From Epilithonimonas zeae (GTDB lineage Bacteria > Bacteroidota > Bacteroidia > Flavobacteriales > Weeksellaceae), in the NCBI RefSeq assembly GCF_900141765.1, contig NZ_FSRK01000003.1, forward strand, positions 248,001 through 312,000: 64,000 nt of DNA, given 5' to 3'. Within the stretch, counting starts at the first letter, position 1; every line of letters begins with the position of its first letter. The notes beneath the pieces were generated by a model that saw nothing but the letters and a program-made list of their open reading frames with translations, searched no databases and had not been told where the DNA came from. Of the stretch, positions 1 to 64,000 are shown piece by piece. A program made the position numbers and the translations under genes.

Positions 1-893
1 AAATGGAGGCGGCATACGGACTTTCGATTACTGTCACGATGCTGATGACAACGATACTTTTGATTTTCTGGTTCCTAAAAACCCGAACGAAAAAGATTTT
101 TATTGCATTTTTTGCATTAATTTATTTAGTCATCGAAGGTGGATTTTTCAGCGCCAACATTATCAAATTCTTTGATGGTGGTTGGATGTCTGTTCTTCTG
201 GCTGGTTTCATCGGCATCTGTATGTACGCTTGGTACAACGGAAGAATCATTAAAACAACTTTTATCAAATTTGTGAAACTGGACAAATATGTTTCCACCA
301 TCAAGGATATGAAACTGGATGAAACAATTCCGAAATACGCTACAAACCTTGCATTCATCAGCCGAGCAAAAAGAGAAGATGAAGTGGAATCAAAAATCAT
401 TTATTCCATAATTAGAGCACAACCTAAAAGAGCGGATCATTATTTTATTTTGAATATTGTGAATCAGGAAGACCCATACAGTTTCAAATACAATGTGGAA
501 GAGGTTTTGCCGGGCACAATTTATAAAATCAGTTTCTTATTGGGTTTCAAAAGAGACAGAAGAATCAACGATTATTTCCAGCAGATTTTAGCAGAAATGA
601 TGGAAGAAGGAACGATTCCTTCACGAAGTTCACATCCCTCTTTGAGAGCACATAACATTCCGCCTGATTTGAAGTTTGTGATTATCGATAATGTTTATAT
701 CAATGATTTCCTTCTTACAATTAGAGATAAAATCATTCTTAATATTTATAATTTTGTGAAGAAACTTGGCAGTAACGACTTCACAGCTTATGGCGTTGCA
801 AGTCATAATGTTGTGGTAGAATCGGCGCCGCTTCTTGACCAGAAAATCAAAATCGAGAGAATAGAAAAAGTCGAACACAAGCATTTCGAATAA
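1..893 (+). CDS. kup: Kup-type potassium uptake permease, C-terminal part
   Basis: The gene enters from the left edge, so only the last 296 or so residues are visible. The stretch begins inside the membrane domain (AAYGLSIT, a helix end typical of KUP/HAK/KT transporters). Three hydrophobic segments follow (residues about 10-25, 32-52, 60-77), then a long hydrophilic C-terminal cytoplasmic region. KUP proteins are constitutive low-affinity K+/H+ symporters of the inner membrane. The Met at base 3 is internal and not the true start. The assignment rests on the membrane-tail motif pattern; the selectivity residues lie outside the window. Confidence 0.85.
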   Translation, partial: MEAAYGLSITVTMLMTTILLIFWFLKTRTKKIFIAFFALIYLVIEGGFFSANIIKFFDGGWMSVLLAGFIGICMYAWYNGRIIKTTFIKFVKLDKYVSTIKDMKLDETIPKYATNLAFISRAKREDEVESKIIYSIIRAQPKRADHYFILNIVNQEDPYSFKYNVEEVLPGTIYKISFLLGFKRDRRINDYFQQILAEMMEEGTIPSRSSHPSLRAHNIPPDLKFVIIDNVYINDFLLTIRDKIILNIYNFVKKLGSNDFTAYGVASHNVVVESAPLLDQKIKIERIEKVEHKHFE

Positions 894-909
894 TCCCGAA
901 AAAATTCTT

Positions 910-917
910 TATTTTTG
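910..917 (+). promoter_or_regulatory. -10 element of the Fur-family gene, implying a leaderless transcript
   Basis: TATTTTTG matches the Bacteroidetes -10/-7 consensus TAnnTTTG exactly. It ends only four bases before the ATG at 922. Transcription normally starts a few bases after this box, so the mRNA would begin at or next to the start codon. Inference from spacing only. Confidence 0.55.
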
Positions 918-921
918 TACT

Positions 922-1401
922 ATGGATACGAAACAAAAAGAGTTGAATATCGCAACTATAAAAGACGTCCTTAGACAATATCTTATGGATAAAGGCTTCC
1001 GCAATACGCCTGAGAGATATACTATTCTTGAGGAGATTTACAATATGGAGCACCACTTCAACGTGGATGACCTTTATCTGCTGATGATGCAGAAAAAATA
1101 CCACGTAAGCAAGGCAACGATTTATAATACTATCGAGATTTTCTTGGATGCAGGCTTGATTAGAAAACACCAATTCGGAGAAAAAACATTGAGCACATCT
1201 TCTTATGAGAAGTCTTATTTTGATAAGCAGCACGACCATTTGGTCATTTATAAAGAAGATTCTGATAAAGAAATTGCAGAGATTATAGAGTTCTGCGACC
1301 CAAGAATCCAAGGCATCAAAGACTCAATAGAAAAAGCATTTGGCGTAAGTATTGATACGCACTCTTTGTACTTCTACGGACACAAGAAGTCTGAAAATTA
1401 A
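922..1401 (+). CDS. Fur-family transcriptional regulator
   Basis: A 159-residue protein with the Fur layout: an N-terminal winged helix (about 10-85, with VSKATIYNTIEIFLDAGLI as the recognition part), then a metal-binding dimerisation domain. The motif HDHLVIY (104-110) corresponds to the HxHxxC/I region of Fur/PerR, and paired His residues lie near 44-45. Only one cysteine (C125) is present, so the CxxC structural zinc sites of many Fur proteins are missing. It is therefore unclear whether it senses Fe, Zn, Mn or peroxide. Its stop codon overlaps the start of the OstA-like gene by one base, so the two are co-transcribed. The ATG at 922 is the first Met and lies right behind a -10 motif. Confidence 0.88.
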   Translation: MDTKQKELNIATIKDVLRQYLMDKGFRNTPERYTILEEIYNMEHHFNVDDLYLLMMQKKYHVSKATIYNTIEIFLDAGLIRKHQFGEKTLSTSSYEKSYFDKQHDHLVIYKEDSDKEIAEIIEFCDPRIQGIKDSIEKAFGVSIDTHSLYFYGHKKSEN

Positions 1402-3146
1402 TGAAGAAATCCTTTTTTGTCGTTCTATTTTTTATCATTATCAAGATATTTGGACAGATTGCACCTGCTCAAAATACAGGCTTGGTAAAAGATGATTTTT
1501 TTAAAAAACCTACTTCTCAGACAGAGCCTTCCAAGAAAGTCATCAACAAACATTCGGATACTTTCGGAGTGAGCAAGGATAAATATGATGGTAACAAAGT
1601 CTTCTCCGGAAGCGTAGTATTTGAACATCAAGGTTCTGTACTTTCTGCAGATGAAGTTATTTGGTATGAAAAAGAAAATTTTCTGAAAGCCATCGGAAAC
1701 GTGGTTCTTACAACTGCCGATGGAAACCGAATTACCGCTGCAGAAATGGAATACGACGGTAATACCCAACGTGGAATTGCCCGCAAAAATGTAGTTCTCA
1801 CAGACCCTAAACAAACCATCAAAACAGAAACGCTTTATTACGATAAAATCCCAAACACGGCCTATTTCAATACGGGCGGAACAATTTATAGTAATGATGG
1901 AAGTGTGATGTATACCAAATCGGCGACCTATTATCTCAATTCAAAAATGATAGATTTCATTGGTCGTTCTAATATCGAAACTGATAAATACACTATCGTA
2001 AGCGATAATATTAAAACCAATCAAAATACAGGCGTTTCCGATTTTACCGGACCAACAACCATTAGAAGTAAGGAAAATTACGCCAACTATGTCTATACAG
2101 AACTTGGAACTCATAATTCTAAAACAGGCGAATCTTTCCTCAACAAAAATTCCAGAATCCATAACAATGGAAAAATTCTTACTGGAGACAAATTATACTT
2201 TAACAGAAATACGGGCTTCGGCAAAGGAACAGGCAATGTAACGTTGGACGACCCTCAGCAAAAACGTTTTATCAAAGGTGGCTATGGAGAAATCTATGAA
2301 AAGAAAGACTCTGCAATGGTTACGGACAAACCTTATGCTGTAAAGATTCTTAGTAAAGATTCGGCCTATTTTTCTGCAGAGAAATTCATTACATTTCAAA
2401 GACCGGATTCGGCCAACGCACTGAAGAAAAAAAGCTATTTGCGAGCTTATAGAAAAGTAAGAATTTTCAAAACCAATATGCAAGGTCGAGGAGATTCATT
2501 AAGCTTTAATGAAACCGATGGCGAAATGCACCTGATGAGAAAACCAATTCTTTGGATGGGCGTAAAACAAGTTACCGGAGACGAAATCCGTGTTTACAGC
2601 AATCCCGAAAAAGAAATTACAGATTCCATCAGAGTTTTAGGCAATGCCTTCGCTATAAGCAAAGCAGATTCTTTGAATTTGAAAGATGAATTCAATCAAA
2701 TCAAAAGCAAGAATATGATTGTCTACCTCAACAACAACGCGATAGACAGTGCAAAAGCGGTAGGCAATGCGCAAGCTATTACTTATGCGGATGACGAGGA
2801 TAAAAAAACAAAACAAATAAAAAGAATTGGTGTAATGTTGTCCACTTGTGGCGAGATTACAGCAGAGTTTTTGGAGCGCCGACTGGAAATTGTTTCCTGC
2901 AATATTGGTGCAAATAACGACACTTATCCGATGAGCCAAATCTCAAAAGAAGAACGTTTTTTCAAAGATTTCAATTGGAATACCAAAGACCGTCCACAAA
3001 AATGGAGCGACATTTTCCTTGAAACACCAAATTATCCCGAGATAGTCTACGAGTCCGACAACACTCTCTTCAACCTAGCTGAAGCCGAACGGAAAAAACA
3101 GGAAGAAAAGAATAAACCAAAGACGCCAATACGGGTTAAGAAGTAA
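1401..3146 (+). CDS. OstA/LptA-like outer-membrane biogenesis protein
   Basis: A 581-residue exported protein with an N-terminal signal segment (residues 1-19). It contains repeated OstA/LptA-type beta-jellyroll units: 'G(S/N)VV...' strands recur near residues 70-110 (VFSGSVVFEHQGSVLSADEV, then AIGNVVLTTADGNRITAAEM) and again through the middle. Such proteins form the periplasmic bridge that carries lipopolysaccharide to the outer membrane. In Bacteroidetes a large OstA-like protein of about this size occurs alongside LptD. The C-terminus (from about 500) is Lys/Glu rich and lacks the repeat. It overlaps the Fur-family gene by one base, suggesting coupled expression. Confidence 0.8.
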   Translation: MKKSFFVVLFFIIIKIFGQIAPAQNTGLVKDDFFKKPTSQTEPSKKVINKHSDTFGVSKDKYDGNKVFSGSVVFEHQGSVLSADEVIWYEKENFLKAIGNVVLTTADGNRITAAEMEYDGNTQRGIARKNVVLTDPKQTIKTETLYYDKIPNTAYFNTGGTIYSNDGSVMYTKSATYYLNSKMIDFIGRSNIETDKYTIVSDNIKTNQNTGVSDFTGPTTIRSKENYANYVYTELGTHNSKTGESFLNKNSRIHNNGKILTGDKLYFNRNTGFGKGTGNVTLDDPQQKRFIKGGYGEIYEKKDSAMVTDKPYAVKILSKDSAYFSAEKFITFQRPDSANALKKKSYLRAYRKVRIFKTNMQGRGDSLSFNETDGEMHLMRKPILWMGVKQVTGDEIRVYSNPEKEITDSIRVLGNAFAISKADSLNLKDEFNQIKSKNMIVYLNNNAIDSAKAVGNAQAITYADDEDKKTKQIKRIGVMLSTCGEITAEFLERRLEIVSCNIGANNDTYPMSQISKEERFFKDFNWNTKDRPQKWSDIFLETPNYPEIVYESDNTLFNLAEAERKKQEEKNKPKTPIRVKK

Positions 3147-3175
3147 AAATCAGTTAATGATTGGAGTAGAAATTT

Positions 3176-3262
3176 GGGCGCCTTAATCCGCCTTCCACTC
3201 CCGCTATTTTTGCCTTCGCTTTTCCAGCTACAAAAAATGAGCTCCGTTCAAGTCGGGGCGCG
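3176..3262 (-). repeat. Interspersed structured repeat R1, copy A
   Basis: Read on the minus strand it runs from GCGCC + CCGACTTGAACGGAGCTC to GGGAGTGGAAGGCGGA + GGCGC. The terminal GCGCC (3178-3182) and GGCGC (3257-3261) are complementary. The two constant blocks are shared with copies at 4742, 15064, 25170 and 55744. It lies between the OstA-like gene and the aminotransferase gene. No coding function is evident. Confidence 0.8.
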
Positions 3263-3406
3263 CTTCGCCAAGTCAGAAATTTGGTCTTTTCATAGAATCG
3301 AAACCCAAAATTCCCGAACTTTGCAACAATTTAAAAGTTCAAAATCCCCAAAATACGATTGGAGAATCTAATTTCTAAAATCTAATTTCTAACATCTATC
3401 TCATCA

Positions 3407-4585
3407 ATGAAACAAGATTTCTTTAAATACCAAGCCCAGACAACACCTTACGCCGCAGGTTTCGAAGTGGAAAAAGCAGAGGGAAGTTACATCTACGGAA
3501 AAAACGGAATCGCCTATCTGGATTTTGTAGCCGGCGTTTCTGCCAACACACTGGGACATTCTCATCCGAAGGTGGTGAACGCTATCAAAGAACAGGCGGA
3601 TAAATATCTGCACGTAATGGTTTACGGCGAATATGCGCAGGAGAAACCGGTGGAACTTTGCAGACTTTTGGCAGAAGCAACACCTGAACCTTTGGAAGTG
3701 ACTTATCTTGTAAATTCTGGAGCAGAGGCGATTGACGGCAGTTTGAAATTGGCTAAACGTTATACTGGAAGAGAAGAAATCATCGCCTTCAAAGATGCTT
3801 ATCACGGAAATACACACGGGGCACTTTCTGTTGCAGGAAATGAGGTTCACAAAAGAGAATTCCGTCCGTTGTTGCCAATGGTCAATTTCATCGAATTCAA
3901 TAATGAAAATGACTTTGATAAAATCACCGATAAAACAGCTTGTGTAATTGTAGAAACGATTCAAGGAGCCGCAGGATTCATAACTCCGAAAGATAATTAT
4001 TTCATCAATCTGAAAAAACGTTGTGAAGAAGTTGGTGCCTTGTTGATTCTGGACGAGATTCAGCCGGGGTTTGGAAGAACCGGAAAGTTGTTTGCCTTTG
4101 AACATTTTGGGATTGTTCCTGACATTCTTGTTATGGGAAAAGGAATGGGCGGTGGCGTTCCGGTTGGTGCTTTTATGAGTTCTAGAGAAATTATGACAAG
4201 CCTTTCACATTCGCCAAAATTGGGTCATATTACAACCTTTGGAGGAAATCCTTTGATTGCAGCCGCTTCGCACGCTACTTTGAAAGAAGTTTTGGAAAGT
4301 GGATTGATGAACGAAACAGATAAAAAAGAAAAACTCTTCCGAGAGTTATTAGTTCATCCGAAAATCAAAAATGTGAACGGAAAAGGTTTGATGCTGGCGG
4401 TGAATCTCGGTTCTCCAGAATATACATTAAGAGTTGCTTCCAAATGCATGGAAAAAGGATTGATAGTTTTTTGGCAACTTTACAGAAACGAATATATGAG
4501 AATCTCTCCTCCACTGACTATATCGGAAGATGAAATCAGAAAAGGCTGTGAAATTATTCTGGAAGCTTTGAATCAAGTGGAGTAA
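3407..4585 (+). CDS. Class III (ornithine/acetylornithine type) aminotransferase
   Basis: A 392-residue PLP enzyme of the class III fold. It shows the N-terminal glycine-rich start of the family (GIAYLDFVAGVSANTLGHSHP), the cofactor contact NSGAEAIDGSLKLAK, the LILDEIQPGFGRTG motif carrying the PLP-binding Asp, and the Schiff-base lysine K245 in MGKGMGGGVPVGAF. Length is normal for the ArgD/RocD family. The substrate cannot be fixed from sequence: no arginine-biosynthesis genes are nearby, and Flavobacteriia often carry this paralogue alone, annotated only as an aspartate aminotransferase family protein. It appears monocistronic, flanked on both sides by repeat-containing spacers. Confidence 0.85.
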   Translation: MKQDFFKYQAQTTPYAAGFEVEKAEGSYIYGKNGIAYLDFVAGVSANTLGHSHPKVVNAIKEQADKYLHVMVYGEYAQEKPVELCRLLAEATPEPLEVTYLVNSGAEAIDGSLKLAKRYTGREEIIAFKDAYHGNTHGALSVAGNEVHKREFRPLLPMVNFIEFNNENDFDKITDKTACVIVETIQGAAGFITPKDNYFINLKKRCEEVGALLILDEIQPGFGRTGKLFAFEHFGIVPDILVMGKGMGGGVPVGAFMSSREIMTSLSHSPKLGHITTFGGNPLIAAASHATLKEVLESGLMNETDKKEKLFRELLVHPKIKNVNGKGLMLAVNLGSPEYTLRVASKCMEKGLIVFWQLYRNEYMRISPPLTISEDEIRKGCEIILEALNQVE

Positions 4586-4618
4586 ATTTTTCTCTCAACA
4601 TTCTACTTTAATATCCCG

Positions 4619-4702
4619 TTTGTCATTCCGTAGGAATCTCGACAGTGAAGTTTAGATTGACTTCGTCGAACCACTTCGTTAGGTTTCCTACGGAATGACA
4701 AA
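4619..4702. repeat. R3 palindromic element, copy a
   Basis: An 18-bp perfect terminal inverted repeat, TTTGTCATTCCGTAGGAA (4619-4636) against 4685-4702, flanks a 48-base core containing TGACTTCGTCGAACCACTTC. The same element lies in opposite orientation at 25289-25367, and a decayed copy lies at 36796-36844. It sits 39 bases upstream of an R1 copy. Confidence 0.8.
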
Positions 4703-4741
4703 ATTGTTTTTTAGGATAACTGTTGTTTCTACGCTGAATAT

Positions 4742-4824
4742 GCAGCCCGACTTGAGCGGAAATCCTTTTTACGCAACGTAGTGGAGTGAAAAGATTGGGA
4801 GTGGAAGGCGGATTAAGCTGCCCA
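4742..4824 (+). repeat. Interspersed structured repeat R1, copy B
   Basis: Terminal stem GCAGC (4742-4746)/GCTGC (4817-4821). Constant blocks are CCGACTTGAGCGGA and GGGAGTGGAAGGCGGATTAA. The inner arm AATCCTTTTTAC can pair with GTGAAAAGATT. Relative to copies A and C, both sides of the outer stem have changed together, which preserves pairing. Confidence 0.8.
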
Positions 4825-4997
4825 AATTTTCAAGGTAAATGGAGTCAAAAAATTGTAAAAATTAGTGTTCATCAACTGTATCCAATCAGCTAATAAAAAT
4901 CATACATTATTTCTATAAAAAATTTGTATTTCCATAGACATTTTGATTTGGAAATAAGAAATTAATTTATATATTGCGCCACAATTAGAATTAGAAT

Positions 4998-5384
4998 ATG
5001 GCGAAAACGAAAGTGCAGTATGAATACAATATGCATTGTCTCTCGGAGATATTGTATGAGTATTTGGCAAGTGCAGAAGGATTATCAGAATGGTTTGCAG
5101 ACGACGTTGTAGAGCGTGGTGACGATTTCTTTTTCAGCTGGGGCGGTGGTCCTGCTGAGAGAGCGACACTTATCCGTTATAAGCCAGAAAGTTTTGTGAG
5201 ATTCCGTTGGGAAGAGGACGAGGGAACTAAATATTTCTTCGAGCTTTCTATTGTTATCGACGAAATTACTGATGACCTTTCTCTTAATATTACTGACTTC
5301 TGCGAGGATGGTGATGAAGAAGAAAACAAACTCTATTGGGAAAACCTGATAGAAAATCTACAGATAAAATTAGGCGCCGCTTAA
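4998..5384 (+). CDS. START-like (SRPBCC fold) domain protein
   Basis: A 128-residue cytoplasmic protein whose whole length fits a START-like/AHSA1-type fold: YEYNMHCLSEILYEYLASAEGLSEWFADDVV at the N-terminus, then alternating beta strands and a C-terminal helix (WENLIENLQIKLGAA). It is strongly acidic. This small protein is common in Flavobacteriia, and I recognise it next to a class IV aminotransferase-type gene in relatives, as here. No ligand or partner is known to me. It ends in a strong hairpin terminator that also precedes the next gene. Confidence 0.8.
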   Translation: MAKTKVQYEYNMHCLSEILYEYLASAEGLSEWFADDVVERGDDFFFSWGGGPAERATLIRYKPESFVRFRWEEDEGTKYFFELSIVIDEITDDLSLNITDFCEDGDEEENKLYWENLIENLQIKLGAA

Positions 5385-5393
5385 AATAAATGG

Positions 5394-5425
5394 ATGAACG
5401 ATTTTTTATCGTTCATTATTTTTTT
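5394..5425 (+). terminator. Intrinsic terminator after the START-like gene
   Basis: A 9-bp perfect stem, ATGAACGAT (5394-5402)/ATCGTTCAT (5408-5416), with a five-T loop, followed by a T-rich run (5417-5425). It lies just before the ATG at 5436, which argues against the earlier in-frame ATG at 5394 as a real start. Confidence 0.75.
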
Positions 5426-5435
5426 GTACACAACA

Positions 5436-6242
5436 ATGCAGAAGATAGTTTATACACAAGACAATTTACAATTGCTGAACCGTTCTTTTCTTTTTGGAGA
5501 TTCGGTTTGGGTTTCATTTTTCATCCGAAACGGAAATCTCATAATGGCAGAAGAATCTTATTTTTTCCTGATGGCATCAATGAGAAAAATGAGATTGAAT
5601 ATCCCGTTGACTTATACTTTGGAATTTTTTCAGGAACTTTTCCAGAGAGAAGTTTTGGACAAAGGCATCCGGAACGGGATTGTCCAACTGATGGCTTACA
5701 GAATCCAAGACGAAAAACCATTATCAAAATCTGAAACGGCTTTCTTTTTTGAGATTGAAGAGTCTGAAGATATTCTGGACATTAAAGGCAATATCGAATT
5801 GGATTTGATTAAGGAAATCAATGTGAACGCTAATCTTTTGAGTAATATTCGAGTTCATTCTCCGGAAAATATTTATGCTCAGATTTACGCTAAGGAAAAT
5901 GATTTGGACGATGTAATTCTCCTTAATCCAAATAAAAAAATCGCAAGAAGTATCTTTGGAAATCTTTTATTTTTGCAGGATAATGTGATTAAAATCCCTA
6001 AACAGACGGAAGGCGCTTATATTTCTCCTTTGATGGAAAACTTCGTCACTTTCATCCATAAAAATAAACTGGCTGAGATAGAAGAAGCGGAAATCATTGC
6101 TTTCGAATCTCAAAAGGCGGAAGAGATTTTAAGAATTTCTGACGAAAAAGGCGTGCATTCTGTTTCCAAAATCAGGAATAAAACCTTTGAAAACACTAGG
6201 TTTTCTGAGATGGTTCAGAAATGGGCCGAGAATTTTATTTAG
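5436..6242 (+). CDS. Class IV aminotransferase-fold protein, apparently without the PLP lysine
   Basis: A 268-residue protein with the fold-type IV layout of IlvE/PabC: N-terminal FLFGDSVWVSFFIRNG, central LLSNIRVHSPEN, then LDDVILLNPNKKIARSIFGNLLFLQDNVIKIPKQTEGAYISPL, which matches the usual 'DD.LLLN..G.V.E...SNLF...G...TP....G.L.G' block. In active members the central segment reads like LLSxLKTTN, with the catalytic lysine. Here the aligned residue is Arg139 (counting from the ATG at 5436) and no other Lys fits. The protein may be a non-PLP or regulatory derivative. I chose the start after the terminator stem; an in-frame ATG at 5394 lies inside that stem. Role unknown. Confidence 0.75.
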   Translation: MQKIVYTQDNLQLLNRSFLFGDSVWVSFFIRNGNLIMAEESYFFLMASMRKMRLNIPLTYTLEFFQELFQREVLDKGIRNGIVQLMAYRIQDEKPLSKSETAFFFEIEESEDILDIKGNIELDLIKEINVNANLLSNIRVHSPENIYAQIYAKENDLDDVILLNPNKKIARSIFGNLLFLQDNVIKIPKQTEGAYISPLMENFVTFIHKNKLAEIEEAEIIAFESQKAEEILRISDEKGVHSVSKIRNKTFENTRFSEMVQKWAENFI

Positions 6243-6284
6243 TTAATTTTAATGAAAAGTTAGATTTAATTAAAATAAGTTCTA

Positions 6285-6292
6285 TACATTTG
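6285..6292 (+). promoter_or_regulatory. -10 element of the his operon
   Basis: TACATTTG is an exact match to TAnnTTTG, 18 bases before the leader-peptide ATG. No convincing -33 TTTG was found (TTAG near 6260 is the nearest). The predicted transcript therefore starts near 6299 and includes the leader peptide. Confidence 0.6.
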
Positions 6293-6310
6293 CTTCATCA
6301 AAATATCAAA

Positions 6311-6367
6311 ATGACTACACAATTTATGCATCATCATCACCATTTCCTCGCGCAGACGGGAAGGTAG
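6311..6367 (+). CDS. hisL: His operon leader peptide (18 aa, five consecutive His)
   Basis: The open frame reads MTTQFMHHHHHFLAQTGR then TAG. Five His codons in a row (6329-6343), directly upstream of a complete histidine operon and followed by a terminator hairpin, are the signature of ribosome-mediated attenuation. When charged tRNA-His is scarce the ribosome should stall in the His run, letting the region just after it (6353-6359) pair with 6397-6403 instead of allowing the terminator to form. The mechanism is established in enterobacteria; here it is inferred from sequence. The gene is too short for ordinary gene finders. Confidence 0.9.
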   Translation: MTTQFMHHHHHFLAQTGR

Positions 6368-6424
6368 TGATATGTCATAACTTCTAAAAATATAAACCGT
6401 CTGAGTAATCAGTCGGTTTTTTTT
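6353..6424 (+). promoter_or_regulatory. His operon transcription attenuator
   Basis: The terminator stem is ACCGTCTGA (6396-6404) against TCAGTCGGT (6409-6417), nine pairs with one T-T mismatch, loop GTAA, then a T run to 6424. The antiterminator arm CAGACGG (6353-6359), inside the leader-peptide frame just after the His codons, is perfectly complementary to CCGTCTG (6397-6403), the 5' arm of the terminator. The two pairings exclude each other. This is the layout of a classical amino-acid attenuator. Confidence 0.85.
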
Positions 6425-6458
6425 ATTCCAAAAATTCTCCTGTCGTTTACTCGGACTT

Positions 6459-7331
6459 ATGTCAAAATCTAAAATGAGTAAACTGAAATTAGCCTTACAA
6501 AAAAGCGGACGACTGAGCGAAAAGTCTCTCAAACTCCTCGAAGAATGCGGAATCAAAATTTCCAACGGCACACGAAAACTGAAAGCCGTTTCTTCCAATT
6601 TTCCTTTGGAAATCCTTTTCCTTCGCGATGATGATATTCCGCAATACGTGGAACAAGGCGTTGCTGACATTGGAATTCTTGGTCTGAATGAAGTTCTGGA
6701 ACAGAAAAAACAAATCGAAACCATTCAGAAATTAGGATTTGCACAATGCAGATTGTCTTTGGCGATTCCGAAAGAAGAAAGTTATAACGGAATTCAATAT
6801 TTCGAAGGCAAAAAGATTGCGACGTCTTATCCTGAGATTCTTTCGAATTATTTTCAAGAAAAAAATATCAACGCACAAATTGAAAAGATTGGTGGAAGCG
6901 TAGAAATTGCGCCTGGAATTGGGCTTTCCGATGCGATTTTCGACATCATCAGCACTGGTTCTACTCTACTCACCAACGGTTTGAAAGAAGTAGAAACAGT
7001 TGTAGAAAGTGAAGCAATTTTGGTTTCCAACAATGATTTGTCTGACGAGAAGAAAGGCATTCTCAAAAAACTATTGTTCCGAATCAACGCTGTAAAAGAA
7101 GCTTCTGAAAGCAAATATATTCTTCTGAATGCACCAAATGAAAATTTAGAAAAAATCATCAACATTTTACCAGGAATGAAATCACCGACTATTCTTCCAC
7201 TGGCAGAAAGTGGCTGGTCATCCATCCACTCCGTGATTAAAGAAGACCAATTTTGGGAAGTCATAGAGAAATTAAAAAATGAAGGCGCTCAGGGAATTTT
7301 AGTATTAGAAATCGAAAAAATGATATTATGA
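6459..7331 (+). CDS. hisG: ATP phosphoribosyltransferase
   Basis: First enzyme of histidine synthesis, joining ATP and PRPP. The 290 residues fit the long (HisG-L) form: periplasmic-binding-protein-like catalytic lobes (KLKLALQKSGRLSEKSLKLLEECG, FLRDDDIPQYVEQGVADIGILG, and GGSVEIAPGIGLSDAIFDIISTGSTL as the PRPP loop), then a C-terminal ACT-like regulatory domain from about 215 (LLNAPNENLEKIINILPGMKSPT). The long form needs no HisZ, and none is present. The first ATG is at 6459; an ATG at 6474 (MSKLKLALQ) is equally likely and gives 285 residues. It opens the operon behind the attenuator and overlaps hisD by 4 bases. Confidence 0.96.
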   Translation: MSKSKMSKLKLALQKSGRLSEKSLKLLEECGIKISNGTRKLKAVSSNFPLEILFLRDDDIPQYVEQGVADIGILGLNEVLEQKKQIETIQKLGFAQCRLSLAIPKEESYNGIQYFEGKKIATSYPEILSNYFQEKNINAQIEKIGGSVEIAPGIGLSDAIFDIISTGSTLLTNGLKEVETVVESEAILVSNNDLSDEKKGILKKLLFRINAVKEASESKYILLNAPNENLEKIINILPGMKSPTILPLAESGWSSIHSVIKEDQFWEVIEKLKNEGAQGILVLEIEKMIL

Positions 7332-8623
7332 TGAAGCAGTACAAATGTCCAAATATCAAAGACTGGAAATCACTTTGCGAAAGGCCTTTGCAAAATCAGG
7401 AAAATCTTTCTGAGCAAGTGAAATCTATTTTTGATGAAGTTAAAATTAATGGCAATAAAGCGTTGAAAATCTTCACAGAAAAATTTGACGACGTTATTTT
7501 AAATGACTTCAAAGTTTCACAATCAGAAACCGATGAAGCGAAAAATTTAGTTTCCGGTGAATTAAAATCAGTGATAAAAACTGCTTCCGAAAATATCCGA
7601 AAATTCCATACTTCTCAACAAGAAGAAAAAAAAATCATTGAAACAACGGAAGGTGTTTTTTGTTGGCGAGAAAATCGGGCGATTGAAAACATCGGAATTT
7701 ACATTCCTGGAGGAACTGCGCCTTTGTTTTCAACAGTTTTGATGTTGGGAATTCCCGCAAACATCGCAGGTTGTAAAAATATTGCGCTTTGTTCGCCTCC
7801 AGATAAAGATGGAAAAATCAATCCAGCGATTTTGTTCACCGCTGACTTGGTTGGAATTAAAAACATTTTCAAAGTCGGTGGAAGCCAAGCGATTGCAGGT
7901 CTGACATTTGGAACAGAAACCATTCCGAAAGTTGATAAGATTTTCGGACCAGGAAATCAATACGTGACTTTTGCGAAACAATTGGCTCTTAATTATAATA
8001 TTGCCATAGACATTCCAGCTGGTCCAAGTGAAGTTTTAGTCATTGCAGATGAAAGTTCAATTCCTGAGTTTGTAGCGTCGGATTTACTTTCTCAAGCCGA
8101 ACACGGAATAGATTCCCAAGTTATTTTATTGAGTAATTCTGAAAGAGTAATTAATGAAATTAATATTGAAATCGAAAGACAACTAAAAGAATTACCGCGT
8201 AACGAAATTGCTAAAATCGCATTGCAAAACAGCAAATCAATTTTGCTCAATTCTATTGATGAAGCCATTGATTTTTCTAATTTTTATGCGCCTGAACATT
8301 TGATTTTGTCAATCGAAAATGCTGAAAATTTTACTGATAAAATTATAAACGCAGGTTCAGTTTTTCTAGGAAATTACAGTCCGGAAAGTGCAGGCGATTA
8401 CGCTTCCGGAACCAATCACACTTTGCCAACAAACGGTTTTGCGAAAAATTATAGTGGCGTTTCTCTGGATAGTTTTGTGAAGAAAATCACATTCCAAAAT
8501 ATCACGAAGAACGGAATTAAAAACATCGGAAAAACCATCGAACTAATGGCGGAAGCAGAAGAATTAATGGCTCACAAAAATGCAGTTTCTGTCAGATTAA
8601 AATATTTAGAAAATGAAAATTGA
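7328..8623 (+). CDS. hisD: Histidinol dehydrogenase
   Basis: A 431-residue Zn enzyme that oxidises L-histidinol to histidine in two NAD+-dependent steps. Diagnostic segments are IYIPGGTAPLFSTVLMLGIPA, VGGSQAIAGLTFGTETIPKVDKIFGPGNQYV, DIPAGPSEVLVIAD, and LLSQAEHGIDSQ, which carries Zn-binding and catalytic residues. Later, FYAPEHLIL and the AGDYASGTNHTLPT region supply further active-site residues. The length is that of bacterial HisD. The start overlaps hisG by 4 bases (ATGA) and the end overlaps hisC by 11 bases, consistent with translational coupling. Confidence 0.97.
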   Translation: MMKQYKCPNIKDWKSLCERPLQNQENLSEQVKSIFDEVKINGNKALKIFTEKFDDVILNDFKVSQSETDEAKNLVSGELKSVIKTASENIRKFHTSQQEEKKIIETTEGVFCWRENRAIENIGIYIPGGTAPLFSTVLMLGIPANIAGCKNIALCSPPDKDGKINPAILFTADLVGIKNIFKVGGSQAIAGLTFGTETIPKVDKIFGPGNQYVTFAKQLALNYNIAIDIPAGPSEVLVIADESSIPEFVASDLLSQAEHGIDSQVILLSNSERVINEINIEIERQLKELPRNEIAKIALQNSKSILLNSIDEAIDFSNFYAPEHLILSIENAENFTDKIINAGSVFLGNYSPESAGDYASGTNHTLPTNGFAKNYSGVSLDSFVKKITFQNITKNGIKNIGKTIELMAEAEELMAHKNAVSVRLKYLENEN

Positions 8624-9644
8624 TATTCAAAAATTGGTCAGAAAAAACATTCTGAATCTCAAACCATATTCTTCCGCAAGAGATGAATTTGAAGGTGAGA
8701 ACGGCATTTTTCTGGATGCCAACGAAAATCCTTTCGGAGTATTGAACCGTTATCCCGACCCATATCAAAAGAGAATTAAGCAAAAATTGAGTGTAATTAA
8801 TCAGATTTCTGCTGACAATATTTTCTTAGGAAACGGAAGCGATGAAGTGATTGACTTAGCTTTCAGAATATTTTGTGAGCCTGGAGAAGATAAGGTTTTG
8901 ACGTTTTCGCCAACTTATGGAATGTATGAAGTTTCGGCCAATATTAATGACGTAGAATTAATCAATCTTGATTTGAATAACAATTTTCAAATCAATTTGG
9001 AAACTTTTAAACCTTATCTAAATGACGAAAATCTAAAAATTATCTTCATCTGTTCGCCAAATAATCCGACAGGAAATTCCATTCAAAATATAGAATACAT
9101 TCTAGAAAATTTTAACGGAATTATCTTTATCGATGAAGCTTACATTGATTTCAGTCCGGAAGAAAGTTTCAAAAATAAAATTAAAAAATATCCGAATCTG
9201 ATTGTCAGTCAAACCTTCAGCAAAGCTTGGGGAATGGCTTCTGTGCGGGTTGGAATTGCTTACGCATCGGAAGAAATTATCAAATTTTACAATAAGACAA
9301 AACCACCTTATAACATCAGCCAACTCAATCAAAATGAAGTTCTAAATGCTTTGAATGACGAAAATATCAGACTCGTTCAAGATGATATCAAACTGATTTT
9401 AAATGAGAAAAAGCTTCTGATTCAAAGTTTAAAAGAATTGAAATTGGTTAAGAAAATATTTCCTTCAGACGCCAATTTCATTTTAATAGAAGTTGAAAAT
9501 GCAGATTTGATTTATCAAAAATTAGTCGAAGAGAATGTGATTGTCAGAAACCGAAATTCAGTTATCAAAAACTGCCTAAGAGTTACAGTTGGTTCTCCTG
9601 AAGAAAATTTGAAATTAATAGAAACCTTAAAATCAATTATTTAA
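8613..9644 (+). CDS. hisC: Histidinol-phosphate aminotransferase
   Basis: A 343-residue class I/II PLP enzyme converting imidazole-acetol phosphate to histidinol phosphate. Visible motifs are LDANENPFG near the N-terminus, [20 protein letters not shown] (PLP-binding Asn), FIDEAYIDF, and the Schiff-base lysine K204 in [16 protein letters not shown], followed by the substrate-phosphate Arg. It overlaps hisD by 11 bases and is separated from hisB by one base. Confidence 0.96.
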
Positions 9645-9645
9645 A

Positions 9646-10779
9646 ATGAAAAAATTATTATTTATAGATAGAGACGGCACTTTGGTTCTTGAGCCAGAAG
9701 ACTATCAAGTTGATTCTTTTCAAAAACTAAAATTCTATCCGCAAGTTTTCACTTATCTTTCAAAAATTGCCAAAGAACTGGATTACGAATTGGTAATTGT
9801 GACGAATCAGGATGGTTTGGGAACAGATTCTCATCCCGAAGAAAACTTTTGGACGATTCAGAATTTCATTATCGAAACATTTGAAAGTCAAGACATCAAG
9901 TTCGAAGATATTTTCATTGATAAAACATTCGCCAAAGACAATGCGTCAACCAGAAAACCTAACACCGGACTTTTGACCAAATATTTTAATAAAGAAATTT
10001 ACGACCTAGAAAACTCCTTCGTCATCGGCGACAGAATTACCGATGTGAAGTTGGCAAAAAACCTCAATTCAAAAGCAATTTTTATTAATACTAATGAGAA
10101 TCTTGGTGCCGATGAGATTTTAGAGAACGATGATTTAGAAAACGTAATTGGTTTAAAAACTACTTCCTGGAAAGAAATATACGAATTCCTAAAACTCGAA
10201 AACAGAACTTCCGAAATTATCAGAAATACCAACGAAACCAAAATCAAAATCAACCTAAACCTCGATGGAACCGGAAAATCCAACATCGAAACAGGAATTC
10301 CGTTTTTCAATCATATGCTCGACCAGATTGCGAAACACGGTCAAATGGATTTGGAAATTAACGTCGATGGCGATTTGGAAGTGGACGAACATCACACGAT
10401 TGAAGACACCGGAATTGCCCTCGGAGAAGCTTTTTATCAAGCTTTAGGAAACAAATTGGGAATCGAACGTTATGCTTTTGTTTTGCCTATGGACGATTGT
10501 CTGGCACAGGTTGCATTGGATTTTGGAGGACGAAATTGGATTGTTTGGGAAGCCGATTTCAAACGTGAAATGATTGGGAAAATGCCCACCGAAATGTTCT
10601 TTCATTTCTTCAAATCCTTCTCCGATTCGGCCAGAGCAAACCTCAATATCAAAGCGGAAGGCAACAATGAGCATCACAAGATAGAATCGATTTTCAAGGC
10701 GTTCGCAAAATGTCTGAAGTTCGCTGTAAAACGAGATTCGGAAAAAATGATTTTACCATCTACAAAAGGAACGCTTTAA
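9646..10779 (+). CDS. hisB: Bifunctional histidinol-phosphatase / imidazoleglycerol-phosphate dehydratase
   Basis: A 377-residue fusion. Residues 1 to about 165 form a HAD phosphatase with catalytic D8 and D10 ([16 protein letters not shown]) and [16 protein letters not shown]. From about residue 188 the IGP dehydratase follows, with the Mn-binding His/Glu motifs [28 protein letters not shown] and [15 protein letters not shown]. The phosphatase domain follows E. coli HisB in kind and order. It catalyses steps 6 and 8 of the pathway. The fusion is usual in Bacteroidetes and gammaproteobacteria. Confidence 0.96.
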
Positions 10780-10808
10780 TTGTTAATTATAATGATGAAT
10801 TATTAATT

Positions 10809-11390
10809 ATGAAAACAGTGATTATAGATTACAAGGCTGGAAATGTGCAAAGTCTGCTGTTTGCAATTGAAAGATTAGGATTTTCGGCGAAACTCACGAG
10901 TAATCCAGATGAAATTTCCAGTGCGGACAAAGTCATTTTTCCGGGTGTTGGCGAAGCGTCTTTTGCGATGAATTCTTTGCGGGAAACTCAGCTCGACTTG
11001 CTAATTCCGAAACTGAAACAACCACTTTTAGGAATTTGTCTCGGGATGCAATTGCTTTGCAAAGATTCGGAAGAAGGCGATACGAAAGCTTTGGGAATTT
11101 TCGACGTTTCAGTTACAAAATTTCCGGATTCGGTTTTGGCTCCGCAGATTGGCTGGAATCAGATTTACGATTTGAAATCGGATTTGTTCAAAGGAATTCA
11201 GGAGCAGACCTATACGTATCTTGTTCACAGTTACTATGTTGCGAAAAACAAAAACACGATTGCGACCACAGATTATTCCGAAGCTTACAGTACTGCTTTG
11301 CAGGAAGACAACTTTTTCGGCGTTCAGTTTCATCCTGAGAAAAGTGGAATTTTAGGAAGCAAAATATTAGATAACTTTTTAAAATTATGA
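10809..11390 (+). CDS. hisH: Imidazole glycerol phosphate synthase, glutaminase subunit
   Basis: A 193-residue class I glutamine amidotransferase that supplies ammonia to HisF. The nucleophile is C77 in LLGICLGMQLL, and the catalytic His-Glu pair lies in GVQFHPEKSG near the C-terminus. The start is the ATG at 10809 (MKTVIIDYKAGN), which begins the first beta strand. An in-frame ATG 99 bases upstream overlaps hisB and adds sequence unlike the family. It follows hisB after 29 bases. An inverted-repeat element separates it from hisA. Confidence 0.96.
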   Translation: MKTVIIDYKAGNVQSLLFAIERLGFSAKLTSNPDEISSADKVIFPGVGEASFAMNSLRETQLDLLIPKLKQPLLGICLGMQLLCKDSEEGDTKALGIFDVSVTKFPDSVLAPQIGWNQIYDLKSDLFKGIQEQTYTYLVHSYYVAKNKNTIATTDYSEAYSTALQEDNFFGVQFHPEKSGILGSKILDNFLKL

Positions 11391-11397
11391 CTATTTC

Positions 11398-11524
11398 AAC
11401 CACAAAAGATACAAAAGGAAAGATTGAAAAATAATGCTTTTCAAAAGAGAACAAAATTTCACGTATGCCTTTTTTGAACTTTTGAATGACTAAAAAAGTA
11501 AAAATCTTTGTGACTTTTGTGGTT
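11398..11524. repeat. REP-like inverted repeat inside the his operon
   Basis: AACCACAAAAG (11398-11408) is the exact inverse of CTTTTGTGGTT (11514-11524). The intervening sequence also partly pairs (ACAAAAG... / ...CTTTGTG). It occupies most of the 162-base hisH-hisA gap, in an operon whose other genes overlap or nearly abut. It resembles the CACAAAGG/CCTTTGTG elements common in flavobacterial spacers. Confidence 0.6.
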
Positions 11525-11552
11525 AGAATTTTATAAAAAATCAAAATAGAAA

Positions 11553-12269
11553 ATGAAAATCATCCCAGCAATAGACATCATCAACGGAGAGTGCGTTCGG
11601 CTTTCCAAAGGCGATTACAGTCAGAAAACGATTTATAGTTCCAATGTGTTGGACGTTGCCAAAAACTTTGAAGCCAACGGAATCGAGTTTCTGCATTTGG
11701 TAGATTTGGATGGTGCAAAACAAAATCAAATCATCAATTATAAAATCTTAGAACAGATTGCCAATGAAACCAATCTAATCATCGATTTCGGTGGTGGTTT
11801 AAAATCTGAAAAAGATATTAAAATCGCTTTTGAAAGTGGTGCAAAGCAAGTGACCTTGGGAAGTATTGCTGTCAAAAATCCTGAATTATTTTTAAAATCT
11901 TTAGAAAAATATGGTGCAGAAAAAATTATTTTGGGAGCAGATGCAAGGAAAGAAAAAATTGCAGTTTCTGGTTGGTTAGAAGAAAGCGAAACCAATATTT
12001 ATGATTTCATCAAAGAAAAAATGGAATCTGGAATCCAATATGTTATCTCGACAGACATCGATAAAGACGGAATGTTGGAAGGTCCTTCTTTCGAATTGTA
12101 TCAAAAAATAATTTCTCAAAACCCTGAAATCAAATTGATTGCTTCGGGTGGAATTACTTCTACTAATGATTTAGTTCAATTAAAATCATTAGGTTGCGAA
12201 GGCGCAATCATCGGGAAAGCTTTGTATGAAAACAGAATTACGTTCAACGATTTAAAACCATTTCTCTAA
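11553..12269 (+). CDS. hisA: ProFAR isomerase
   Basis: 1-(5-phosphoribosyl)-5-[(5-phosphoribosylamino)methylideneamino]imidazole-4-carboxamide isomerase, 238 residues, a half-repeat TIM barrel. The catalytic Asp is D8 in [20 protein letters not shown]. The phosphate-binding glycine motifs are [14 protein letters not shown] and [13 protein letters not shown], and the second-half catalytic region is [16 protein letters not shown]. Its stop shares a base with the hisF start (ATG at 12269). Length is normal. Confidence 0.96.
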
Positions 12270-13021
12270 TGTTAGCAAAAAGAATCATTCCGTGTCTTGA
12301 CATCAAGAACGGAGAAACAGTAAAAGGCGTTAATTTTTTGGATTTGAAAGAAGTCGGAAATCCTGTGGAAATGGCCATCAAATATTCTCATCAAGGCGCA
12401 GATGAATTGGTTTTTTTGGATATTTCTGCAACCGAAGAACGTCGAAAAACGTTGATTCCGTTGGTGAGAGATATTGCGAAACACATCAATATTCCGTTTA
12501 CGGTTGGAGGCGGAATCAATGCTTTGGAAAATGTGGAAGAACTTTTGAAAAATGGTGCGGACAAAATTACAATCAATTCGGCAGCGTTGTCCAATCCAAA
12601 TTTGATTACCGAAGTTGCCAAACGCTTTGGTTCACAATGTATGGTTTTGGCAATCGACACCAAATTTGTAGAAAATCAACACAAAGTTTTCAGCAACGGC
12701 GGGAAAATAGGGACTGATAAAGAATTGTTTTCTTGGGCAAAAGAAGTGGAAAATCTTGGCGCCGGCGAAATCCTCTTAACCTCTATGAATACAGACGGAA
12801 CAAAATCCGGATTCGCTATCGACATTACCCAACAGCTTTCGGAATTGGTGAATATTCCTGTAATTGCTTCGGGTGGTGCTGGAACGATGCAACATTTTGA
12901 AGACATTTTCACAGAAACCAAAGCAACTGGAGCTCTAGCGGCGAGTATTTTTCATTTCAATGAAATCGGAATTCCGGAACTTAAAAATTATTTAAAATCT
13001 AAAAATCTACCCATACGATGA
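12269..13021 (+). CDS. hisF: Imidazole glycerol phosphate synthase, cyclase subunit
   Basis: A 250-residue TIM barrel that uses ammonia channelled from HisH to make imidazole glycerol phosphate and AICAR. Both catalytic aspartates are at their canonical positions: D11 ([15 protein letters not shown]) and D130 (MVLAIDTKF). Phosphate-binding motifs [12 protein letters not shown] and [13 protein letters not shown] are present. It overlaps hisA by one base and hisIE by four. Confidence 0.97.
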
Positions 13022-13605
13022 CTATAAAATTTGACAACAATACAGGCTTGGTTCCCGTCATCATTCAGGATTATCTCAATCTGAAAGTTCTGATGCTCGG
13101 TTATATGAATCAGGAAGCTCTCGACAAAACTCTGCTGGAAAAGAAAGTCACATTTTTCTCCCGTTCCAAAAACAGACTTTGGACAAAAGGTGAAACTTCT
13201 GGAAACTTTCTTGAATTAGTTGATTGGAAAATCGATTGTGACCAAGATACGATTTTGATTAAAGCAAAACCTTTCGGACCAACTTGTCACAACGGAACAA
13301 CGACTTGCTTTGCAGAAGAAACCGACAAGGGGTTTCTGTACGAACTGCAGCAAACTATTTCTAAAAAAATAGATAATGACGATTCGAAATCGTACACCAA
13401 TGAACTTTACAAAAGAGGCATCAACAAAGTGGCTCAAAAAGTGGGTGAAGAAGCTGTAGAACTCGTCATAGAAGCCAAAGACAACAACGATGAACTTTTC
13501 CTTAATGAAGCTTCGGATTTACTTTATCACTATTTGATTTTGCTGAAGGCTAAAGGTTTTACGATTGAAGATGTTGAGAAAGTTTTAAAATCCAGAAGTA
13601 AATAA
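13018..13605 (+). CDS. hisIE: Bifunctional phosphoribosyl-AMP cyclohydrolase / phosphoribosyl-ATP pyrophosphatase
   Basis: A 195-residue fusion. The HisI domain (about 1-105) shows [34 protein letters not shown] and CDQDTILI...[12 protein letters not shown] with the Zn-binding Cys/His. The HisE domain (about 108-195) has the MazG-like helices with [14 protein letters not shown] and [17 protein letters not shown]. It performs steps 2 and 3, although it is the last gene of the operon. The operon ends in the terminator at 13609. Confidence 0.96.
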
Positions 13606-13608
13606 AAA

Positions 13609-13631
13609 AATCCAGCCGTTGCTGGATTTTC
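13609..13631. terminator. Terminator of the his operon (bidirectional)
   Basis: Perfect 8-bp stem AATCCAGC (13609-13616)/GCTGGATT (13621-13628), loop CGTT, T-rich on the plus side and A-rich before the stem. It can serve both hisIE and the convergent amidase remnant. Confidence 0.75.
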
Positions 13632-13656
13632 TTTAGGTTGAATTTTCTGATTTGAA

Positions 13657-14168
13657 TTAATTCTCATCAATAAATTTCAATATTTTTTCTGCTGTTTCGG
13701 TTTGTCCTTTTTCGCTGGCGAGATAATTTCTTTCGTTTGGATTATTCATAAAACCTAATTCCAATAGGATTGTTGGCGTTTTAGATTCTCTCAGAATGTG
13801 CAGATTTCCAGTTCTGATTTTAGAATTTTGAAACTTTTCGGAAAACTTGGTTGCCAACTTTTTTGAAACTTCATTGTCTTGAGGAAAAACTTCCACTCCT
13901 TTACTATCTGTGGTTTCTCTTGGCGAATTGTTGATGTGCAGAGAAATTGCATAATCGGGCTTCAATTCATTGATTTTTCCCGTTCTGTCGGTCAATTTTG
14001 GGAAGCTGTCATCGTCTCTTGTCAATACAATTTCGAGATTTTGATTTTGATTTAAGGCTTTTATTTTCTTGGCAATGTTGAGGACAACTACTTTTTTTCT
14101 CTTGAAATGTTGAAAGACAGCAAAACTCCAAGCGCAACTACGCTGATAATTCTCAATAGATTCCTCAT
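13657..14168 (-). pseudogene. N-acetylmuramoyl-L-alanine amidase (Amidase_3), deleted and out of frame
   Basis: The minus strand has an ATG at 14168 opening a signal peptide (MRNLLRIISVVALGVLLSFN) that runs into a stop after 26 codons at an A7 tract. In the neighbouring frame the amidase continues without a start: VVVLNIAKKIKALNQNQNLEIVLTRDDD, then YAISLHINNS, GNLHILRESKTPTILLELGFMNNPNE. The family's first zinc-ligand block (DAGHGG...E), normally between signal peptide and VLNIAKK, is missing altogether. The third His (SLHIN) and the catalytic Glu (LLELGF) remain. Both an internal deletion and a frameshift are therefore needed to explain it. Assembly error is the main alternative. Confidence 0.7.
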
Positions 14169-14257
14169 AATTAATTGTTTTGATTGTTATTAATAAAACA
14201 AATAACGAAAAATTTAACCAAAATTTGAGTTAAAGCTTTTATAAAAAATGTTAAGAC

Positions 14258-14908
14258 TTAAGGCGCCAATCTGGAGATTTTCCAATCAAAATCTTTTGTC
14301 AACGAGTAAATAATCCTATCGTGAAGACGGTTTGGACGACCTTGCCAAAATTCTATTTCGTAAGGTTTTGCGATGTAGCCACCCCAGTTTTCGGGTCTTG
14401 GAACTTCTTTGTTTTCAAATTCTTTTTCGAGGTCTTTCAATTTATTTTCTAGGAAATTTCGGTTGGGAATTTCCTGACTTTGAGGTGAAACTGCAGCGCC
14501 TAACTGGCTTCCTTTTGGTCTCGAATGAAAATAGCCGTCGCTAAGATTTTCTGCAATTCGCTCAATATTGGCTTTGATGATGATTTGTCTTTCCAGACTT
14601 GGCCAGAAAAAGCTGAGACAAGCCTTTTGTGTTCTCTCAAGCGATTTTCCTTTTCGGCTGTCGTAATTGGTGTAAAAAACAAAGCCTTCCCAATTGTACG
14701 ATTTTAGCAAAACCATTCTAGTTCTGGGGCATCCGTCTTCTTCGACGGTGGAAATTGCCATTGCATTAGCTTCGGAAACTTGTGGATTTTCTTCGGCATC
14801 CAGAAACCAGTTGCGGAATTGTTCGATGGGGTTTTCTTTGATCGCGGTTTCGATGAGTTGGGATTTATCGTAAACTTTTCTTTTATCGTGGAGGTTTTCG
14901 TTGTTCAT
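14258..14908 (-). CDS. pdxH: Pyridoxamine 5'-phosphate oxidase
   Basis: A 216-residue FMN enzyme that oxidises PNP and PMP to PLP. Visible motifs: NPIEQFRNWFLDAEE, AMAISTVEEDGCPRTRMVLLKSYNWEGFVFYTNYDSRKGKSLE (FMN-binding Arg, Lys), FWPSLERQIIIKANIERI, HSRPKGSQLGAAVSPQSQ, and the C-terminal WQGRPNRLHDRIIY...WKISRLAP, which is nearly universal in PdxH. I chose the ATG at 14908 (MNNENLHDKRKVYD); an upstream in-frame ATG at 14959 adds residues not typical of the family. Its PLP product is needed by the aminotransferases nearby. Confidence 0.95.
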   Translation of the reverse strand: MNNENLHDKRKVYDKSQLIETAIKENPIEQFRNWFLDAEENPQVSEANAMAISTVEEDGCPRTRMVLLKSYNWEGFVFYTNYDSRKGKSLERTQKACLSFFWPSLERQIIIKANIERIAENLSDGYFHSRPKGSQLGAAVSPQSQEIPNRNFLENKLKDLEKEFENKEVPRPENWGGYIAKPYEIEFWQGRPNRLHDRIIYSLTKDFDWKISRLAP

Positions 14909-14940
14909 TTTATGATTGAGATATTTTAATATTGAATCTT

Positions 14941-15003
14941 TTAAACGCAAAGTTCGCAAAGATTTTTGATTTTAGGAGCCGCAAAGACGCTTCGCTCATC
15001 AAT
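14941..15003. repeat. R4 interspersed element, copy a
   Basis: AACGCAAAGTTCGCAAAGATTTTTGA ... GCAAAGACGCTTCGCTCA (long blocks abbreviated here by function: a CGCAAAG direct repeat followed by GCTTCGCTCA). It is shared with 36714-36776. It sits upstream of pdxH and next to R1 copy C. Confidence 0.6.
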
Positions 15004-15063
15004 GAAAAACTAAATTAAATGTTGACGTTGGATTCTTTGACAAATTTTTCTTTTTTGCGAAGC

Positions 15064-15146
15064 GCGCCCCGACTTGAACGGAGCTCATTTTTTGTGGATG
15101 GAAAAGCGATGGCAAAATAGAGGGAGTGGAAGGCGGAAATAGGCGC
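15064..15146 (+). repeat. Interspersed structured repeat R1, copy C
   Basis: Outer stem GCGCC (15064-15068)/GGCGC (15142-15146), with constant blocks CCGACTTGAACGGAGCTC and GGGAGTGGAAGGCGGA. The extended 5' flank GCGAAGCGC is shared with copy A. It lies between pdxH and the YqgE gene, which are transcribed divergently. Confidence 0.8.
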
Positions 15147-15231
15147 CCAAAATATTCAATCCAACATAATTTTAACTTAATTTTCGCTCTAATTACTTTT
15201 TCAAAAAAATATTTTTTTATAGATTTGATAG

Positions 15232-15780
15232 ATGAATTACTCGTACAAAGGTAAAATTTTAATCTCAACGCCTGATATTTCCGGCGATATATTTTCGCGT
15301 TCTGTGGTGCTGATTATTGAGCATAACGAGAATGGTGCTTTTGGGCTGATTTTGAACAAAAAGAACAAAAATATGAGTTCCCGTCTGCTGAATATTTTCG
15401 GATTTCCAGTGGATTTGTATGAAGGCGGACCGGTGGAAAATGATAAGGCTTATTTTATCTTGAAAGGTCAAAAAATTACAGCGCAATTTTCGAAAATCAA
15501 TGATGACTTCTACATTACGGAAGATATTGATTCTGTAGTTTCGTCAATTGTTGATGGTTCTACAAATATTGAAGATATCAAAGTTTTTTCGGGATACTCT
15601 GGTTGGTCTCCATTGCAATTGGAAGGCGAAATCCAACGTAAGATGTGGACGATTGTAGATGTTTACAATTTGGATTATACACTTCCGAATGACCAGAATC
15701 TATGGAAAAATATTATGCAAAATCTGGGTGGCGAATTTTTGCTTTGGGCTAATGCGCCGGAGGATGTGAGTCTGAATTAA
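15232..15780 (+). CDS. YqgE/AlgH family protein
   Basis: A 182-residue protein covering the full YqgE/AlgH domain: GKILISTPDISGDIFSRSVVLIIEHNENGAFGLILNK at the N-terminus, YEGGPVENDKAYFIL in the centre, and VFSGYSGWSPLQLEGEIQRKMW later. Family members are cytoplasmic and of uncertain function. AlgH influences alginate production in Pseudomonas, but no general biochemical activity is established. No operon partner: pdxH is divergent and the next gene is convergent across a shared terminator. Confidence 0.92.
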   Translation: MNYSYKGKILISTPDISGDIFSRSVVLIIEHNENGAFGLILNKKNKNMSSRLLNIFGFPVDLYEGGPVENDKAYFILKGQKITAQFSKINDDFYITEDIDSVVSSIVDGSTNIEDIKVFSGYSGWSPLQLEGEIQRKMWTIVDVYNLDYTLPNDQNLWKNIMQNLGGEFLLWANAPEDVSLN

Positions 15781-15781
15781 A

Positions 15782-15803
15782 AAACAGGCTGTTGAGCCTG
15801 TTT
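15782..15803. terminator. Bidirectional terminator between the YqgE gene and the secreted unknown
   Basis: Nine-base perfect stem AAACAGGCT (15782-15790)/AGCCTGTTT (15795-15803), loop GTTG, immediately after the YqgE stop and before the stop of the convergent gene. Confidence 0.75.
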
Positions 15804-15806
15804 CGT

Positions 15807-16484
15807 TTATAAACTATTGAAGTAAGTAATAATTTTTTTAAGATCTTCTTCTTTGGAAAAATTAAGTTTGTTGTCTTTTATAAACTTATCAAATTCGGTT
15901 TTATTTAGAGAAAAATCATTTATGAATTCCTTCTGATTTTTTGGCAGTTTAGAAAAAGTATTATCTTTTTTAATCAAGTACACATCTTTTTCTTTTGCAT
16001 AATAATCATTGGCGTCTTTGCTATATGCATTGGGACTTTTTTCTCCTTTTAAAAGTTCAACTTTCTCTTTTTTAAACAATGAATATTTTGGATTATCAAC
16101 CAATAGCACTAAATATCCAAATCTGTTTTTGTTATCGTATGAATAATTAAGGCATTGATAAGTTTTTTTGAGCGCAGGAAAATCGATTTTCAAACCTTCT
16201 TCTTTATTGGTAAAATAAATGTCTTCGCCTTCTTTGAATTCCATTTCATCATCGTAGGCATTATATCTCAGGTTTTGTACATTTTTGCTATAACCTTCTA
16301 TGATTACTTTAGTAAAATCATTGCCATTGATATATGGCGTTCCATCTATTATTTTTTCTTTTGTAGAAGGCCTGTTACCTCTCATAAAAAAGTTACCCGT
16401 TGAAAAAGATATATTTTCATTTCCAGCCTGAGCAAATATTGTATCTGCTATTAATAAAAAAACTATTAAAATAAATTTATTCAT
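15807..16484 (-). CDS. Secreted protein of unknown function
   Basis: A 225-residue protein with a clear N-terminal signal peptide (MNKFILIVFLLIADTIFAQA, cleavage after the FAQA region). The rest is hydrophilic, Lys/Asp/Asn rich, with no motif I recognise and a helical, highly charged C-terminus (about 150-225). It lies downstream of the SusD/SusC genes on the same strand, separated by a hairpin at 16513-16535, so it may be expressed partly by read-through. It is not a recognised Sus lipoprotein: there is no lipobox cysteine. Confidence 0.6.
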   Translation of the reverse strand: MNKFILIVFLLIADTIFAQAGNENISFSTGNFFMRGNRPSTKEKIIDGTPYINGNDFTKVIIEGYSKNVQNLRYNAYDDEMEFKEGEDIYFTNKEEGLKIDFPALKKTYQCLNYSYDNKNRFGYLVLLVDNPKYSLFKKEKVELLKGEKSPNAYSKDANDYYAKEKDVYLIKKDNTFSKLPKNQKEFINDFSLNKTEFDKFIKDNKLNFSKEEDLKKIITYFNSL

Positions 16485-16512
16485 TGTTTTAGTTTTTAAA
16501 ATTTTAAAATTA

Positions 16513-16535
16513 GAAAGCCACTAATAGTGGCTTTC
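16513..16535 (-). terminator. Hairpin after the susCD pair
   Basis: Perfect 11-bp stem GAAAGCCACTA (16513-16523)/TAGTGGCTTTC (16525-16535) with a one-base formal loop. On the minus strand it is followed by a T-rich stretch without a clean U run. It probably attenuates or ends the susC-susD transcript. Confidence 0.55.
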
Positions 16536-16561
16536 TTGTTGAAAAAATTTGATGTGATATA

Positions 16562-17983
16562 TTAATTACTATTATCATATCCTGGGTTAGGTAGAACAGG
16601 AGTTCCTGCAATATCGGTCTCTGTTCTTGGTATTGGGAATGCATTTAAGTTTTGATCAGCAGGTGCTGCAGCTGGTCTCGGAATTGCATCTCCCCATCTT
16701 CTAAGATCCCATTGACGAAGACCTTCACCAAGAAGTTCTTTCATTCTTTCTGCCTTAAGTAATGCCATATCTACTGTTGTTGCTTCAGTTAAACCTCTAT
16801 TAGTAATAATCTGGTTATAATATGTAAGAGCTTTCGCTGGATCACCTCCATTTAATTCGGCTTCAACGCCATTTAACAGAATTTCTTCATAACGTAAAAT
16901 TTTAATATTATCAGCTCCTACAGTATTAGTATATTTACCTGTACCGTTATTATTTGAAAGATACCTGACTGCATTTGCTCCTGTACCAGCGACTGTGATT
17001 AAGTTTCTTCTAATATCATTTGTAGCATATGAGTTGTATGCTGCGGCCGAAACAACAATATTGCCATAACCCAAAGAGTTCAATCTTTGTCTATAAGACC
17101 CTGTAGAGAGCGAAGAATTAATTCCCACTGCCAATTCAAAAACGGAGTTAGGAGCTGCTCCATTCATTAAAAACTGGAAAGAAGTCTGATGTAATCCAGC
17201 TGCAATAACACTATACTTCCCTATCAAATCATTAGTTAAAGATCTTACTTTTGCATAATCACCTTTATAAAGATAAAACCTTGACATCATACCTTTAAGG
17301 GCATTAATGGTTAGATCTGATTTAGTATTTGAATACATTGTACCTGCAGTCATTAATTGAAGAGCTTTTGTAAAATCTGCATCAATTTGCGCTTCTGTTT
17401 GTGCAATGGTAGCCCTTGGCATCAAAGCTTTTGGATCATATTTCAATGGTAATACAATTCCCAATGTACCATTTGGGATATATTTTTGTCCATAAAGTCT
17501 GAAAGCATCAAAGAAAGCAATTGCTCTCAATCCGTAAGCTTGACCTTGCGCAAATGTTGCTGTAGCTTTATCAGCTGATGTTCCTTCAATTCCATTAAGG
17601 TCAGAATTGATAACAATATTAGACTTACCAACTACTTCATAGATTCTGTTATATGTATCCCTTGCGTAAAGATCATTTGACACCTGCGTATAATTATAAA
17701 CGTTTGTATAATATCCACCTTGCAATGTGCTATACATCTCGTCTGATCTAATTTCTGCATAAGCTAAAAAATCAGCTCCATAGTATTGCGTATTGCGCAT
17801 AGAAACATATGCTCCTCTTACAAAGGATTGCATTTCTTGAGTTGTTTTTAGAGGAGCTTGTTCTACTTCCTGGTAAAACTCTCTTTCTACAAAATCATCA
17901 GAACAAGATATAGTTAAAGATCCAATAAGAACCGCAAGAATCCCTGTTTTTATTATATTATTCATCTTATTTAATTTATTCAT
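16562..17983 (-). CDS. SusD/RagB-family outer-membrane lipoprotein
   Basis: A 473-residue surface lipoprotein that acts as the substrate-binding lid of the neighbouring SusC transporter. The signal peptide ends in the lipobox ...GSLTISC, with SDD after the Cys favouring surface export. The SusD-typical helical TPR region (LRAIAFFDAFRLYGQKYIP, a canonical RagB signature) and the C-terminal ...ERMKELLGEGLRQWDLRRWG...FPIPRTE are present. Starts at 17983 (MNKLNKMNN) or 17965 (MNNIIKTG) are both possible. It directly abuts susC. The substrate is unknown: no glycosidase or protease gene adjoins the pair. Confidence 0.92.
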   Translation of the reverse strand: MNKLNKMNNIIKTGILAVLIGSLTISCSDDFVEREFYQEVEQAPLKTTQEMQSFVRGAYVSMRNTQYYGADFLAYAEIRSDEMYSTLQGGYYTNVYNYTQVSNDLYARDTYNRIYEVVGKSNIVINSDLNGIEGTSADKATATFAQGQAYGLRAIAFFDAFRLYGQKYIPNGTLGIVLPLKYDPKALMPRATIAQTEAQIDADFTKALQLMTAGTMYSNTKSDLTINALKGMMSRFYLYKGDYAKVRSLTNDLIGKYSVIAAGLHQTSFQFLMNGAAPNSVFELAVGINSSLSTGSYRQRLNSLGYGNIVVSAAAYNSYATNDIRRNLITVAGTGANAVRYLSNNNGTGKYTNTVGADNIKILRYEEILLNGVEAELNGGDPAKALTYYNQIITNRGLTEATTVDMALLKAERMKELLGEGLRQWDLRRWGDAIPRPAAAPADQNLNAFPIPRTETDIAGTPVLPNPGYDNSN

Positions 17984-20830
17984 TTAAAAACTTAGATTAA
18001 CACCAAATAGGTAAGACTTTAGGATTGGTAGTGCGAGATTTGTGTAACCAGACACGTTAACCTCAGGATCAAATTTAAGTCTATCATCAAACCTATGAGT
18101 CCAAGCATTATTCGCCATTACATATATTTGTACGGAGTTAAGACCACTTCCATTAAGAATATCGCCAGTAAAAGTATATCCAAATCTTGCATTACTTAAT
18201 CTTATAAAGTCTGAATCATACAAGAACCTTGTTGAAGCTGCATTTGATCTTTTATTACCACCAGATAATGGTTTAGGATTGTTGGCACTTGTATTAGTAG
18301 GAGTCCAATAATCACCCATAACATCACCGTAACCTGGATAAGTAGCTGTATATTGACCATCGCTCCAAGTATATGAAGCCCAGTCGTCATAAATTTTTCC
18401 ACCAAATCCATAAGTGAATTGAAGATCCAAACCAAAACCTTTATAAGACAAACTTGTATTGGCTCCTCCAAAAAGTGTGCTCAAGAACGATCCTTGTGTT
18501 GCTTGTTGAGCTTTATTGTAATCGTTTGTTGTCTCACCACCAACACCATTGACATACCATAATGGATCTCCGTTTGCAGCATCTACACCAGCCCATTTTC
18601 TAAGATAAAACGTACGAACGCCCTCTCCTTCTCTCAAAGTAGTTGTTCCCGTATTTACAGTTCCTCCGTATAATTCGGTTATCTCATTATGCAGTGTTGA
18701 CAAGTTACCGCCAATACTCCAATTAAAATCTCCTTTGAAAATATCAGCATTAATGGAGAATTCAAATCCTCTATTAACTAACGTACCAATATTATCAACC
18801 ATAACTCCGTAAGTATACACTCCTGTCGTTTCATTATAAATTACACCACCTTGAGAAGGAGAAAGTGGTACATTATAAATCAAATCATTGGTTTTCTTAC
18901 TATAATATTCTGCGCTTATCTTAATTCTATCATTGAATAATCCTAAATCAAAACCGATGTTTAAAGGATTTACAGTTTCCCAAGATAAGTTTGGATTATC
19001 GATGTTATAGTACTGCGCACCAGCAAAATCATTATAATTCAAATTATAAGCAAACAATGCGTATGGATTAGCTGTAATCTGGTTACCCAGTTTTCCATAA
19101 GATCCTCTAAATTTCAACATTGATATCGCATCAATTTCTTTTAAGAAATTAATTCTTGCCAAATCAACACCTACACCTACAGACCAAAAATCACCAGCTT
19201 TTTTACCTGGCATAAACTGTGATAACACATCTCTTCTGTATGATCCATCAATCAACACCAATTTATCATAATCATAATGTGCTGTGACTGCATAACCATA
19301 TCTAGAATTAATAAATTGTCTACCTGCGTATCCATAAGGTACAACAAAGTTAGAAAGTGTTTCTAAAGAAGGATTCCCTACTGTAATACCTGTTGCCGAT
19401 AAGAATTTCCTATCAGATTTGTATGCTTCTTGAATGAAGGATGCTCCGATATTATGTCGGTCAATTTTTTTAGAATAATCTAAGATATTCTGAACATTAA
19501 AGTTAAAAAACCTATTAACAGATGTTCTCTGATATCCTCCATACCCAAACCCATCTCCATGGATTGGATTCCAATATCTATCTTCTTCAACACTTATATA
19601 TTCCGGAGAGAATACAAATCTATAAGTTAGGTTATTTAAAATTTTGTATTCTGCATTCAAGTTGGCAAAAGCTCTTAATGCTCCTGCTTGTTCATAATTT
19701 TTTTCTAGTAAATATCCTGGATTAAATTGATTATTACTCAATCTTGCAGTAGCAGGGTTCCAATACCAAGATCCATCAGGATTTCTTGCCTGATCAGTCG
19801 GTCTATTAAAATACTGGGCTAAAATTGGATTTGCAAAACCGCCACCTTCTGGCAATGTTCTAGTTTTTCCATGTGAAATCTGAAAATCTGAACTAATTTT
19901 TAGTTTTTCAGTAGCCTGATAAGATAATTTAGTTGTATATGATAGCCTTTTAAAGAATGAGTTTCTAATAATACTATTCTGATCAAACATATTGGCAGAC
20001 GCATAATAAGTAAATTTATCATTACCTCCTGACATGCTGAGATCTGCATTTTGCTGATAACCATCTTTCCTTACAACATCTTGCCAATCTGTGCTGTAAG
20101 GAGATTTCATAATATTTGCAAAAGTAGCATTTCCTATTGTTCCATTTGCATTCGCAATATCTTCTATGCTGTGATTTGTATTAAGCGTATTATTTAGAAG
20201 ATCTCTTAAATATTCTTTATATTCTTGACCGGTAAAAGCTCTATGATTACTTACTGCTTGTTGATTGAATCCAGTATTGTAAGACAAATTAAATCTTGGT
20301 TTACCTCTTTTACCAGACTTAGTAGTAATGACGATAACTCCAGCTCCAGCATCTGCACCATACACTGCCGTTGAAACAGCATCTTTAAGTACAGTTACGC
20401 TTTCAATATCATCTGGGTTCATATTTGCTAAGATGTTAGCGGTAGTGTTAGCGGTAGTTAAATCACCACTTGCAACTCTTACTCCATCAACAATATAAAT
20501 AGGTGAGGTAACCCCATTAATAGAAGATACACCACGAACTCTAACATTAGCAAAACCTCCTGGCTGACCAGATGCTGCTCCAACCTGGACACCTGAAACT
20601 CTTCCTTGAAGCATTTTATCAACAGAAGCAACAGGGATGTCTTCTATTGACTTTCCTGTCATCGTACTTATTGATCCTGTAACTTCTTGAACGGTTTTTT
20701 TCTGACCGAATCCAACGATAACAACTTCGTCTATGTTAGCTGTGTTAACAGTATCAGTTTTCTGAGCTAATAAAGCTTGTCCTGTAAAAAACAAAACTCC
20801 TGCACTCAGAATTTTAAGTTTAACATTCAT
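17984..20830 (-). CDS. SusC/RagA-family TonB-linked outer-membrane transporter
   Basis: A 948-residue beta-barrel transporter. The signal peptide (1-22) is followed almost at once by the TonB-box-like DEVVIVGFG (about 34-42) and the plug domain (VASVDKMLQGRVSGVQVGAASGQPGG, YIVDGVRV, the MNPDDIESVTVLKDAVSTAVYGADAGAGVIVITTKSGK signature). The barrel runs to the C-terminal LKSYLFGVNLSF, ending in Phe. The N-terminal carboxypeptidase-like domain found in many SusC proteins is absent. It forms a SusCD pair with the next gene, with no intergenic bases. Upstream on this strand lies an inverted repeat flanking the -10 region. Substrate unknown. Confidence 0.94.
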   Translation of the reverse strand: MNVKLKILSAGVLFFTGQALLAQKTDTVNTANIDEVVIVGFGQKKTVQEVTGSISTMTGKSIEDIPVASVDKMLQGRVSGVQVGAASGQPGGFANVRVRGVSSINGVTSPIYIVDGVRVASGDLTTANTTANILANMNPDDIESVTVLKDAVSTAVYGADAGAGVIVITTKSGKRGKPRFNLSYNTGFNQQAVSNHRAFTGQEYKEYLRDLLNNTLNTNHSIEDIANANGTIGNATFANIMKSPYSTDWQDVVRKDGYQQNADLSMSGGNDKFTYYASANMFDQNSIIRNSFFKRLSYTTKLSYQATEKLKISSDFQISHGKTRTLPEGGGFANPILAQYFNRPTDQARNPDGSWYWNPATARLSNNQFNPGYLLEKNYEQAGALRAFANLNAEYKILNNLTYRFVFSPEYISVEEDRYWNPIHGDGFGYGGYQRTSVNRFFNFNVQNILDYSKKIDRHNIGASFIQEAYKSDRKFLSATGITVGNPSLETLSNFVVPYGYAGRQFINSRYGYAVTAHYDYDKLVLIDGSYRRDVLSQFMPGKKAGDFWSVGVGVDLARINFLKEIDAISMLKFRGSYGKLGNQITANPYALFAYNLNYNDFAGAQYYNIDNPNLSWETVNPLNIGFDLGLFNDRIKISAEYYSKKTNDLIYNVPLSPSQGGVIYNETTGVYTYGVMVDNIGTLVNRGFEFSINADIFKGDFNWSIGGNLSTLHNEITELYGGTVNTGTTTLREGEGVRTFYLRKWAGVDAANGDPLWYVNGVGGETTNDYNKAQQATQGSFLSTLFGGANTSLSYKGFGLDLQFTYGFGGKIYDDWASYTWSDGQYTATYPGYGDVMGDYWTPTNTSANNPKPLSGGNKRSNAASTRFLYDSDFIRLSNARFGYTFTGDILNGSGLNSVQIYVMANNAWTHRFDDRLKFDPEVNVSGYTNLALPILKSYLFGVNLSF

Positions 20831-20844
20831 AAAATTTCTTATTT

Positions 20845-20878
20845 AAAATTAACAACTATTGGCAAAAATGTTAATTTT
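20845..20878 (-). promoter_or_regulatory. Inverted repeat flanking the susCD -10 region
   Basis: AAAATTAACA (20845-20854) and TGTTAATTTT (20869-20878) are perfect 10-bp inverse arms separated by 14 bases. The spacer contains, on the minus strand, CATTTTTG, one mismatch from TAnnTTTG. The arrangement suggests a repressor or sigma/anti-sigma-linked operator over the susC promoter, or a 5' UTR hairpin. Confidence 0.5.
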
Positions 20879-20958
20879 ATTTTAAGAAAATTCATTTCTA
20901 ATTACATTTTAATAAGATTTTAATCTCAATTTAATGTAGATTAAATTATATGTTAAAA

Positions 20959-21351
20959 TTAGATAGGGATTTGTTCTTCAAAAACGATTGTTCCGTTTTC
21001 TGTGTAATAGGTGCAGGTTTTGGCATCGATATCGACAATCCATTTGTAAATTCCGCTGTCGGCACAATCTTTACAAAACTGGAAAAAGTCTGTTGCGCCT
21101 TGCTGATGATTTCGTAGATCAGATAAGAATTTCTCCGGATTTGGGATTCCATAGATTAACAATGGTGCGTATTGTTGTGGCGCAGAAACTTTGTAACCAT
21201 CGCTTCCTAAATAATTAGTAGAACCATCTTCCACGAAGGTTTCTAAGCTTTTAACGCCCAATTCTCTAATTATTTTTGCAAATTGTGGGAATCCTTTTCC
21301 ACTCTCCACTTTGGAATGCGCTTCTTGAATTTGTTGTAGTGTGAACATCAT
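20959..21351 (-). CDS. DUF1398 family protein
   Basis: A 130-residue cytoplasmic protein matching the DUF1398 pattern: FTLQQIQEAHSKVESGKGFPQFAKIIRELGVKSLETFVEDGSTNYLGSDGYKV, then FLSDLRNHQQGATDFFQFCKDCADSGIYKWIVDIDAKTCTYYTENG and VFEEQIP. The family has no established function that I know of. Its start overlaps the stop of the hydrolase gene by 4 bases, so the two are co-translated. Start ATG at 21351 (MMFTLQQ) or the adjacent Met. Confidence 0.8.
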   Translation of the reverse strand: MMFTLQQIQEAHSKVESGKGFPQFAKIIRELGVKSLETFVEDGSTNYLGSDGYKVSAPQQYAPLLIYGIPNPEKFLSDLRNHQQGATDFFQFCKDCADSGIYKWIVDIDAKTCTYYTENGTIVFEEQIPI

Positions 21352-22187
21352 TGTAAGTTTTTCTGTGTTTTTATTTTCTTAGTTAGTTCTCTAACTTCTT
21401 TGATCAATAGATGAAAAGCTGGTTGAGACATACTCACGTGGTCGAATCCATCTTCCTCAAATAATTTTACGGAAGGATGTTTTACGAGATTCAACATTCT
21501 TGCAAAATACGCGTTTTCTTCATATCGTCCGAACAATTCTAATTCTCTGTCGCCTGTAATCAAAACAATGGGCGGCGCATCTTTTCGTACGTGGAATAGT
21601 GGTGCATATTGATCAATTGTCGGTTGTAATTCAGGGATTTCTTGTTCTTTTCTGATTTGAAAATGTGTGATAGCTTGTCCGCTGAACGGAATCAGTCCTG
21701 CAATCTGGTCTGCATCAATTTTATATTTCTGAAGATATTTTTTGTCCAGCGTGATCATCATTGCCAGATAACCACCCGCCGAATGTCCAGACTCGAAAAT
21801 CAGATTTTTATTTCCTCCGTATTTTTCGATATTTTCGAAAACCCAGGCCGTTGCTGCAGCGGCATCTTCTATATAAGCTGGCGCTTTTACTTTGGGAGCC
21901 AAACGATATTCTACACTTACAACAGCGATATTCTCGTTCAGTAATTCTTTTGGCAACTCATTATTTCCACCAGTTAATCCGCCACCGTGGAACCAAATAA
22001 CAGTCGGGAAATTCTTGGCATTGGTTGGATAATAGAAATTCAGTTTGCATTGAGAATTGATGTAAAAATCACTTTTTATAATATTCTCAGGATAATAAGA
22101 GATATTGTTTTCTGTTTCATATTCTGTTTGAGCAAAACTGAGTGCAAAAACTAAAATTAAAATAAGGCTGATTGGTTTTCTGAACAT
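21348..22187 (-). CDS. Exported alpha/beta-hydrolase (HSL/esterase type)
   Basis: A 279-residue protein with signal peptide (MFRKPISLILILVFALSFAQ). The oxyanion-hole motif HGGG is at 67-70 (VIWFHGGGLTGG), the nucleophile is S136 in ESGHSAGGYLAM, YRLAPK precedes it, the likely acid is the Asp in LITGDRELE, and the His is in EDGFDHVSM. The HGGG/GxSxGG combination places it with hormone-sensitive-lipase-type carboxylesterases, here periplasmic or secreted. Substrate undetermined. It is co-transcribed with the DUF1398 gene (4-bp overlap) and follows the Smr-domain gene by 9 bases. Confidence 0.85.
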   Translation of the reverse strand: MFRKPISLILILVFALSFAQTEYETENNISYYPENIIKSDFYINSQCKLNFYYPTNAKNFPTVIWFHGGGLTGGNNELPKELLNENIAVVSVEYRLAPKVKAPAYIEDAAAATAWVFENIEKYGGNKNLIFESGHSAGGYLAMMITLDKKYLQKYKIDADQIAGLIPFSGQAITHFQIRKEQEIPELQPTIDQYAPLFHVRKDAPPIVLITGDRELELFGRYEENAYFARMLNLVKHPSVKLFEEDGFDHVSMSQPAFHLLIKEVRELTKKIKTQKNLQ

Positions 22188-22196
22188 AATTACTTT

Positions 22197-22691
22197 TTAT
22201 AAAAATTTGACTTCGACATTTCCGGATTGATGATAGAAAAATCCATCGCTGTCGTATTCGATATTCGTGAGACCTTCTAAAACGTCGTAGACCATTTTCT
22301 GTAAAACACCGTCGCCGATTCCGTGGATAATCAACAGATTTTTGATATGATTTTTTCTACAGAAATCAATGGTTTCCAAAAGCTTTTCTTTCTGAATCAT
22401 TAATCTTTCAAAAGCTTCATAATCCGAAGGATTTTTGACTAATAATTCAAAATGTAAGTCGAGTTTCAGAGGTGTTTTGTTATGCTTTTTCGAGGTAATT
22501 TTTGGAGTTTCTTTTTTCCTGATAATTGGAGAGTTTTCGTACAAATCTGAATCAATGATTGTTAATTTATCTTTCGGGAAATTATAAGTAAAGCCGTGTT
22601 CATCTTCAATTTTTACCTGATTGGCAATAATCTTCAGAACCTTACCTCTAAGATTTTCATCAATGACAGAAACTAAATCTCCAATTTTCAT
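22197..22691 (-). CDS. Smr-domain protein (DUF2027-like N-terminus)
   Basis: A 164-residue cytoplasmic protein. Residues 1 to about 45 form a small beta-barrel-like module (IGDLVSVIDENLRGKVLKIIANQVKIEDEHGF). From about 75 onward comes an Smr domain: the leading LDLHFE (LDxH-type) motif, the helix YEAFERLMIQKEKLLETIDFCRKN, and the HGxG motif LLIIHGIGDGVLQKMVYDVLEG. Smr domains of MutS2 and related proteins are nucleases or RNA-binding modules. Compact versions like this one are typical of Bacteroidetes and uncharacterised. It lies between the hydrolase and phosphodiesterase genes with very short spacers (9 and 7 bases). Confidence 0.82.
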   Translation of the reverse strand: MKIGDLVSVIDENLRGKVLKIIANQVKIEDEHGFTYNFPKDKLTIIDSDLYENSPIIRKKETPKITSKKHNKTPLKLDLHFELLVKNPSDYEAFERLMIQKEKLLETIDFCRKNHIKNLLIIHGIGDGVLQKMVYDVLEGLTNIEYDSDGFFYHQSGNVEVKFL

Positions 22692-22698
22692 TTCAAAA

Positions 22699-23193
22699 TT
22701 ATTTAGCGCCTAATTCTATGATTTCCAAATCTTTGATTTCATCTTTATTGATTGTAAAACGCATCATCGTTCTCACTTTGTGCCAGCCCGTTTTTCCGCA
22801 AGCACCCGGATTAAGATGAAGAAGATTATTCTTTTTATCAAACATTGCTTTCAGAATATGAGAATGTCCGGAAATGAATAATTTCGGTTTTTTTTCAGCA
22901 ATTTCTTTCTTGGCTAAAGGCGAATATCGTTCCGGATAACCACCTATATGAATCATCAAAACATCAACATCTTCACATTTGAAACTCAAAACTTCTGGAA
23001 AAATCGTTCTGATTTTAGCTTCATCAATATTACCATATACGCCACGAATTGGTTTTATTTTTTCGAGTTCCTCAATCACATTCATATTACCAAAATCTCC
23101 GCAATGCCAAACTTCATCAGCATCTTTAGCATAATCGAGAATCCTGTCATCGATGTAAGAATGCGTGTCTGATAAAAGAAGAATACGTTTCAT
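22699..23193 (-). CDS. YfcE/MJ0936-type metallophosphoesterase
   Basis: A 164-residue calcineurin-like phosphodiesterase. All five metal motifs are visible: LLLSDTHSYID (DxH), VWHCGDFG (GDxx), PIRGVYGNID (GN[H/D]), VLMIHIGG, and FISGHSHI (GHxH), with LNPGACGKTGWHKV at the end. Length and order match the YfcE family of broad-specificity bis-phosphodiesterases. I chose ATG 23193 (MKRILLLSDTH) because the fold begins there; the longer frame upstream adds unrelated sequence that overlaps the spacer. Confidence 0.9.
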   Translation of the reverse strand: MKRILLLSDTHSYIDDRILDYAKDADEVWHCGDFGNMNVIEELEKIKPIRGVYGNIDEAKIRTIFPEVLSFKCEDVDVLMIHIGGYPERYSPLAKKEIAEKKPKLFISGHSHILKAMFDKKNNLLHLNPGACGKTGWHKVRTMMRFTINKDEIKDLEIIELGAK

Positions 23194-23213
23194 TTTGAAA
23201 TTGAAATTAAAAG

Positions 23214-23516
23214 TTAAAGCTGAAAAGAAATTCCATATTTTGAAAAATACCAAATTGCTCCTGCAAGCGATATTCCCAATAATAGTAAAATTATGAGAAT
23301 CCAAAACGCAAAAGTCCTGATTCCCTTTTTATATAGAATCACGAATGTGAGTTGCAAACCAATGAAAAGAATCAGCAATACAATAATGTTGACCAAAATT
23401 TGTGTTTGCGACAACCCTTGACTGAAAAGAAAAACTGAAACCAACACAAATATAATGACCATCAGTTTTATAAATTCGGCAGGATTGGAAAGTTTATTTG
23501 TTTTGATAGGTTTCAT
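23214..23516 (-). CDS. Small membrane protein of unknown function
   Basis: A 100-residue protein with three predicted hydrophobic helices (about 15-32, 39-61 and 70-90) and a Lys-rich cytoplasmic N-terminus. No recognised motif. It is first in the run of minus-strand genes 20959-23516 and lies 20 bases upstream of the phosphodiesterase gene, probably in the same transcript. Confidence 0.55.
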   Translation of the reverse strand: MKPIKTNKLSNPAEFIKLMVIIFVLVSVFLFSQGLSQTQILVNIIVLLILFIGLQLTFVILYKKGIRTFAFWILIILLLLGISLAGAIWYFSKYGISFQL

Positions 23517-23559
23517 TTTTCAGGATTTTTCGAATCACGAAATTACGAATTACTATTTG

Positions 23560-23675
23560 TTTAGCGCAAAGGCACAAAAAAAACTAAAATCGATATGTTT
23601 ATAAGTCGCAAAAGCAAATTTTGCGACTTAAAGAATTTATTTTTATTCTTAAACATTTGCGTCTTTGCGATTAAA
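23560..23675. repeat. R4-related inverted element with an internal hairpin
   Basis: Outer arms TTAGCGCAAAGGC and GCGTCTTTGCGATTAA are near-inverse. Inside is a perfect 11-bp hairpin, AAGTCGCAAAA (23603-23613)/TTTTGCGACTT (23619-23629). It lies in the divergent spacer between the small membrane protein and truA. Confidence 0.6.
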
Positions 23676-23725
23676 ATATAAGTTGCTTTAATAATTGAAA
23701 AAAAAAGAAGAAATTTGCCCTTGAG

Positions 23726-24460
23726 ATGAGGTATTTTATAGAGTTTTCTTACAACGGTTCGGCATATTTTGGTTATCAGATTCAGCCTAAACAGATTTCT
23801 GTTCAGGAAGAATTGGAAAAAGCTTTGTCCACGATTCTTCGTGAACCCATCAAAACAACCGGAGCAGGAAGAACAGACACGGGCGTTCACGCTAAGAAAA
23901 TGTTTGCGCATTTTGAAACTGAACAAAACCTTGATGAAAACTTAGTTCATAAACTCAATTCTTTTTTGTCAGAAAATATCGCTATTAAACAAATTTTTGA
24001 GGTTGCTGATGATATGCACGCGAGATTCAGTGCAACTTATAGAACTTATGAATATTATATTTCGCTGGAAAAAGACCCTTTTTCCAAAGATGCTTCCTGG
24101 CAATATTGGCGTCAAAAACCGTTGAATCTCGACCTGATGAATGAAGCCTGCAAAATCCTTTTCGAATATGATGATTTTACAAGTTTTGCCAAACTCCACA
24201 CCGATAACAAAACCAATATCTGTAAAATCTATAAAGCCGAATGGGAGCAAAATGGAACCCAATTGAAATTCACAATTTCTGCAGACCGATTCCTGAGAAA
24301 TATGGTAAGAGCGATTGTCGGAACAATGGTTGAAGTCGGAACTGGAAAAATTGTTCCAGGCGATTTGAGAAAAATAATCGAGGACAAATTCCGGAATTCT
24401 GCTGGAGTTTCCGCGCCTGCACAAGGACTTTTTCTGGTAGATGTTGGCTATGATTTTTAG
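23726..24460 (+). CDS. truA: tRNA pseudouridine(38-40) synthase
   Basis: A 244-residue enzyme that isomerises uridines in the anticodon stem-loop of many tRNAs. The catalytic Asp is D51 in TTGAGRTDTGVHA, which is diagnostic for TruA. Other family blocks are YFIEFSYNGSAYFGYQIQP at the N-terminus, FSATYRTYEYYI, FTSFAKLHTDNKTNIC, and the C-terminal ISADRFLRNMVRAIVGTMVEVG...AGVSAPAQGLFLVDVGY. Length is normal. Monocistronic; GAAATTTG upstream is one mismatch from the -10 consensus. Confidence 0.96.
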   Translation: MRYFIEFSYNGSAYFGYQIQPKQISVQEELEKALSTILREPIKTTGAGRTDTGVHAKKMFAHFETEQNLDENLVHKLNSFLSENIAIKQIFEVADDMHARFSATYRTYEYYISLEKDPFSKDASWQYWRQKPLNLDLMNEACKILFEYDDFTSFAKLHTDNKTNICKIYKAEWEQNGTQLKFTISADRFLRNMVRAIVGTMVEVGTGKIVPGDLRKIIEDKFRNSAGVSAPAQGLFLVDVGYDF

Positions 24461-24568
24461 TGTTTGAGAATCAAAGAGTTTTAGAGTTTTTTTATTGAGA
24501 AGTGATATTATTTTCATATTTTTAACTAATTGACTTTAAAACAACTAACTCTTTAAAATCTTAAACTA

Positions 24569-25156
24569 ATGACCGAAATAGACAAACTCGCATTTGCATT
24601 GAATCAATTTGCCGGACTTTCCGAAGATGATTTCAAATTATCTTCCGATTTTTGGTTTGTGAAGGATTACAAAAAAGGTGAATTCTATAATCTTCGAGGA
24701 ACGGTTTGTACTTATTTCGGATTTATTGTTGACGGCGTTTTCCGTTCTTATACGATTGACGAAAAAGCGGGCGAAGAAAAGAACGTTTTTCTCTATTCTG
24801 CGAACGGATTTGTGGTTTCTTTCAAGAGTTTTATCAATCAGATTCCCTGTGATTATTTTACGCAGGCGATGACAGACGCTTCGATTATTTATATTCGTTA
24901 TACGGATTTGCTTTCGTTGTATCAAAAGTCGCATCAATGGGAAAAATTTGGACGATTGTTAGCTCAGGAAGCTTTCAATGTGACAATGACAAGAATCGAA
25001 GGTTTTCTTTTGAAATCTCCCGAAGAACGTTATCTCGACCTCATTAAGCAACATCCGGATATTTTTAACAATGTTCCGCTTTATCATATTTCGTCTTATT
25101 TGGGAATTCAAGGACCGTCTCTTAGCCGGATTAGGAAAAGGCTTTCGGGGAAATAA
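24569..25156 (+). CDS. Crp/Fnr-family transcriptional regulator
   Basis: A 195-residue regulator with an N-terminal cyclic-nucleotide-binding-like barrel (about 25-115: KKGEFYNLRGTVCTYFGFIVDGVFRSYTIDEKAGEEKNVFLYSANGFV) and a C-terminal helix-turn-helix ending HISSYLGIQGPSLSRIRKRL. It lacks both the cAMP-binding signature of CRP and the Fe-S cysteines of FNR. It belongs to the large Bacteroidetes group usually found beside one regulated enzyme gene. The downstream alpha/beta-hydrolase at 25500 is a possible target, but 343 bases of repeats lie between them. Confidence 0.88.
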   Translation: MTEIDKLAFALNQFAGLSEDDFKLSSDFWFVKDYKKGEFYNLRGTVCTYFGFIVDGVFRSYTIDEKAGEEKNVFLYSANGFVVSFKSFINQIPCDYFTQAMTDASIIYIRYTDLLSLYQKSHQWEKFGRLLAQEAFNVTMTRIEGFLLKSPEERYLDLIKQHPDIFNNVPLYHISSYLGIQGPSLSRIRKRLSGK

Positions 25157-25169
25157 TTTAATTTTTAGG

Positions 25170-25248
25170 GCAGCTTTATCCGCCTTCCGCTCCCGCTTTT
25201 TTCTTTTTTGAGAAAAAAAGAAAAAGAGCTCCGTTCAAGTCGGGCTGC
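25170..25248 (-). repeat. Interspersed structured repeat R1, copy D
   Basis: Minus-oriented copy: terminal stem GCAGC (25170-25174)/GCTGC (25244-25248), with constant blocks TCCGCCTTCCGCTCCCGC and GAGCTCCGTTCAAGTCGGG. The inner part is a near-perfect T/A hairpin (CTTTTTTCTTTTTT then AGAAAAAAAGAAAAAG). Outer pairing matches copy B, not copies A and C. Confidence 0.8.
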
Positions 25249-25288
25249 AGAGTTCAATACAAATCAAAAGTCAGCATAAAAACCCAAG

Positions 25289-25367
25289 TTTGTTATTCAA
25301 TAGGAAACCTAATGAAGTGGTTCGACGAAGTCAGTCTCAATGGTTTAGATTCCTACGGAATGACAAA
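25289..25367. repeat. R3 palindromic element, copy b
   Basis: Right arm TTCCTACGGAATGACAAA (25350-25367) is identical to copy a. The left arm 25289-25306 has three changes. The core TGAAGTGGTTCGACGAAGTCA is the reverse complement of the copy a core. As at 4.6-4.8 kb, it directly adjoins an R1 copy. Confidence 0.75.
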
Positions 25368-25499
25368 TACTATGTTTCAATTTCTGAAAATACAATTCAT
25401 AAATATTTATTTTTCAAAATGATGCGATTTTAACTTGGGTTAAAGTTTTCCTCATTCAATCTTCTGAACTTTGTCTCATAATTTAAACATCAAAATATT

Positions 25500-26267
25500 A
25501 TGCAAACAAAAACTATCGTATTGATTCACGGATTATTCGTCAACAATACAAGCTGGAAAGAATGGAAAACTTATTTCGAAAACCAAGGTTACACCGTTCA
25601 CACACCTTCCAATCCTGGACACGCAGGAAATCCTGTCGAATTGAAAAGAAACATTCCTTCTGAACTAAGAACTGTAAGCTTCGAACAAACTTTGAATAAC
25701 CTTGTAAGATTCATTGACACGCTTCCAGAAAAACCGATCGTTGTAGGACATTCTTTCGGTGGATTATTGGTTCAAAAACTAATTGAATTAAACAAAGCTG
25801 TTGCCGGAGTGAGCATAGACGGCGCTCCTCCAAAAAATGTAATGGCGCCTTTGTCAACGATAAAAATTGTTTGGCCGGTTTTCAATTTCTTTAAAGGAAA
25901 CAACCCATATCTTGGAACAAAAGATTGGTATCATCGTGCGTTTTTCAATAACTATTCCCGAGAAGAAAGCGATAAATTGTACGAAACAGTCGCTGCTCCG
26001 GAAAGCAGAAGATTAGCGAGAGACCCGCTTTTGAAATCGATTGGTAATGTTGATTTTAAGAAAGCCCACAATCCGCTATTGTTCATCGGAGGTGCTAATG
26101 ACGCTATTTTTCCGGCTGACTTTACTGCAAAAATTGCCAATTCTTACAAAGACAAAAACAGTATTCTAGATTTGAAAATCTTTGAAGGGAGAAGTCATTT
26201 TATCTGTGGTGAAAAAGGCTGGGAAGAAGTTGCCGAATATGTTTTGAATTGGATTAAGAAACAATAA
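25500..26267 (+). CDS. Alpha/beta-hydrolase
   Basis: A 255-residue cytoplasmic hydrolase (no signal peptide). HG oxyanion motif at VLIHGLFVNNTSW, nucleophile S85 in VVGHSFGGLLVQKL, likely acid D in IGGANDAIFPADF, and His in FEGRSHFICGEKGWEE near the C-terminus. Size and GHSFGG favour the haloperoxidase/esterase-like subgroup. Substrate unknown. It stands alone between a repeat-rich spacer and the ABC exporter gene. Confidence 0.85.
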   Translation: MQTKTIVLIHGLFVNNTSWKEWKTYFENQGYTVHTPSNPGHAGNPVELKRNIPSELRTVSFEQTLNNLVRFIDTLPEKPIVVGHSFGGLLVQKLIELNKAVAGVSIDGAPPKNVMAPLSTIKIVWPVFNFFKGNNPYLGTKDWYHRAFFNNYSREESDKLYETVAAPESRRLARDPLLKSIGNVDFKKAHNPLLFIGGANDAIFPADFTAKIANSYKDKNSILDLKIFEGRSHFICGEKGWEEVAEYVLNWIKKQ

Positions 26268-26330
26268 ATCTTATTCATTTTGTCTATTAATAAATTTAGT
26301 TAATGGTCGGCGTTTCAATTTTTAAAGTCT

Positions 26331-26338
26331 TATTTTTG
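26331..26338 (+). promoter_or_regulatory. -10 element of the ABC exporter gene
   Basis: TATTTTTG fits TAnnTTTG exactly, 50 bases upstream of the ATG at 26389. No convincing -33 box. Confidence 0.45.
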
Positions 26339-26388
26339 CAAAGATTTTTTCGATACTGAAAAAAATCTCCGGAATTCTAAGAATAAAA

Positions 26389-28137
26389 ATGAAGCAACAA
26401 AATACTTGGGACATTGTCAAGCGATTATTTTTAATCGGAATGAAATTTAGGTCGTGGTTTATTTTCACACTGATCATTTCAATTTTTCTCGCCATTGTTT
26501 CCACTTACAGACCGATTCTTACCAAAAATGTAGTCGATATAGACATTGTTCAGCTGAAAGATAAAGCAAAGCTGATGAAGCACATCTATCTGCTGATTGG
26601 ATTGGTAATTGCGGAGACGATTCTTAACTTTTTCTTGGTTTATTTCTCGAATTTCATTTCACAGAATGTGATTAGAGACATCAGAGAAAGACTTTATCAC
26701 AAACTCATCTATTTCCGAACTGCATTTTTTGACAAAACCCCAATTGGGAGTTTGGTAACGAGAGCTGTTGGTGACGTAGAAACAATTGCGACAGTTTATA
26801 CAGATGGATTTTTGATGGTTTTCGGGGATATCCTGAGAATTGTGATGGTTCTATTTGCGATGTTTCAGGTGGATACACATCTGAGTATGATTTCGTTAGC
26901 GATTCTTCCGCTGATGGTCATCATTACAAGAGCTTTCCAAAAAAGACTGAAGGTTGCATTTGGTTCGGAAAGAAGCTGGACATCAACACAAAACAGTTTT
27001 GTTCAGGAGCGTTTGGCGGGAATGTCATTGATTCAGGTTTTTAATAGAGAAGAAGCAGAATTTTCAAAATTCGATAAAATCAATATCGAGCTGAAAAAAG
27101 CATTGCTAAGAACAGTTTTTATCTTCTCATTGTTCTTTCCGGTTGTTGAATTGATTTCGTCACTTTTTATTGGATTTATTCTATTTTATGGAGGTTTCAT
27201 TAAATCTACGCCGGGCGTTATTATTGCTTTTATTCAGTTCATCAATATGCTGATTCGTCCGCTGAGACAGATTGCGGATAGATTCAATAATATTCAGAGA
27301 GGAATTGTTGGTGCGGAAAGAGTTCTTGGTGTAATGGACGAAGACCAAGCGATGCCGAATAACGGAACAATTGCCAAAGACCATTTTGACGGAAAAATTG
27401 AGTTTGAGAATGTTCATTTTGCTTACGATGATAAACAGGAAGTTTTGAAAGGCATTGATTTCAAAGTGAATCCTGGTGAAACTGTTGCCATTGTTGGTGC
27501 AACCGGAGCAGGAAAATCAACGATTATCAGCCTAATTACAAGATTATATGATATCAATTCCGGAAAAATAATGTTAGATGATGTGGATATCAGAGATTAT
27601 GAGCTGTATAATTTGAGAAGTCATATTGGTGTTGTTCTTCAGGACGTTTTCCTTTTCCACGGCAGTATTTTTGAAAACCTGACTTTGGGCGATGAAGATA
27701 TCACACTCGAAAATATCAAAAAAGCGGCGAGAGAAATTGAGGTTGATGAGTTTATAGAAAGATTACCAAACGGTTATGATTATGTGGTGAGCGAAAGAGG
27801 TTCTTCTATTTCTCTTGGACAAAGACAATTATTATCATTTTTGAGAGCTTATCTTTCTGACCCGAAAATCCTGATTCTTGACGAAGCGACTTCATCTATC
27901 GACCACGAAAGTGAGAAATTAATACAAAGAGCGACTGAAAAAATCACGAAAAACAGGACTTCAATCATCATTGCACACAGACTTTCTACAATAGAAAAAG
28001 CAGACAAAATCATCGTAATGGACCACGGACTGATTGTGGAAGAAGGAACGCATCAGGAACTTCTGGCTAAGAATGGCTATTATTCTGTTCTTTATAAGGC
28101 TCAGGTTGTGAGTGAGGATGGAGAGAAGACGATTTAA
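26389..28137 (+). CDS. ABC exporter half-transporter (fused permease and ATPase)
   Basis: A 582-residue half-transporter. An N-terminal six-helix ABC membrane domain (about 15-300) is followed by the nucleotide-binding domain: Walker A GATGAGKST (370-378), Q-loop VVLQDVFLF, signature SLGQRQ (in place of LSGGQ), Walker B ILILDEATSSID, and H-loop IIAHRLSTI. The protein is of the MsbA/MdlB-like multidrug or lipid exporter type and should homodimerise, since no partner gene adjoins. The cargo cannot be told from sequence. The CPCC-protein gene starts 15 bases after its stop. Confidence 0.93.
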   Translation: MKQQNTWDIVKRLFLIGMKFRSWFIFTLIISIFLAIVSTYRPILTKNVVDIDIVQLKDKAKLMKHIYLLIGLVIAETILNFFLVYFSNFISQNVIRDIRERLYHKLIYFRTAFFDKTPIGSLVTRAVGDVETIATVYTDGFLMVFGDILRIVMVLFAMFQVDTHLSMISLAILPLMVIITRAFQKRLKVAFGSERSWTSTQNSFVQERLAGMSLIQVFNREEAEFSKFDKINIELKKALLRTVFIFSLFFPVVELISSLFIGFILFYGGFIKSTPGVIIAFIQFINMLIRPLRQIADRFNNIQRGIVGAERVLGVMDEDQAMPNNGTIAKDHFDGKIEFENVHFAYDDKQEVLKGIDFKVNPGETVAIVGATGAGKSTIISLITRLYDINSGKIMLDDVDIRDYELYNLRSHIGVVLQDVFLFHGSIFENLTLGDEDITLENIKKAAREIEVDEFIERLPNGYDYVVSERGSSISLGQRQLLSFLRAYLSDPKILILDEATSSIDHESEKLIQRATEKITKNRTSIIIAHRLSTIEKADKIIVMDHGLIVEEGTHQELLAKNGYYSVLYKAQVVSEDGEKTI

Positions 28138-28152
28138 CAGAACATTTTTATT

Positions 28153-28446
28153 ATGAGTTTACAACAGAATTCGAATGATAACTTAATTTCGGCAAAAGGA
28201 TTATTTTTTTGTAAATGTTGCGGATATAATACTTTGTCTGAATTTCCGAATGGAACTTTTGAAATCTGTGAAATTTGTTTTTGGGAAGACGATATTATTC
28301 AATCTCATAATCCGAATTATGAAGGAGGCCCAAATCGAGTTTCATTGAATCAAGCAAAAGAAAATTTTGAGAAATTTGGTGCTTGTGAAGAAAGTATGAT
28401 TAAGAATGTTAGGCAACCAAATATTGATGATGTAAGAATTTTATGA
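28153..28446 (+). CDS. CPCC-type cysteine-rich protein
   Basis: A 97-residue protein with a zinc-ribbon-like cysteine cluster: C20, C22 and C23 (FFCKCCGYNTL) and the pair in EICEICFWEDD, followed by a GGPNRVSLNQAKENFEKFGACEE helix. This matches the CPCC domain (usual start CPCCGY; here CKCCGY). Such proteins are small, presumably metal binding, and of unknown role; some occur beside polymorphic-toxin loci, but none is evident here. The 15-base spacing suggests co-transcription with the ABC exporter. Confidence 0.8.
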   Translation: MSLQQNSNDNLISAKGLFFCKCCGYNTLSEFPNGTFEICEICFWEDDIIQSHNPNYEGGPNRVSLNQAKENFEKFGACEESMIKNVRQPNIDDVRIL

Positions 28447-28452
28447 TTTTCC

Positions 28453-28698
28453 TTAATCCTTAATAACTTTATACCTGAAACTTATTAATCCTGAAGTCAA
28501 TATCAGACAAACAATAATGATAATTTTGAGGCTTTTAATCCATAAACAAAGGTCTCTCCCTGTAATGACAGAAATGCAGTCTTTTGGATTTTCGGTTTCG
28601 TACTTCAAACTGACTTGAGTATTGATAACGCCGAAAACGGATACCAAAATAACCAAAATCAGAACACTGATGATGGTATTATACACCGTCCTTCTCAT
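28453..28698 (-). CDS. Small membrane protein of unknown function
   Basis: An 81-residue protein with two hydrophobic helices (about 5-25 and 56-75) flanking a short polar loop that contains two cysteines (CISVITGRDLC). The loop is likely periplasmic and could be disulphide bonded. Convergent with the CPCC gene, 6 bases apart. No family recognised. Confidence 0.5.
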   Translation of the reverse strand: MRRTVYNTIISVLILVILVSVFGVINTQVSLKYETENPKDCISVITGRDLCLWIKSLKIIIIVCLILTSGLISFRYKVIKD

Positions 28699-28747
28699 AG
28701 TTTATTTGGTTAGTTTTTAGTTTACAAGTTTTAGTTTTAAAGCATTT

Positions 28748-29569
28748 TTAAAGTTTTAAAATTTCCCACGCCTTTTCGACTTCATTATTTTTTAAAAACT
28801 TTTGTGCAGATAAATGTACATCTTTTTCTGAAGAAAATTGACCTTGCAGTAAAATTTCTACATTTGCCAACATCCCAAGGTCATTGCCTGTAAAAACATC
28901 ACTTTGTTTGATTTCGTCAGGAAGTTGGTCGTAACCGATTCCTTTCGTGACCAAAGGTTTAGGAACTTCGAAGATGTTATTTTCGTTATTTCTGGAATAG
29001 AAATTACTTCCCAGCCTCGCTACCAAATCCAATTGTTTCTGGTCAAGATTTCCGGCTTTATCCAGATATTTTTCATTGATATGAATTTTCACAATTTCTG
29101 CAATCACCAAATTTCCCGAACCACCAAGATCTCCAAGTGATTTGATTTCTAAAACTTTACATTCGAAATTAACTGGTGATTCTGCGATCAAAGGTGGTTT
29201 TACCAAATCTGCTGGCTTCATCGTCAATCCTGATTTGAGGAATTCGTTTATGCCATCTTCATATTCTGTACTAGCCAAAGAAACCTGTTGAACCATATCG
29301 AAATTCACATTTCCAATAACCAATTCCGGAACTTCTTTCAGATTTTCCAACGTATGCTTTGTCGTATTATCACGAACTCTTCTGGAAGGCGAAATAATCA
29401 CAATCGGCGGAACTGTGCTGAACATATTGAAAAAACTAAAAGGCGAAAGATTGATTTCTCCTTTTTCGTTGATTGTACTTGCCAGAGCAATTGGACGTGG
29501 CGCAATTGCAGTTTGCATAACTTGTTGTAACTGAACAGCGGAAATATCGGAAGGAATGATGGTTTTCAT
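28748..29569 (-). CDS. Flavin reductase-like (FMN-binding split barrel) protein
   Basis: A 273-residue protein of the flavin-reductase/DIM6-NTAB family: IAPRPIALASTINEKGEINLSPFSFFNMFSTVPPIVIISPSRRVRDNTTKHTLENLKEV at the N-terminus is the FMN-binding part, followed by NFECKVLEI and the GSGNLVIAEIVKIHI strand. The C-terminal 80 residues form an extension seen in Bacteroidetes members. It lies just downstream of the fahA-lipoprotein pair on the same strand and may belong to the aromatic-degradation transcript. The electron acceptor or substrate is unknown. Confidence 0.82.
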   Translation of the reverse strand: MKTIIPSDISAVQLQQVMQTAIAPRPIALASTINEKGEINLSPFSFFNMFSTVPPIVIISPSRRVRDNTTKHTLENLKEVPELVIGNVNFDMVQQVSLASTEYEDGINEFLKSGLTMKPADLVKPPLIAESPVNFECKVLEIKSLGDLGGSGNLVIAEIVKIHINEKYLDKAGNLDQKQLDLVARLGSNFYSRNNENNIFEVPKPLVTKGIGYDQLPDEIKQSDVFTGNDLGMLANVEILLQGQFSSEKDVHLSAQKFLKNNEVEKAWEILKL

Positions 29570-29575
29570 TAAGTA

Positions 29576-30028
29576 TTATTTTTCAAATTTTTTAATTGAC
29601 ACAATTTCTCTTTGCTTATCAATACTCAACTCAAAAATTTGTTTTGAATTTGCCTTTAATTCATTCATCAGGAAACGTTTATCAGATTCATCCGTCGAAT
29701 TTATTTCTTTGAATTTTGTAGATGTATAATGTAATTTGTTCGCCAATTTTAAGCTGTAAGTTTTATTCGAAATACACTTAACATCCACTAAATTTTCACA
29801 AGATTCATTTCCTGTTGAATCTGTTACAGAAGCAATCGCAATTTCAATCTCAGCACAATTGTAATTTATAAATCCTTGATTATCTCTAATTTCAAAAACT
29901 GGATTGGTAATGTTAATTATTGAATCCGACGTGTCTTTTGCTACACAAATACAATCACTAATTCCTTCGTGAGCTTTTTTACAACCGAATAAAAAGATGA
30001 CAACAAATAAACAAATAGAAACTTTCAT
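29576..30028 (-). CDS. Lipoprotein of unknown function
   Basis: A 150-residue protein with a lipoprotein signal peptide (MKVSICLFVVIFLFGCKKA; lipobox LFGC, then Lys-Lys). The mature part has further cysteines (CICVAK, NCAE, CENL, CIS) that could form disulphides, and no recognised domain. I use the ATG at 30028; the longer open frame extends back into fahA out of its reading frame and is not credible. It starts only 5 bases after the fahA stop, so it is co-transcribed with it. Confidence 0.65.
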   Translation of the reverse strand: MKVSICLFVVIFLFGCKKAHEGISDCICVAKDTSDSIINITNPVFEIRDNQGFINYNCAEIEIAIASVTDSTGNESCENLVDVKCISNKTYSLKLANKLHYTSTKFKEINSTDESDKRFLMNELKANSKQIFELSIDKQREIVSIKKFEK

Positions 30029-30033
30029 TAAAT

Positions 30034-31281
30034 TTAAATTGCCGGCAATATTTTCCCAGAAACTTCCCCAAAACCAACTCGAATTCCGTCTTTTTCCGAC
30101 CAAGCTTTCATAATAACAGTATCGCCGTCTTCTATGAATTTTCTTTCGATTCCGTTTTTGAGTTGCAAAGGCTTTGTTCCTCTCCAAGTCAATTCTAACA
30201 TAGAACCGTAAGATTTTTCATTTTCTCCGGAAATAGTTCCACTGGCATAAACATCGCCAACTTCAACATTACAGCCATTCACCGTGTGATGCGCCAATTG
30301 CTGGAACATATTCCAATACATAAACTTGTAATTGCTCTGAGAAATAAGATTTTCCTCAGAATTTTCCGGCTTCAAATAAACTTCAAGATTGATATCGTAA
30401 TTTTTATCACCCTCGAATTTTAAATAATCTAAAACTTCCGGTTCTTGTTTCGGAGATTCGGTTTTGAATGGTTGTAAAGCTTCTAAAGTCACAATCCAGG
30501 GTGAAATAGACGAACCAAAATTCTTTCCTAAAAATGGTCCCAACGGAACATATTCCCAACTTTGGATATCTCTCGCAGACCAATCATTAAAAATCATCAT
30601 TCCGAAAATTGCATCTTCTGCTTCCGAAATAGAAATCCTTTCTCCCAAATCTGTATTTTTATTGACAACAAAAGCCATTTCTAATTCGAAATCGAGTTGT
30701 TTCGATGCACTGAAAATTGGTTTATCTGAATCAGCAGGTTTAATCTGTCCACAAGGTCTTGTAATATCGATTCCTGATAAAACAATGGACGAAGCGCGAC
30801 CGTGATAACCAACCGGCAAATGTTTCCAGTTGGGCAACAACGCATTCGCAGGGTCACGAAACATCATTCCTACATTGGTTGCGTGCTGGATGCTACTGTA
30901 AAAATCTGTATAATTCGGGATGTGCAAAGGCATCATCATCTGAATCTCATCCAAGTTATAAAAACATTCTTCCAAAGCTCTTTCGTCTTTCGACAGCAAA
31001 GAATCTTCTAACAGCAATTGCTGAATTCTTTCGCGAACTTTATTCGTAACTGGTTTTCCTAATTCTATAAATTCGTTGATCGTGTAACCTTCGAAAACAT
31101 TTTCTTCGAAATCTTTGATATCTTCAAAATAGCCAAGGTCGAATAAAGTTGCCAGATCAATGATGATATCGCCAATTCTTGTGGCACAGGCAATAAATTC
31201 TTTGTTGAAAACACAAACTCCAAACGGAATATTATGAATTGAAAAATCAGAATCTGAAGGATAATTGATGAAGGATTTCAT
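30034..31281 (-). CDS. fahA: Fumarylacetoacetase
   Basis: A 415-residue enzyme, the last step of tyrosine degradation (fumarylacetoacetate to fumarate and acetoacetate). It carries the small N-terminal domain (SDFSIHNIPFGVCVF) and the catalytic FAH fold: YTDFYSSIQHATNVGMMFR (metal Asp, catalytic His), PVGYHGRASSIVLSG, FELEMAFVV (Glu metal ligands), IFGMMIFNDWSARDIQSWEYVPLGPFLGKNFGSSISPWIV and GDVYASGTISG. Length matches the eukaryotic-type enzyme. Its neighbours hppD (upstream) and hmgA (36 kb region) complete most of the pathway; no maleylacetoacetate isomerase is in the window. Confidence 0.96.
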   Translation of the reverse strand: MKSFINYPSDSDFSIHNIPFGVCVFNKEFIACATRIGDIIIDLATLFDLGYFEDIKDFEENVFEGYTINEFIELGKPVTNKVRERIQQLLLEDSLLSKDERALEECFYNLDEIQMMMPLHIPNYTDFYSSIQHATNVGMMFRDPANALLPNWKHLPVGYHGRASSIVLSGIDITRPCGQIKPADSDKPIFSASKQLDFELEMAFVVNKNTDLGERISISEAEDAIFGMMIFNDWSARDIQSWEYVPLGPFLGKNFGSSISPWIVTLEALQPFKTESPKQEPEVLDYLKFEGDKNYDINLEVYLKPENSEENLISQSNYKFMYWNMFQQLAHHTVNGCNVEVGDVYASGTISGENEKSYGSMLELTWRGTKPLQLKNGIERKFIEDGDTVIMKAWSEKDGIRVGFGEVSGKILPAI

Positions 31282-31307
31282 TTTTTGAATTTAGAATTAG
31301 ATTAAAA

Positions 31308-31337
31308 AATTAAAGCATTAAAAATAATGCTTTAATT
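31308..31337 (-). terminator. Terminator of hppD
   Basis: Perfect 13-bp stem AATTAAAGCATTA (31308-31320)/TAATGCTTTAATT (31325-31337), loop AAAA, followed on the minus strand by TTTTTT. It separates hppD from fahA, which then needs its own promoter or read-through. Confidence 0.75.
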
Positions 31338-31364
31338 GTAAAAATATAAGAAAATAATTTGGGT

Positions 31365-32495
31365 TTAAAGATTTCCGCGTCTCTCCTGCTCTCTTTCCAA
31401 AGCTTCGAAAAGTGCCTTGAAATTTCCAGCTCCGAAACTCTGAGCACCGTGTCTCTCGATGATTTCGTAGAACAAAGTTGGTCTGTCTTCGACGGGTTTT
31501 GTGAAAATCTGAAGCAAGTAACCTTCCTCATCACAATCCACCAGAATACCAAGATTTTGGAGTTTTTTGATATCTTCATCAATAGCTCCTACTCTTTCAG
31601 GAATCATCTCGTAATAGGCTTCTGGTGGTGGAGAAAGAAATTCTACACCTCTATTTTTAAGTTCTGTAACAGTTTTTACAATATCTTTGGTAGCAACTGC
31701 AATATGCTGAACACCTTCGCCTTCATAGAAATCCAGGTATTCTTCTACCTGAGATTTTTTCTGACCTTCAGCTGGTTCGTTGATTGGGAATTTAGCAAAA
31801 CCATTTCCGTTGGACATTACTTTTGACATCAACGCAGAATATTCGGTATTGATTTGTTTATCATCAAATGAAAGAATATTCACAAATCCCATTACTTTTT
31901 CGTACCACTCAACTGTCGGAATCATTCTGTCCCAACCGACATTTCCTACACAATGGTCAACATATAATAATCCAACGTCAGAAGGATTATAATCGCTTTC
32001 CCATTTTTCGTAGCCCGGCATAAAAGCACCTGTATAATTTTTGCGTTCTATGAACATATGCACGGTTTCACCGTAAGTATAAACACCCGACATTTTCACT
32101 TCTCCAAATTCATCCGTCAAAGTTTTTGGTTCTAGGTAAGGTTTTCCGCCACGTTTAGTCGTTTCTTCAAAAGCTTTGTAAGCATCATCTACCCAAAGTG
32201 CCAGAATCTTAACCCCGTCACCGTGTTTTTTCTGATGTTCACAAATTGGAGAATCTGACCTAAGACCAGACGTTAAAACCAATCTGATTTTTCCTTGTTG
32301 AAGAACATAAGACGCTCTATCTCTGACTCCAGTTTCCGGGCCAGCATAAGCGACAGACTGAAATCCAAACGCTGTTTTGTAAAAATGAGCGGCTTGCTTG
32401 GCATTTCCTACATAAAACTCTATAAAATCGGTTCCGTTGATTGGGAGAAAATTCTCGGCTTGTGCGATTTTCTCGGCAAAAGTGAGTGTTGACAT
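31365..32495 (-). CDS. hppD: 4-Hydroxyphenylpyruvate dioxygenase
   Basis: A 376-residue non-haem Fe(II) dioxygenase converting 4-hydroxyphenylpyruvate to homogentisate. Two vicinal-oxygen-chelate domains are visible: DFIEFYVGNAKQAAHFYKTAFGFQSVAYAG and YVDHCVGNVGWDRMIPTVEWYEKVMGF. The iron ligands lie in VDHCVGN, GVQHIAVAT and the Glu of LFYEIIERHGAQSFGAGNFKALFEALE, the conserved C-terminal lid. I chose ATG 32495 (MSTLTFAEKI); the in-frame ATG at 32537 adds 14 unlikely residues. A 20-bp palindrome lies 53 bases upstream. Confidence 0.96.
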   Translation of the reverse strand: MSTLTFAEKIAQAENFLPINGTDFIEFYVGNAKQAAHFYKTAFGFQSVAYAGPETGVRDRASYVLQQGKIRLVLTSGLRSDSPICEHQKKHGDGVKILALWVDDAYKAFEETTKRGGKPYLEPKTLTDEFGEVKMSGVYTYGETVHMFIERKNYTGAFMPGYEKWESDYNPSDVGLLYVDHCVGNVGWDRMIPTVEWYEKVMGFVNILSFDDKQINTEYSALMSKVMSNGNGFAKFPINEPAEGQKKSQVEEYLDFYEGEGVQHIAVATKDIVKTVTELKNRGVEFLSPPPEAYYEMIPERVGAIDEDIKKLQNLGILVDCDEEGYLLQIFTKPVEDRPTLFYEIIERHGAQSFGAGNFKALFEALEREQERRGNL

Positions 32496-32548
32496 TTTAC
32501 TTTTTACTTTTATATCTAATGATGCCAAGATAAGCATTTTCCTGAAAT

Positions 32549-32568
32549 AAACTAACAGTTGTTAGTTT
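32549..32568 (-). promoter_or_regulatory. Palindromic operator candidate upstream of hppD
   Basis: AAACTAACAGTTGTTAGTTT: two perfect 9-bp inverse arms around a 2-bp centre, 53 bases before the hppD ATG. A second inverted repeat, ATTACAT-AAT-ATGTAAT, lies at 32724-32740 in the same spacer. The regulator is unknown. Confidence 0.55.
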
Positions 32569-32795
32569 TAGTTTGTTCTATAAAAAGTGTTAAGCTAAAC
32601 ATCTTAAAAACACTCAATATTTTAATGCAAAATAATCTTTCATATTAAAATTATGAGATATTATAATTACAAATAATTAAATTTAATTATTCATAAAAAT
32701 ACAAAAGCCAATAAAAATTATGAATTACATAATATGTAATTTTAAGTACACTTAAGTTTAACTAAAATATAATTCAATTATTAAATTTGTCTATG

Positions 32796-32852
32796 AGTTA
32801 GTATTCTAGAAACACGAGTGTAAGATTGAGCCGTCCTTTACGGCTTTTTTTG
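32796..32852 (+). ncRNA. Candidate small RNA with promoter and intrinsic terminator
   Basis: TAAATTTG (32782-32789) is an exact -10 match, with TTTA 21 bases upstream as a weak -33. About 40 bases later comes a stem AGCCGT (32829-32834)/ACGGCT (32840-32845), loop CCTTT, and seven T. No open frame of note lies between. The predicted transcript is about 55-60 nt and runs antisense into the 3' end of the gene at 32838. Prediction only. Confidence 0.35.
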
Positions 32853-33632
32853 TATAAGATTGTTCAGCAATCCGGAATTAGGATTATAGTTGTCCCAAAT
32901 TTTCCAGACATTATCTATTTTCTTTATAAAATAAATCTGCGCATCCAGCTCATTAATAATATATTCTTCATCTGTATTTTCCACCACAAAAACAAGATTC
33001 CAGAATTCCTGCGTTTTTACCACAATCATTTCGTCTTGTTCAGATACAATCTCGATATCAAAAATTTCAAAATTCGATCGGTTGTTATTGGTAAAAAGTT
33101 TCAGTCCATTATCACAAAGCTGAGAACTGTAACTTCTGATTCGTTCTATAAAAGGTGATTCTAGGAAAATTAAATCTTCGAAAACATCCAAACGTAATTC
33201 TGGAAAAAGTTTGAAAAACTCGAAGTTTTTCTGGCAGTACTTATAAACAATATCTTTAGCAAAATCCTTCTCCAGCCAAGACTCGCCATAGACCTTATCG
33301 CCTTTTGCTTTTTTTACAAAGGAATTAAGATCCTTGAAACCCAGAAAAATACAAATCTTATCCAAAGTTTTGAGAAAGCGTAAATCATTATGCGTTTTAT
33401 AATCATAATCGCTCTCAAAAAAACGCTGCAATGTGATATGAGAAATACTGGTTCCTAACTCAAATTTTTTCTCGTTCTGAAGTTCTTCTTTTTGGGCCAG
33501 CTCTTCTTTAATCACTTCGGCTAGAATAACATAATGACTTCTTTTCCAAGGATTTGAATCCGCCAAAATAGAGTTTTTTACGATAGAATGCTCTCGTACT
33601 TCTTCCTTTATTAAGTTGTAAATCGATTTCAA
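32838..33632 (-). CDS. Unknown protein with putative N-terminal helix-turn-helix-like domain
   Basis: A 264-residue cytoplasmic protein, no signal peptide. Residues about 55-110 (LGTSISHITLQRFFESDYDYKTHNDLRFLKTLDKICIFLGFKDLNSFVKK) resemble the domain found in many Bacteroidetes proteins that pair 'S..TL.RFF' with 'LD.I..FLGF.....F'. The C-terminal half (about 170-255) is beta-rich (NFEIFDIEIVSEQDEMIVVKTQEFWNLVFVV...AQIYFIKKIDNVWKIWDNYN). I do not recognise the whole. The 3' end overlaps the sRNA candidate's terminator on the other strand. Confidence 0.6.
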   Translation of the reverse strand: MKSIYNLIKEEVREHSIVKNSILADSNPWKRSHYVILAEVIKEELAQKEELQNEKKFELGTSISHITLQRFFESDYDYKTHNDLRFLKTLDKICIFLGFKDLNSFVKKAKGDKVYGESWLEKDFAKDIVYKYCQKNFEFFKLFPELRLDVFEDLIFLESPFIERIRSYSSQLCDNGLKLFTNNNRSNFEIFDIEIVSEQDEMIVVKTQEFWNLVFVVENTDEEYIINELDAQIYFIKKIDNVWKIWDNYNPNSGLLNNLIQKKP

Positions 33633-33662
33633 TCAGATATTGTTATAATCTCAAATATACAA

Positions 33663-33686
33663 AAAAGCCTTTATGCAAAGGCTTTT
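33663..33686 (-). terminator. Terminator of the acetyl-CoA hydrolase/transferase gene
   Basis: Perfect 10-bp stem AAAAGCCTTT (33663-33672)/AAAGGCTTTT (33677-33686), loop ATGC, with T/A tails on both sides. It is positioned 18 bases after the stop of the gene at 33704. Confidence 0.75.
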
Positions 33687-33703
33687 CAATAACAAAATTA
33701 TTT

Positions 33704-34975
33704 TTATTTAAATCTTTCGTAAGCTGCTCTGTCCAACATCTCTCTATCATCCGGATGAGAAATCTCGATTAAAGCTTTTGCTCTTTGACGGAGATTTTTA
33801 CCGTAGAGATAAGCCGTTCCAAATTCCGTAACAACGTAATGAATATGACCTCTGGTTGTTACAACGCCTGCGCCTTGCTTCAGGAAAGGAACAATTCTCG
33901 GAACGCCCTTTTTGGTTCTGGAAGATAAAGCCATAATTGGTTTTCCACCTTCACTTAAAGCAGCACCACGCATAAAATCCATTTGCCCGCCAATTCCGCT
34001 GAATTGATAAGTCCCGATAGAATCTGCACAAACCTGACCAGTCAAATCAATCTCGATTGCTGAATTGATAGCGTGCATCTTTTTATTTTTCATAATGTTA
34101 ATCGGGAAATTAACGTGCTGAACATCCATAAAAGCAATCGATGGATTATCATCTACAAAGTCATACAATCTTCTGGTCCCAAAGCAAAAACTGGTAATCG
34201 TTCTATTGGTATGGGTTCCTTTATATTTATTGTTAATGATATCATTTTTAATCAAATCAATCACGCCATCACTTAACATTTCTGTATGAACACCAAGGTC
34301 TTTATGATTTCCCAAACATTTCAAAACCGCATCCGGAATAGTTCCGATTCCCATTTGCAAAGTGGCTTTATCATCAATCAATTCTGCAACGTGTTTCCCA
34401 ATCAGCATTTCTTCAGCACCAACTTTAGAACCGTAATCAATCGTCAAAAGGTCTTCTTCGCTCCAAACCAATTTCTCGATTCTGTTGATATGAATCATTC
34501 CATCGCCATGTGTTCTGGGCATTTTTGGATTAACAATAGCAATGATTTTTTTAGCGGTGTCAATCGCACTTCTCGCAACATCTACAGAAGTTCCCAATGT
34601 ACAATAACCGTGGTTATCTGGCGGAGAAACTGTTATCAAAGCCACATCAATTGGCAGAATTCCGTTTTTGAAAAGAATGGGGATTTCACTCAAAAAAATA
34701 GGAACATAGTCACCATTTTCACCATTCACAGCTTCACGAACCGGTGTGGAAGTGAATAATGAATTGACATAAAAATTGTCTTTATATTGAGGTTTTGCAA
34801 TTTCAACATTCCCTTGTTGTGTGATAGAAACCATTTCCACATTGCTCAAACGGGAAGATTGTTTTGCTAATTCATCATACAAAAGATTAGGCGTACACGC
34901 ACTGCCGTGTCCGAAAATCCTGTCACCGCTTTTTATGATTGAAACCGCTTCTTCTGAACTAACGTAATTGACCAT
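33704..34975 (-). CDS. Acetyl-CoA hydrolase / acetate CoA-transferase family protein
   Basis: A 423-residue enzyme of the Cat1/class I CoA-transferase family. N-terminal domain: YVSSEEAVSIIKSGDRIFGHGSACTPNLL. C-terminal domain: DYGSKVGAEEMLIGKHVAELIDDKATLQMGIGTIPDAVL and IDLTGQVCADSIGTYQFSGIGGQMDFMRGAALSEGGKPI, containing the oxyanion-hole Gly-rich segment, with IVTTRGHIHYVVTEFG near the end. It may activate or recycle the acetoacetate/acetate released by tyrosine degradation, given the neighbouring fahA, hppD and hmgA. This is inference from position. Acceptor specificity cannot be read from sequence. Confidence 0.9.
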   Translation of the reverse strand: MVNYVSSEEAVSIIKSGDRIFGHGSACTPNLLYDELAKQSSRLSNVEMVSITQQGNVEIAKPQYKDNFYVNSLFTSTPVREAVNGENGDYVPIFLSEIPILFKNGILPIDVALITVSPPDNHGYCTLGTSVDVARSAIDTAKKIIAIVNPKMPRTHGDGMIHINRIEKLVWSEEDLLTIDYGSKVGAEEMLIGKHVAELIDDKATLQMGIGTIPDAVLKCLGNHKDLGVHTEMLSDGVIDLIKNDIINNKYKGTHTNRTITSFCFGTRRLYDFVDDNPSIAFMDVQHVNFPINIMKNKKMHAINSAIEIDLTGQVCADSIGTYQFSGIGGQMDFMRGAALSEGGKPIMALSSRTKKGVPRIVPFLKQGAGVVTTRGHIHYVVTEFGTAYLYGKNLRQRAKALIEISHPDDREMLDRAAYERFK

Positions 34976-35160
34976 AGCAAGTTATTTTTTACAAATTTAC
35001 TTTCTAAAGATAAACAAAAAAATGAGCGTTATCAGTTTGGTTAAAAGTCATATTTCAAAGGTGATTTTAAATTTTAATGAAATTAATTTTCAATAATTCA
35101 AACAAAATTTATTTACTTTGTAATTCAAAGTTCTTTACAGTAATTAAAAACTCAAAAATT

Positions 35161-35452
35161 ATGATGACACAAAACCAAAGAAGCACTTTACTCTACTCAA
35201 TTCCATTTGTAATTCTAAGTATTCCGCTGATTGCGATGCAGTTTACCAAAGAAGTGAATTGGACTTTATCCGATTTTCTGATAATGGGAATTTTGCTTTT
35301 CATCACAACATTTACTATCGATTTTGTTTTGAAAAAATTTAAAACTTTAAAATCAAGGTTGATTCTAGTTGTTGCGACTCTTGCTTTATTAGTTTTTGGT
35401 TTGGGCAGAATTGGCAGTTGGGATTTTTGGAAGTCCGTTTGCTGGGAGTTAA
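35161..35452 (+). pseudogene. Small membrane protein gene interrupted by a frameshift
   Basis: From ATG 35161 (or 35164) the frame reads a two- to three-helix membrane protein: NQRSTLLYSIPFVILSIPLIAMQFTKEVNW, then LSDFLIMGILLFITTFTIDFVLKK and LILVVATLALLV. At the T5 run 35393-35397 the frame goes wrong. The next frame continues with VWAELAVGIFGSPFAGS and a stop at 35450-35452, right before a terminator, which is how this flavobacterial family normally ends. One extra T explains it. Without the shift the frame runs on through the terminator into hmgA antisense. Either a real frameshift, a slippage site or a sequencing error. Confidence 0.75.
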
Positions 35453-35466
35453 AAAGGATTATAAAC

Positions 35467-35497
35467 AAAAAGCTAACATTTCTATTAGCTTTTTTGT
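35467..35497. terminator. Terminator between the small membrane protein gene and hmgA
   Basis: Nine-bp stem AAAAGCTAA (35467-35475)/TTAGCTTTT (35485-35493), followed by a T run on the plus strand and preceded by A-rich sequence, so it works for both convergent genes. Confidence 0.75.
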
Positions 35498-35508
35498 TGT
35501 TTTTCAGA

Positions 35509-36660
35509 TTATTCCAACCAACTCGTTTTATAGGTTGGGTCTTCCACCCTTATTGCTTCTTCAGTCAATTTCAATGGCCGGAATGGGTCAACCATCACCG
35601 CATATTCATCTGTAAATTTTTTGCCAATACTTCTTTCCATCGCACCTGGATGCGGACCGTGCACAATTCCGCCCGGATGAAGAGAAAAATCCATCAAGTC
35701 GACGTGATTTCTGCTCATAAAATCACCTTCTGTGTAAAACAAAACCTCATCCGAATCAATATTGGAATGATTGTAAGGCGCAGGAATGGCTTGCGGATGA
35801 TAATCATACATTCTTGCACAGAATGAGCAAACCACAAAATTGTGCGCTTCGAAGTTCTGATGAACCGGAGGCGGTTGATGAATTCTTCCAGTAATCGGTT
35901 CGAAGTTCTTGATATTGAATTTGTAAGGATAAAAATAACCGTCCCAACCAACCACATCAAATGGATTCGTGGCATAAATGAAATCCGTGATTTGGTTTTC
36001 CTTTTTGACTTTAATCAGAAAATCGCCTTTCTCATTTTTTGGTTCTATAAAAGTGGGTGGAACAATATCACGCTCACAAAACGGCGAATGTTCAAGCAAT
36101 TGTCCAAACTCGTTCCTGTAGCGTTTTGGAGTGTAAATCGGCGAATGCGCTTCTATAAAAAAGAAGACATTTTTCTCCGATTCTACTTCCAATTGATAAA
36201 TTGTTCCTCTCGGAATAATGAGATAATCTCCGACGGAAAAATCGATATTTCCGAGCATGGTTTTCAGAATTCCTTTTCCTTCGTGAACGAAAAGTAATTC
36301 ATCGCATTCTGCATTTTTATAGAAATAGTTTGTCGATTTTCTTGGTTTCGCCAAACCCATTTTCAAATCATTGTTTAGCATCAGAACTTTTCGACTTTCC
36401 AAAAAGTCATCTTCGGCGGTCACTTTTGCACCTTTTATCATTCTAGGCGTGACGTTTTTTTCCACCGCAATTTTTGGTGTGACGTCTTTTACATTGCCAA
36501 TCGATTTGATTTGAGTCGGACGATAAGTATGATAAAGCAACGACGCAATCCCGTGAAAACCTTCTGTCCCAAAGAGTTGTTCGTAATAGAACTGGTCTTC
36601 TTCTGACTTGAAAATCGTGTGTCTTTTTTGAGGAACTTTCCCTAGCTGAACGTATCTCAT
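35509..36660 (-). CDS. hmgA: Homogentisate 1,2-dioxygenase
   Basis: A 383-residue Fe(II) enzyme opening the homogentisate ring to maleylacetoacetate. Cupin-type N-terminal domain (FVHEGKGILKTMLGNIDFSVGDYLIIPRGTIYQLEV), then the catalytic region: VVGWDGYFYPYKFNI, GRIHQPPPVHQNFEAHNFVVCSFCARMYDYHPQAIPAPYNHSN and FSLHPGGIVHGPHPGAMERS. The last block holds the iron-binding His/Glu region. Shorter than the human enzyme but normal for Bacteroidetes. Start ATG 36660 (MRYVQLGKVPQKRH); the longer frame to 36759 encodes a Lys-rich run unlike the family. It forms the tyrosine pathway with hppD and fahA, although unlinked transcriptionally. Confidence 0.95.
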   Translation of the reverse strand: MRYVQLGKVPQKRHTIFKSEEDQFYYEQLFGTEGFHGIASLLYHTYRPTQIKSIGNVKDVTPKIAVEKNVTPRMIKGAKVTAEDDFLESRKVLMLNNDLKMGLAKPRKSTNYFYKNAECDELLFVHEGKGILKTMLGNIDFSVGDYLIIPRGTIYQLEVESEKNVFFFIEAHSPIYTPKRYRNEFGQLLEHSPFCERDIVPPTFIEPKNEKGDFLIKVKKENQITDFIYATNPFDVVGWDGYFYPYKFNIKNFEPITGRIHQPPPVHQNFEAHNFVVCSFCARMYDYHPQAIPAPYNHSNIDSDEVLFYTEGDFMSRNHVDLMDFSLHPGGIVHGPHPGAMERSIGKKFTDEYAVMVDPFRPLKLTEEAIRVEDPTYKTSWLE

Positions 36661-36713
36661 TTTATTAGATTTGGCTTTTTTCAAATGTAATATTTTTTTC
36701 TGATACTTTGATT

Positions 36714-36776
36714 TGAACGCAAAGTTTGCAAAGATTTTTGAAAATATTTTAAGGTTCATAAAGGTGCTTCGCTCAG
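36714..36776. repeat. R4 interspersed element, copy b
   Basis: AACGCAAAGTTTGCAAAG followed by ATTTTTGA and, 30 bases on, AAAGGTGCTTCGCTCA, closely matching 14941-15003. It lies directly upstream of hmgA. Confidence 0.6.
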
Positions 36777-36795
36777 GAAAGAATTAAATACAAAC

Positions 36796-36844
36796 TTTGT
36801 CATTCCAAAGGAAACTCAACAGTCTGGTTCCTACTGAAAGACAA
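36796..36844. repeat. R3 element, decayed copy c
   Basis: Left arm TTTGTCATTCCAAAGGAA (36796-36813) is close to the R3 arm; the right arm TTCCTACTGAAAGACAA carries several changes and the core has shrunk to about 14 bases. Confidence 0.5.
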
Positions 36845-36888
36845 TATTGCATTTTTATCTGAATGTTGTTTGGATGCTGAATGTCATT

Positions 36889-37002
36889 AGCCCTGATGGT
36901 AGCGGCATCCTTTTTTGTCATTGCGATTGTACAATGTTGAACACATTACTTTACTACGTTCGCAATGACAAAAAAGATATAGCGGACAGCAGGTTCCCGG
37001 CT
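36889..37002 (+). repeat. R2 structured repeat, copy a
   Basis: Outer arms AGCC (36889-36892)/GGCT (36999-37002), constant blocks CTGATGGTAGCGG and GCGGACAGCAGGTTC. The inner arm CTTTTTTGTCATTGCGA (36910-36926) pairs perfectly over 17 bp with 36960-36976. It shares both constant blocks with 51230-51321, but the inner hairpin differs. Confidence 0.75.
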
Positions 37003-37095
37003 TCTAAAAATTCCGTAATAAAAAAGAATTATGAAAACCTTAAGATGCGTTTTTAATAGAAAATGTTATCTTTGAGAATATTAAAATTAGTACAG

Positions 37096-37779
37096 ATGAA
37101 TGATTCGTTAATGGTTTCTCAGTTGTCAGAAATAGAAAGAGCAGAATTTTACAGGAAAACGTATATGCACGTCGCAGTCGCTATTTTGGCTTTTGGAGCG
37201 GTGGAATATTTATTGTTACAGGCGATTCCGTTGGAGACAATTTTGTCTTTGGTGACGGGAAAATATATTTGGCTTGCCGTGATTGGAATTTTTTGGATGG
37301 TGTCTATGCTAGCCACAAAATTATCTTTCTCTGTGTCCAAAAACACACAATATTTGGGATTGGGACTGTTTGTTTTGATAGAAGCCGTGATTTTCTTACC
37401 AATGTTGGGAATTGCAAGTTTGTATGCGCCACAAATCATTACTCAAGCAGCTTTGGTAACCCTTTTTATGTTTGCCGGATTGACAGCAACAGTATTTTTC
37501 ACCAATAAAGATTTTTCTTTCCTTAGAAATATTATCGTAATTGGTGGTTTTGTAGCATTAGGCGTTATTGTTGTGGGTGCAATTTTCGGCTTCAATTTGG
37601 GACTTTGGTTCTCTCTGGCGATGGTTGGATTGGCAAGTGCGAGTATTCTTTATGAGACTTACAACATCAAAAATGTTTACACAAAAGGACAATATGTTGG
37701 CGCTGCTTTGCAAATGTTCTCATCGATAATGCTTTTGTTCTGGTATATTTTGAGAATATTTTTGAGCAGAAGAGATTAG
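37096..37779 (+). CDS. Bax inhibitor-1/YccA family membrane protein
   Basis: A 227-residue protein with seven predicted transmembrane helices and the BI-1 family pattern: FYRKTYMHVAVAILAFGAVEYLL at the start, the central MFAGLTATVFFTNKDFSFLRNIIVIGGFV, and the C-terminal SILYETYNIKN with Asp/Glu residues replaced by YET in the pore-lining region, then FWYILRIF. Homologues are pH-sensitive Ca2+-leak channels (BsYetJ); the role in Bacteroidetes is untested. I use ATG 37096 (MNDSLMV), not the frame's first ATG at 37063. Confidence 0.9.
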   Translation: MNDSLMVSQLSEIERAEFYRKTYMHVAVAILAFGAVEYLLLQAIPLETILSLVTGKYIWLAVIGIFWMVSMLATKLSFSVSKNTQYLGLGLFVLIEAVIFLPMLGIASLYAPQIITQAALVTLFMFAGLTATVFFTNKDFSFLRNIIVIGGFVALGVIVVGAIFGFNLGLWFSLAMVGLASASILYETYNIKNVYTKGQYVGAALQMFSSIMLLFWYILRIFLSRRD

Positions 37780-37814
37780 TATAGAAAGTCTTCGAGAATT
37801 GACATAATAATACA

Positions 37815-37845
37815 AACTCATCAAATTTTTTTGGTGAGTTTTTTT
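37815..37845 (+). terminator. Terminator of the BI-1 family gene
   Basis: Eleven-pair stem AACTCATCAAA (37815-37825)/TTTGGTGAGTT (37830-37840) with one T-G wobble, then a T run (37841-37845). Confidence 0.75.
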
Positions 37846-37892
37846 ATGTCAAAATTTTATTTTATCACAAAATTTCAATTTTAAAATAAAAT

Positions 37893-37910
37893 TGTTAGCT
37901 TTGTCTAACA
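37893..37910 (+). promoter_or_regulatory. Promoter of the TonB receptor with overlapping palindromic operator
   Basis: TAGCTTTG (37896-37903) is an exact -10 match. It lies inside the inverted repeat TGTTAG-N6-CTAACA (37893-37910). The ATG follows 11 bases later at 37922, so the leader is very short. A repressor bound to the palindrome would cover the -10. The TTAG...CTAA shape recalls DtxR/IdeR-type metal-dependent repressor sites; this is inference. Confidence 0.6.
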
Positions 37911-37921
37911 TTTTTGTTTCA

Positions 37922-39961
37922 ATGAAATTATTTATTCTTTATCTTATACTTTTATCGAGTTTACTTTTTGCTCAGACGGATTCTATCAAAATTGATTCTG
38001 TCAAAACTAATTTGGTCGATTCTTTTAAAAATCAAAAAGATATTGATGAAGTCACGATAACTCAGTTTTCTGTGAAGAAATTAAATAGTCCGATTTCGAC
38101 CGATGTTTATTCACAACAGTTTTTCAGGAAGAATCCGACACCTAATATTTTTGAATCGATTGCGATGGTAAATGGTGTGAAACCTCAACTCAATTGTTCG
38201 GTTTGTAATACGGGCGACATTCATATCAACGGCTTGGAAGGTGCTTATACAATGATTTTGATTGACGGAATGCCCATTGTGAGCTCACTCTCTACAGTTT
38301 ATGGTTTGAGCGGAATCCCAAATAGTTTGGTTGACAGAATCGAGATTACGAAAGGTCCGGCTTCATCTATTTTCGGGTCGGAAGCAATGGGTGGCGTGAT
38401 TAATATTATTACAAAAAATGCTTTGCAGGCTCCGAATTTCTCAGCGGATCTAATGACGGGAAATCAAGGTGAAATCAATCTGGACATTGCGAAAAAAGTA
38501 ATTGACAATAAGAATTTTTCGAGTTTATTGAGTATCAATTATTTTTATTTCGGAAACAGAATTGATCAGAATAAAGACAATTTTACAGACACTGCCTTGC
38601 AAAACAGAATCTCTGTTTTCAACAAGTGGAATTTTAAAAGAAAGGAAAACCGATTAGCAAGTTTTGCTTTGAGATATTTTTATGAAGACAGATTCGGTGG
38701 AGAAATGCAATGGAAAAAGGAAAACCGAGGTTCTGATGATGTTTACGGCGAAAGTATTTACACCAATCGATTTGAATTATTTGGCATCTATCAATTGCCG
38801 ACGAAGGAAAAACTTTTGCTCCAATATTCTTACAATTACCACGACCAAAATTCGTTTTATGGCAACACGCCTTATATGGCAACTCAGAAAGTTTTGTTTC
38901 TGCAACTTAATTGGGAGAAGCAATTGGGAAAACATAACCTGAAATCGGGAATCAGCTATAAATCAAATTTCTACGATGACAATACGCCCGGAACCGCCAA
39001 TTCTTCAGGACAAAACCAACCGATGAAATCTCCGATTACAGGCATTTATTTGGAAGATGAGTGGGAAATTAATGACAAAAATATGTTGCTTTTAGGTTAT
39101 AGATACGATTATCACAAGATTCACAAATCTGTGCACTCGCCGAGACTGGCTTGGAAATTTGAGCCCAATCCATACAATACTTTGAGGTTAAGTTTTGGAA
39201 CAGGTTTCCGTGTAGTAAATCTTTTTACAGAAGATCACGCAGCGCTGACTGGATCGCGAGAAGTCATTATCAAAGAAGATTTGAAACCTGAAAAATCTTT
39301 AAATACAAACCTTAGTTATCTGATGAAAATCCCTGTCAATAATTATTTTATCAATGTTGATATTAATGGTTTTTACTCTTATTTCAATAATAAAATTATT
39401 GGCGATTTTGATTCTCAGCCAGACAAGATTATTTACAACAATTTATCTGGACACGCCATTTCAAGAGGAGTTTCTGCAGAAATCAGTACAAACTGGACTT
39501 TGCCAATTCAACTGATGTTTGGAATAACTTATATGGATGTTTATCAGGAAAACAAAGGTGATAAAATTCAACAATTGCACGCGCCTAAATGGAGCGGAAC
39601 TTACAATTTGAGTTATCAATTTGCGAACAAATTTTCGCTGGATTGGACGGGACAATTTTATGGACCAATGCGACTGCCAACTGTTCCAGATGACTTCCGT
39701 CCGGAATATTCGCCTTGGTTTACATTGATGAATATCCAATTGACCAAGAAATTTGATAATGGGTTTGAGATTTATGGAGGCATTAGAAATCTATTAAATT
39801 TTACACCGAAAAATCCAATTCTGAGACCGTTTGACCCTTTTGATAATAATGTAGATGATATTGCGAGCAATCCGTACAGTTATACTTTCGATACGACTTA
39901 TGGCTATGCGCCGATGCAGGGAATTCGGACGTTTTTGGGGATTCGTTATCAGATTAGGTAG
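37922..39961 (+). CDS. TonB-dependent receptor with NCSVCNT plug motif
   Basis: A 679-residue outer-membrane transporter. The signal peptide (MKLFILYLILLSSLLFAQ) is followed by a TonB-box-like DEVTITQ and a plug domain (SIAMVNGVKPQLNCSVCNTGDIHINGLEGAYTMILIDGMPIVSS, then RIEITKGPASSIFGSEAMGGVINIITKN). The barrel ends FLGIRYQIR. The two cysteines in NCSVCNT at the plug surface are a feature of a Bacteroidetes receptor subgroup that I associate with metal or metal-complex uptake, without experimental certainty. The next gene, 32 bases on, encodes an exported thioredoxin-fold protein, suggesting a redox step linked to those cysteines or the cargo. Start ATG 37922 begins the signal peptide. Confidence 0.9.
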   Translation: MKLFILYLILLSSLLFAQTDSIKIDSVKTNLVDSFKNQKDIDEVTITQFSVKKLNSPISTDVYSQQFFRKNPTPNIFESIAMVNGVKPQLNCSVCNTGDIHINGLEGAYTMILIDGMPIVSSLSTVYGLSGIPNSLVDRIEITKGPASSIFGSEAMGGVINIITKNALQAPNFSADLMTGNQGEINLDIAKKVIDNKNFSSLLSINYFYFGNRIDQNKDNFTDTALQNRISVFNKWNFKRKENRLASFALRYFYEDRFGGEMQWKKENRGSDDVYGESIYTNRFELFGIYQLPTKEKLLLQYSYNYHDQNSFYGNTPYMATQKVLFLQLNWEKQLGKHNLKSGISYKSNFYDDNTPGTANSSGQNQPMKSPITGIYLEDEWEINDKNMLLLGYRYDYHKIHKSVHSPRLAWKFEPNPYNTLRLSFGTGFRVVNLFTEDHAALTGSREVIIKEDLKPEKSLNTNLSYLMKIPVNNYFINVDINGFYSYFNNKIIGDFDSQPDKIIYNNLSGHAISRGVSAEISTNWTLPIQLMFGITYMDVYQENKGDKIQQLHAPKWSGTYNLSYQFANKFSLDWTGQFYGPMRLPTVPDDFRPEYSPWFTLMNIQLTKKFDNGFEIYGGIRNLLNFTPKNPILRPFDPFDNNVDDIASNPYSYTFDTTYGYAPMQGIRTFLGIRYQIR

Positions 39962-39993
39962 ATGTTAGAAATTAGATTTAAGAAGTTAGATTA

Positions 39994-40473
39994 ATGAAAA
40001 TATTGACTTTCATATTATTAATGATTTCCGGAATTTTTAATTCGCAGGAAGTGAAGCAATATGGGTTTGAGAGTTTACCGGAAAAGTTGGAGAAACCGAT
40101 TTTGATTTTTATGAAAACTAATTGGTGTTCGATTTGTAAAATTCAGAAATATCAGATGGAGAAGGATTTGGAGTTGAGAAATCTGATTGATGAAAAGGTT
40201 TATTTTATCACTTTCAATCCTGAAAAACATAAAGAATCGATTACTTTTTTTGGTGAAAATTACAATTATATTTCAAATGGAAATTCTGGGATTCACGAAT
40301 TGGCGGTTGAAATTTCATCCAATAAAAAACCAGTTTATCCCAGCTGGATTTTGATTGATAAAGATGGGAAAATTTTGTTTCGAAATGAAGGATTGCTTGA
40401 TAATGGGATTTTGAAATTATTGATAAACACTTTGACTCCGCTCAGTGTGACATTAAACAAAAAAACCTTCTGA
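39994..40473 (+). CDS. Exported thioredoxin-fold protein
   Basis: A 159-residue protein with signal peptide (MKILTFILLMISGIFNSQ) and a thioredoxin fold whose active site is C45-S-I-C48 in MKTNWCSICKIQKYQME. A cis-Pro follows in KKPVYPSWILIDKDGKILFRNEG. WCxxC with SI between the cysteines departs from GP and PH types and resembles thioredoxin-like reductases of the DsbD/DUF255 neighbourhood. It is probably periplasmic and paired with the upstream TonB receptor (32-base gap, same strand). No membrane partner such as DsbD is nearby. Confidence 0.85.
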   Translation: MKILTFILLMISGIFNSQEVKQYGFESLPEKLEKPILIFMKTNWCSICKIQKYQMEKDLELRNLIDEKVYFITFNPEKHKESITFFGENYNYISNGNSGIHELAVEISSNKKPVYPSWILIDKDGKILFRNEGLLDNGILKLLINTLTPLSVTLNKKTF

Positions 40474-40491
40474 AAATTAATCCAGAAGGTT
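40464..40491 (-). terminator. Terminator of mpl
   Basis: Nine-bp stem AACCTTCTG (40464-40472)/CAGAAGGTT (40483-40491). On the minus strand it is followed by TTTTTTT. It overlaps the stop codon of the convergent thioredoxin gene. Confidence 0.7.
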
Positions 40492-40512
40492 GATAATCTA
40501 TATTTAATAATC

Positions 40513-41850
40513 TTATTTCGTCAAATCCAGACCGCCAAAATTACCGGAACTCATCATTACAAAAGCACCTTTTGATTTGTCTAACGTTTCCCAATATTGC
40601 TGTAAATCTTCTGCATTAGTAAACACTTTCAGATTCTCATTTTTGAATTTTTCCTTTATTAATTCTGGAGAAATCGGGTCCATTCTTTTGATTTTCAGAG
40701 CATCTTCGGAATAGAAAACGACGGCATTATCCAGGCCATCCATTGCGTGGTCATATTGCTCAAGGAAAACAGGATTCAGACTTGAGTAGGTGTGCAATTC
40801 TAAAAATCCGAATGTTTCAGTTTTTGAAAATTGTTCTGCAAATGCAGAAACTGTAGCCTTCACTTTGCTTGGTGCGTGTGCGAAATCTTTGTAAAGCAAA
40901 CCTCCGTCTTGCCTTTCGACTTTCTCCAATCTTTTTGAAGCGCCTTTGAAACTCATAATCGCTTCATAGAATTCTTCTTCCATAATTCCCAATTGCGAAC
41001 AGATGAATCTGGCACCCTCCATATTCAACAAATTGTGTTTGCCGAAAACGGACAGTGGAATATCGCCCATATCGGTTTTAAGATTCACAATGCCATCCAC
41101 GATTTCATAATCCGGTGTTTTGTATGGGATTTTACGGAAATAATTTTCAGCACTTTGTACCACTTTTACCACTTCTTCATCTTCCTCGTTATAAACCAAA
41201 ACACCACCAGGCGTAATGCTCGCAACAAATTTTCTGAACTGTTCCACATAATCATCAAACGTTTTGAAAACATTGATATGATCCCAGGCAATTCCGGAAA
41301 CTAATGCAATGTTAGGTTGATAAAGCAAAAACTTAGAACGCAAATCAATCGGAGAAGAAAGATATTCGTCACCTTCAAGAATCATAAAATCATTATCCTC
41401 CGTAATCTTCACCATACAATCAAAACCTTCCAACTGCGCACCGACCATATAATCGATGTCTTTTTGATGGAAGTTTAAAACGTGAAGAATCATTGATGTA
41501 ATGGTAGTTTTCCCGTGGGAACCGCCGATGACTACTCTGGTTTTTTCTTTGGATTGTTCGTAGAGAAACTCTGGATAAGAATAGATTTTCAAACCTAATT
41601 CTTTTGCTTTTGCGAGTTCGGGATTGTCTGCGTGGGCGTGCATTCCGAGAATTACGGCATCAATATCCGAAGTCAATTTCTCCGGAAACCAACCTAATTC
41701 TGCAGGAAGAATCCCTCTTTTTTCCAATCTGGATTTTGAAGGTTCAAAAATAGCATCGTCTGAGCCTGTGACCTGATAGCCTTTATCTTTGAGCGCAATG
41801 GCAAGATTGTGCATCGCAGAACCGCCAATAGCAATAAAATGGGTTTTCAA
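40513..41850 (-). CDS. mpl: UDP-N-acetylmuramate:L-alanyl-gamma-D-glutamyl-meso-diaminopimelate ligase
   Basis: A 445-residue Mur ligase-family enzyme used in recycling cell-wall tripeptide. The N-terminal Rossmann domain is MKTHFIAIGGSAMHNLAIALKDKGYQVTGSDDAIFEPSKSRLEKRGI. The ATP-binding motif is GGSHGKTTITSM (P-loop at 110-116). The central segment DFMILEGDEYLSSPIDLRSKFLLYQPNIALVSGIAWDHINVF and the C-terminal YKDFAHAPSKVKATVSAFAEQF are typical of Mpl and distinguish it from MurC. Length fits. It stands alone, convergent with the thioredoxin gene. Confidence 0.9.
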   Translation of the reverse strand: MKTHFIAIGGSAMHNLAIALKDKGYQVTGSDDAIFEPSKSRLEKRGILPAELGWFPEKLTSDIDAVILGMHAHADNPELAKAKELGLKIYSYPEFLYEQSKEKTRVVIGGSHGKTTITSMILHVLNFHQKDIDYMVGAQLEGFDCMVKITEDNDFMILEGDEYLSSPIDLRSKFLLYQPNIALVSGIAWDHINVFKTFDDYVEQFRKFVASITPGGVLVYNEEDEEVVKVVQSAENYFRKIPYKTPDYEIVDGIVNLKTDMGDIPLSVFGKHNLLNMEGARFICSQLGIMEEEFYEAIMSFKGASKRLEKVERQDGGLLYKDFAHAPSKVKATVSAFAEQFSKTETFGFLELHTYSSLNPVFLEQYDHAMDGLDNAVVFYSEDALKIKRMDPISPELIKEKFKNENLKVFTNAEDLQQYWETLDKSKGAFVMMSSGNFGGLDLTK

Positions 41851-41939
41851 TTCTGAATAATTTTAGACAAAAGTAAGGAAAGATGTTAGAAGTGGGAAGC
41901 GTGATCTTAGATTTTTATCCTTGATTTTGGAAATAAAAA

Positions 41940-41966
41940 AAACCTGACTTTATAAAAATCAGGTTT
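41940..41966 (-). terminator. Terminator of the small unknown at 41976
   Basis: Stem AAACCTGA (41940-41947)/TCAGGTTT (41959-41966), with a T8 tract following on the minus strand, 10 bases after the gene's stop. Confidence 0.75.
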
Positions 41967-41975
41967 CGAGAATAT

Positions 41976-42383
41976 TTATGAATGAGTGGTTTGGGCGTGT
42001 TGTAATTCGTATTCTATTTTAAGTTCCTCACCGGTCAGCGTGAAATAAATATTCTGAAGCTGGTGAAGATAATTACATTTAATATAGTTTCCAAAGTACA
42101 AGAAACCTTGTAAAATCTTATTGGAATCTAAATCAAAGTCATACCTGCAGTAGTTGGAAAGTTCAAATCTTATTCTGCTGGAAGATCTGTAAGCTTCTTT
42201 GAATCCTAATTTTTTAAGCCATTCTGCCGTCAAAGCAATTGGTTTCAAATTTCTGTGATCGATAGCTGTGTCAGAATCTATTTTAACAATAAGATTGTTG
42301 TTACTATTCTCCATTCCCATTACCGGAACGATCTCGTTGCCGTAAATCAGCAAATTGTTTAGTCTAAGTTCTGTAGCTTCCAT
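41976..42383 (-). CDS. Small unknown protein, Bacteroidetes-specific type
   Basis: A 135-residue cytoplasmic protein starting METELR-like (MEATELRLNNLLIYGNEIVPVMGMENS) with IALTAEWLKKLGF in the centre and LHQLQNIYFTLTGEELKIEYELQ at the end. This 'L...N.......V......I.LTEEWL.KFGF...HQLQN.YF.LTGEEL' layout is one I recognise from many hypothetical proteins of Bacteroidetes genomes and their phages. Function unknown. I use ATG 42383; the longer frame adds 20 residues upstream with no clear reason. Its own terminator follows. Confidence 0.65.
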   Translation of the reverse strand: MEATELRLNNLLIYGNEIVPVMGMENSNNNLIVKIDSDTAIDHRNLKPIALTAEWLKKLGFKEAYRSSSRIRFELSNYCRYDFDLDSNKILQGFLYFGNYIKCNYLHQLQNIYFTLTGEELKIEYELQHAQTTHS

Positions 42384-42666
42384 ATCGGTGGTGTGATTTA
42401 TAAGTTGAATTGTGTAGAAATACACTTGCAAAACGTCTGCCAAGTTGATGCAAAATCAATAATAAACTCACATTATTTTTATAAATCTTATTGCTTCATA
42501 TTTAAGCTATCACTATACAACTCCTTTGCCATCTCTCCATCCTTTGTCTATCATGTCTTATTATGAATAATTTAACATTTCTTTTTTATTTTAATATTAA
42601 ATGCAAAACCAAATGGAATCAATGGTATATTCTTTGAACTTGATTGAATTCCAAAATCAAAATATT

Positions 42667-43641
42667 ATGACATCAAACAATCTTATCAATAAAACAGTTG
42701 TTATTACCGGCGCATCGAGCGGTGTCGGTTTAGCTGCTGCAGAAGCTTTTGCACAAGAAGGCTGCAACCTGGTTCTAGCAGCTAGAGGCAAGGAAGCCCT
42801 GGAAAATGCAATAGAGATATGTCAAGCACTTGGTGGATTTGCTGTAGGAATCCCGACCGATGTTTCGGATTTCAAAGATGTTGAACATTTGACAGGAGAA
42901 GCATTAAAAATTAGCGGAACGATTGACGTTTGGGTGAATAATGCCGGCGTTATGGCAACAGGAAAATATGAAGAAACCCCGATTGAGGTAATTGACCAAG
43001 TCATCAAAACCAATTTATTAGGTTATATGCATGGTGCAAGAAGCATCTTACCAGTTTTCAAAAAACAAAAGCATGGTGTTTTGATTAATAATATTTCTAT
43101 TGGTGGATGGATGCCTGCTCCTTATGGAACAGCTTATTCCGCTTCAAAATATGGAATCCGAGGAATGACGGAATGTTTACAAGGCGAAGTCTCAGATGAA
43201 CCGGATATTCATATTTGTGGATTGTATCCAAGTATTCAAAAATCGACGGGAAATATGCATTCTGCAAAATATTCCGGTTTGGATTTTAAAATTCCGCCAA
43301 CAGCTTCTGACCCTAAAAAATTAGCCGCGGCAATGGTAGAAATGGCAAAAAATCCTCAGAAAAGTAAATTCACAGATTTCTCTTCATTAATGATGAAGGG
43401 AATGTACAGCATTATGCCAAAACCACTTATCAACACCACTTCTGCCGCATTGAGGTTATTGATGAAAGAAGACAACGAAACAGACACAGACGGAAATATA
43501 CTGACGCCTTCTAAGAATCCAATGCGAATCTATGGCGAAACAATGCTATCACCGACTAAGAAATCAAAAAATCTACTTATCACAGGCTTGGGAATCGCTG
43601 CACTTGTCTTTTTATCCAGACAACTGAAACCAAAAGCATAA
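42667..43641 (+). CDS. Short-chain dehydrogenase/reductase with C-terminal membrane tail
   Basis: A 324-residue classical SDR: cofactor motif TGASSGVGLAAAEAF near the N-terminus, NNAGVM, catalytic Ser in INNISIGGWMPAPYGTAYSASKYGIRG with YxxxK (Tyr-Ser-Ala-Ser-Lys). A C-terminal extension of about 70 residues ends with a hydrophobic helix (LLITGLGIAALVFLSRQL), so the enzyme may be membrane tethered. Start ATG 42667 (MTSNNLINKTVVITGASSG); the upstream ATG 42601 adds 22 residues, and a -10-like TATTCTTTG lies between the two. Substrate unknown. Confidence 0.88.
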   Translation: MTSNNLINKTVVITGASSGVGLAAAEAFAQEGCNLVLAARGKEALENAIEICQALGGFAVGIPTDVSDFKDVEHLTGEALKISGTIDVWVNNAGVMATGKYEETPIEVIDQVIKTNLLGYMHGARSILPVFKKQKHGVLINNISIGGWMPAPYGTAYSASKYGIRGMTECLQGEVSDEPDIHICGLYPSIQKSTGNMHSAKYSGLDFKIPPTASDPKKLAAAMVEMAKNPQKSKFTDFSSLMMKGMYSIMPKPLINTTSAALRLLMKEDNETDTDGNILTPSKNPMRIYGETMLSPTKKSKNLLITGLGIAALVFLSRQLKPKA

Positions 43642-43661
43642 ATCAAATCAAATCGATATAC

Positions 43662-43697
43662 AAAAGAGGTAATTGTTGTTGCAATCACCTCTTTTTA
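43662..43697 (+). terminator. Terminator of the SDR gene
   Basis: AAAAGAGGT (43662-43670) pairs with ACCTCTTTT (43687-43695); the inner TTG/CAA extends the stem. T-rich 3' side. Confidence 0.7.
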
Positions 43698-43722
43698 CGT
43701 CTTTGATTTTTTATTTTAAAAT

Positions 43723-43760
43723 TTCTTCTAAATTTCTTCTAAATTCAAAATATAAATTCG
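43723..43760 (+). promoter_or_regulatory. 11-bp tandem direct repeat and -10 upstream of the response-regulator gene (site 1)
   Basis: TTCTTCTAAAT occurs twice in exact tandem, at 43723-43733 and 43734-43744. A -10-like TAAATTCG (one mismatch to TAnnTTTG) lies at 43753-43760, 8 bases after the second repeat. The ATG follows at 43800. Two half-sites one helical turn apart just upstream of the -10 is how OmpR/PmrA-type regulators bind and activate. The same arrangement recurs at 45824 and 47872. Confidence 0.75.
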
Positions 43761-43799
43761 CTAAATAAAAATCCCGATATTTATAAAATAGAATTACCG

Positions 43800-44477
43800 A
43801 TGAAAATCCTGATTATTGAAGACGAAACAGAATTGGCAAAAAGTGTTGCAGAATATCTTTCTGAGGAAAACTATCTGTGCGAATTTGCCTTCACTTTCTA
43901 TGAAGCGATGTACAAGATTGAGACCTTCCAATATGATTGTATTATTCTGGACATTATGCTTCCAGACGGCAATGGCTTGAAAATTCTGGAAGAACTGAAA
44001 AAGCAAAATAAAGAAGACGGTGTTATTATCGTTTCTGCAAAAAATGCTCTGGACGATAAAATAAAAGGCTTGCAACTTGGTGCAGATGATTATTTGACGA
44101 AACCATTCCATTTATCGGAATTGATGGCTAGAATCTATTCTATAATCAGGAGAAAACAGTTTAATAATTCTAATATTATCAATCAAAATGAATTACAAAT
44201 CGATCTTTTGGCAAAGACTGTTTCAGTCAACAATGAAATAATTGCATTAACAAAAAAAGAGTTTGATTTGCTCATTTATTTTATCGGAAACAAGAACAAA
44301 GTCATATCCAAAAGTACTTTAGCAGAACATCTTTCCGGCGATTTTGCAGATATGCTGGACAATCACGATTTTGTTTATGCCCATGTCAAAAATTTAAAGA
44401 AAAAACTGAATGACGCTGGCTGTGACAAATACTTAAAAACGGTTTATGGAACGGGGTATAAATGGATTTCTAATTAG
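43800..44477 (+). CDS. OmpR-family response regulator
   Basis: A 225-residue two-component response regulator. Receiver domain 1-120 with acidic pair E7/D8, phospho-acceptor D51 (DCIILDIMLPDGNG), the Thr/Ser position filled by Ser in IIVSAKN, and Lys in DDYLTKPF. The C-terminal winged-helix (about 130-225) ends DFVYAHVKNLKKKLNDAGCDKYLKTVYGTGYKWISN, the OmpR/PhoB type. It is followed after 37 bases by its histidine kinase. An 11-bp tandem repeat upstream, shared with two neighbouring promoters, suggests autoregulation and control of the sulfatase-fold and TSUP-PAP2 genes. Confidence 0.95.
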   Translation: MKILIIEDETELAKSVAEYLSEENYLCEFAFTFYEAMYKIETFQYDCIILDIMLPDGNGLKILEELKKQNKEDGVIIVSAKNALDDKIKGLQLGADDYLTKPFHLSELMARIYSIIRRKQFNNSNIINQNELQIDLLAKTVSVNNEIIALTKKEFDLLIYFIGNKNKVISKSTLAEHLSGDFADMLDNHDFVYAHVKNLKKKLNDAGCDKYLKTVYGTGYKWISN

Positions 44478-44514
44478 ATATTAGTTAATTGCCAATTATA
44501 ATTAATTTTATCCT

Positions 44515-45825
44515 TTGGAAAACCTGAAAATCATTATTGACTTGAAACCGCTACTTAGTAAAACCACCAAACCATTCATCATTTATGTCCTGATTATTCT
44601 GGTCATCAGCATACCGGTTTACTATTTTGTGGTAGATGCAATTTGGAAACACGAACTGGATGAACACAATGAGATTGTTGCTGAAAAAACAGCATTCCAA
44701 ATCAATAGCCAGAAATTATCTGACCGGAAACTAGCCGAAACGATAACACTCTGGAACACCATCCAGCCAAGCACAAACATTCAAAATTTAGAACAAAATG
44801 ATGATCTGAAAGACCGGATTTTCATTATCGAAAAAAAACATCAGTTTCTGCATTTTGAAGATATCGACAGGTTCAGGTGTTTATCGAAGATTATTTATCT
44901 CAACAAAAAACCGTATCGTTTCAACATAGAAACCAATATCGAAGAATCTCAGGAAACTATTTTTTTCATCTCCGCAACCACGGTTATTCTCTTCATTCTT
45001 ATTGTCGGCGGATTGTTATTTCTCAACAGAAGACTTTCAAAATCGGTTTGGAAACCTTTTCGTGAGACTTTGGATCAACTGAAAACTTTCAGTCTTAATA
45101 ATCAGACAAAAATTGAATTTCCGCAAACCGATGTCAGTGAATTTGACGAACTGAATCAATCATTAAGCAAGCTGATAGAACATAATGTTTCCGTTTATAA
45201 AACTCAGAAAGAGTTTACAGAAAATGCTTCCCACGAGTTGCAGACACCTTTGGCGATTCTGAAAAACAAACTCGATATTCTTTTGCAAAACGAAGATTTG
45301 ACGGAAAAACAATATCAGATTGCCGAAGAAATGAACCGCGCTTTGTCCAGAAGTTCGAGAATCAATAAAAACCTTTTATTATTAGCAAAAATTGAAAACA
45401 ATCAGTTTGAGAATTCTGAAATACATCTGGACAAATTACTTAATCAAAGCTTGGAAATTCTGCAAGAACATTTTGATCAGAAAAACATTTCCGTTCACAG
45501 CGAAATTTCTTCTGATGTAAAAGTGAATGGAAACATTGGATTAACCGAAGTTTTGATTAATAATTTGATTTTAAACGCTATCCGGCATACTCTGATTAAC
45601 GGTTCGATTTCTATTATATTAAACAATTCTGTGTTCGAAGTTTCCAATTCGGGAACAGAAAAACTCAATCCTGATTTGCTGTTCAAACGGTTTTCCAGAT
45701 TCTCGAAAGATAACAATGGAAGCGGACTCGGACTTGCTATTGTAAAAGAAATCTGCAAATCTCAGAATTGGAAAATCGATTATAAATTTGAAAAAAATCA
45801 TCACTTTTTTTCAGTAATAATTTAA
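44515..45825 (+). CDS. Two-component sensor histidine kinase
   Basis: A 436-residue inner-membrane kinase. Two transmembrane helices (about 20-40 and 149-170) enclose a periplasmic sensor of about 108 residues with no recognised fold. A short linker leads to the HisKA domain with phospho-accepting H240 (FTENASHELQTPLAILKNKLD) and an HATPase_c domain with N box (LINNLILNAIRHT) and G motif (GSGLGLAIVKEI). Residues before H240 show no classic HAMP. The start must be a non-ATG codon near 44515: the frame has no Met before about residue 279, well inside the kinase core. It is partnered with the preceding regulator. Its stop overlaps direct-repeat site 2. Confidence 0.93.
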   Translation: MENLKIIIDLKPLLSKTTKPFIIYVLIILVISIPVYYFVVDAIWKHELDEHNEIVAEKTAFQINSQKLSDRKLAETITLWNTIQPSTNIQNLEQNDDLKDRIFIIEKKHQFLHFEDIDRFRCLSKIIYLNKKPYRFNIETNIEESQETIFFISATTVILFILIVGGLLFLNRRLSKSVWKPFRETLDQLKTFSLNNQTKIEFPQTDVSEFDELNQSLSKLIEHNVSVYKTQKEFTENASHELQTPLAILKNKLDILLQNEDLTEKQYQIAEEMNRALSRSSRINKNLLLLAKIENNQFENSEIHLDKLLNQSLEILQEHFDQKNISVHSEISSDVKVNGNIGLTEVLINNLILNAIRHTLINGSISIILNNSVFEVSNSGTEKLNPDLLFKRFSRFSKDNNGSGLGLAIVKEICKSQNWKIDYKFEKNHHFFSVII

Positions 45826-45860
45826 ATTCTAAATTTCTTCTAAATTAAGTTATTACTTTA
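45824..45860 (+). promoter_or_regulatory. 11-bp tandem direct repeat and -10 upstream of the membrane sulfatase-fold gene (site 2)
   Basis: Second half-site TTCTTCTAAAT (45835-45845) is perfect; the first, AAATTCTAAAT (45824-45834), matches 8 of 11 and overlaps the kinase stop codon. A -10-like TTACTTTA (two mismatches) lies at 45853-45860, 7 bases downstream. ATG at 45884. Confidence 0.7.
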
Positions 45861-45883
45861 CGGTTTTACAAAACGCGTATCCA

Positions 45884-47869
45884 ATGGATCAAAAACATGA
45901 GACTTTAAGGCCTTTTTACAAAATTTCCAACAGCAGGTTTTCTATATTATTTTCAATTTTAAGCTTGTACATTCTGTTTTCGAGTGTCATAAGAATAGTA
46001 TTTCTGATTTGGTCATCCAAAGATCTTGATTTTAATCTGGCAGGTATGTTGCGGGCCTTTTTCACAGGATTCTGCTTCGATTTTGCAGTGGGGGCTCTAT
46101 TTTTACTGCTGTATTCCGTGTATCTTCTTTTTTTTCCAAAAAGATGGATTGGTTCCCGGTTTGATAAAATTTTCACATACGTTTATCTGGCGATTGTTCT
46201 TCTCATTATTTATTTCAGTCTTTTGGCAGAGATTCCTTTCTGGGATGAGTTTGGTGTGAGGTTCAATTTTATTGCGGTTGATTATTTGATTTATACTTAC
46301 GAGGTTGTTTCCAACATCAATGAGTCTTATCCTTTACCGCTCATTATTTTTATATTGGTTGCTTTGATTGTTCTGACGTTTGTTTTCCTTCACAAAAGAA
46401 AAATATTCCAAAAAACATTTTCTGATAAAAGACCGATTTCCAAACGGTTCGCTTTTTTCTCAATGTTAGTTTTTCCGGCTTTAGTACTAAGTCTTATCAT
46501 GAAAAATAAACAAGCAGACTTTACTAACAATTTAGTTTTAAATGAATTAGGTAAGAACGGAACATTCTCATTCTTTGCGGCGTTCAAATCCAATCAACTG
46601 GATTATGAAACTTTTTATCCGAAAATCGATGATAAAGAAGCGTATTCTGTTCTGAAGAAAAATCTTTTGCAGGAAAATCAGACTTACGCTACCAACAAAT
46701 GGGACGATATTTCCAGAACTACGAAATCCGAAAATGAGCAACGCCCGAATGTTATCTTAATTGCGATAGAAAGTTTTAGTGGAGATTTTCTGAAAGCTTT
46801 CGGAAACAAAGATAATCTCACTCCAAATTATGATAAACTGGCTAACGAAAGTATTTTCTTTACCAATCTTTATGCAACCGGGACCAGAACTGTGCGTGGA
46901 ATGGAAGCTTTAACTTTGTCCGTTCCGCCGACTCCGGGGAACAGTATTGTTCGCAGACCTGATAATCAGAATCTATTTTCTGTGGCGACGATTTTTAAAG
47001 AGAAAAATTATCAACCATATTTTATCTACGGTGGTGATGGTTATTTTGATAATATGAATAATTTTTTCGGAGGACAGGGCTTTGATATTGTAGACAGGAA
47101 TCGTGGAAATCCTTTGTCAGACGAAATCAAAACTCAGCGTTTCAATATTCCGGACAACGAAGTGAGTTTTGAAAATGCGTGGGGAATTTGCGATGAAGAC
47201 CTTTACAAACAATCTATAAAATATGCTGATAAAAACAGCAAGCTCAACAAGCCTTTTTTCCAGTTTGTGATGACGACTTCCAATCATAAGCCTTACACTT
47301 TTCCGTCTGGAAAAATCGACCTTCCGCAAGGCGACAGAAATGCGGCGGTAAAATATACCGATTATGCTTTAGGGAAATTTCTGGCTGATGCAAAAACAAA
47401 ACCTTGGTTCAAAAACACTGTGTTCGTCATCGTTGCCGACCATTGTGCGAGCAGCGCCGGAAAGTGGGAAATCAATATCGACAAACACCATATTCCTGCG
47501 ATTATTTACAATCTTCCTCAAAAAGTAGAGAAAATCAATCGTCTGGCTTCTCAGATTGATTTGATGCCTACCTTATTCGGTTATCTCGGCTGGAATTACA
47601 CAACAAGCTTGTACGGAAAAGATATTAATCAGACAAAAATTGGCGATGAACGCGCATTCATAGGAAATTACAGAACTTTGGGAATGTTGAAAGGTAATAT
47701 TTTCACTCAGATTGATGACCGGAAAAAGGTCAAGCAATTTGATGTAAAAAAATCGAATCAATGTTTATCTGAAGTAAAATCTAAAAATCAGCAGTTGATT
47801 TCTGAGACAATTTCCTATTATCAAACTGCGAGTGAAAGATTTAAAAATGGAAAAATGAAGGCGAAATAG
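45884..47869 (+). CDS. LTA synthase/phosphoethanolamine transferase-like membrane sulfatase-fold enzyme
   Basis: A 661-residue protein: five predicted transmembrane helices in the first 210 residues, then an extracytoplasmic sulfatase-superfamily domain (about 285-600). Metal/nucleophile residues are visible: NVILIAIESFSGDFLKAFGN with the first Glu, the threonine nucleophile about T336 in GTRTVRGMEAL (position of LtaS Thr in GKTSD), FYGGDGYFDNMNNFF-like motif, and VIVADHCASSAGKW with Asp-His. Members transfer phosphoglycerol or phosphoethanolamine to lipids or glycans. Gram-negative context and position in a two-component cluster with a PAP2 phosphatase suggest lipid A or glycolipid modification; this is inference. 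Confidence 0.85.
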   Translation: MDQKHETLRPFYKISNSRFSILFSILSLYILFSSVIRIVFLIWSSKDLDFNLAGMLRAFFTGFCFDFAVGALFLLLYSVYLLFFPKRWIGSRFDKIFTYVYLAIVLLIIYFSLLAEIPFWDEFGVRFNFIAVDYLIYTYEVVSNINESYPLPLIIFILVALIVLTFVFLHKRKIFQKTFSDKRPISKRFAFFSMLVFPALVLSLIMKNKQADFTNNLVLNELGKNGTFSFFAAFKSNQLDYETFYPKIDDKEAYSVLKKNLLQENQTYATNKWDDISRTTKSENEQRPNVILIAIESFSGDFLKAFGNKDNLTPNYDKLANESIFFTNLYATGTRTVRGMEALTLSVPPTPGNSIVRRPDNQNLFSVATIFKEKNYQPYFIYGGDGYFDNMNNFFGGQGFDIVDRNRGNPLSDEIKTQRFNIPDNEVSFENAWGICDEDLYKQSIKYADKNSKLNKPFFQFVMTTSNHKPYTFPSGKIDLPQGDRNAAVKYTDYALGKFLADAKTKPWFKNTVFVIVADHCASSAGKWEINIDKHHIPAIIYNLPQKVEKINRLASQIDLMPTLFGYLGWNYTTSLYGKDINQTKIGDERAFIGNYRTLGMLKGNIFTQIDDRKKVKQFDVKKSNQCLSEVKSKNQQLISETISYYQTASERFKNGKMKAK

Positions 47870-47871
47870 TT

Positions 47872-47908
47872 TTCTTCTAAATATCTTCTAAATCAGGTTG
47901 CACCTTTG
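47872..47908 (+). promoter_or_regulatory. 11-bp tandem direct repeat and -10 upstream of the TSUP-PAP2 genes (site 3)
   Basis: TTCTTCTAAAT (47872-47882, perfect) followed without a gap by ATCTTCTAAAT (47883-47893, 10/11). A -10-like CACCTTTG (one mismatch to TAnnTTTG) lies at 47901-47908, 7 bases downstream, the same spacing as site 2. The site starts 2 bases after the sulfatase-fold gene. ATG at 47949. Confidence 0.75.
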
Positions 47909-47948
47909 TAAAGTAAAATTTATGGTGTAACCTTTTTTATTAGTAAAA

Positions 47949-48971
47949 ATGATTGTTGAAGTTGTTCTATTGTTCTTCGGAACCATTTTCGCATTCTGGC
48001 TGAGTGCGATTTGCGGAGGCGGCGCAAGCCTCATTTTAATCCCTATTTTAAATCTTTTATTACCAGCTTCTGTCGTTCCTTTTTCCTTGACAATCGGAAC
48101 ATTTACGAGTTCGGTTTCAAGAATTGCGGTTTTCAAAAAACATATCAACTGGAAGATTTTCTTTTGGTTTGTTCCGTTTTCGATTCCTGCGGTATTGATT
48201 GGCGCTTACCTCATCAAATATATCAATCCGAATTATCTTCAATTGATTGTCGCTTTTTTTCTTATTGCCAATGTTCCTCAACTTTTCAAAAAAGTAAAGA
48301 ATGACGAAACAGATGAAAAAGCGTCTCCGAAATATGTTTTGGCCATCATCGGTTTTCTGGCAGGATTTGTTTCCGGAATTACTGGCGCAATTGGATTATT
48401 ATTTAATCGATTTTATTTGAAATTCGGATTAAAAAAAGAAGAGATTGTTGCGACTCGTGCGGCGAATGAAGTTTTCCTACATCTCATCAAATTGGTGATT
48501 TATATTTCTCTCGGATTGTATTCCAATCTTGCTTTGTGGCTGGGATTGGCGATTGCTGTTGCAACGATTATTTCATCCTATACAGTGAAATATATCCTAC
48601 CTTACCTGAGTGAAAATCTCTTCAGAAAAATTGGTTACGGAGCAATGGTTGTTGCGGGAATCACTTTATTGATAGGAACTTCCGACAAAATCATCCAACA
48701 AGATAAATTGGGCGTTACGATAGCAAAAAGTGAATCGATTATCTCTTGGCGGTCGACAGATTTTGTGATTGAATTTGCGTTTGATGACGGCTTGGAAATC
48801 GAAAGACCTATCCATCCAAAAGAATTACCCAATCATCTTAAAACAAAATATGATTCTCTGAAAGATCATTATGATGTGATTCATCTGGAAAAGGTTTTCA
48901 CTTTCCGAAATGAACCTTCCTACGAATTCTATTGTTACAAAGACAATCAGCTTACCAAATTTGAAAGTTAA
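47949..48971 (+). CDS. TSUP (TauE/SafE) family permease with a C-terminal soluble extension
   Basis: A 340-residue inner-membrane protein with about eight helices and the family repeat motif: the first half shows LSAICGGGASLILIPILNLLLP, the second GFLAGFVSGITGAIGLLFNRF. TSUP proteins export or import sulfite, sulfonates and other organic anions; the substrate here is unknown. After the last helix (about residue 255) an 85-residue charged segment follows (IISWRSTDFVIEFAFDDGLEIERPI...HYDVIHLEKVFTFRNEPSYEFYCYKDN), which is unusual for the family. It is followed after 17 bases by the PAP2 gene, so they form an operon behind direct-repeat site 3. Confidence 0.85.
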   Translation: MIVEVVLLFFGTIFAFWLSAICGGGASLILIPILNLLLPASVVPFSLTIGTFTSSVSRIAVFKKHINWKIFFWFVPFSIPAVLIGAYLIKYINPNYLQLIVAFFLIANVPQLFKKVKNDETDEKASPKYVLAIIGFLAGFVSGITGAIGLLFNRFYLKFGLKKEEIVATRAANEVFLHLIKLVIYISLGLYSNLALWLGLAIAVATIISSYTVKYILPYLSENLFRKIGYGAMVVAGITLLIGTSDKIIQQDKLGVTIAKSESIISWRSTDFVIEFAFDDGLEIERPIHPKELPNHLKTKYDSLKDHYDVIHLEKVFTFRNEPSYEFYCYKDNQLTKFES

Positions 48972-48988
48972 CTTAGAATTTATTATAT

Positions 48989-49774
48989 ATGAAACTAATA
49001 TTCTCAGGCTTATTAATTATTTTATTAAGTTCTCAAAACCTTTTGGCTCAGGACAGTTTAGCTGTAAAAAAAGATTCTATTGACAGTGTTTCTGTTGCGC
49101 ATTTGCCTCTTGACAAAGCCTATCAATTCAATTATAAAAAACTGATTATTCCCGCTGCATTTATAACTTACGGCGTGGCTACTTTGAAGTTTGACAAACT
49201 AAAACAATTGAATTTTTCGACAAGAAGCGAAATCAACGAACATCAGCCTGACCATATTCGACTGGATAATTACACGCAATTTGCTCCTGCCGCTTTGGTT
49301 TATGGCTTGAATGCTTTTGGCGTTGAGGGAAAACATAATTTCCGAGACCGAAGCATCATCTACGGAACATCATTATTATTGGCATCTGCAGTCATAATGC
49401 CGACGAAACATTTAGCAAAAGAAGAAAGACCCGACCAATCGAATCGGCTGTCGTTTCCTTCCGGTCATACGGCTTTTGCATTTGCATCCGCACAGTTTAT
49501 GTATAGAGAATACAAGGATACCAATTTCTGGCTGGGAGTTTCCGGTTATTCTTTGGCGGTTTTCACTGGCGTTTACAGAATGCTGAATGATAAACATTGG
49601 TTCAGTGACGTGGTTGCCGGAGCAGGAATTGGGATTTTGTCGACAGAAGCTTCTTATTGGTTGTATCCAAAAATAAACAAGTTATTATCCGGAAAAAATA
49701 AAAATTCTTCAGTAATGATGATGCCTTTCTATCAGAATAAAACAGCGGGAATTGGATTGGTGAAAAATTTTTGA
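48989..49774 (+). CDS. PAP2-family phosphatase
   Basis: A 261-residue exported or membrane phosphatase with signal peptide (MKLIFSGLLIILLSSQNLLAQ). The three acid-phosphatase motifs are KHLAKEERPDQ (K-x6-RP), SFPSGHTAF (PSGH), and VYRMLNDKHWFSDVVAG (SR-x5-H-x3-D with the first Ser replaced by Tyr). Family members dephosphorylate undecaprenyl pyrophosphate, phosphatidic acid or lipid A. Its operon with a TSUP permease and its shared promoter motif with a sulfatase-fold transferase suggest a role in envelope lipid remodelling. Confidence 0.88.
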   Translation: MKLIFSGLLIILLSSQNLLAQDSLAVKKDSIDSVSVAHLPLDKAYQFNYKKLIIPAAFITYGVATLKFDKLKQLNFSTRSEINEHQPDHIRLDNYTQFAPAALVYGLNAFGVEGKHNFRDRSIIYGTSLLLASAVIMPTKHLAKEERPDQSNRLSFPSGHTAFAFASAQFMYREYKDTNFWLGVSGYSLAVFTGVYRMLNDKHWFSDVVAGAGIGILSTEASYWLYPKINKLLSGKNKNSSVMMMPFYQNKTAGIGLVKNF

Positions 49775-49809
49775 AGCTGATTTGGCAAAATACTTGCTTT
49801 TAAAAATAT

Positions 49810-49848
49810 AAGTAGGGGGATGCTTCGTTGGTCTTCCTACTTTTTTTT
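49810..49848 (+). terminator. Terminator of the TSUP-PAP2 operon
   Basis: Stem AAGTAGG (49810-49816)/CCTACTT (49836-49842), long loop, then a T8 run. Confidence 0.7.
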
Positions 49849-49888
49849 ATTAAAAAAAGACATAATTAGATTCAAATTATAAATAAAA

Positions 49889-49910
49889 AGAGCTATCAAA
49901 TGATAGCTCT
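49889..49910. terminator. Terminator of the T9SS cargo gene
   Basis: Perfect 10-bp stem AGAGCTATCA (49889-49898)/TGATAGCTCT (49901-49910). T-rich tracts follow on both strands (CTCTTTTTT plus, CTTTTTATTT minus). It is 24 bases after the stop of the minus-strand gene. Confidence 0.75.
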
Positions 49911-49933
49911 CTCTTTTTTAATTGGAAATTAAA

Positions 49934-50797
49934 TTATTCCTTCAAAACTCGTTCAGTAACTTTATTATTATTCACAGTTCCTGTAACAATATAATTACCT
50001 TTTGGCAAATCTGCGATACTCACTTTTGCACCAGCTTTAACATTAGCCTTTTTTACAAGCTGTCCGGACATTGTAAAGAACTGAACATCCTGAACATCAG
50101 AACTGAAATAAACTTCGTTATTTTTCACCAATGTATTTCTAATGAATGCTGATTTAGAACCGTTAATATCGCCAACTGCTAAAGTCTGACCACTACCCTG
50201 AGGCGTTGGAAGCCCAGCGGTAAAATCTATATTGTTATTATTAGTATCTGTTCCATTTGCATTTCTTGAGATAGATAATACAAGCAATGGTGACGGTGCA
50301 GCTCCATTGCCTTCAAATTGATTTGCCAGACCATATCCTACGAAGTCAATAACATTAGACGCTGTAGGCCCCGTGACACGGACATTATTGGTTGCCAAGG
50401 CCACTTTTCCTGAAGCTAATCCCAATTGGAGACCAACACCCGCTACAGGACCGGAACCATCTAAATTAAGAACCACATCTACAATCAGATTCACGCCAAT
50501 AAGACCGTCACCTGCAGTTCCCTCAGAACCTTGCTGAATTAAATAGGTTTGACCGGGTGCCAAAGTAATACTTGGAAGATTATGATATTGTGTAAACTGA
50601 CCAGAAAAAGCCCCATATTGAATAGTTGCTCCAGTAAGAGAAGCCGTAGAAGATCCAATATTTTTCAATTCAATAAAATCAGTACGAAACAAGGCGTTAA
50701 GAAGCCCACCTGCTGTATAAATTTCGTTGATAACAATCTGCGCATTAAAAAATGCCACTGAGGACACAAGTCCAACAAATGTAAAAAACTTTTTCAT
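49934..50797 (-). CDS. Lamin-tail-like domain protein with T9SS type A sorting domain
   Basis: A 287-residue secreted protein. Signal peptide (MKKFFTFVGLVSSVAFFNAQ). An LTD (lamin-tail) Ig-like domain covers about 20-200 (IVINEIYTAGG...TDFIELKNIGSSTASLTGATIQYG; ITLAPGQTYLIQQG; VIDFVGYG). The last 75 residues are a type IX secretion signal: VYFSSDVQDVQFFTMSGQLVKKANVKAG...IADLPKGNYIVTGTVNNNKVTERVLKE, with the conserved LPKGxYxVxG and terminal Lys. It is thus a cell-surface or released T9SS cargo. Ligand unknown. Ser/Thr/Asn content is high as usual for exported flavobacterial proteins. Confidence 0.9.
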   Translation of the reverse strand: MKKFFTFVGLVSSVAFFNAQIVINEIYTAGGLLNALFRTDFIELKNIGSSTASLTGATIQYGAFSGQFTQYHNLPSITLAPGQTYLIQQGSEGTAGDGLIGVNLIVDVVLNLDGSGPVAGVGLQLGLASGKVALATNNVRVTGPTASNVIDFVGYGLANQFEGNGAAPSPLLVLSISRNANGTDTNNNNIDFTAGLPTPQGSGQTLAVGDINGSKSAFIRNTLVKNNEVYFSSDVQDVQFFTMSGQLVKKANVKAGAKVSIADLPKGNYIVTGTVNNNKVTERVLKE

Positions 50798-51032
50798 AAT
50801 AATTTATTTTAGTGATTTAAATATAATTTACAATTATAATACCAAAATAAAATCGATTATTTACATTATGATTACGAATATCATAATTATTAATAAAAAT
50901 TAAAGCAGAATAATATTAGCTTTTTAACCATTTTTTAGCGTGAATTTATTTTTTTGTTGGAAGATTGAAATTAACTGTTGAAAAAAGGCAATAAAAAACC
51001 CTAAGACATTCTAAGCAAATGAATTAGGGTTT

Positions 51033-51106
51033 TGGAGGTGCCTAGCGGATTCGAACCGCTGTAGATGGTGTTGCAGACCACTGCCTAGCCGCTCGGCCAA
51101 AGCACC
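51033..51106 (-). tRNA. tRNA-Cys (anticodon GCA)
   Basis: The minus strand gives a full cloverleaf: acceptor GGTGCTT/AGGCACC with one G-T pair, anticodon loop CTGCAAC with GCA, and TTCGAATC in the T arm. Discriminator base U73, as in bacterial tRNA-Cys, with CCA encoded at 51033-51035. Length 74 including CCA. Confidence 0.96.
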
Positions 51107-51229
51107 ATTTTGTTTGGTTTGCAAATTTAGTGTTTTTTTTTAATTTTCAAATTTTATCTATCTTTTTTATTTGATTTTTTTAGATTTTTTAAATTTTGAA
51201 GTTTTTTTTAAAACCATCGAGTTACACAT

Positions 51230-51321
51230 AGCCCTGATGGTAACGGTTACCCCACAGCGATGGCGCGGAACGCAGTGGAGCGCCAGAGCGAGGAGTATGA
51301 GTGGACAGCAGGTTCACGGCT
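51230..51321 (+). repeat. R2 structured repeat, copy b
   Basis: Outer arms AGCC (51230-51233)/GGCT (51318-51321), constant blocks CTGATGGTAACGG and GTGGACAGCAGGTTC as in 36889-37002. The inner hairpin is different: TGGCGC pairs with GCGCCA across GGAACGCAGTGGA. It lies between tRNA-Cys and the ribBA promoter. Confidence 0.75.
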
Positions 51322-51366
51322 CCCAAATATTAATGATTTACATATCTTTAATCGATTAATACAACC

Positions 51367-51395
51367 TTTGGTTAGGTTCTAAATAAGTATCTTTG
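51367..51395 (+). promoter_or_regulatory. Promoter of the ribBA-like gene
   Basis: -33 TTTG (51367-51370), 17-base spacer, -10 TATCTTTG (51388-51395): exact matches to the Bacteroidetes TTTG-N17-23-TAnnTTTG promoter. The ATG is 19 bases further at 51415. No FMN riboswitch is visible in the short leader. Confidence 0.7.
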
Positions 51396-51414
51396 CAAAA
51401 AATTTTTAGAAATA

Positions 51415-52539
51415 ATGGATAAATTCCAACTTAATACGATAGAAGAAGCACTGGAAGACCTTAAAAATGGCAAAATGGTCATTGTAGTAGATGATGAAGA
51501 CCGTGAAAATGAAGGAGACCTCATCGCTGCTGCTGAACTGACTACACCTGAGATTGTCAATTTTATGGCAACTTATGCAAGAGGTTTGATTTGTATGCCG
51601 CTAACTGAAACGAGATGCGACGAATTGGAACTGCACTCTATGGTTTCGAATTCTACCGACCCAAAAGAAACGGCTTTTACTATTTCTGTTGACCTTCTTG
51701 GAAAAGGTGCTACGACGGGAATCTCCGCTGGTGACCGCGCCAAAACCATCCAAGCGATTATGGATTCTAACACAAAACCTGGCGACCTGATGCGACCTGG
51801 TCACATTTTCCCATTGCGTGCAAGAGAAGGCGGCGTTTTGAAAAGAGCAGGACATACGGAAGCGGCGGTTGATTTGACAAGATTGGCAGGACTGAAAGAA
51901 GGCGGCGTTATCTGCGAAATCCTAAATGAGGACGGAAGTATGTCGAGACTGCCACAACTTTTGGAATTTGGGAAGAAGCACGATTTGAAAGTGATTTCTA
52001 TTGAAGATTTAATTCATTACAGAATCATGAGACAAGGCGATCTTGTGGAAAGAATAGAGGAACGTGATATCAAAACGCATTTTGGAGATTTCAAATTTTA
52101 TGTTTTTGAGGAAAAACCGACGGAGCAAATCCATTACGCCTTAACAAAAGGAACTTGGTCTGCAGATGAATCTGTTTTGGTGAGAGTACAATCTTCAGGA
52201 ACTTATTTTGACGTTTTCAGCAGATTGTCGAATGGCGAACATCCTTTGATGCAACAAGTAACCGATCTTATAAACAAAGAAGGAAAAGGCGCTGTGGTTT
52301 TTATCAACAATGTTTCTAACAAAGAAAATACGTTGAGCAGAATCAAACATTTCCTGAATTACCAGGACGGAACAAGTGAACAACCTACAATTGCGCCTAA
52401 TTTCCGTGATTATGGCATCGGAACTCAAATCTTGAAAGACCTTGGAATTAACAAATTTAAAGTGATTACCCAGAATCCTAACATCAAACCGATTCTTTCC
52501 GGTTATGATGTGGAAGTGACTGAGATGGTTGCTTTATAG
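51415..52539 (+). CDS. ribB: 3,4-Dihydroxy-2-butanone-4-phosphate synthase with degenerate GTP cyclohydrolase II domain
   Basis: A 374-residue RibBA-shaped protein for riboflavin synthesis. The N-terminal DHBP synthase (1 to about 205) is intact: [23 protein letters not shown] (acidic loop), [24 protein letters not shown] and [28 protein letters not shown]. The C-terminal domain has GTP cyclohydrolase II topology, but the zinc block (cysteines in the family's GxxC...CDCG motif) is replaced by [25 protein letters not shown], with no cysteine anywhere in the domain. It should therefore make DHBP only; an active RibA must be encoded elsewhere. A strong promoter and terminator bracket it. Confidence 0.9.
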
Positions 52540-52592
52540 ATTATTTTGAGAGAATAGACAGATAGATGATAGACTTTCATCTTATATCAATA

Positions 52593-52622
52593 AAAAACGC
52601 TCCAAAATAGGAGCGTTTTTTT
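52593..52622 (+). terminator. Terminator of the ribBA-like gene
   Basis: Perfect 11-bp stem AAAAACGCTCC (52593-52603)/GGAGCGTTTTT (52610-52620), loop AAAATA, T run. Confidence 0.8.
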
Positions 52623-52654
52623 ATGTCTTGATTCTTTATCTTGAATCTACAAGT

Positions 52655-54589
52655 CTAATTCAGCCAAGCATTATTCTTAGGATTGATATCTGGAACAATG
52701 GATTGCGGATCCAATTTTACATTCGTAACTTCTTTTGTAGAATCGATTTGGAAAGTCCATTCCGTATTACGTTTCCAAACTTCAACAGGCAACTTCACAG
52801 TCTGCGTAGTTCCATCTTTAAAGGTTACAAGAACTATTGTCGGCATTGGTAATTGTCCAATATTTTCAACTGTAATTTGCGCGCCATTTTTGAAATCACC
52901 ATTCACAGGTTTTACTGCTTTTACAGCTTGATCCACTTTCCATTTGTTCATAAACCAGCCTCTCCAAAACCAGTTCAGTTCTTCGCCGGAAACATTTTCC
53001 ATTGTATGGAAGAAGTCCCAAGGTGTCGGATGTTTGAACGCCCATCTATGAACATAAGTTTTGAATGCTTTATCAAATTTTTCAGGACCTAAAATGGTTT
53101 CTCTCAAAATCCCTAACCCAACTCCAGGTTTGAAATAAGCCAAAACACCAATGCTTCTTTCTTTCATATTATCCGGACCAACCATAATCTGTTCAAAATT
53201 ATCACTCTGAACAAATGGTCCAATCTTGCTGATATCTTGTTTGTGATAATATTCGCCTTTATTGAAAGCTTCCGTTGATAATTCATTAATAAAAGTATTG
53301 AAACCTTCATCCATCCAGGCAAAAACTCTTTCATTGGAACCAACAATCATAGGAAACCAAGTGTGACCAAATTCGTGATCCGTTACACCCCAAAGATCAG
53401 CACCTTTTGAATTTCTGTGGCAAAAAACGATTCCAGGATATTCCATTCCGCCTTCGTTTCCGGCAACATTAGTCGCTGCTGGATAAGGATACTCGAACCA
53501 TTTTCCGGAGTAATGCTCTATAGCAGCTTTTGTATATTCTGTTGATCTTCCCCAAGCTTTGTCGCCTGCACTTTCTACAGGATAAGCCGAGATTGCTAGA
53601 GATTTTTTTCCGCTTGGAAGGTTGATTCTCGCGGCATCTATAATGAATGCAGAAGACGAAGCCCAGGCAAAATCTCTTGCTTTTTCTATTTTGAATTTCC
53701 AGGTTTTTGTTCCTGATTGATTTCCTTTACCTAATTCAGATTCTGGATGAATCATCACAGTTTTGTCACTTTTTCTAGCTTCATTCCAACGGTTGATTTC
53801 TTCTTTCGAGTAAACCTCTCTTTCATTCAATAATTCTCCCGAAGCTACAACGTAATGATTAGTCGGAACAGTAATATTTGCTGATAAAGTTCCGTATTCC
53901 AAATAAAATTCCGAAGCTCCTAAATATGGCAACGTGTTCCAACCCATTACATCATCATATACACACATTCTCGGATACCATTGCGCCAATGTGAAGATTT
54001 TTCCATTTTTGGTATCTTCAACTCCCATCCTGTCCGAACCGTATTTTGGAGAGAGAAAAGAATATTCTATTTTCAATTTTGCAACGCCGCCGTTCGCTTT
54101 CAAATCACTTGGAAGGTCAATCTGCATTCTGGTGTCTGTAACTGTATATTTTACATCTTTCCCGTCATATTTTACTGATTTGATTTTGTAGCCGCCATCA
54201 AAAGTCTCGCCGTGCGCACCGTTTCTACTTCCTGACAACGGAACTACAGCATTACCTCTGGAATCTTTAGCAAAGAGATTTTGGTCGAGTTGTAACCAAA
54301 GAAAACCCAGTTGGTCCGGACTGTTGTTGGTATAAGTAATTTCGGCCGACCCTGTTAATTCATTGTTAGATTCATTAAGACTGACATTCAGTTGATAATC
54401 GGCGGAGTTCTGCCAATATTTGTGTCCCGGCTGTCCGCTTGCCGAACGTGTTTCAGTTCCGGTCTGAGGATAGAAAAATGGTTTGAAGGCTTCTGTATAA
54501 TCATACTTTGGAGATTCCTGAGCGTAAGAATTGCCGACAAAAGCAAATATCGCTACAGCAGAAATCAAATTAGGGAGTTTGAATTTCAT
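52655..54589 (-). CDS. M1-family zinc metallopeptidase
   Basis: A 644-residue exported peptidase: signal peptide (MKFKLPNLISAVAIFAFVGNSYAQ), beta-rich N-terminal domain, then the catalytic domain with HEFGH at 405-409 (TDHEFGHTWFPMIVGSNERVFAWMDEGFNTFINE), where the third Zn ligand is the Glu in WMDEGF. GGMEYPGI stands in place of the GAMEN exopeptidase motif of classical aminopeptidase N. That variant is common in Bacteroidetes M1 proteins. Probably periplasmic and involved in peptide trimming. I chose the ATG at 54589 that opens the signal peptide; the frame extends upstream into a terminator. Confidence 0.92.
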   Translation of the reverse strand: MKFKLPNLISAVAIFAFVGNSYAQESPKYDYTEAFKPFFYPQTGTETRSASGQPGHKYWQNSADYQLNVSLNESNNELTGSAEITYTNNSPDQLGFLWLQLDQNLFAKDSRGNAVVPLSGSRNGAHGETFDGGYKIKSVKYDGKDVKYTVTDTRMQIDLPSDLKANGGVAKLKIEYSFLSPKYGSDRMGVEDTKNGKIFTLAQWYPRMCVYDDVMGWNTLPYLGASEFYLEYGTLSANITVPTNHYVVASGELLNEREVYSKEEINRWNEARKSDKTVMIHPESELGKGNQSGTKTWKFKIEKARDFAWASSSAFIIDAARINLPSGKKSLAISAYPVESAGDKAWGRSTEYTKAAIEHYSGKWFEYPYPAATNVAGNEGGMEYPGIVFCHRNSKGADLWGVTDHEFGHTWFPMIVGSNERVFAWMDEGFNTFINELSTEAFNKGEYYHKQDISKIGPFVQSDNFEQIMVGPDNMKERSIGVLAYFKPGVGLGILRETILGPEKFDKAFKTYVHRWAFKHPTPWDFFHTMENVSGEELNWFWRGWFMNKWKVDQAVKAVKPVNGDFKNGAQITVENIGQLPMPTIVLVTFKDGTTQTVKLPVEVWKRNTEWTFQIDSTKEVTNVKLDPQSIVPDINPKNNAWLN

Positions 54590-54629
54590 TACGTAAAAAG
54601 ATTTATAACATTTAAAAATAGGTAAAAAA

Positions 54630-54657
54630 AATCTCAAATTTGTTACAAACTTGAGAT
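54630..54657 (-). terminator. Terminator of the 2,4-dienoyl-CoA reductase-like gene
   Basis: Imperfect 12-14-pair hairpin of AATCTCAAATTTGT (54630-54643) with ACAAACTTGAGATT (54644-54657), followed by T8 on the minus strand. Confidence 0.7.
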
Positions 54658-54678
54658 TAAATAAGGTTTATTTTTAAA

Positions 54679-55560
54679 TCAATTCGATTTTTTTGCTTTT
54701 ATCATTGCTTCCAGCATATCCCACATTTCCTGAGGAATATCCTCCAGCATATTGAACTCGCCAGCACCTTGCAGCCATTCGCCACCGTCAATAGTCACCA
54801 CTTCACCATTCATATAAGCTGAATAATCGGAAACCAGATAAGCCGCAAGATTGGCTAATTCCTGATGTTCGCCAACCCTTCTCAACGGTACTTTCTTCTT
54901 CATATCGAACTTCTCCTGCAAATCTCCCGGAAGTAATCTGTCCCAAGCTCCTTTCGTAGGAAATGGTCCCGGTGCAATCGCATTGAAACGGATGCCATAT
55001 TTTGCCCATTCAACCGCCAGACTTCTTGTCATTGCCAGAACGCCTGCTTTTGCGCAAGCCGATGGAACCACGTAAGCCGAACCAGTCCAGGCATAGGTTG
55101 TCACGATATTAAGAACTGTTCCCGGAACTTTATTATCTATCCAATATTTTCCAATGGACAATGTACAGTTTTTAGTTCCCTTCAAAACGATGTCTAAAAT
55201 AGAATCAAAAGCAGAATGTGTCAATCTTTCTGTAGGTGAAATGAAATTTCCGGCAGCGTTATTTAAAAGAATGTCAATTCTCCCGAATTCTTTCAAAGTG
55301 GCTTCTTTCATCGACTCTACTTCTTCCCAATTTCGCACGTCGCAAGCCACGCAAAGCACTTTACCTCCTGTTTGTTCTCCTAGTTCTTTCGCGGTTCCCT
55401 GCAACTTTTCTAAATTTCGTGAAGTGATAACGACTTTTGCGCCTAATTCCAAAAAATATTTGGTCATAGCTTTACCAAGCCCGCTTCCGCCTCCCGTAAC
55501 AATGGCCACTTTATCTTTGAGTGCGTCTTCGCGCAACATTGGTTGTGTATATAGATTCAT
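54679..55560 (-). CDS. SDR of the 2,4-dienoyl-CoA reductase type
   Basis: A 293-residue NAD(P)-dependent SDR: TGGGSGLGKAMTKYFLELGAKVVITSRN (cofactor loop), NNAAGNF, and VTTYAWTGSAYVVPSACAKAGVLAMTRSLAVEWAKYGIRFNAIAPGP. The usual catalytic Tyr before the Lys is a Ser (VPSACAK). This matches mitochondrial and peroxisomal 2,4-dienoyl-CoA reductases, which use a different proton donor, so it marks the subfamily and is not a defect. It would help oxidise unsaturated fatty acids. Start ATG 55560 (MNLYTQPMLREDALKDKVA); further in-frame ATGs upstream are less likely. Confidence 0.85.
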   Translation of the reverse strand: MNLYTQPMLREDALKDKVAIVTGGGSGLGKAMTKYFLELGAKVVITSRNLEKLQGTAKELGEQTGGKVLCVACDVRNWEEVESMKEATLKEFGRIDILLNNAAGNFISPTERLTHSAFDSILDIVLKGTKNCTLSIGKYWIDNKVPGTVLNIVTTYAWTGSAYVVPSACAKAGVLAMTRSLAVEWAKYGIRFNAIAPGPFPTKGAWDRLLPGDLQEKFDMKKKVPLRRVGEHQELANLAAYLVSDYSAYMNGEVVTIDGGEWLQGAGEFNMLEDIPQEMWDMLEAMIKAKKSN

Positions 55561-55743
55561 ATGTAGATGTTTATTGTTTTTAAAAGTCATATGCAATCGC
55601 TGTATCTTCATTGGACGTTTTGCTTCCCATCATGGCGATTTCATAATTAAAATTTAAAGGTTTGTGCCTGTGGTAAATTTAGATTTTTATTTTGTTTTGA
55701 GAATTAACAAAAGTTATGCGCAAAATATGAACGTCATACGATT

Positions 55744-55820
55744 GCGCCCCGGCTTGAACGGAGCTCTTTTTGCGGAACAGAGTGGAGCAAAAAAGCGGGA
55801 GTGGAAGACGGAAAAGGCGT
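55744..55820 (+). repeat. Interspersed structured repeat R1, copy E
   Basis: GCGCC (55744-55748)/GGCGT (55816-55820), i.e. four pairs and a G-T. Constant blocks CCGGCTTGAACGGAGCTC and GGGAGTGGAAGACGGA carry single changes. The inner arm CTTTTTGC pairs with GCAAAAAAG. It sits in the divergent spacer between the two SDR genes. Confidence 0.75.
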
Positions 55821-55935
55821 CCAAAAATCTATCATCGTAGTTTTGGCTACAACAATCTTTGATTTGGTCACACCGTTCCGTTCATCATTTTTCAACTTTG
55901 TCTTGTAAATAATTAACCCTTTAAAAACAATCACA

Positions 55936-56775
55936 ATGAGTACAAAAAAAGTATGGTTCGTAACCGGAGCCTCAAAAGGATTAGGTCTCACATTAGTTAA
56001 AAAATTATTATCCGACGGCTATTCTGTGGCAGCAACATCCAGAAATGTTTCGGAACTACAGAAAGTCATCAGCGCAGAAAATTCTGATTTTCTTCCATTG
56101 GAAGTAGATTTGGTTAATGAAGAGTCAGTTTCACTAGCGATTTCAAAAACGATTGAAAAATTCAGGAGAATCGATGTTGTGGTAAACAACGCTGGTTATG
56201 GCCAATTGGGAACTTTGGAAGAATTAACTGACCAGGAAAGCCGTCAGAATTTTGACACCAATGTATTTGGTTCTTTGAATATCATCAGAGCATCGATGCC
56301 GCATTTCAGAAATCAAAAAAGCGGAAACATCATCAACATTGCTTCGATTGGCGGATTATCCGGAGATTTTCCAGGTTGGGGAATCTACTGCGCTACGAAA
56401 TTTGCAGTCGTTGGTTTTACGGAAGCTTTGGCCGCGGAGGTCAAAGAATTCAGCGTGAATGCAACGGTTGTTTATCCCGGCTACTTCAGAACCGATTTCC
56501 TGACCGGCGGTTCGCTTCGCACACCAGAAAATGAAATCGAGGCTTATACCACAGCAAGAAAACTTCAAGTAGCGCACGAGCAGGACATCAACGGCAATCA
56601 GCCTGGCGATCCTGAGAAAGCGGCTGTGGCGATGCTGGAACTGGTTGCAATGGAAAATCCACCCGTTCATTTGGTTTTAGGTTCGGATGCTTTTCAAATG
56701 GCGAACAACAAATTAAGTTCTCTTCAGAATGAAATTTCCGACTTCAAAACATTAAGTATTTCAACAGATTACTAA
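55936..56775 (+). CDS. Short-chain dehydrogenase/reductase
   Basis: A 279-residue classical SDR: VTGASKGLGLTLVKKLLSDGYSVAATSRN, VNNAGYGQLG, Ser in INIASIGGLSGDFPGWG, and YCATKFAVVGFTEALAAEV (YxxxK). C-terminal substrate part: VVYPGYFRTDFLTG...PGDPEKAAVAMLELVAMENPPVHLVLGSDA. It resembles oxidoreductases often placed beside an AraC regulator, as here: the regulator gene begins 49 bases downstream. Substrate not predictable. Confidence 0.9.
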   Translation: MSTKKVWFVTGASKGLGLTLVKKLLSDGYSVAATSRNVSELQKVISAENSDFLPLEVDLVNEESVSLAISKTIEKFRRIDVVVNNAGYGQLGTLEELTDQESRQNFDTNVFGSLNIIRASMPHFRNQKSGNIINIASIGGLSGDFPGWGIYCATKFAVVGFTEALAAEVKEFSVNATVVYPGYFRTDFLTGGSLRTPENEIEAYTTARKLQVAHEQDINGNQPGDPEKAAVAMLELVAMENPPVHLVLGSDAFQMANNKLSSLQNEISDFKTLSISTDY

Positions 56776-56781
56776 CTTTGT

Positions 56782-56809
56782 AAGGCAACAGTTTTCGGAT
56801 TGTTGCCTT
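56782..56809 (+). terminator. Hairpin between the SDR and AraC-family genes
   Basis: Nine-bp stem AAGGCAACA (56782-56790)/TGTTGCCTT (56801-56809), followed by a moderately T-rich stretch. It may be a weak terminator. Confidence 0.55.
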
Positions 56810-56824
56810 TAATCTTATTAGATT

Positions 56825-57739
56825 ATGAATAACAGAAAATTATATACGATTGACTCCGTTGCTGAATTTCATAGGATTTGCGGATTGTCTAAACCTCAAC
56901 ACCCAATGATTAGTTTGGTGGATTACAGCCAGGTGGAATATCAAATAGAGGAATCGGAAATCAGTTGGATTCAGGAATTGTATTTTATGGGTTTCAAGCG
57001 TGATATTCAGGGGAAATTGCATTACGGGCAGAGCCAGTATGATTTTGACGGTGGTTTGATGTGCTTCATTGCGCCGAGGCAATTGGTGAAAATGATTATC
57101 GACAAGTACGACACAAAACCGTCGGGCTACCTTTTGGCTTTCCATCCCGATTTTATCTGGAATACGCCTTTGGCAAAGACCATTCATAACTACAAATTTT
57201 TCGGTTATGATGTGAATGAAGCTTTGTTTCTTTCTGAAAAGGAGGAAGAAACATTGATTGGACTTTTCAAAGGCATCGAGCGAGAATATCAGTCAGGAAT
57301 TGATGAATTTACTCAGAGTATCATTATTTCACAAATCGAAGTGATTCTGAATTATTGCGAACGTTTTTATCAAAGACAATTCATCACCAGAAAAAAGACC
57401 AATCATCATATTTTGGAGAAATTAGAAATCATCTTAGAAGATTATTTTAATGAAGATGTTATTGATAAAGGTTTGCCAACTGTGAATTACATTGCCGAAC
57501 AACTGAATATTTCAACCAATTATCTCGGAAGTTTATTAAAACAATTAACCGGACAAACCACGCAACAGCACATCCACGAAAAACTGATTGAGAAAGCCAA
57601 AGAAAAATTGTCGACAACGGAGCTTTCCGTGAGTGAAATTGCGTATGAATTGGGGTTTGAACATTCACAGTCTTTCAGCAAATTGTTTAAAGCTAAGACC
57701 GATATTTCGCCGTTGGAGTTTCGGCAGTCGTTTAATTAG
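56825..57739 (+). CDS. AraC-family transcriptional regulator
   Basis: A 304-residue regulator. The N-terminal part (about 1-180) is an effector-binding domain of the type found with SDR genes (YDFDGGLMCFIAPRQLVKM). The C-terminal double helix-turn-helix (about 205-304) has NYIAEQLNISTNYLGSLLKQLTGQTTQQHIHEKLIEKAKEKL and the signature SEIAYELGFEHSQSFSKLFKAKTDISPLEFRQ. The upstream SDR gene on the same strand is the likely target. Effector unknown. Confidence 0.93.
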   Translation: MNNRKLYTIDSVAEFHRICGLSKPQHPMISLVDYSQVEYQIEESEISWIQELYFMGFKRDIQGKLHYGQSQYDFDGGLMCFIAPRQLVKMIIDKYDTKPSGYLLAFHPDFIWNTPLAKTIHNYKFFGYDVNEALFLSEKEEETLIGLFKGIEREYQSGIDEFTQSIIISQIEVILNYCERFYQRQFITRKKTNHHILEKLEIILEDYFNEDVIDKGLPTVNYIAEQLNISTNYLGSLLKQLTGQTTQQHIHEKLIEKAKEKLSTTELSVSEIAYELGFEHSQSFSKLFKAKTDISPLEFRQSFN

Positions 57740-57748
57740 ATTTTTATT

Positions 57749-57875
57749 CTCTCGTAGATTGGTGGATTTACCAGATAAATGAGTTTAAAATCTGCATTGC
57801 GTGAGATTAAATTTTGGTTAAAGCCAATCTTATTTTAAAATTATGAAACGAGCTAAAACCTACTCCTATTGATAT
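57749..57875. repeat. R5 element, decayed copy a
   Basis: Shares AAAATCTGC, GCGTGAGATT, AAATTTTGGTTAAAGCCAAT, GAGCTAAA and TCCTATTGATAT, in that order, with 59046-59190; the pairing arms are partly lost. It lies between the AraC and HxlR genes, both ending here. Confidence 0.6.
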
Positions 57876-58259
57876 TTACTTTTCAAAAACATCTTCTCTG
57901 ATGTTTTTTTTATGTGTTCTTCCCCACTCCGAAAGTGCCATAATCACTGGTTTTAAAGTTCTGCTGTAATCTGTGGAAAGGTATTCTACCACAACCGGCG
58001 TCTGTTCGGCGTGCACTACCCTTTTGACGAAACCGTTCAGTTCCAGATCCTTCAGTTCATTTGACAAAACTCTTGCGGAAATCCCGGCAACGATTCTTTG
58101 CAGTTCGTTAAACCGAATGTTTCCGTGTTCCTGCAATGCAATGATGATTTTCAGTTTCCACTTTCCACCGATGACGTAAATCGCATCTTCTACAGAAGAC
58201 AGGCTTTCCGTACATCTGGCTTTGGTTACAGGCTCTTCCAGTTCGATATTATTTTCCAT
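57876..58259 (-). CDS. HxlR-family transcriptional regulator
   Basis: A 127-residue winged-helix regulator covering the HxlR domain: CTESLSSVEDAIYVIGGKWKLKIIIALQEHGNIRFNELQRIVAGISARVLSNELKDLELNGFVKR, then VEYLSTDYSRTLKPVIMALSEWGRTH. One cysteine (C15 region, ARCTESL) lies just before the domain, the position of the redox-sensing Cys in YodB/HypR-type members. Those regulators control azoreductases and quinone-detoxifying enzymes, and here an azoreductase gene is divergent. Start ATG 58259; an in-frame ATG at 58280 is possible. Confidence 0.9.
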   Translation of the reverse strand: MENNIELEEPVTKARCTESLSSVEDAIYVIGGKWKLKIIIALQEHGNIRFNELQRIVAGISARVLSNELKDLELNGFVKRVVHAEQTPVVVEYLSTDYSRTLKPVIMALSEWGRTHKKNIREDVFEK

Positions 58260-58278
58260 AATGATTGTTAACTTACCC

Positions 58279-58298
58279 AAAGGTTACTACTAACCTTT
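58279..58298. promoter_or_regulatory. Operator candidate for the HxlR regulator
   Basis: AAAGGTTA-CTAC-TAACCTTT: perfect 8-bp inverse arms around 4 bases, 20 bases upstream of the HxlR gene in the divergent spacer. The azoR -10 TAATTTTG (58333-58340, exact consensus) lies downstream. One site could control both genes. Confidence 0.65.
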
Positions 58299-58416
58299 TG
58301 TTCACTACTTACTTTTGATAAGCAAATGTACATAATTTTGCTGTAGAAATTTTAATCATTAAAAATGAGTTAGCTGAAAAGCAATTCTAAAAAAATTAAA
58401 AAATAATCATTTACAT

Positions 58417-59019
58417 ATGAAAAATGTACTTCACATCATCACAAGTCCTAGAAAAGATTTGTCTGCAAGCAGAAAATTAGGAAATGTAGTTATCGAAAAA
58501 ATTCAGGAAAAATATTCTGATGCTGTCTTAAAAGAACGTGATCTTACGACAAACCCGACTCCACTTTTGGATGAGTCTCACATCAACACTTTTTTTACGC
58601 CGGCTGAAAACCATTCTACAGAGCAACAATCCATCAACAAATATTCTGAAGATTTGATTTCTGAATTAAAAGAAGCCGATATTATTGTTATCGATTCTCC
58701 AATGTACAATTTTTCCGTTCCTGCAACGCTGAGAGCTTATCTTGATTTCACTTCGAGAGCCGGATATACTTTTAAATATGACGAAAATGGACCAAAAGGC
58801 CTGTTGAATGACAAAAAACTATATATCGCTTTTGCCTCAGGAAATATTTATTCTGAAGGGCCTTTCCAAGTGTTTGATTCGAATGTTCCGTATATTAAAA
58901 ATGTTTTTGGATTCTATGGAGTTTCGGATGTAAGTGTTTTCCGTGCTGAAGGTCTGGCAATTCCGGGAATTATGGAAAATGCTTTAGAAAAAGGAATTGA
59001 CAGTATTGTGATTGATTAA
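58417..59019 (+). CDS. azoR: FMN-dependent NADH-azoreductase
   Basis: A 200-residue flavodoxin-fold enzyme. N-terminal FMN phosphate loop VLHIITSPRKDLSASRKLGNVVIEKI, central IIVIDSPMYNFSVPATLRAYLDFTSRAGYTFKYDENGPKGLLNDKKLYIAFASGNIYSEGP, which is the AzoR signature. It reduces azo compounds and quinones with NADH. The divergent HxlR regulator and the palindrome at 58279 suggest induction by electrophiles or quinones (inference from YodB-type systems). Leader of about 70 bases. Confidence 0.92.
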   Translation: MKNVLHIITSPRKDLSASRKLGNVVIEKIQEKYSDAVLKERDLTTNPTPLLDESHINTFFTPAENHSTEQQSINKYSEDLISELKEADIIVIDSPMYNFSVPATLRAYLDFTSRAGYTFKYDENGPKGLLNDKKLYIAFASGNIYSEGPFQVFDSNVPYIKNVFGFYGVSDVSVFRAEGLAIPGIMENALEKGIDSIVID

Positions 59020-59045
59020 TTTCAAGTGATTGTTAGATAAATACT

Positions 59046-59190
59046 CTCTCGCAAATTGAGAAAATTTTACAGATTATTGTTTTTAAAATCTGCTTCATCT
59101 GCTCAATCTGCGAGAGATTTAAATTTTGGCTAAAGCTAATTTTGATTCTTAAAAATAAAAAACGGGCTAAAGCCCGTTCCTATTGATATA
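59046..59190. repeat. R5 element, intact copy b
   Basis: Two structural parts: CTCTCGCAAATTGAG (59046-59060) pairs 14/15 with CTCAATCTGCGAGAG (59102-59116), and the perfect hairpin ACGGGCT-AA-AGCCCGT (59162-59177) follows, with AAATTTTGGCTAAAGC in between. It fills the convergent azoR-dihydroorotase spacer and may act as a terminator. Confidence 0.7.
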
Positions 59191-59206
59191 ATTATTTCGC
59201 TATAAT

Positions 59207-60544
59207 TTATTCCTGAACTTCAAAAAGCAATCGCTCCCCGAATTTTTCTTCATTAATTTTTCCGTTTTCGTAAACCAGATTTCCATTGACGAAAGTATGA
59301 GTAACTTTTGAATTGAAATTCATTCCTTCGAGTGGACTCCAGCCACATTTGTAAAGAATGTTTTCCTTATCAACTGTCCAGTTTTGATTTAAATCAACCA
59401 AAACCAAATCTGCTTTATAACCTTCTCTGATGAAACCTCTCTTCTCAATTCTGAACAAAATTGCAGGATTATGAGCCATTTTTTCAACAATTCTTTCCAG
59501 AGAAATTTTTCCATTTTTAAAATTCTCCAGCATTACCACCAAAGAATGCTGAACTAAAGGCGCTCCGGAAGGACATTTCGTATAAACATTTTGCTTTTCT
59601 TCCCAAGTATGTGGCGCGTGGTCTGTTGCAATCACATCAATTCTATCATCCAAAAGAGCTTCCCAAAGTCCGTCTTTATCTTTTAAAGTTTTTACCGCCG
59701 GATTCCATTTGATGAGGTTTCCTTTTGTTTCGTAATCTTCATTCGTGAAAGTCAAATGATGAACGCAAACTTCCGCAGTTATTTTCTTTTCTTTTAATGG
59801 AATATCATTTCGGAAAAGGTCAGTCTCAATATCCGTTGACAAATGGAAAACGTGAAGTCTAGCTCCTGTTTTCTTTGCCAATTCAATCGCCTTTGATGAA
59901 GATTTATAACAAGCTTCTTCACTTCTTATCAAATGATGGAATTTCACGGGAATATCTTCGCCATATTCATCCAGATATTTTTGGGTATTGGCTCTGATTG
60001 TTGCTTCGTCTTCACAGTGAACGGCAATCAGCATTTTGGTATTGCTGAAAATATTTTCCAGCGTTTCGGGATTATCAACCAGCATATTTCCCGTTGATGA
60101 ACCTAAAAACAATTTGATTCCAGGAACATTTCTTGGATTTGTTTTTAAAACTTCCTCAAGATTATCATTCGTTCCGCCCATCATAAATCCGTAATTGGCA
60201 AAAGATTTTTGCGACGCAATTTTGTATTTATCAGCCAACAATTCCTGAGTTACCGCATTTGGAACCGTGTTAGGTTGCTCAATGAAACTTGTTGTTCCAC
60301 CTGCGATTGCAGAACGGGATTCAGATTCTATATCACCTTTGTGTGTCAAGCCCGGCTCACGGAAATGAACCTGGTCATCAATTACTCCAGGCAAAAGATA
60401 TTTTCCGGAAGCGTCAATAATCTGGTCAGCTTCTTCATTAATATTGGAATATATTTTAGAAATCAAATCGTTTTCGATAAGAATATCACTTTGGATAATT
60501 TTTCCTTCGTTTACGATTTGAGCATTTTTTATTAGGATTTTCAT
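59207..60544 (-). CDS. pyrC: Dihydroorotase
   Basis: A 445-residue amidohydrolase of pyrimidine synthesis, cyclising N-carbamoyl-L-aspartate. The metal motif DDQVHFREPGLTHKGDIESESRSAIAGG holds HxR, other metal ligands are in LIAVHCED and LHVFHLST, and the catalytic Asp in VIATDHAPHTWEEK. Length and the DHAPH block place it with class I/allantoinase-like dihydroorotases of Bacteroidetes. The C-terminus returns to a beta sandwich (RGFIREGYKADLVLVDLNQNWTV). Monocistronic. Confidence 0.92.
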   Translation of the reverse strand: MKILIKNAQIVNEGKIIQSDILIENDLISKIYSNINEEADQIIDASGKYLLPGVIDDQVHFREPGLTHKGDIESESRSAIAGGTTSFIEQPNTVPNAVTQELLADKYKIASQKSFANYGFMMGGTNDNLEEVLKTNPRNVPGIKLFLGSSTGNMLVDNPETLENIFSNTKMLIAVHCEDEATIRANTQKYLDEYGEDIPVKFHHLIRSEEACYKSSSKAIELAKKTGARLHVFHLSTDIETDLFRNDIPLKEKKITAEVCVHHLTFTNEDYETKGNLIKWNPAVKTLKDKDGLWEALLDDRIDVIATDHAPHTWEEKQNVYTKCPSGAPLVQHSLVVMLENFKNGKISLERIVEKMAHNPAILFRIEKRGFIREGYKADLVLVDLNQNWTVDKENILYKCGWSPLEGMNFNSKVTHTFVNGNLVYENGKINEEKFGERLLFEVQE

Positions 60545-60658
60545 TTTACTTTTTTAGACAGAAACAAAATTAAGTTTTTGAAAATGATTACTCCAAATAT
60601 TTGAAGTATTAAATCAGCGCAAAAATTATTTGACTAAATTGCTTCAAAATTCCAAAGA

Positions 60659-62956
60659 ATGTCTCCGAGAAAATACATTTTAATTCTACCCGTTTTATTC
60701 ACTTCATTATTCAGTTCCCAAAAATTAGAAAACCTCTCGAAATTCGTAAATCCAATCATCGGAACCGAAAAAATGGGACACACTTTTCCAGGCGCAACCG
60801 TTCCATTTGGCGCTGTTCAGCTGAGTCCAGAAACCGATTCGCTTTCTTATGAAGTTAACGGAAAATATAATCCTGACGTTTATAAATATTGCGCTGGTTA
60901 TCGCTATGAAGACAAAACGATTGTCGGATTTTCGCACACGCATTTCAGCGGAACCGGACATTCGGATTTGGGCGATTTTTTGATAATGCCGACAGTTGGA
61001 AAGTTAAAATTAAATCCCGGAACTGTTCAAAATCCGGGAAGTGGATTTCGTTCCAGATTTTCTCATCAAAACGAAAAAGCGGAAGCCGGCTATTACAAAG
61101 TGAAGCTTGACGATTATAATATTCTGGCTGAAATGACGGCTACTACAAGAGTTGGCGTTCATCAATACACCTTTCCGAAATCCGATGACGCACATATTAT
61201 TTTGGATTTGATGGCAGGCATTTACAATTACGATGACAAAAATGTCTGGACTTATATAAGAATTGAAAACGACCACAGAATCACAGGTTACAGACAAACA
61301 AATGGCTGGGCAAGAACGAGAACGGTTTATTTCGCAATGGAATTTTCGAAACCATTCAAATCTTATGGTCAGAAAAATTTTGATTCGAAACAAGCTTACC
61401 GAGGTTTCTGGAGAAAGTGGAATCAGGACGATAATTTCCCCGAGATTGCAGGAAAGAAAATCAGAATGCATTTTGGTTTCGATACTCAGGAAAATGAGAA
61501 AATTCAAATCAAATTTGCGATTTCGCCAGTTAGCCAAGCCAATGCTTTGGGAAATTTAACCAAAGAAACGCCGGATTGGAACTTCGAAAAAATAAAATCT
61601 CAAGCTCAAAACGATTGGAATAAAGAACTTAATAAAATCGTTGTCAACACACTTTCCGAAGATGACAAAGTGAATTTTTACACGGCGATGTACCACACAT
61701 TCATCAATCCAACCACTTATATGGATGCGAATGGCGAATACAAAGGTCTTGACCAAAATGTACATCAAGCCAAAGGTTTTACGAATTACACCACGTTTTC
61801 ACTTTGGGACACTTACCGCGCTTTGCATCCGTTTTTCAATATCATTCAGCCAAAACGGAACAATGATATGACCCAGTCGATGATGGCGCATTACGACCAA
61901 TTCAGTTTGAAAATGTTGCCTGTTTGGTCACATTATGCGAATGAGAACTGGTGTATGAGCGGTTATCATTCGGTTTCACTGATTGCTGATGCGATTATCA
62001 AAGGAACTTACACCGGAAATCCGGAGGAAGCTTTGAAGGCTTGTATTGCGACTTCCAAAAAAAGAAATTACGAAGGCATCGGCGAATACATCGATAAAGG
62101 TTACATCTCTGCGGAGAAAAACGGGACATCGGTTTCCAACACTTTGGAATATGCTTATGACGATTGGGCCATTGCTCAAATCGCTAAGAAATTAGGCAAA
62201 ACTGATATTTATAATGAATATCTGAAACGTTCCGAAAACTGGAAAAACGTTTTCGATAAATCGATTGGTTTTATGAGACCGAGATTATCTGACGGAAGTT
62301 TCAAAAAAGAATTTGATTTGATGAGTACGCACGGACAAGGCTTTATCGAAGGAAATTCCTGGAATTACAGTTTCTTCGTTCCGCACAATCCTGAGGAATT
62401 AATGAAAGTTATGGGTGGGAAAAAGAAATTCGGGGAAAATCTTGATGAATTATTTTCAATGCATTTGCCTGACGCGTTTTTTGCTGATACGGAAGATATT
62501 ACTCGAGAAGGCATTATCGGCGGATATGTTCACGGAAACGAACCTGCGCATCACGTCGCTTATCTTTATAATGTTGCAGGACAACCTTGGAAAACGCAGG
62601 CTCAAATCCGAAAAATCCTGACAATGCAATACAAAGCAAAACCAGATGGATTGGGCGGAAATGACGATTGCGGGCAGATGAGCGCGTGGTATATTTTCAG
62701 CAGTTTGGGATTCTATCCTGTTTCGCCGGGTTCGGATGAATATTGGATTGGAAGTCCGAATATCGTCAATGCAAAACTGAATTTGGAGAACGGAAAAACT
62801 TTTGAAATCGAAGCCAAAAATCAATCAGAGAAAAATATTTACATCGAAAGAATCGAGCTGAACGGAAAACCATTTGAAGGCTACAAATTGAAGCACGACG
62901 ATATTATGAAAGGTGGAAAATTGGTTTTCTTTATGAATTATAAGCTGAAGAAATAA
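60659..62956 (+). CDS. GH92-family alpha-mannosidase
   Basis: A 765-residue exported glycosidase. Signal peptide (YILILPVLFTSLFSSQ), an N-terminal beta-sandwich beginning FVNPIIGTEKMGHTFPGATVPFGAVQLSPETD, a GH92 hallmark, and an (alpha/alpha)6 barrel with GYHSVSLIADAIIKG, EYIDKGYISAEKNGTSVSNTLEYAYDDWAIAQ, EGNSWNYSFFVPHN, and GNDDCGQMSAWYIFSSLGFYPVSPGSDEYWIGSP, whose Asp residues act as base. GH92 enzymes are Ca-dependent exo-alpha-mannosidases trimming N-glycans or mannan. No SusCD pair or other glycosidase adjoins it, and the susCD pair at 17 kb is too far to call a PUL. Confidence 0.93.
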   Translation: MSPRKYILILPVLFTSLFSSQKLENLSKFVNPIIGTEKMGHTFPGATVPFGAVQLSPETDSLSYEVNGKYNPDVYKYCAGYRYEDKTIVGFSHTHFSGTGHSDLGDFLIMPTVGKLKLNPGTVQNPGSGFRSRFSHQNEKAEAGYYKVKLDDYNILAEMTATTRVGVHQYTFPKSDDAHIILDLMAGIYNYDDKNVWTYIRIENDHRITGYRQTNGWARTRTVYFAMEFSKPFKSYGQKNFDSKQAYRGFWRKWNQDDNFPEIAGKKIRMHFGFDTQENEKIQIKFAISPVSQANALGNLTKETPDWNFEKIKSQAQNDWNKELNKIVVNTLSEDDKVNFYTAMYHTFINPTTYMDANGEYKGLDQNVHQAKGFTNYTTFSLWDTYRALHPFFNIIQPKRNNDMTQSMMAHYDQFSLKMLPVWSHYANENWCMSGYHSVSLIADAIIKGTYTGNPEEALKACIATSKKRNYEGIGEYIDKGYISAEKNGTSVSNTLEYAYDDWAIAQIAKKLGKTDIYNEYLKRSENWKNVFDKSIGFMRPRLSDGSFKKEFDLMSTHGQGFIEGNSWNYSFFVPHNPEELMKVMGGKKKFGENLDELFSMHLPDAFFADTEDITREGIIGGYVHGNEPAHHVAYLYNVAGQPWKTQAQIRKILTMQYKAKPDGLGGNDDCGQMSAWYIFSSLGFYPVSPGSDEYWIGSPNIVNAKLNLENGKTFEIEAKNQSEKNIYIERIELNGKPFEGYKLKHDDIMKGGKLVFFMNYKLKK

Positions 62957-63001
62957 ATCGGATTCTTGTAATAATAGATTATTTTTGCAAAAATTTTTGA
63001 A

Positions 63002-64000
63002 TTGAAGAAGCTTCTCGGACAAACTGCGCTTTATGGATTAACAACTGTGATTATCAGACTGTTTCCATTTGTAATTAATCCAATTATTACAAGAACTTTC
63101 GGTCCTACAGCCTATTCACCTTTTGCTGATTTTTATTCCGTAGCTGGCGTTATCGCTGTACTTTTGACGCACGGAATGGAAACCACATTTTTTCGCTTTG
63201 CCCTTGATGAGAAAGATGACAGAAAATTGATTTCGACTTCATTTTTCAGTGTTTTAACAGTAACATTAATCTATTTAATTTTCACATTACTTTACAGGCA
63301 ACCATTGGCGAATGCTTTTAAAACGCCTGACCAAGTAGATTTGCTGGCAATTCTTACTGTGACTTTAGCCTTGGATGCTTTTTGCGCAATGCCTTTTGTA
63401 ATGCTAAGGAAAAACGAACGACCATTAAAATATGCCGGAATCCGAATCACAAACGGAATTATAAATTTTCTTTTAGTTGTATTTTTCATCATCATTCTTC
63501 CAAAATATCCGGACGGAATTTTTGGGTTGAAATACAGTCCGGAGTTTGGAATCGGTTACGTTTTTGTCGCGAATCTGGTTGCAAGTGCTGTCACTTTTTT
63601 GATGCTGTCACAAGAATTACTAATCGCAAGGATAAAGCATTTCTCTTGGGAACTTTGGAAAAAAATGATCAAATATTCCTGGCCCATTACGATTGCCGGT
63701 TTAGCTGGAATCATCAACGAAACATTTGACAGACAGTTTCTTAAATTTCTTTTACCAGAAGAAATCGGAAGACACGAATTAGGCGTTTACGGTGGTGTTG
63801 CGAAGGTTGTGACTTTTGTTATTCTTTTTAGACAAGCTTATTCTTTAGGAATTGAACCTTTTTTCTTTAGTAATTCAAAAAACAAAAATGCCAATCAAAC
63901 TTATGTCAGATTAATGGATATTTTCATTGCAATCAACTGTCTGATTGTTTTGTTCCTATCTGTCAATCTCGACTGGATCGCAAAAGTTTACATCAACAAT
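63002..64000 (+). CDS. Oligosaccharide flippase / polysaccharide exporter (truncated by window end)
   Basis: An open frame of 333 codons runs to the last base without a stop. It starts with TTG at 63002 (MKKLLGQTALYGLTTVIIRLFPFVINPIITRTFGPTAYSPFADFYSVAGV); the first ATG in frame is about 58 codons in, inside a conserved region, so TTG is likelier. At least eight hydrophobic helices and the RxFGPxxYS-type start fit the MOP/Wzx flippase superfamily. An exact -10, TATTTTTG, lies at 62980-62987, only 14 bases before the TTG, so the leader is minimal. Cargo unknown. Confidence 0.88.
   Translation, partial: MKKLLGQTALYGLTTVIIRLFPFVINPIITRTFGPTAYSPFADFYSVAGVIAVLLTHGMETTFFRFALDEKDDRKLISTSFFSVLTVTLIYLIFTLLYRQPLANAFKTPDQVDLLAILTVTLALDAFCAMPFVMLRKNERPLKYAGIRITNGIINFLLVVFFIIILPKYPDGIFGLKYSPEFGIGYVFVANLVASAVTFLMLSQELLIARIKHFSWELWKKMIKYSWPITIAGLAGIINETFDRQFLKFLLPEEIGRHELGVYGGVAKVVTFVILFRQAYSLGIEPFFFSNSKNKNANQTYVRLMDIFIAINCLIVLFLSVNLDWIAKVYINN

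Follow-up and report, generated by a model that had tools for sequence, protein, structure and literature searches.

A tandem 11-bp repeat as the probable operator of an OmpR/PhoB-family two-component system and neighbouring envelope genes in Epilithonimonas zeae and other Bacteroidota

In the 64,000-nucleotide stretch of the Epilithonimonas zeae genome analyzed here (the window), paired 11-letter repeats stand ahead of a response regulator–kinase gene pair and of adjacent envelope genes, and it is very likely that the adjacent two-component regulator binds to them. From sequence comparison, we infer with considerable confidence that the repeat is the operator of this OmpR/PhoB-family regulator, which would activate its own gene as well as local envelope genes, with targets that differ by lineage. 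The switch is common to many Bacteroidota and its general type is known; we found no published description of this particular switch. The features are as follows (all on the + strand):

43723..43744, +: operator 1, tandem 11-bp repeat ahead of the response regulator gene, 0 mismatches (core TTCTAAAT-TTC-TTCTAAAT at 43726-43744, +)
43753..43760, +: -7-like box TAAATTCG, 8 bp past operator 1 (position rule from PMC9723704)
43800..44477, +: OmpR/PhoB-family response regulator, 225 aa (Response_reg and Trans_reg_C)
44515..45825, +: sensor histidine kinase (HisKA and HATPase_c), PorY family by NCBIfam NF052314
45824..45845, +: operator 2, ahead of the sulfatase-fold enzyme gene, 3 mismatches, all in the first unit
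45853..45861, +: degenerate -7-like box past operator 2, TTACTTTA or TACTTTAC, 4/6
45884..47869, +: LtaS/MdoB-like membrane enzyme with a sulfatase fold (Sulfatase in Pfam; among solved structures, 3lxq is nearest in sequence)
47872..47893, +: operator 3, ahead of the TSUP-PAP2 pair, 1 mismatch
47901..47908, +: -7-like box CACCTTTG, 7 bp past operator 3
47949..48971, +: TSUP-family (TauE/SafE) membrane protein with ~100 extra C-terminal residues (TauE)
48989..49774, +: PAP2-family membrane phosphatase

The original prediction was right about the genes at the family level (Response_reg plus Trans_reg_C, HisKA plus HATPase_c, Sulfatase, TauE, and PAP2), and its three tandem repeats stand where it placed them with the mismatches it gave. 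Operator 2 overlaps two bases of the kinase stop codon; the TTG start assigned to the kinase gene is uncertain. No further pair with ≤3 mismatches was found in the window (chance expectation of a tandem repeat, 0.01), and a genome-wide scan (4.08 Mb, ≤3 mismatches) returned three forward matches, no reverse match and none for the control, all at the three promoters. Exact cores outside coding sequence are confined in this genome to the same three operators, which is consistent with the compact local regulon that had been proposed; the strict repeat-plus-box pattern finds operator 3 only, and a looser pattern finds operators 1 and 3. The PAP2 gene of the window has no operator site of its own and, given this and the gene order, we read it together with the TSUP gene, with which it is probably co-transcribed.

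Across relatives, the tandem arrangement of the proposed unit is conserved, whereas the full 11-mer is not: the conserved part is TTCWAAAT-N3-TTCWAAAT. A -7-like box lies 7-8 bp past each repeat of the window, as predicted, that of operator 2 being degenerate; transcription is predicted to start at ~43765 for operator 1 (leader ~35 nt) and at ~47913 for operator 3 (leader ~36 nt). In the orthologues, the core is likewise followed after 7-8 bp by a TAnnTTTG-like -7 box, which was found at this distance at 63/68 regulator sites (shuffled tails ~5) and at 93/116 sites ahead of other genes (shuffled tails ~10); a few genomes enter these rows twice (e.g., L072 and L136), with 65 of the 68 and 106 of the 116 being distinct, and some of the 116, for which start codons were taken from a simple ORF finder, are possibly chance sites. 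Loci L130-L135 (L130 repeats L142) were excluded from the box-spacing and putative-target counts.

PhoB/PmrA-type regulators activate by recruiting RNA polymerase from such sites. By analogy, a pair of regulator subunits would sit in head-to-tail orientation, each on one TTCWAAAT, just upstream of the sigma-A type -7 box, where the -33 element would be, and would recruit RNA polymerase. The kinase would sense an envelope signal via its periplasmic domain, which has a PAS/Cache-like predicted fold, and the phosphorylated regulator would raise the expression of its own gene, the LtaS/MdoB-like enzyme, and the TSUP-PAP2 pair. The sites, their spacing, their phylogenetic co-occurrence with the regulator and the gene content were read directly from the genomes; the regulator presumably binds the sites and activates rather than represses, and site position alone does not separate the two modes of action. 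The operator covers ~-44 to -23, so that the same regulator, bound there, might instead block RNA polymerase until phosphorylation, or its loss, relieved the block. Overlap with the usual -33 region would suit such repression, as would the near-consensus -7 box at many regulator promoters, which might work unaided, whereas the box at target promoters is often weaker (A at position 2, but C, G or T at position 1), and the geometry is that of PhoB/PmrA-kind activators; we consider repression unlikely and retain activation as the preferred reading.

The repeat is kept in place across many lineages. In orthologous upstream regions (the best-scoring 36 enzyme neighbourhoods, L064-L099, plus the window; no shuffled control), the core was present with ≤2 mismatches in 51/89 gene-promoter pairs: 17/23 for the regulator (the other 6/23 have no good site), 22/37 for LTA, 9/12 for TSUP, and 3/17 for PAP2. 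A match to the enzyme is present in 134/197 genomes. Autoregulation, as originally proposed, is supported by the recurrence of the repeat ahead of the regulator gene. A matrix trained on Weeksellaceae gave a site scoring >10 ahead of this gene in 41/61 other Bacteroidota loci, compared with 2/1220 shuffles and 11/530 other genes; in the same independent set, only 16/58 of the 200-bp stretches downstream of the kinase scored >10. For this test, 25/86 loci were removed as Weeksellaceae, namely those so named in their record title, the untitled L130-L135, and L137 (titled Flavobacteriaceae), which left 61. In 197 family genomes, the repeat-plus-box pattern had 61 matches vs 1 for the reversed control, with 53/61 located ≤10 kb from a response-regulator orthologue. 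A chance or low-complexity origin in an AT-rich genome, to which the AT-rich unit and the window GC of 36% might point, is refuted by the genome scan, the independent matrix test and the 197-genome pattern, and has next to no probability.

The pattern occurs in 40/55 family genomes with the regulator (sought among the best 14 candidates per genome) vs 4/142 without it, a co-occurrence that supports the original proposal that an OmpR-type regulator encoded at the locus reads a direct repeat of 11-bp period by the core promoter (Fisher 1e-24, with genomes that are not independent); because rows and genomes are related, P values overstate independence. The strict pattern is absent from 15/55 regulator-bearing family genomes. 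Within the genus, 23 pattern matches (control 0) were found in all 12 regulator-bearing genomes and in G009, which lacks the regulator. Sites precede the enzyme in 21/26 rows from regulator-bearing genomes vs 1/9 from regulator-less genomes (G070 and G029, unassigned as to the regulator, omitted), and in regulator-less genomes the sites ahead of the enzyme are weaker or lost. One genome (G186) provides a case in trans, with the regulator on contig C34 and the site ahead of LTA on C43. No site was found ahead of LTA in G008, G176 or the second copy in G020.

Another transcription factor could read the sites and coincidentally control the same locus: G028, G136 and G147 have the pattern without the regulator, and in G041 and G063 a regulator of 71% identity is kept together with poor LTA sites (3 core mismatches). 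This is very unlikely in view of the site-regulator co-occurrence across 197 genomes and of sites that adjoin the regulator even at loci with a different gene order. Regulators with an altered, LWG-type reading region also go without the site ahead of their own gene (score >12 in 0/6, compared with 52/75 for the others; L130-L133 and L135 excluded), the exceptions being L214 (10.2 ahead of the regulator gene) and L215 (16.7 ahead of the LTA gene); 23/75 non-LWG named loci have no good site ahead of the regulator. These patterns favour the adjacent regulator as the reader of the repeat; the operator and the DNA-reading helix would have been kept across many Bacteroidota while targets, mostly envelope proteins among the recurrent ones, were exchanged between lineages.

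The regulator has the receiver and winged-helix Trans_reg_C domains of the OmpR/PhoB family (94.8 and 60.3 bits, both above cut-off), with D51 and K101 invariant among 10 aligned orthologues, and its putative site has the tandem direct repeat of ~10-11 bp period by the core promoter that is expected of this family. The kinase (aligned without L067, which has an in-stretch stop codon) passes NF052314 (PorY; 419 bits, cut-off 350) and is the sole PorY-family kinase above cut-off in its genome. It might be the type IX secretion sensor PorY, signalling mainly to PorX, with the local regulon as a side branch, and a PglZ-domain protein is indeed encoded elsewhere in the genome (G000:C3:328917-329504, in a 523-codon frame). 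In Porphyromonas gingivalis, PorX has a PglZ domain, its gene lies apart from porY, and its reported conserved pattern is ATT-N8-AAT (PMC4800418, PMC8050853), whereas the kinase of the window adjoins a DNA-binding OmpR-type regulator without a PglZ domain. Moreover, PglZ proteins are present in 18/18 genus genomes examined, 8 of which lack any kinase that passes the PorY cut-off, and the PorY match of G005, next to a different regulator, is stronger (503 bits). A role directed mainly at PorX is improbable by comparison with signalling to the adjacent regulator.

The regulator mRNA is predicted to be leaderless at 43/68 sites vs 1/116 for other genes (42/65 distinct rows under an equal rule); therefore, operator, -7 box and start codon would form one fixed ~42-bp block. 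Since leaderless mRNAs amount to only 5.5% of mapped mRNAs in Flavobacterium psychrophilum (PMC9723704), such constant spacing would suggest selection, possibly favouring synthesis of the regulator via a separate translation route under stress. If real, the conserved leaderless mRNA would offer a natural setting for testing how translation starts in a phylum described as lacking Shine-Dalgarno sequences (PMC6847099). We give even chances to the broader reading of a core Bacteroidota envelope regulon with a PorY-family kinase, an OmpR-type regulator, a phylum-wide operator, exchanged targets, and a mostly leaderless regulator mRNA; as a corollary, PorY kinases may be descended from partners of OmpR-type regulators.

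If the main reading is true, it assigns an operator to a two-component system of the envelope across environmental, plant, animal, and clinical Bacteroidota genera; with the operator known, a specific pattern would allow the regulon to be read from their genomes, and an LtaS/MdoB-like enzyme, PAP2 phosphatases, TSUP, PepSY-like and outer-membrane proteins would belong to one response. PmrA-type sites are direct repeats with an 11-bp period, like the repeat of the window, and EptA is a sulfatase-fold envelope enzyme among the PmrAB targets; the PmrAB repeat differs in sequence from the TTCWAAAT repeat. The proposed analogy to PmrAB-EptA-LpxE is only loosely supported: PmrAB (BasRS) is alike in regulator architecture and direct repeat, whereas the regulator (165.8 of 330 bits for PmrA), the kinase (79.5 of 314 for PmrB), and the PAP2 protein (29.7 of 177 for the lipid A 1-phosphatase LpxE) are all far below cut-off and the enzyme is LtaS/MdoB-like. 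Riemerella anatipestifer is a related flavobacterium, placed in Weeksellaceae. Its PhoPR (PMC9603813) is likewise a two-component system for which an autoregulatory site has been mapped; TTTAACA is the most conserved part of its motif and there are 583 DAP-seq peaks, whereas the system of the window uses TTCWAAAT repeats at very few sites. ColRS of Pseudomonas (PMC2689224) is alike in having an OmpR-family regulator, mostly membrane targets, including an adjacent PAP2 enzyme and a diacylglycerol kinase, and a site in which one of the two direct repeats is poorly conserved; it is unlike in consensus ((T/C)(T/C)NA(C/G)NN(T/C)TTTTT(C/G)AC as published, compared by eye), phylum and promoter type, and ColR is reported there not to autoregulate, whereas in the present system sites recur at the promoter of the regulator.

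The reading of the enzyme as an EptA-type phosphoethanolamine transferase finds no support. Only Sulfatase exceeds its cut-off in Pfam; six NCBIfam models match (E ≤ 0.001), none of them EptA and none over cut-off, and LtaS/MdoB equivalog models are far below theirs (59.2 of 574, 58.2 of 572, and 45.2 of 970 bits). 3lxq and 2w8d are sequence relatives of the enzyme. The module may remodel envelope lipids. Putative targets elsewhere in the phylum include outer-membrane barrel, PepSY-like, DUF347, and Omp85 proteins.

Comparison across genomes supports well the reading of the tandem 11-bp repeat as the putative operator of the local OmpR/PhoB-family response regulator, which would act on its own gene and on a small envelope module, as originally predicted. 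The features concerned are, in window coordinates:

43723-43744, operator 1, before the genes for the regulator and the adjacent PorY-family sensor kinase
45824-45845, operator 2, before the gene for an LtaS/MdoB-like sulfatase-fold membrane protein (LTA)
47872-47893, operator 3, before the TSUP gene
47949-48971, TSUP, a TauE/SafE-family membrane protein
48989-49774, PAP2, a membrane phosphatase

The three tandem repeats are present at these places and depart from a perfect doublet at 0, 3 and 1 positions, compared with a mean of 0.01 matches in shuffled windows. When the complete genome (G000; 4,079,566 bases in 4 contigs, the window being C3:248001-312000) was scanned with up to 3 mismatches, the same three places were the only matches, and the reversed control gave 0. 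The exact core TTCWAAATNNNTTCWAAAT has a fourth occurrence in this genome, within an open reading frame on contig C1; across 40 genomes it has 64 matches versus 12 for the reversed control.

The sulfatase-fold enzyme was matched in 134 of 197 family genomes, and 8-14 kb were read around 36 of the best matches, which together with the window gave 89 gene-promoter pairs (regulator, LTA, TSUP, PAP2). The repeat proved to be conserved upstream of orthologues, with a core of ≤2 mismatches within 300 bp in 51 of the 89 pairs (regulator, 17/23; LTA, 22/37; TSUP, 9/12; PAP2, 3/17); the 38 pairs lacking it comprise 14 PAP2, 15 LTA, 6 regulator and 3 TSUP promoters. The repeat unit in most relatives is NNNTTCAAAAT or NNNTTCTAAAT; thus, the true core consists of TTCWAAAT repeated with an 11-bp period. 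A matrix built on 35 different sites (26 bits) placed the three reported sites at the top of the window (32.0, 29.6 and 27.7), followed by a position that overlaps site 1 but starts 11 bp further upstream (18.6), and then by a score of 9.0. The 18.6 place reflects TATTTTAAAAT at 43712-43722, in register before operator 1, which could be a weak third half-site.

Named genomes were also scanned with a regulator alignment, and the best 80 of 524 loci, ranging from Chryseobacterium and Elizabethkingia to Chitinophaga, Dyadobacter, Runella, Pedobacter and Flavobacterium, were retained. For 61 loci classed as not Weeksellaceae (an independent set, although titles of draft or metagenome contigs may be wrong), the 200 bp upstream of the regulator gene contained a matrix score >10 in 41, versus 2 of 1220 shuffles. 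Scores of this size also preceded 11/530 other genes located >3.5 kb away, of which some may be true targets, and were present within 200 bp downstream of the kinase gene in 16/58 loci of this set.

The core followed at 7-8 bp by a TAnnTTTG-like -7 box had 61 matches in the 197 family genomes (control, 1), 53 of them no more than 10 kb from an orthologue of the regulator. Such a match was found in 40/55 genomes with the regulator versus 4/142 without it; this strict pattern undercounts, as it fails to detect the first two operators of the window. Among the four exceptions, G009 encodes no regulator anywhere in its genome, and its locus lacks kinase and TSUP genes between conserved neighbours; its PAP2 site is intact and its LTA site has 2 core mismatches. 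G015 has no intact regulator and 4 core mismatches at the LTA promoter, and its sister G014 retains both regulator and site. In G138, which lacks the regulator, there are 3 mismatches, as in its sister G176, where a regulator is encoded elsewhere in the genome. G186 carries its regulator and LTA on separate contigs, with a site before LTA, which favours action in trans.

The only regulator-kind site in G015 (L135; G015:C20:24094-24112) is perfect and has leaderless geometry, with an ATG 42 bases behind the site start; this ATG opens a decayed remnant matching, in pieces, the first ~87 regulator residues, and the neighbourhood contains no kinase match of note. Two genomes carry two regulator copies: in G142 (C5, C12) each adjoins site-plus-box matches, and in G019 (C6, C14) a strict match adjoins the C14 copy only.

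The regulator consists of receiver and winged-helix domains. A site >12 precedes the regulator gene in 52/75 loci with an LSG or ISG reading region versus 0/6 with LWG; among the latter, L214 reaches 10.2 and L215 has a site before an LTA gene. The helix DF[VI]YAH[VI]KNLKKKL changes little down to ~60% overall identity. Paralogous regulators (52% identity) are encoded at L134 (G186:C34:289692-290354), where no operator of the core kind was found, and at G005:C2:131002-131664, adjoining the best PorY-family kinase match (503 bits).

The window kinase is the only one in its genome above the NCBI PorY family cut-off. A PorY label does not by itself establish a function in type IX secretion, since 8/18 genus genomes encode a PglZ protein and no kinase over the cut-off, and G005 has a better PorY match adjoining another regulator. 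The predicted sensor domain (two helices plus four strands, preceding membrane helix 2; pLDDT 86.7) resembles PAS/Cache sensors such as YycG/WalK and CusS; by Foldseek alone the likeness is not significant.

Beyond regulator genes, 73 putative targets scored >14 (L136-L215). The recurrent families, counted as sequence clusters named via one or two members each or by likeness to window proteins, are OMP_b-brl_3 outer-membrane barrel (16), PepSY-like (14), LTA (12), PAP2 (10), DUF347 (4), TSUP (3), OEP efflux (2), HD domain (2) and Omp85 with DUF5982 (2). Besides those in Weeksellaceae, LTA sites are present at 6 Flavobacterium loci (three from close kin), 1 Pedobacter locus and 1 Chitinophagaceae metagenome contig; therefore, the enzyme and PAP2 recur as putative targets outside the training group. 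At one Flavobacterium locus (L203) a diacylglycerol kinase gene lies 201 bases behind a site.

TSUP and PAP2 were identified by Pfam; TSUP extends ~100 residues past its TauE domain, which ends at 239 of 340. The sulfatase-fold membrane enzyme is a relative of 3lxq and, less strongly, of lipoteichoic acid synthases, and its proposed role in PEA transfer is without support. By the curated models the system is not PmrAB. The suggested PmrAB-EptA-LpxE analogy, like the lipid chemistry of the module, is not established. The Riemerella PhoP motif also differs from the present operator (PMC9603813). Of known systems, ColRS of Pseudomonas, with reported targets including a PAP2 enzyme and diacylglycerol kinase (PMC2689224), would work most like this regulon; however, its operator differs, and ColR reportedly does not autoregulate, unlike the autoregulation inferred here.

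At 63/68 regulator sites and 93/116 other sites, the best match to TAnnTTTG follows the repeat at a distance of 7 or 8 bases. As this box spans -12 to -5 in Flavobacterium psychrophilum (PMC9723704), the repeat occupies about -44 to -23, the position at which an activator would stand in for a -33 element. Non-regulator targets have a GGTTGCA-like spacer, and their box is often missing its first T. At four Flavobacterium loci (L204, L205, L208 and L209) the regulator box is TAAATTGC, closer to TAnnTTGY, described as the SM5 box in F. psychrophilum (PMC9723704), than to TAnnTTTG.

By the same box rule, regulator mRNA is predicted to be leaderless at most sites, with a leader of -1 to +1 nt at 43/68 regulator sites (42/65 with repeated rows removed) versus 1/116 other sites; the start codon lies 40-43 bases behind the 22-mer start at 42/52 named loci with a site >12. 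In the window and its closest relatives (L064-L070), by contrast, the predicted leader is ~35 nt. In the F. psychrophilum map, 5.5% of mRNAs are reported as leaderless (PMC9723704).

At 47895-47941 the TSUP -7 box is straddled by an inverted repeat (AGGTTGCACC / GGTGTAACCT) with a T run behind it (folding z as RNA, -3.7). The left arm of the repeat is upstream of the predicted TSUP start, and the hairpin could therefore stop read-through from upstream while sparing TSUP's own transcript. The script detected it in 10/12 aligned sequences, including the window (exceptions, L141 and L152); L141 pairs by eye, though missed by the script, and L073 has paired changes.
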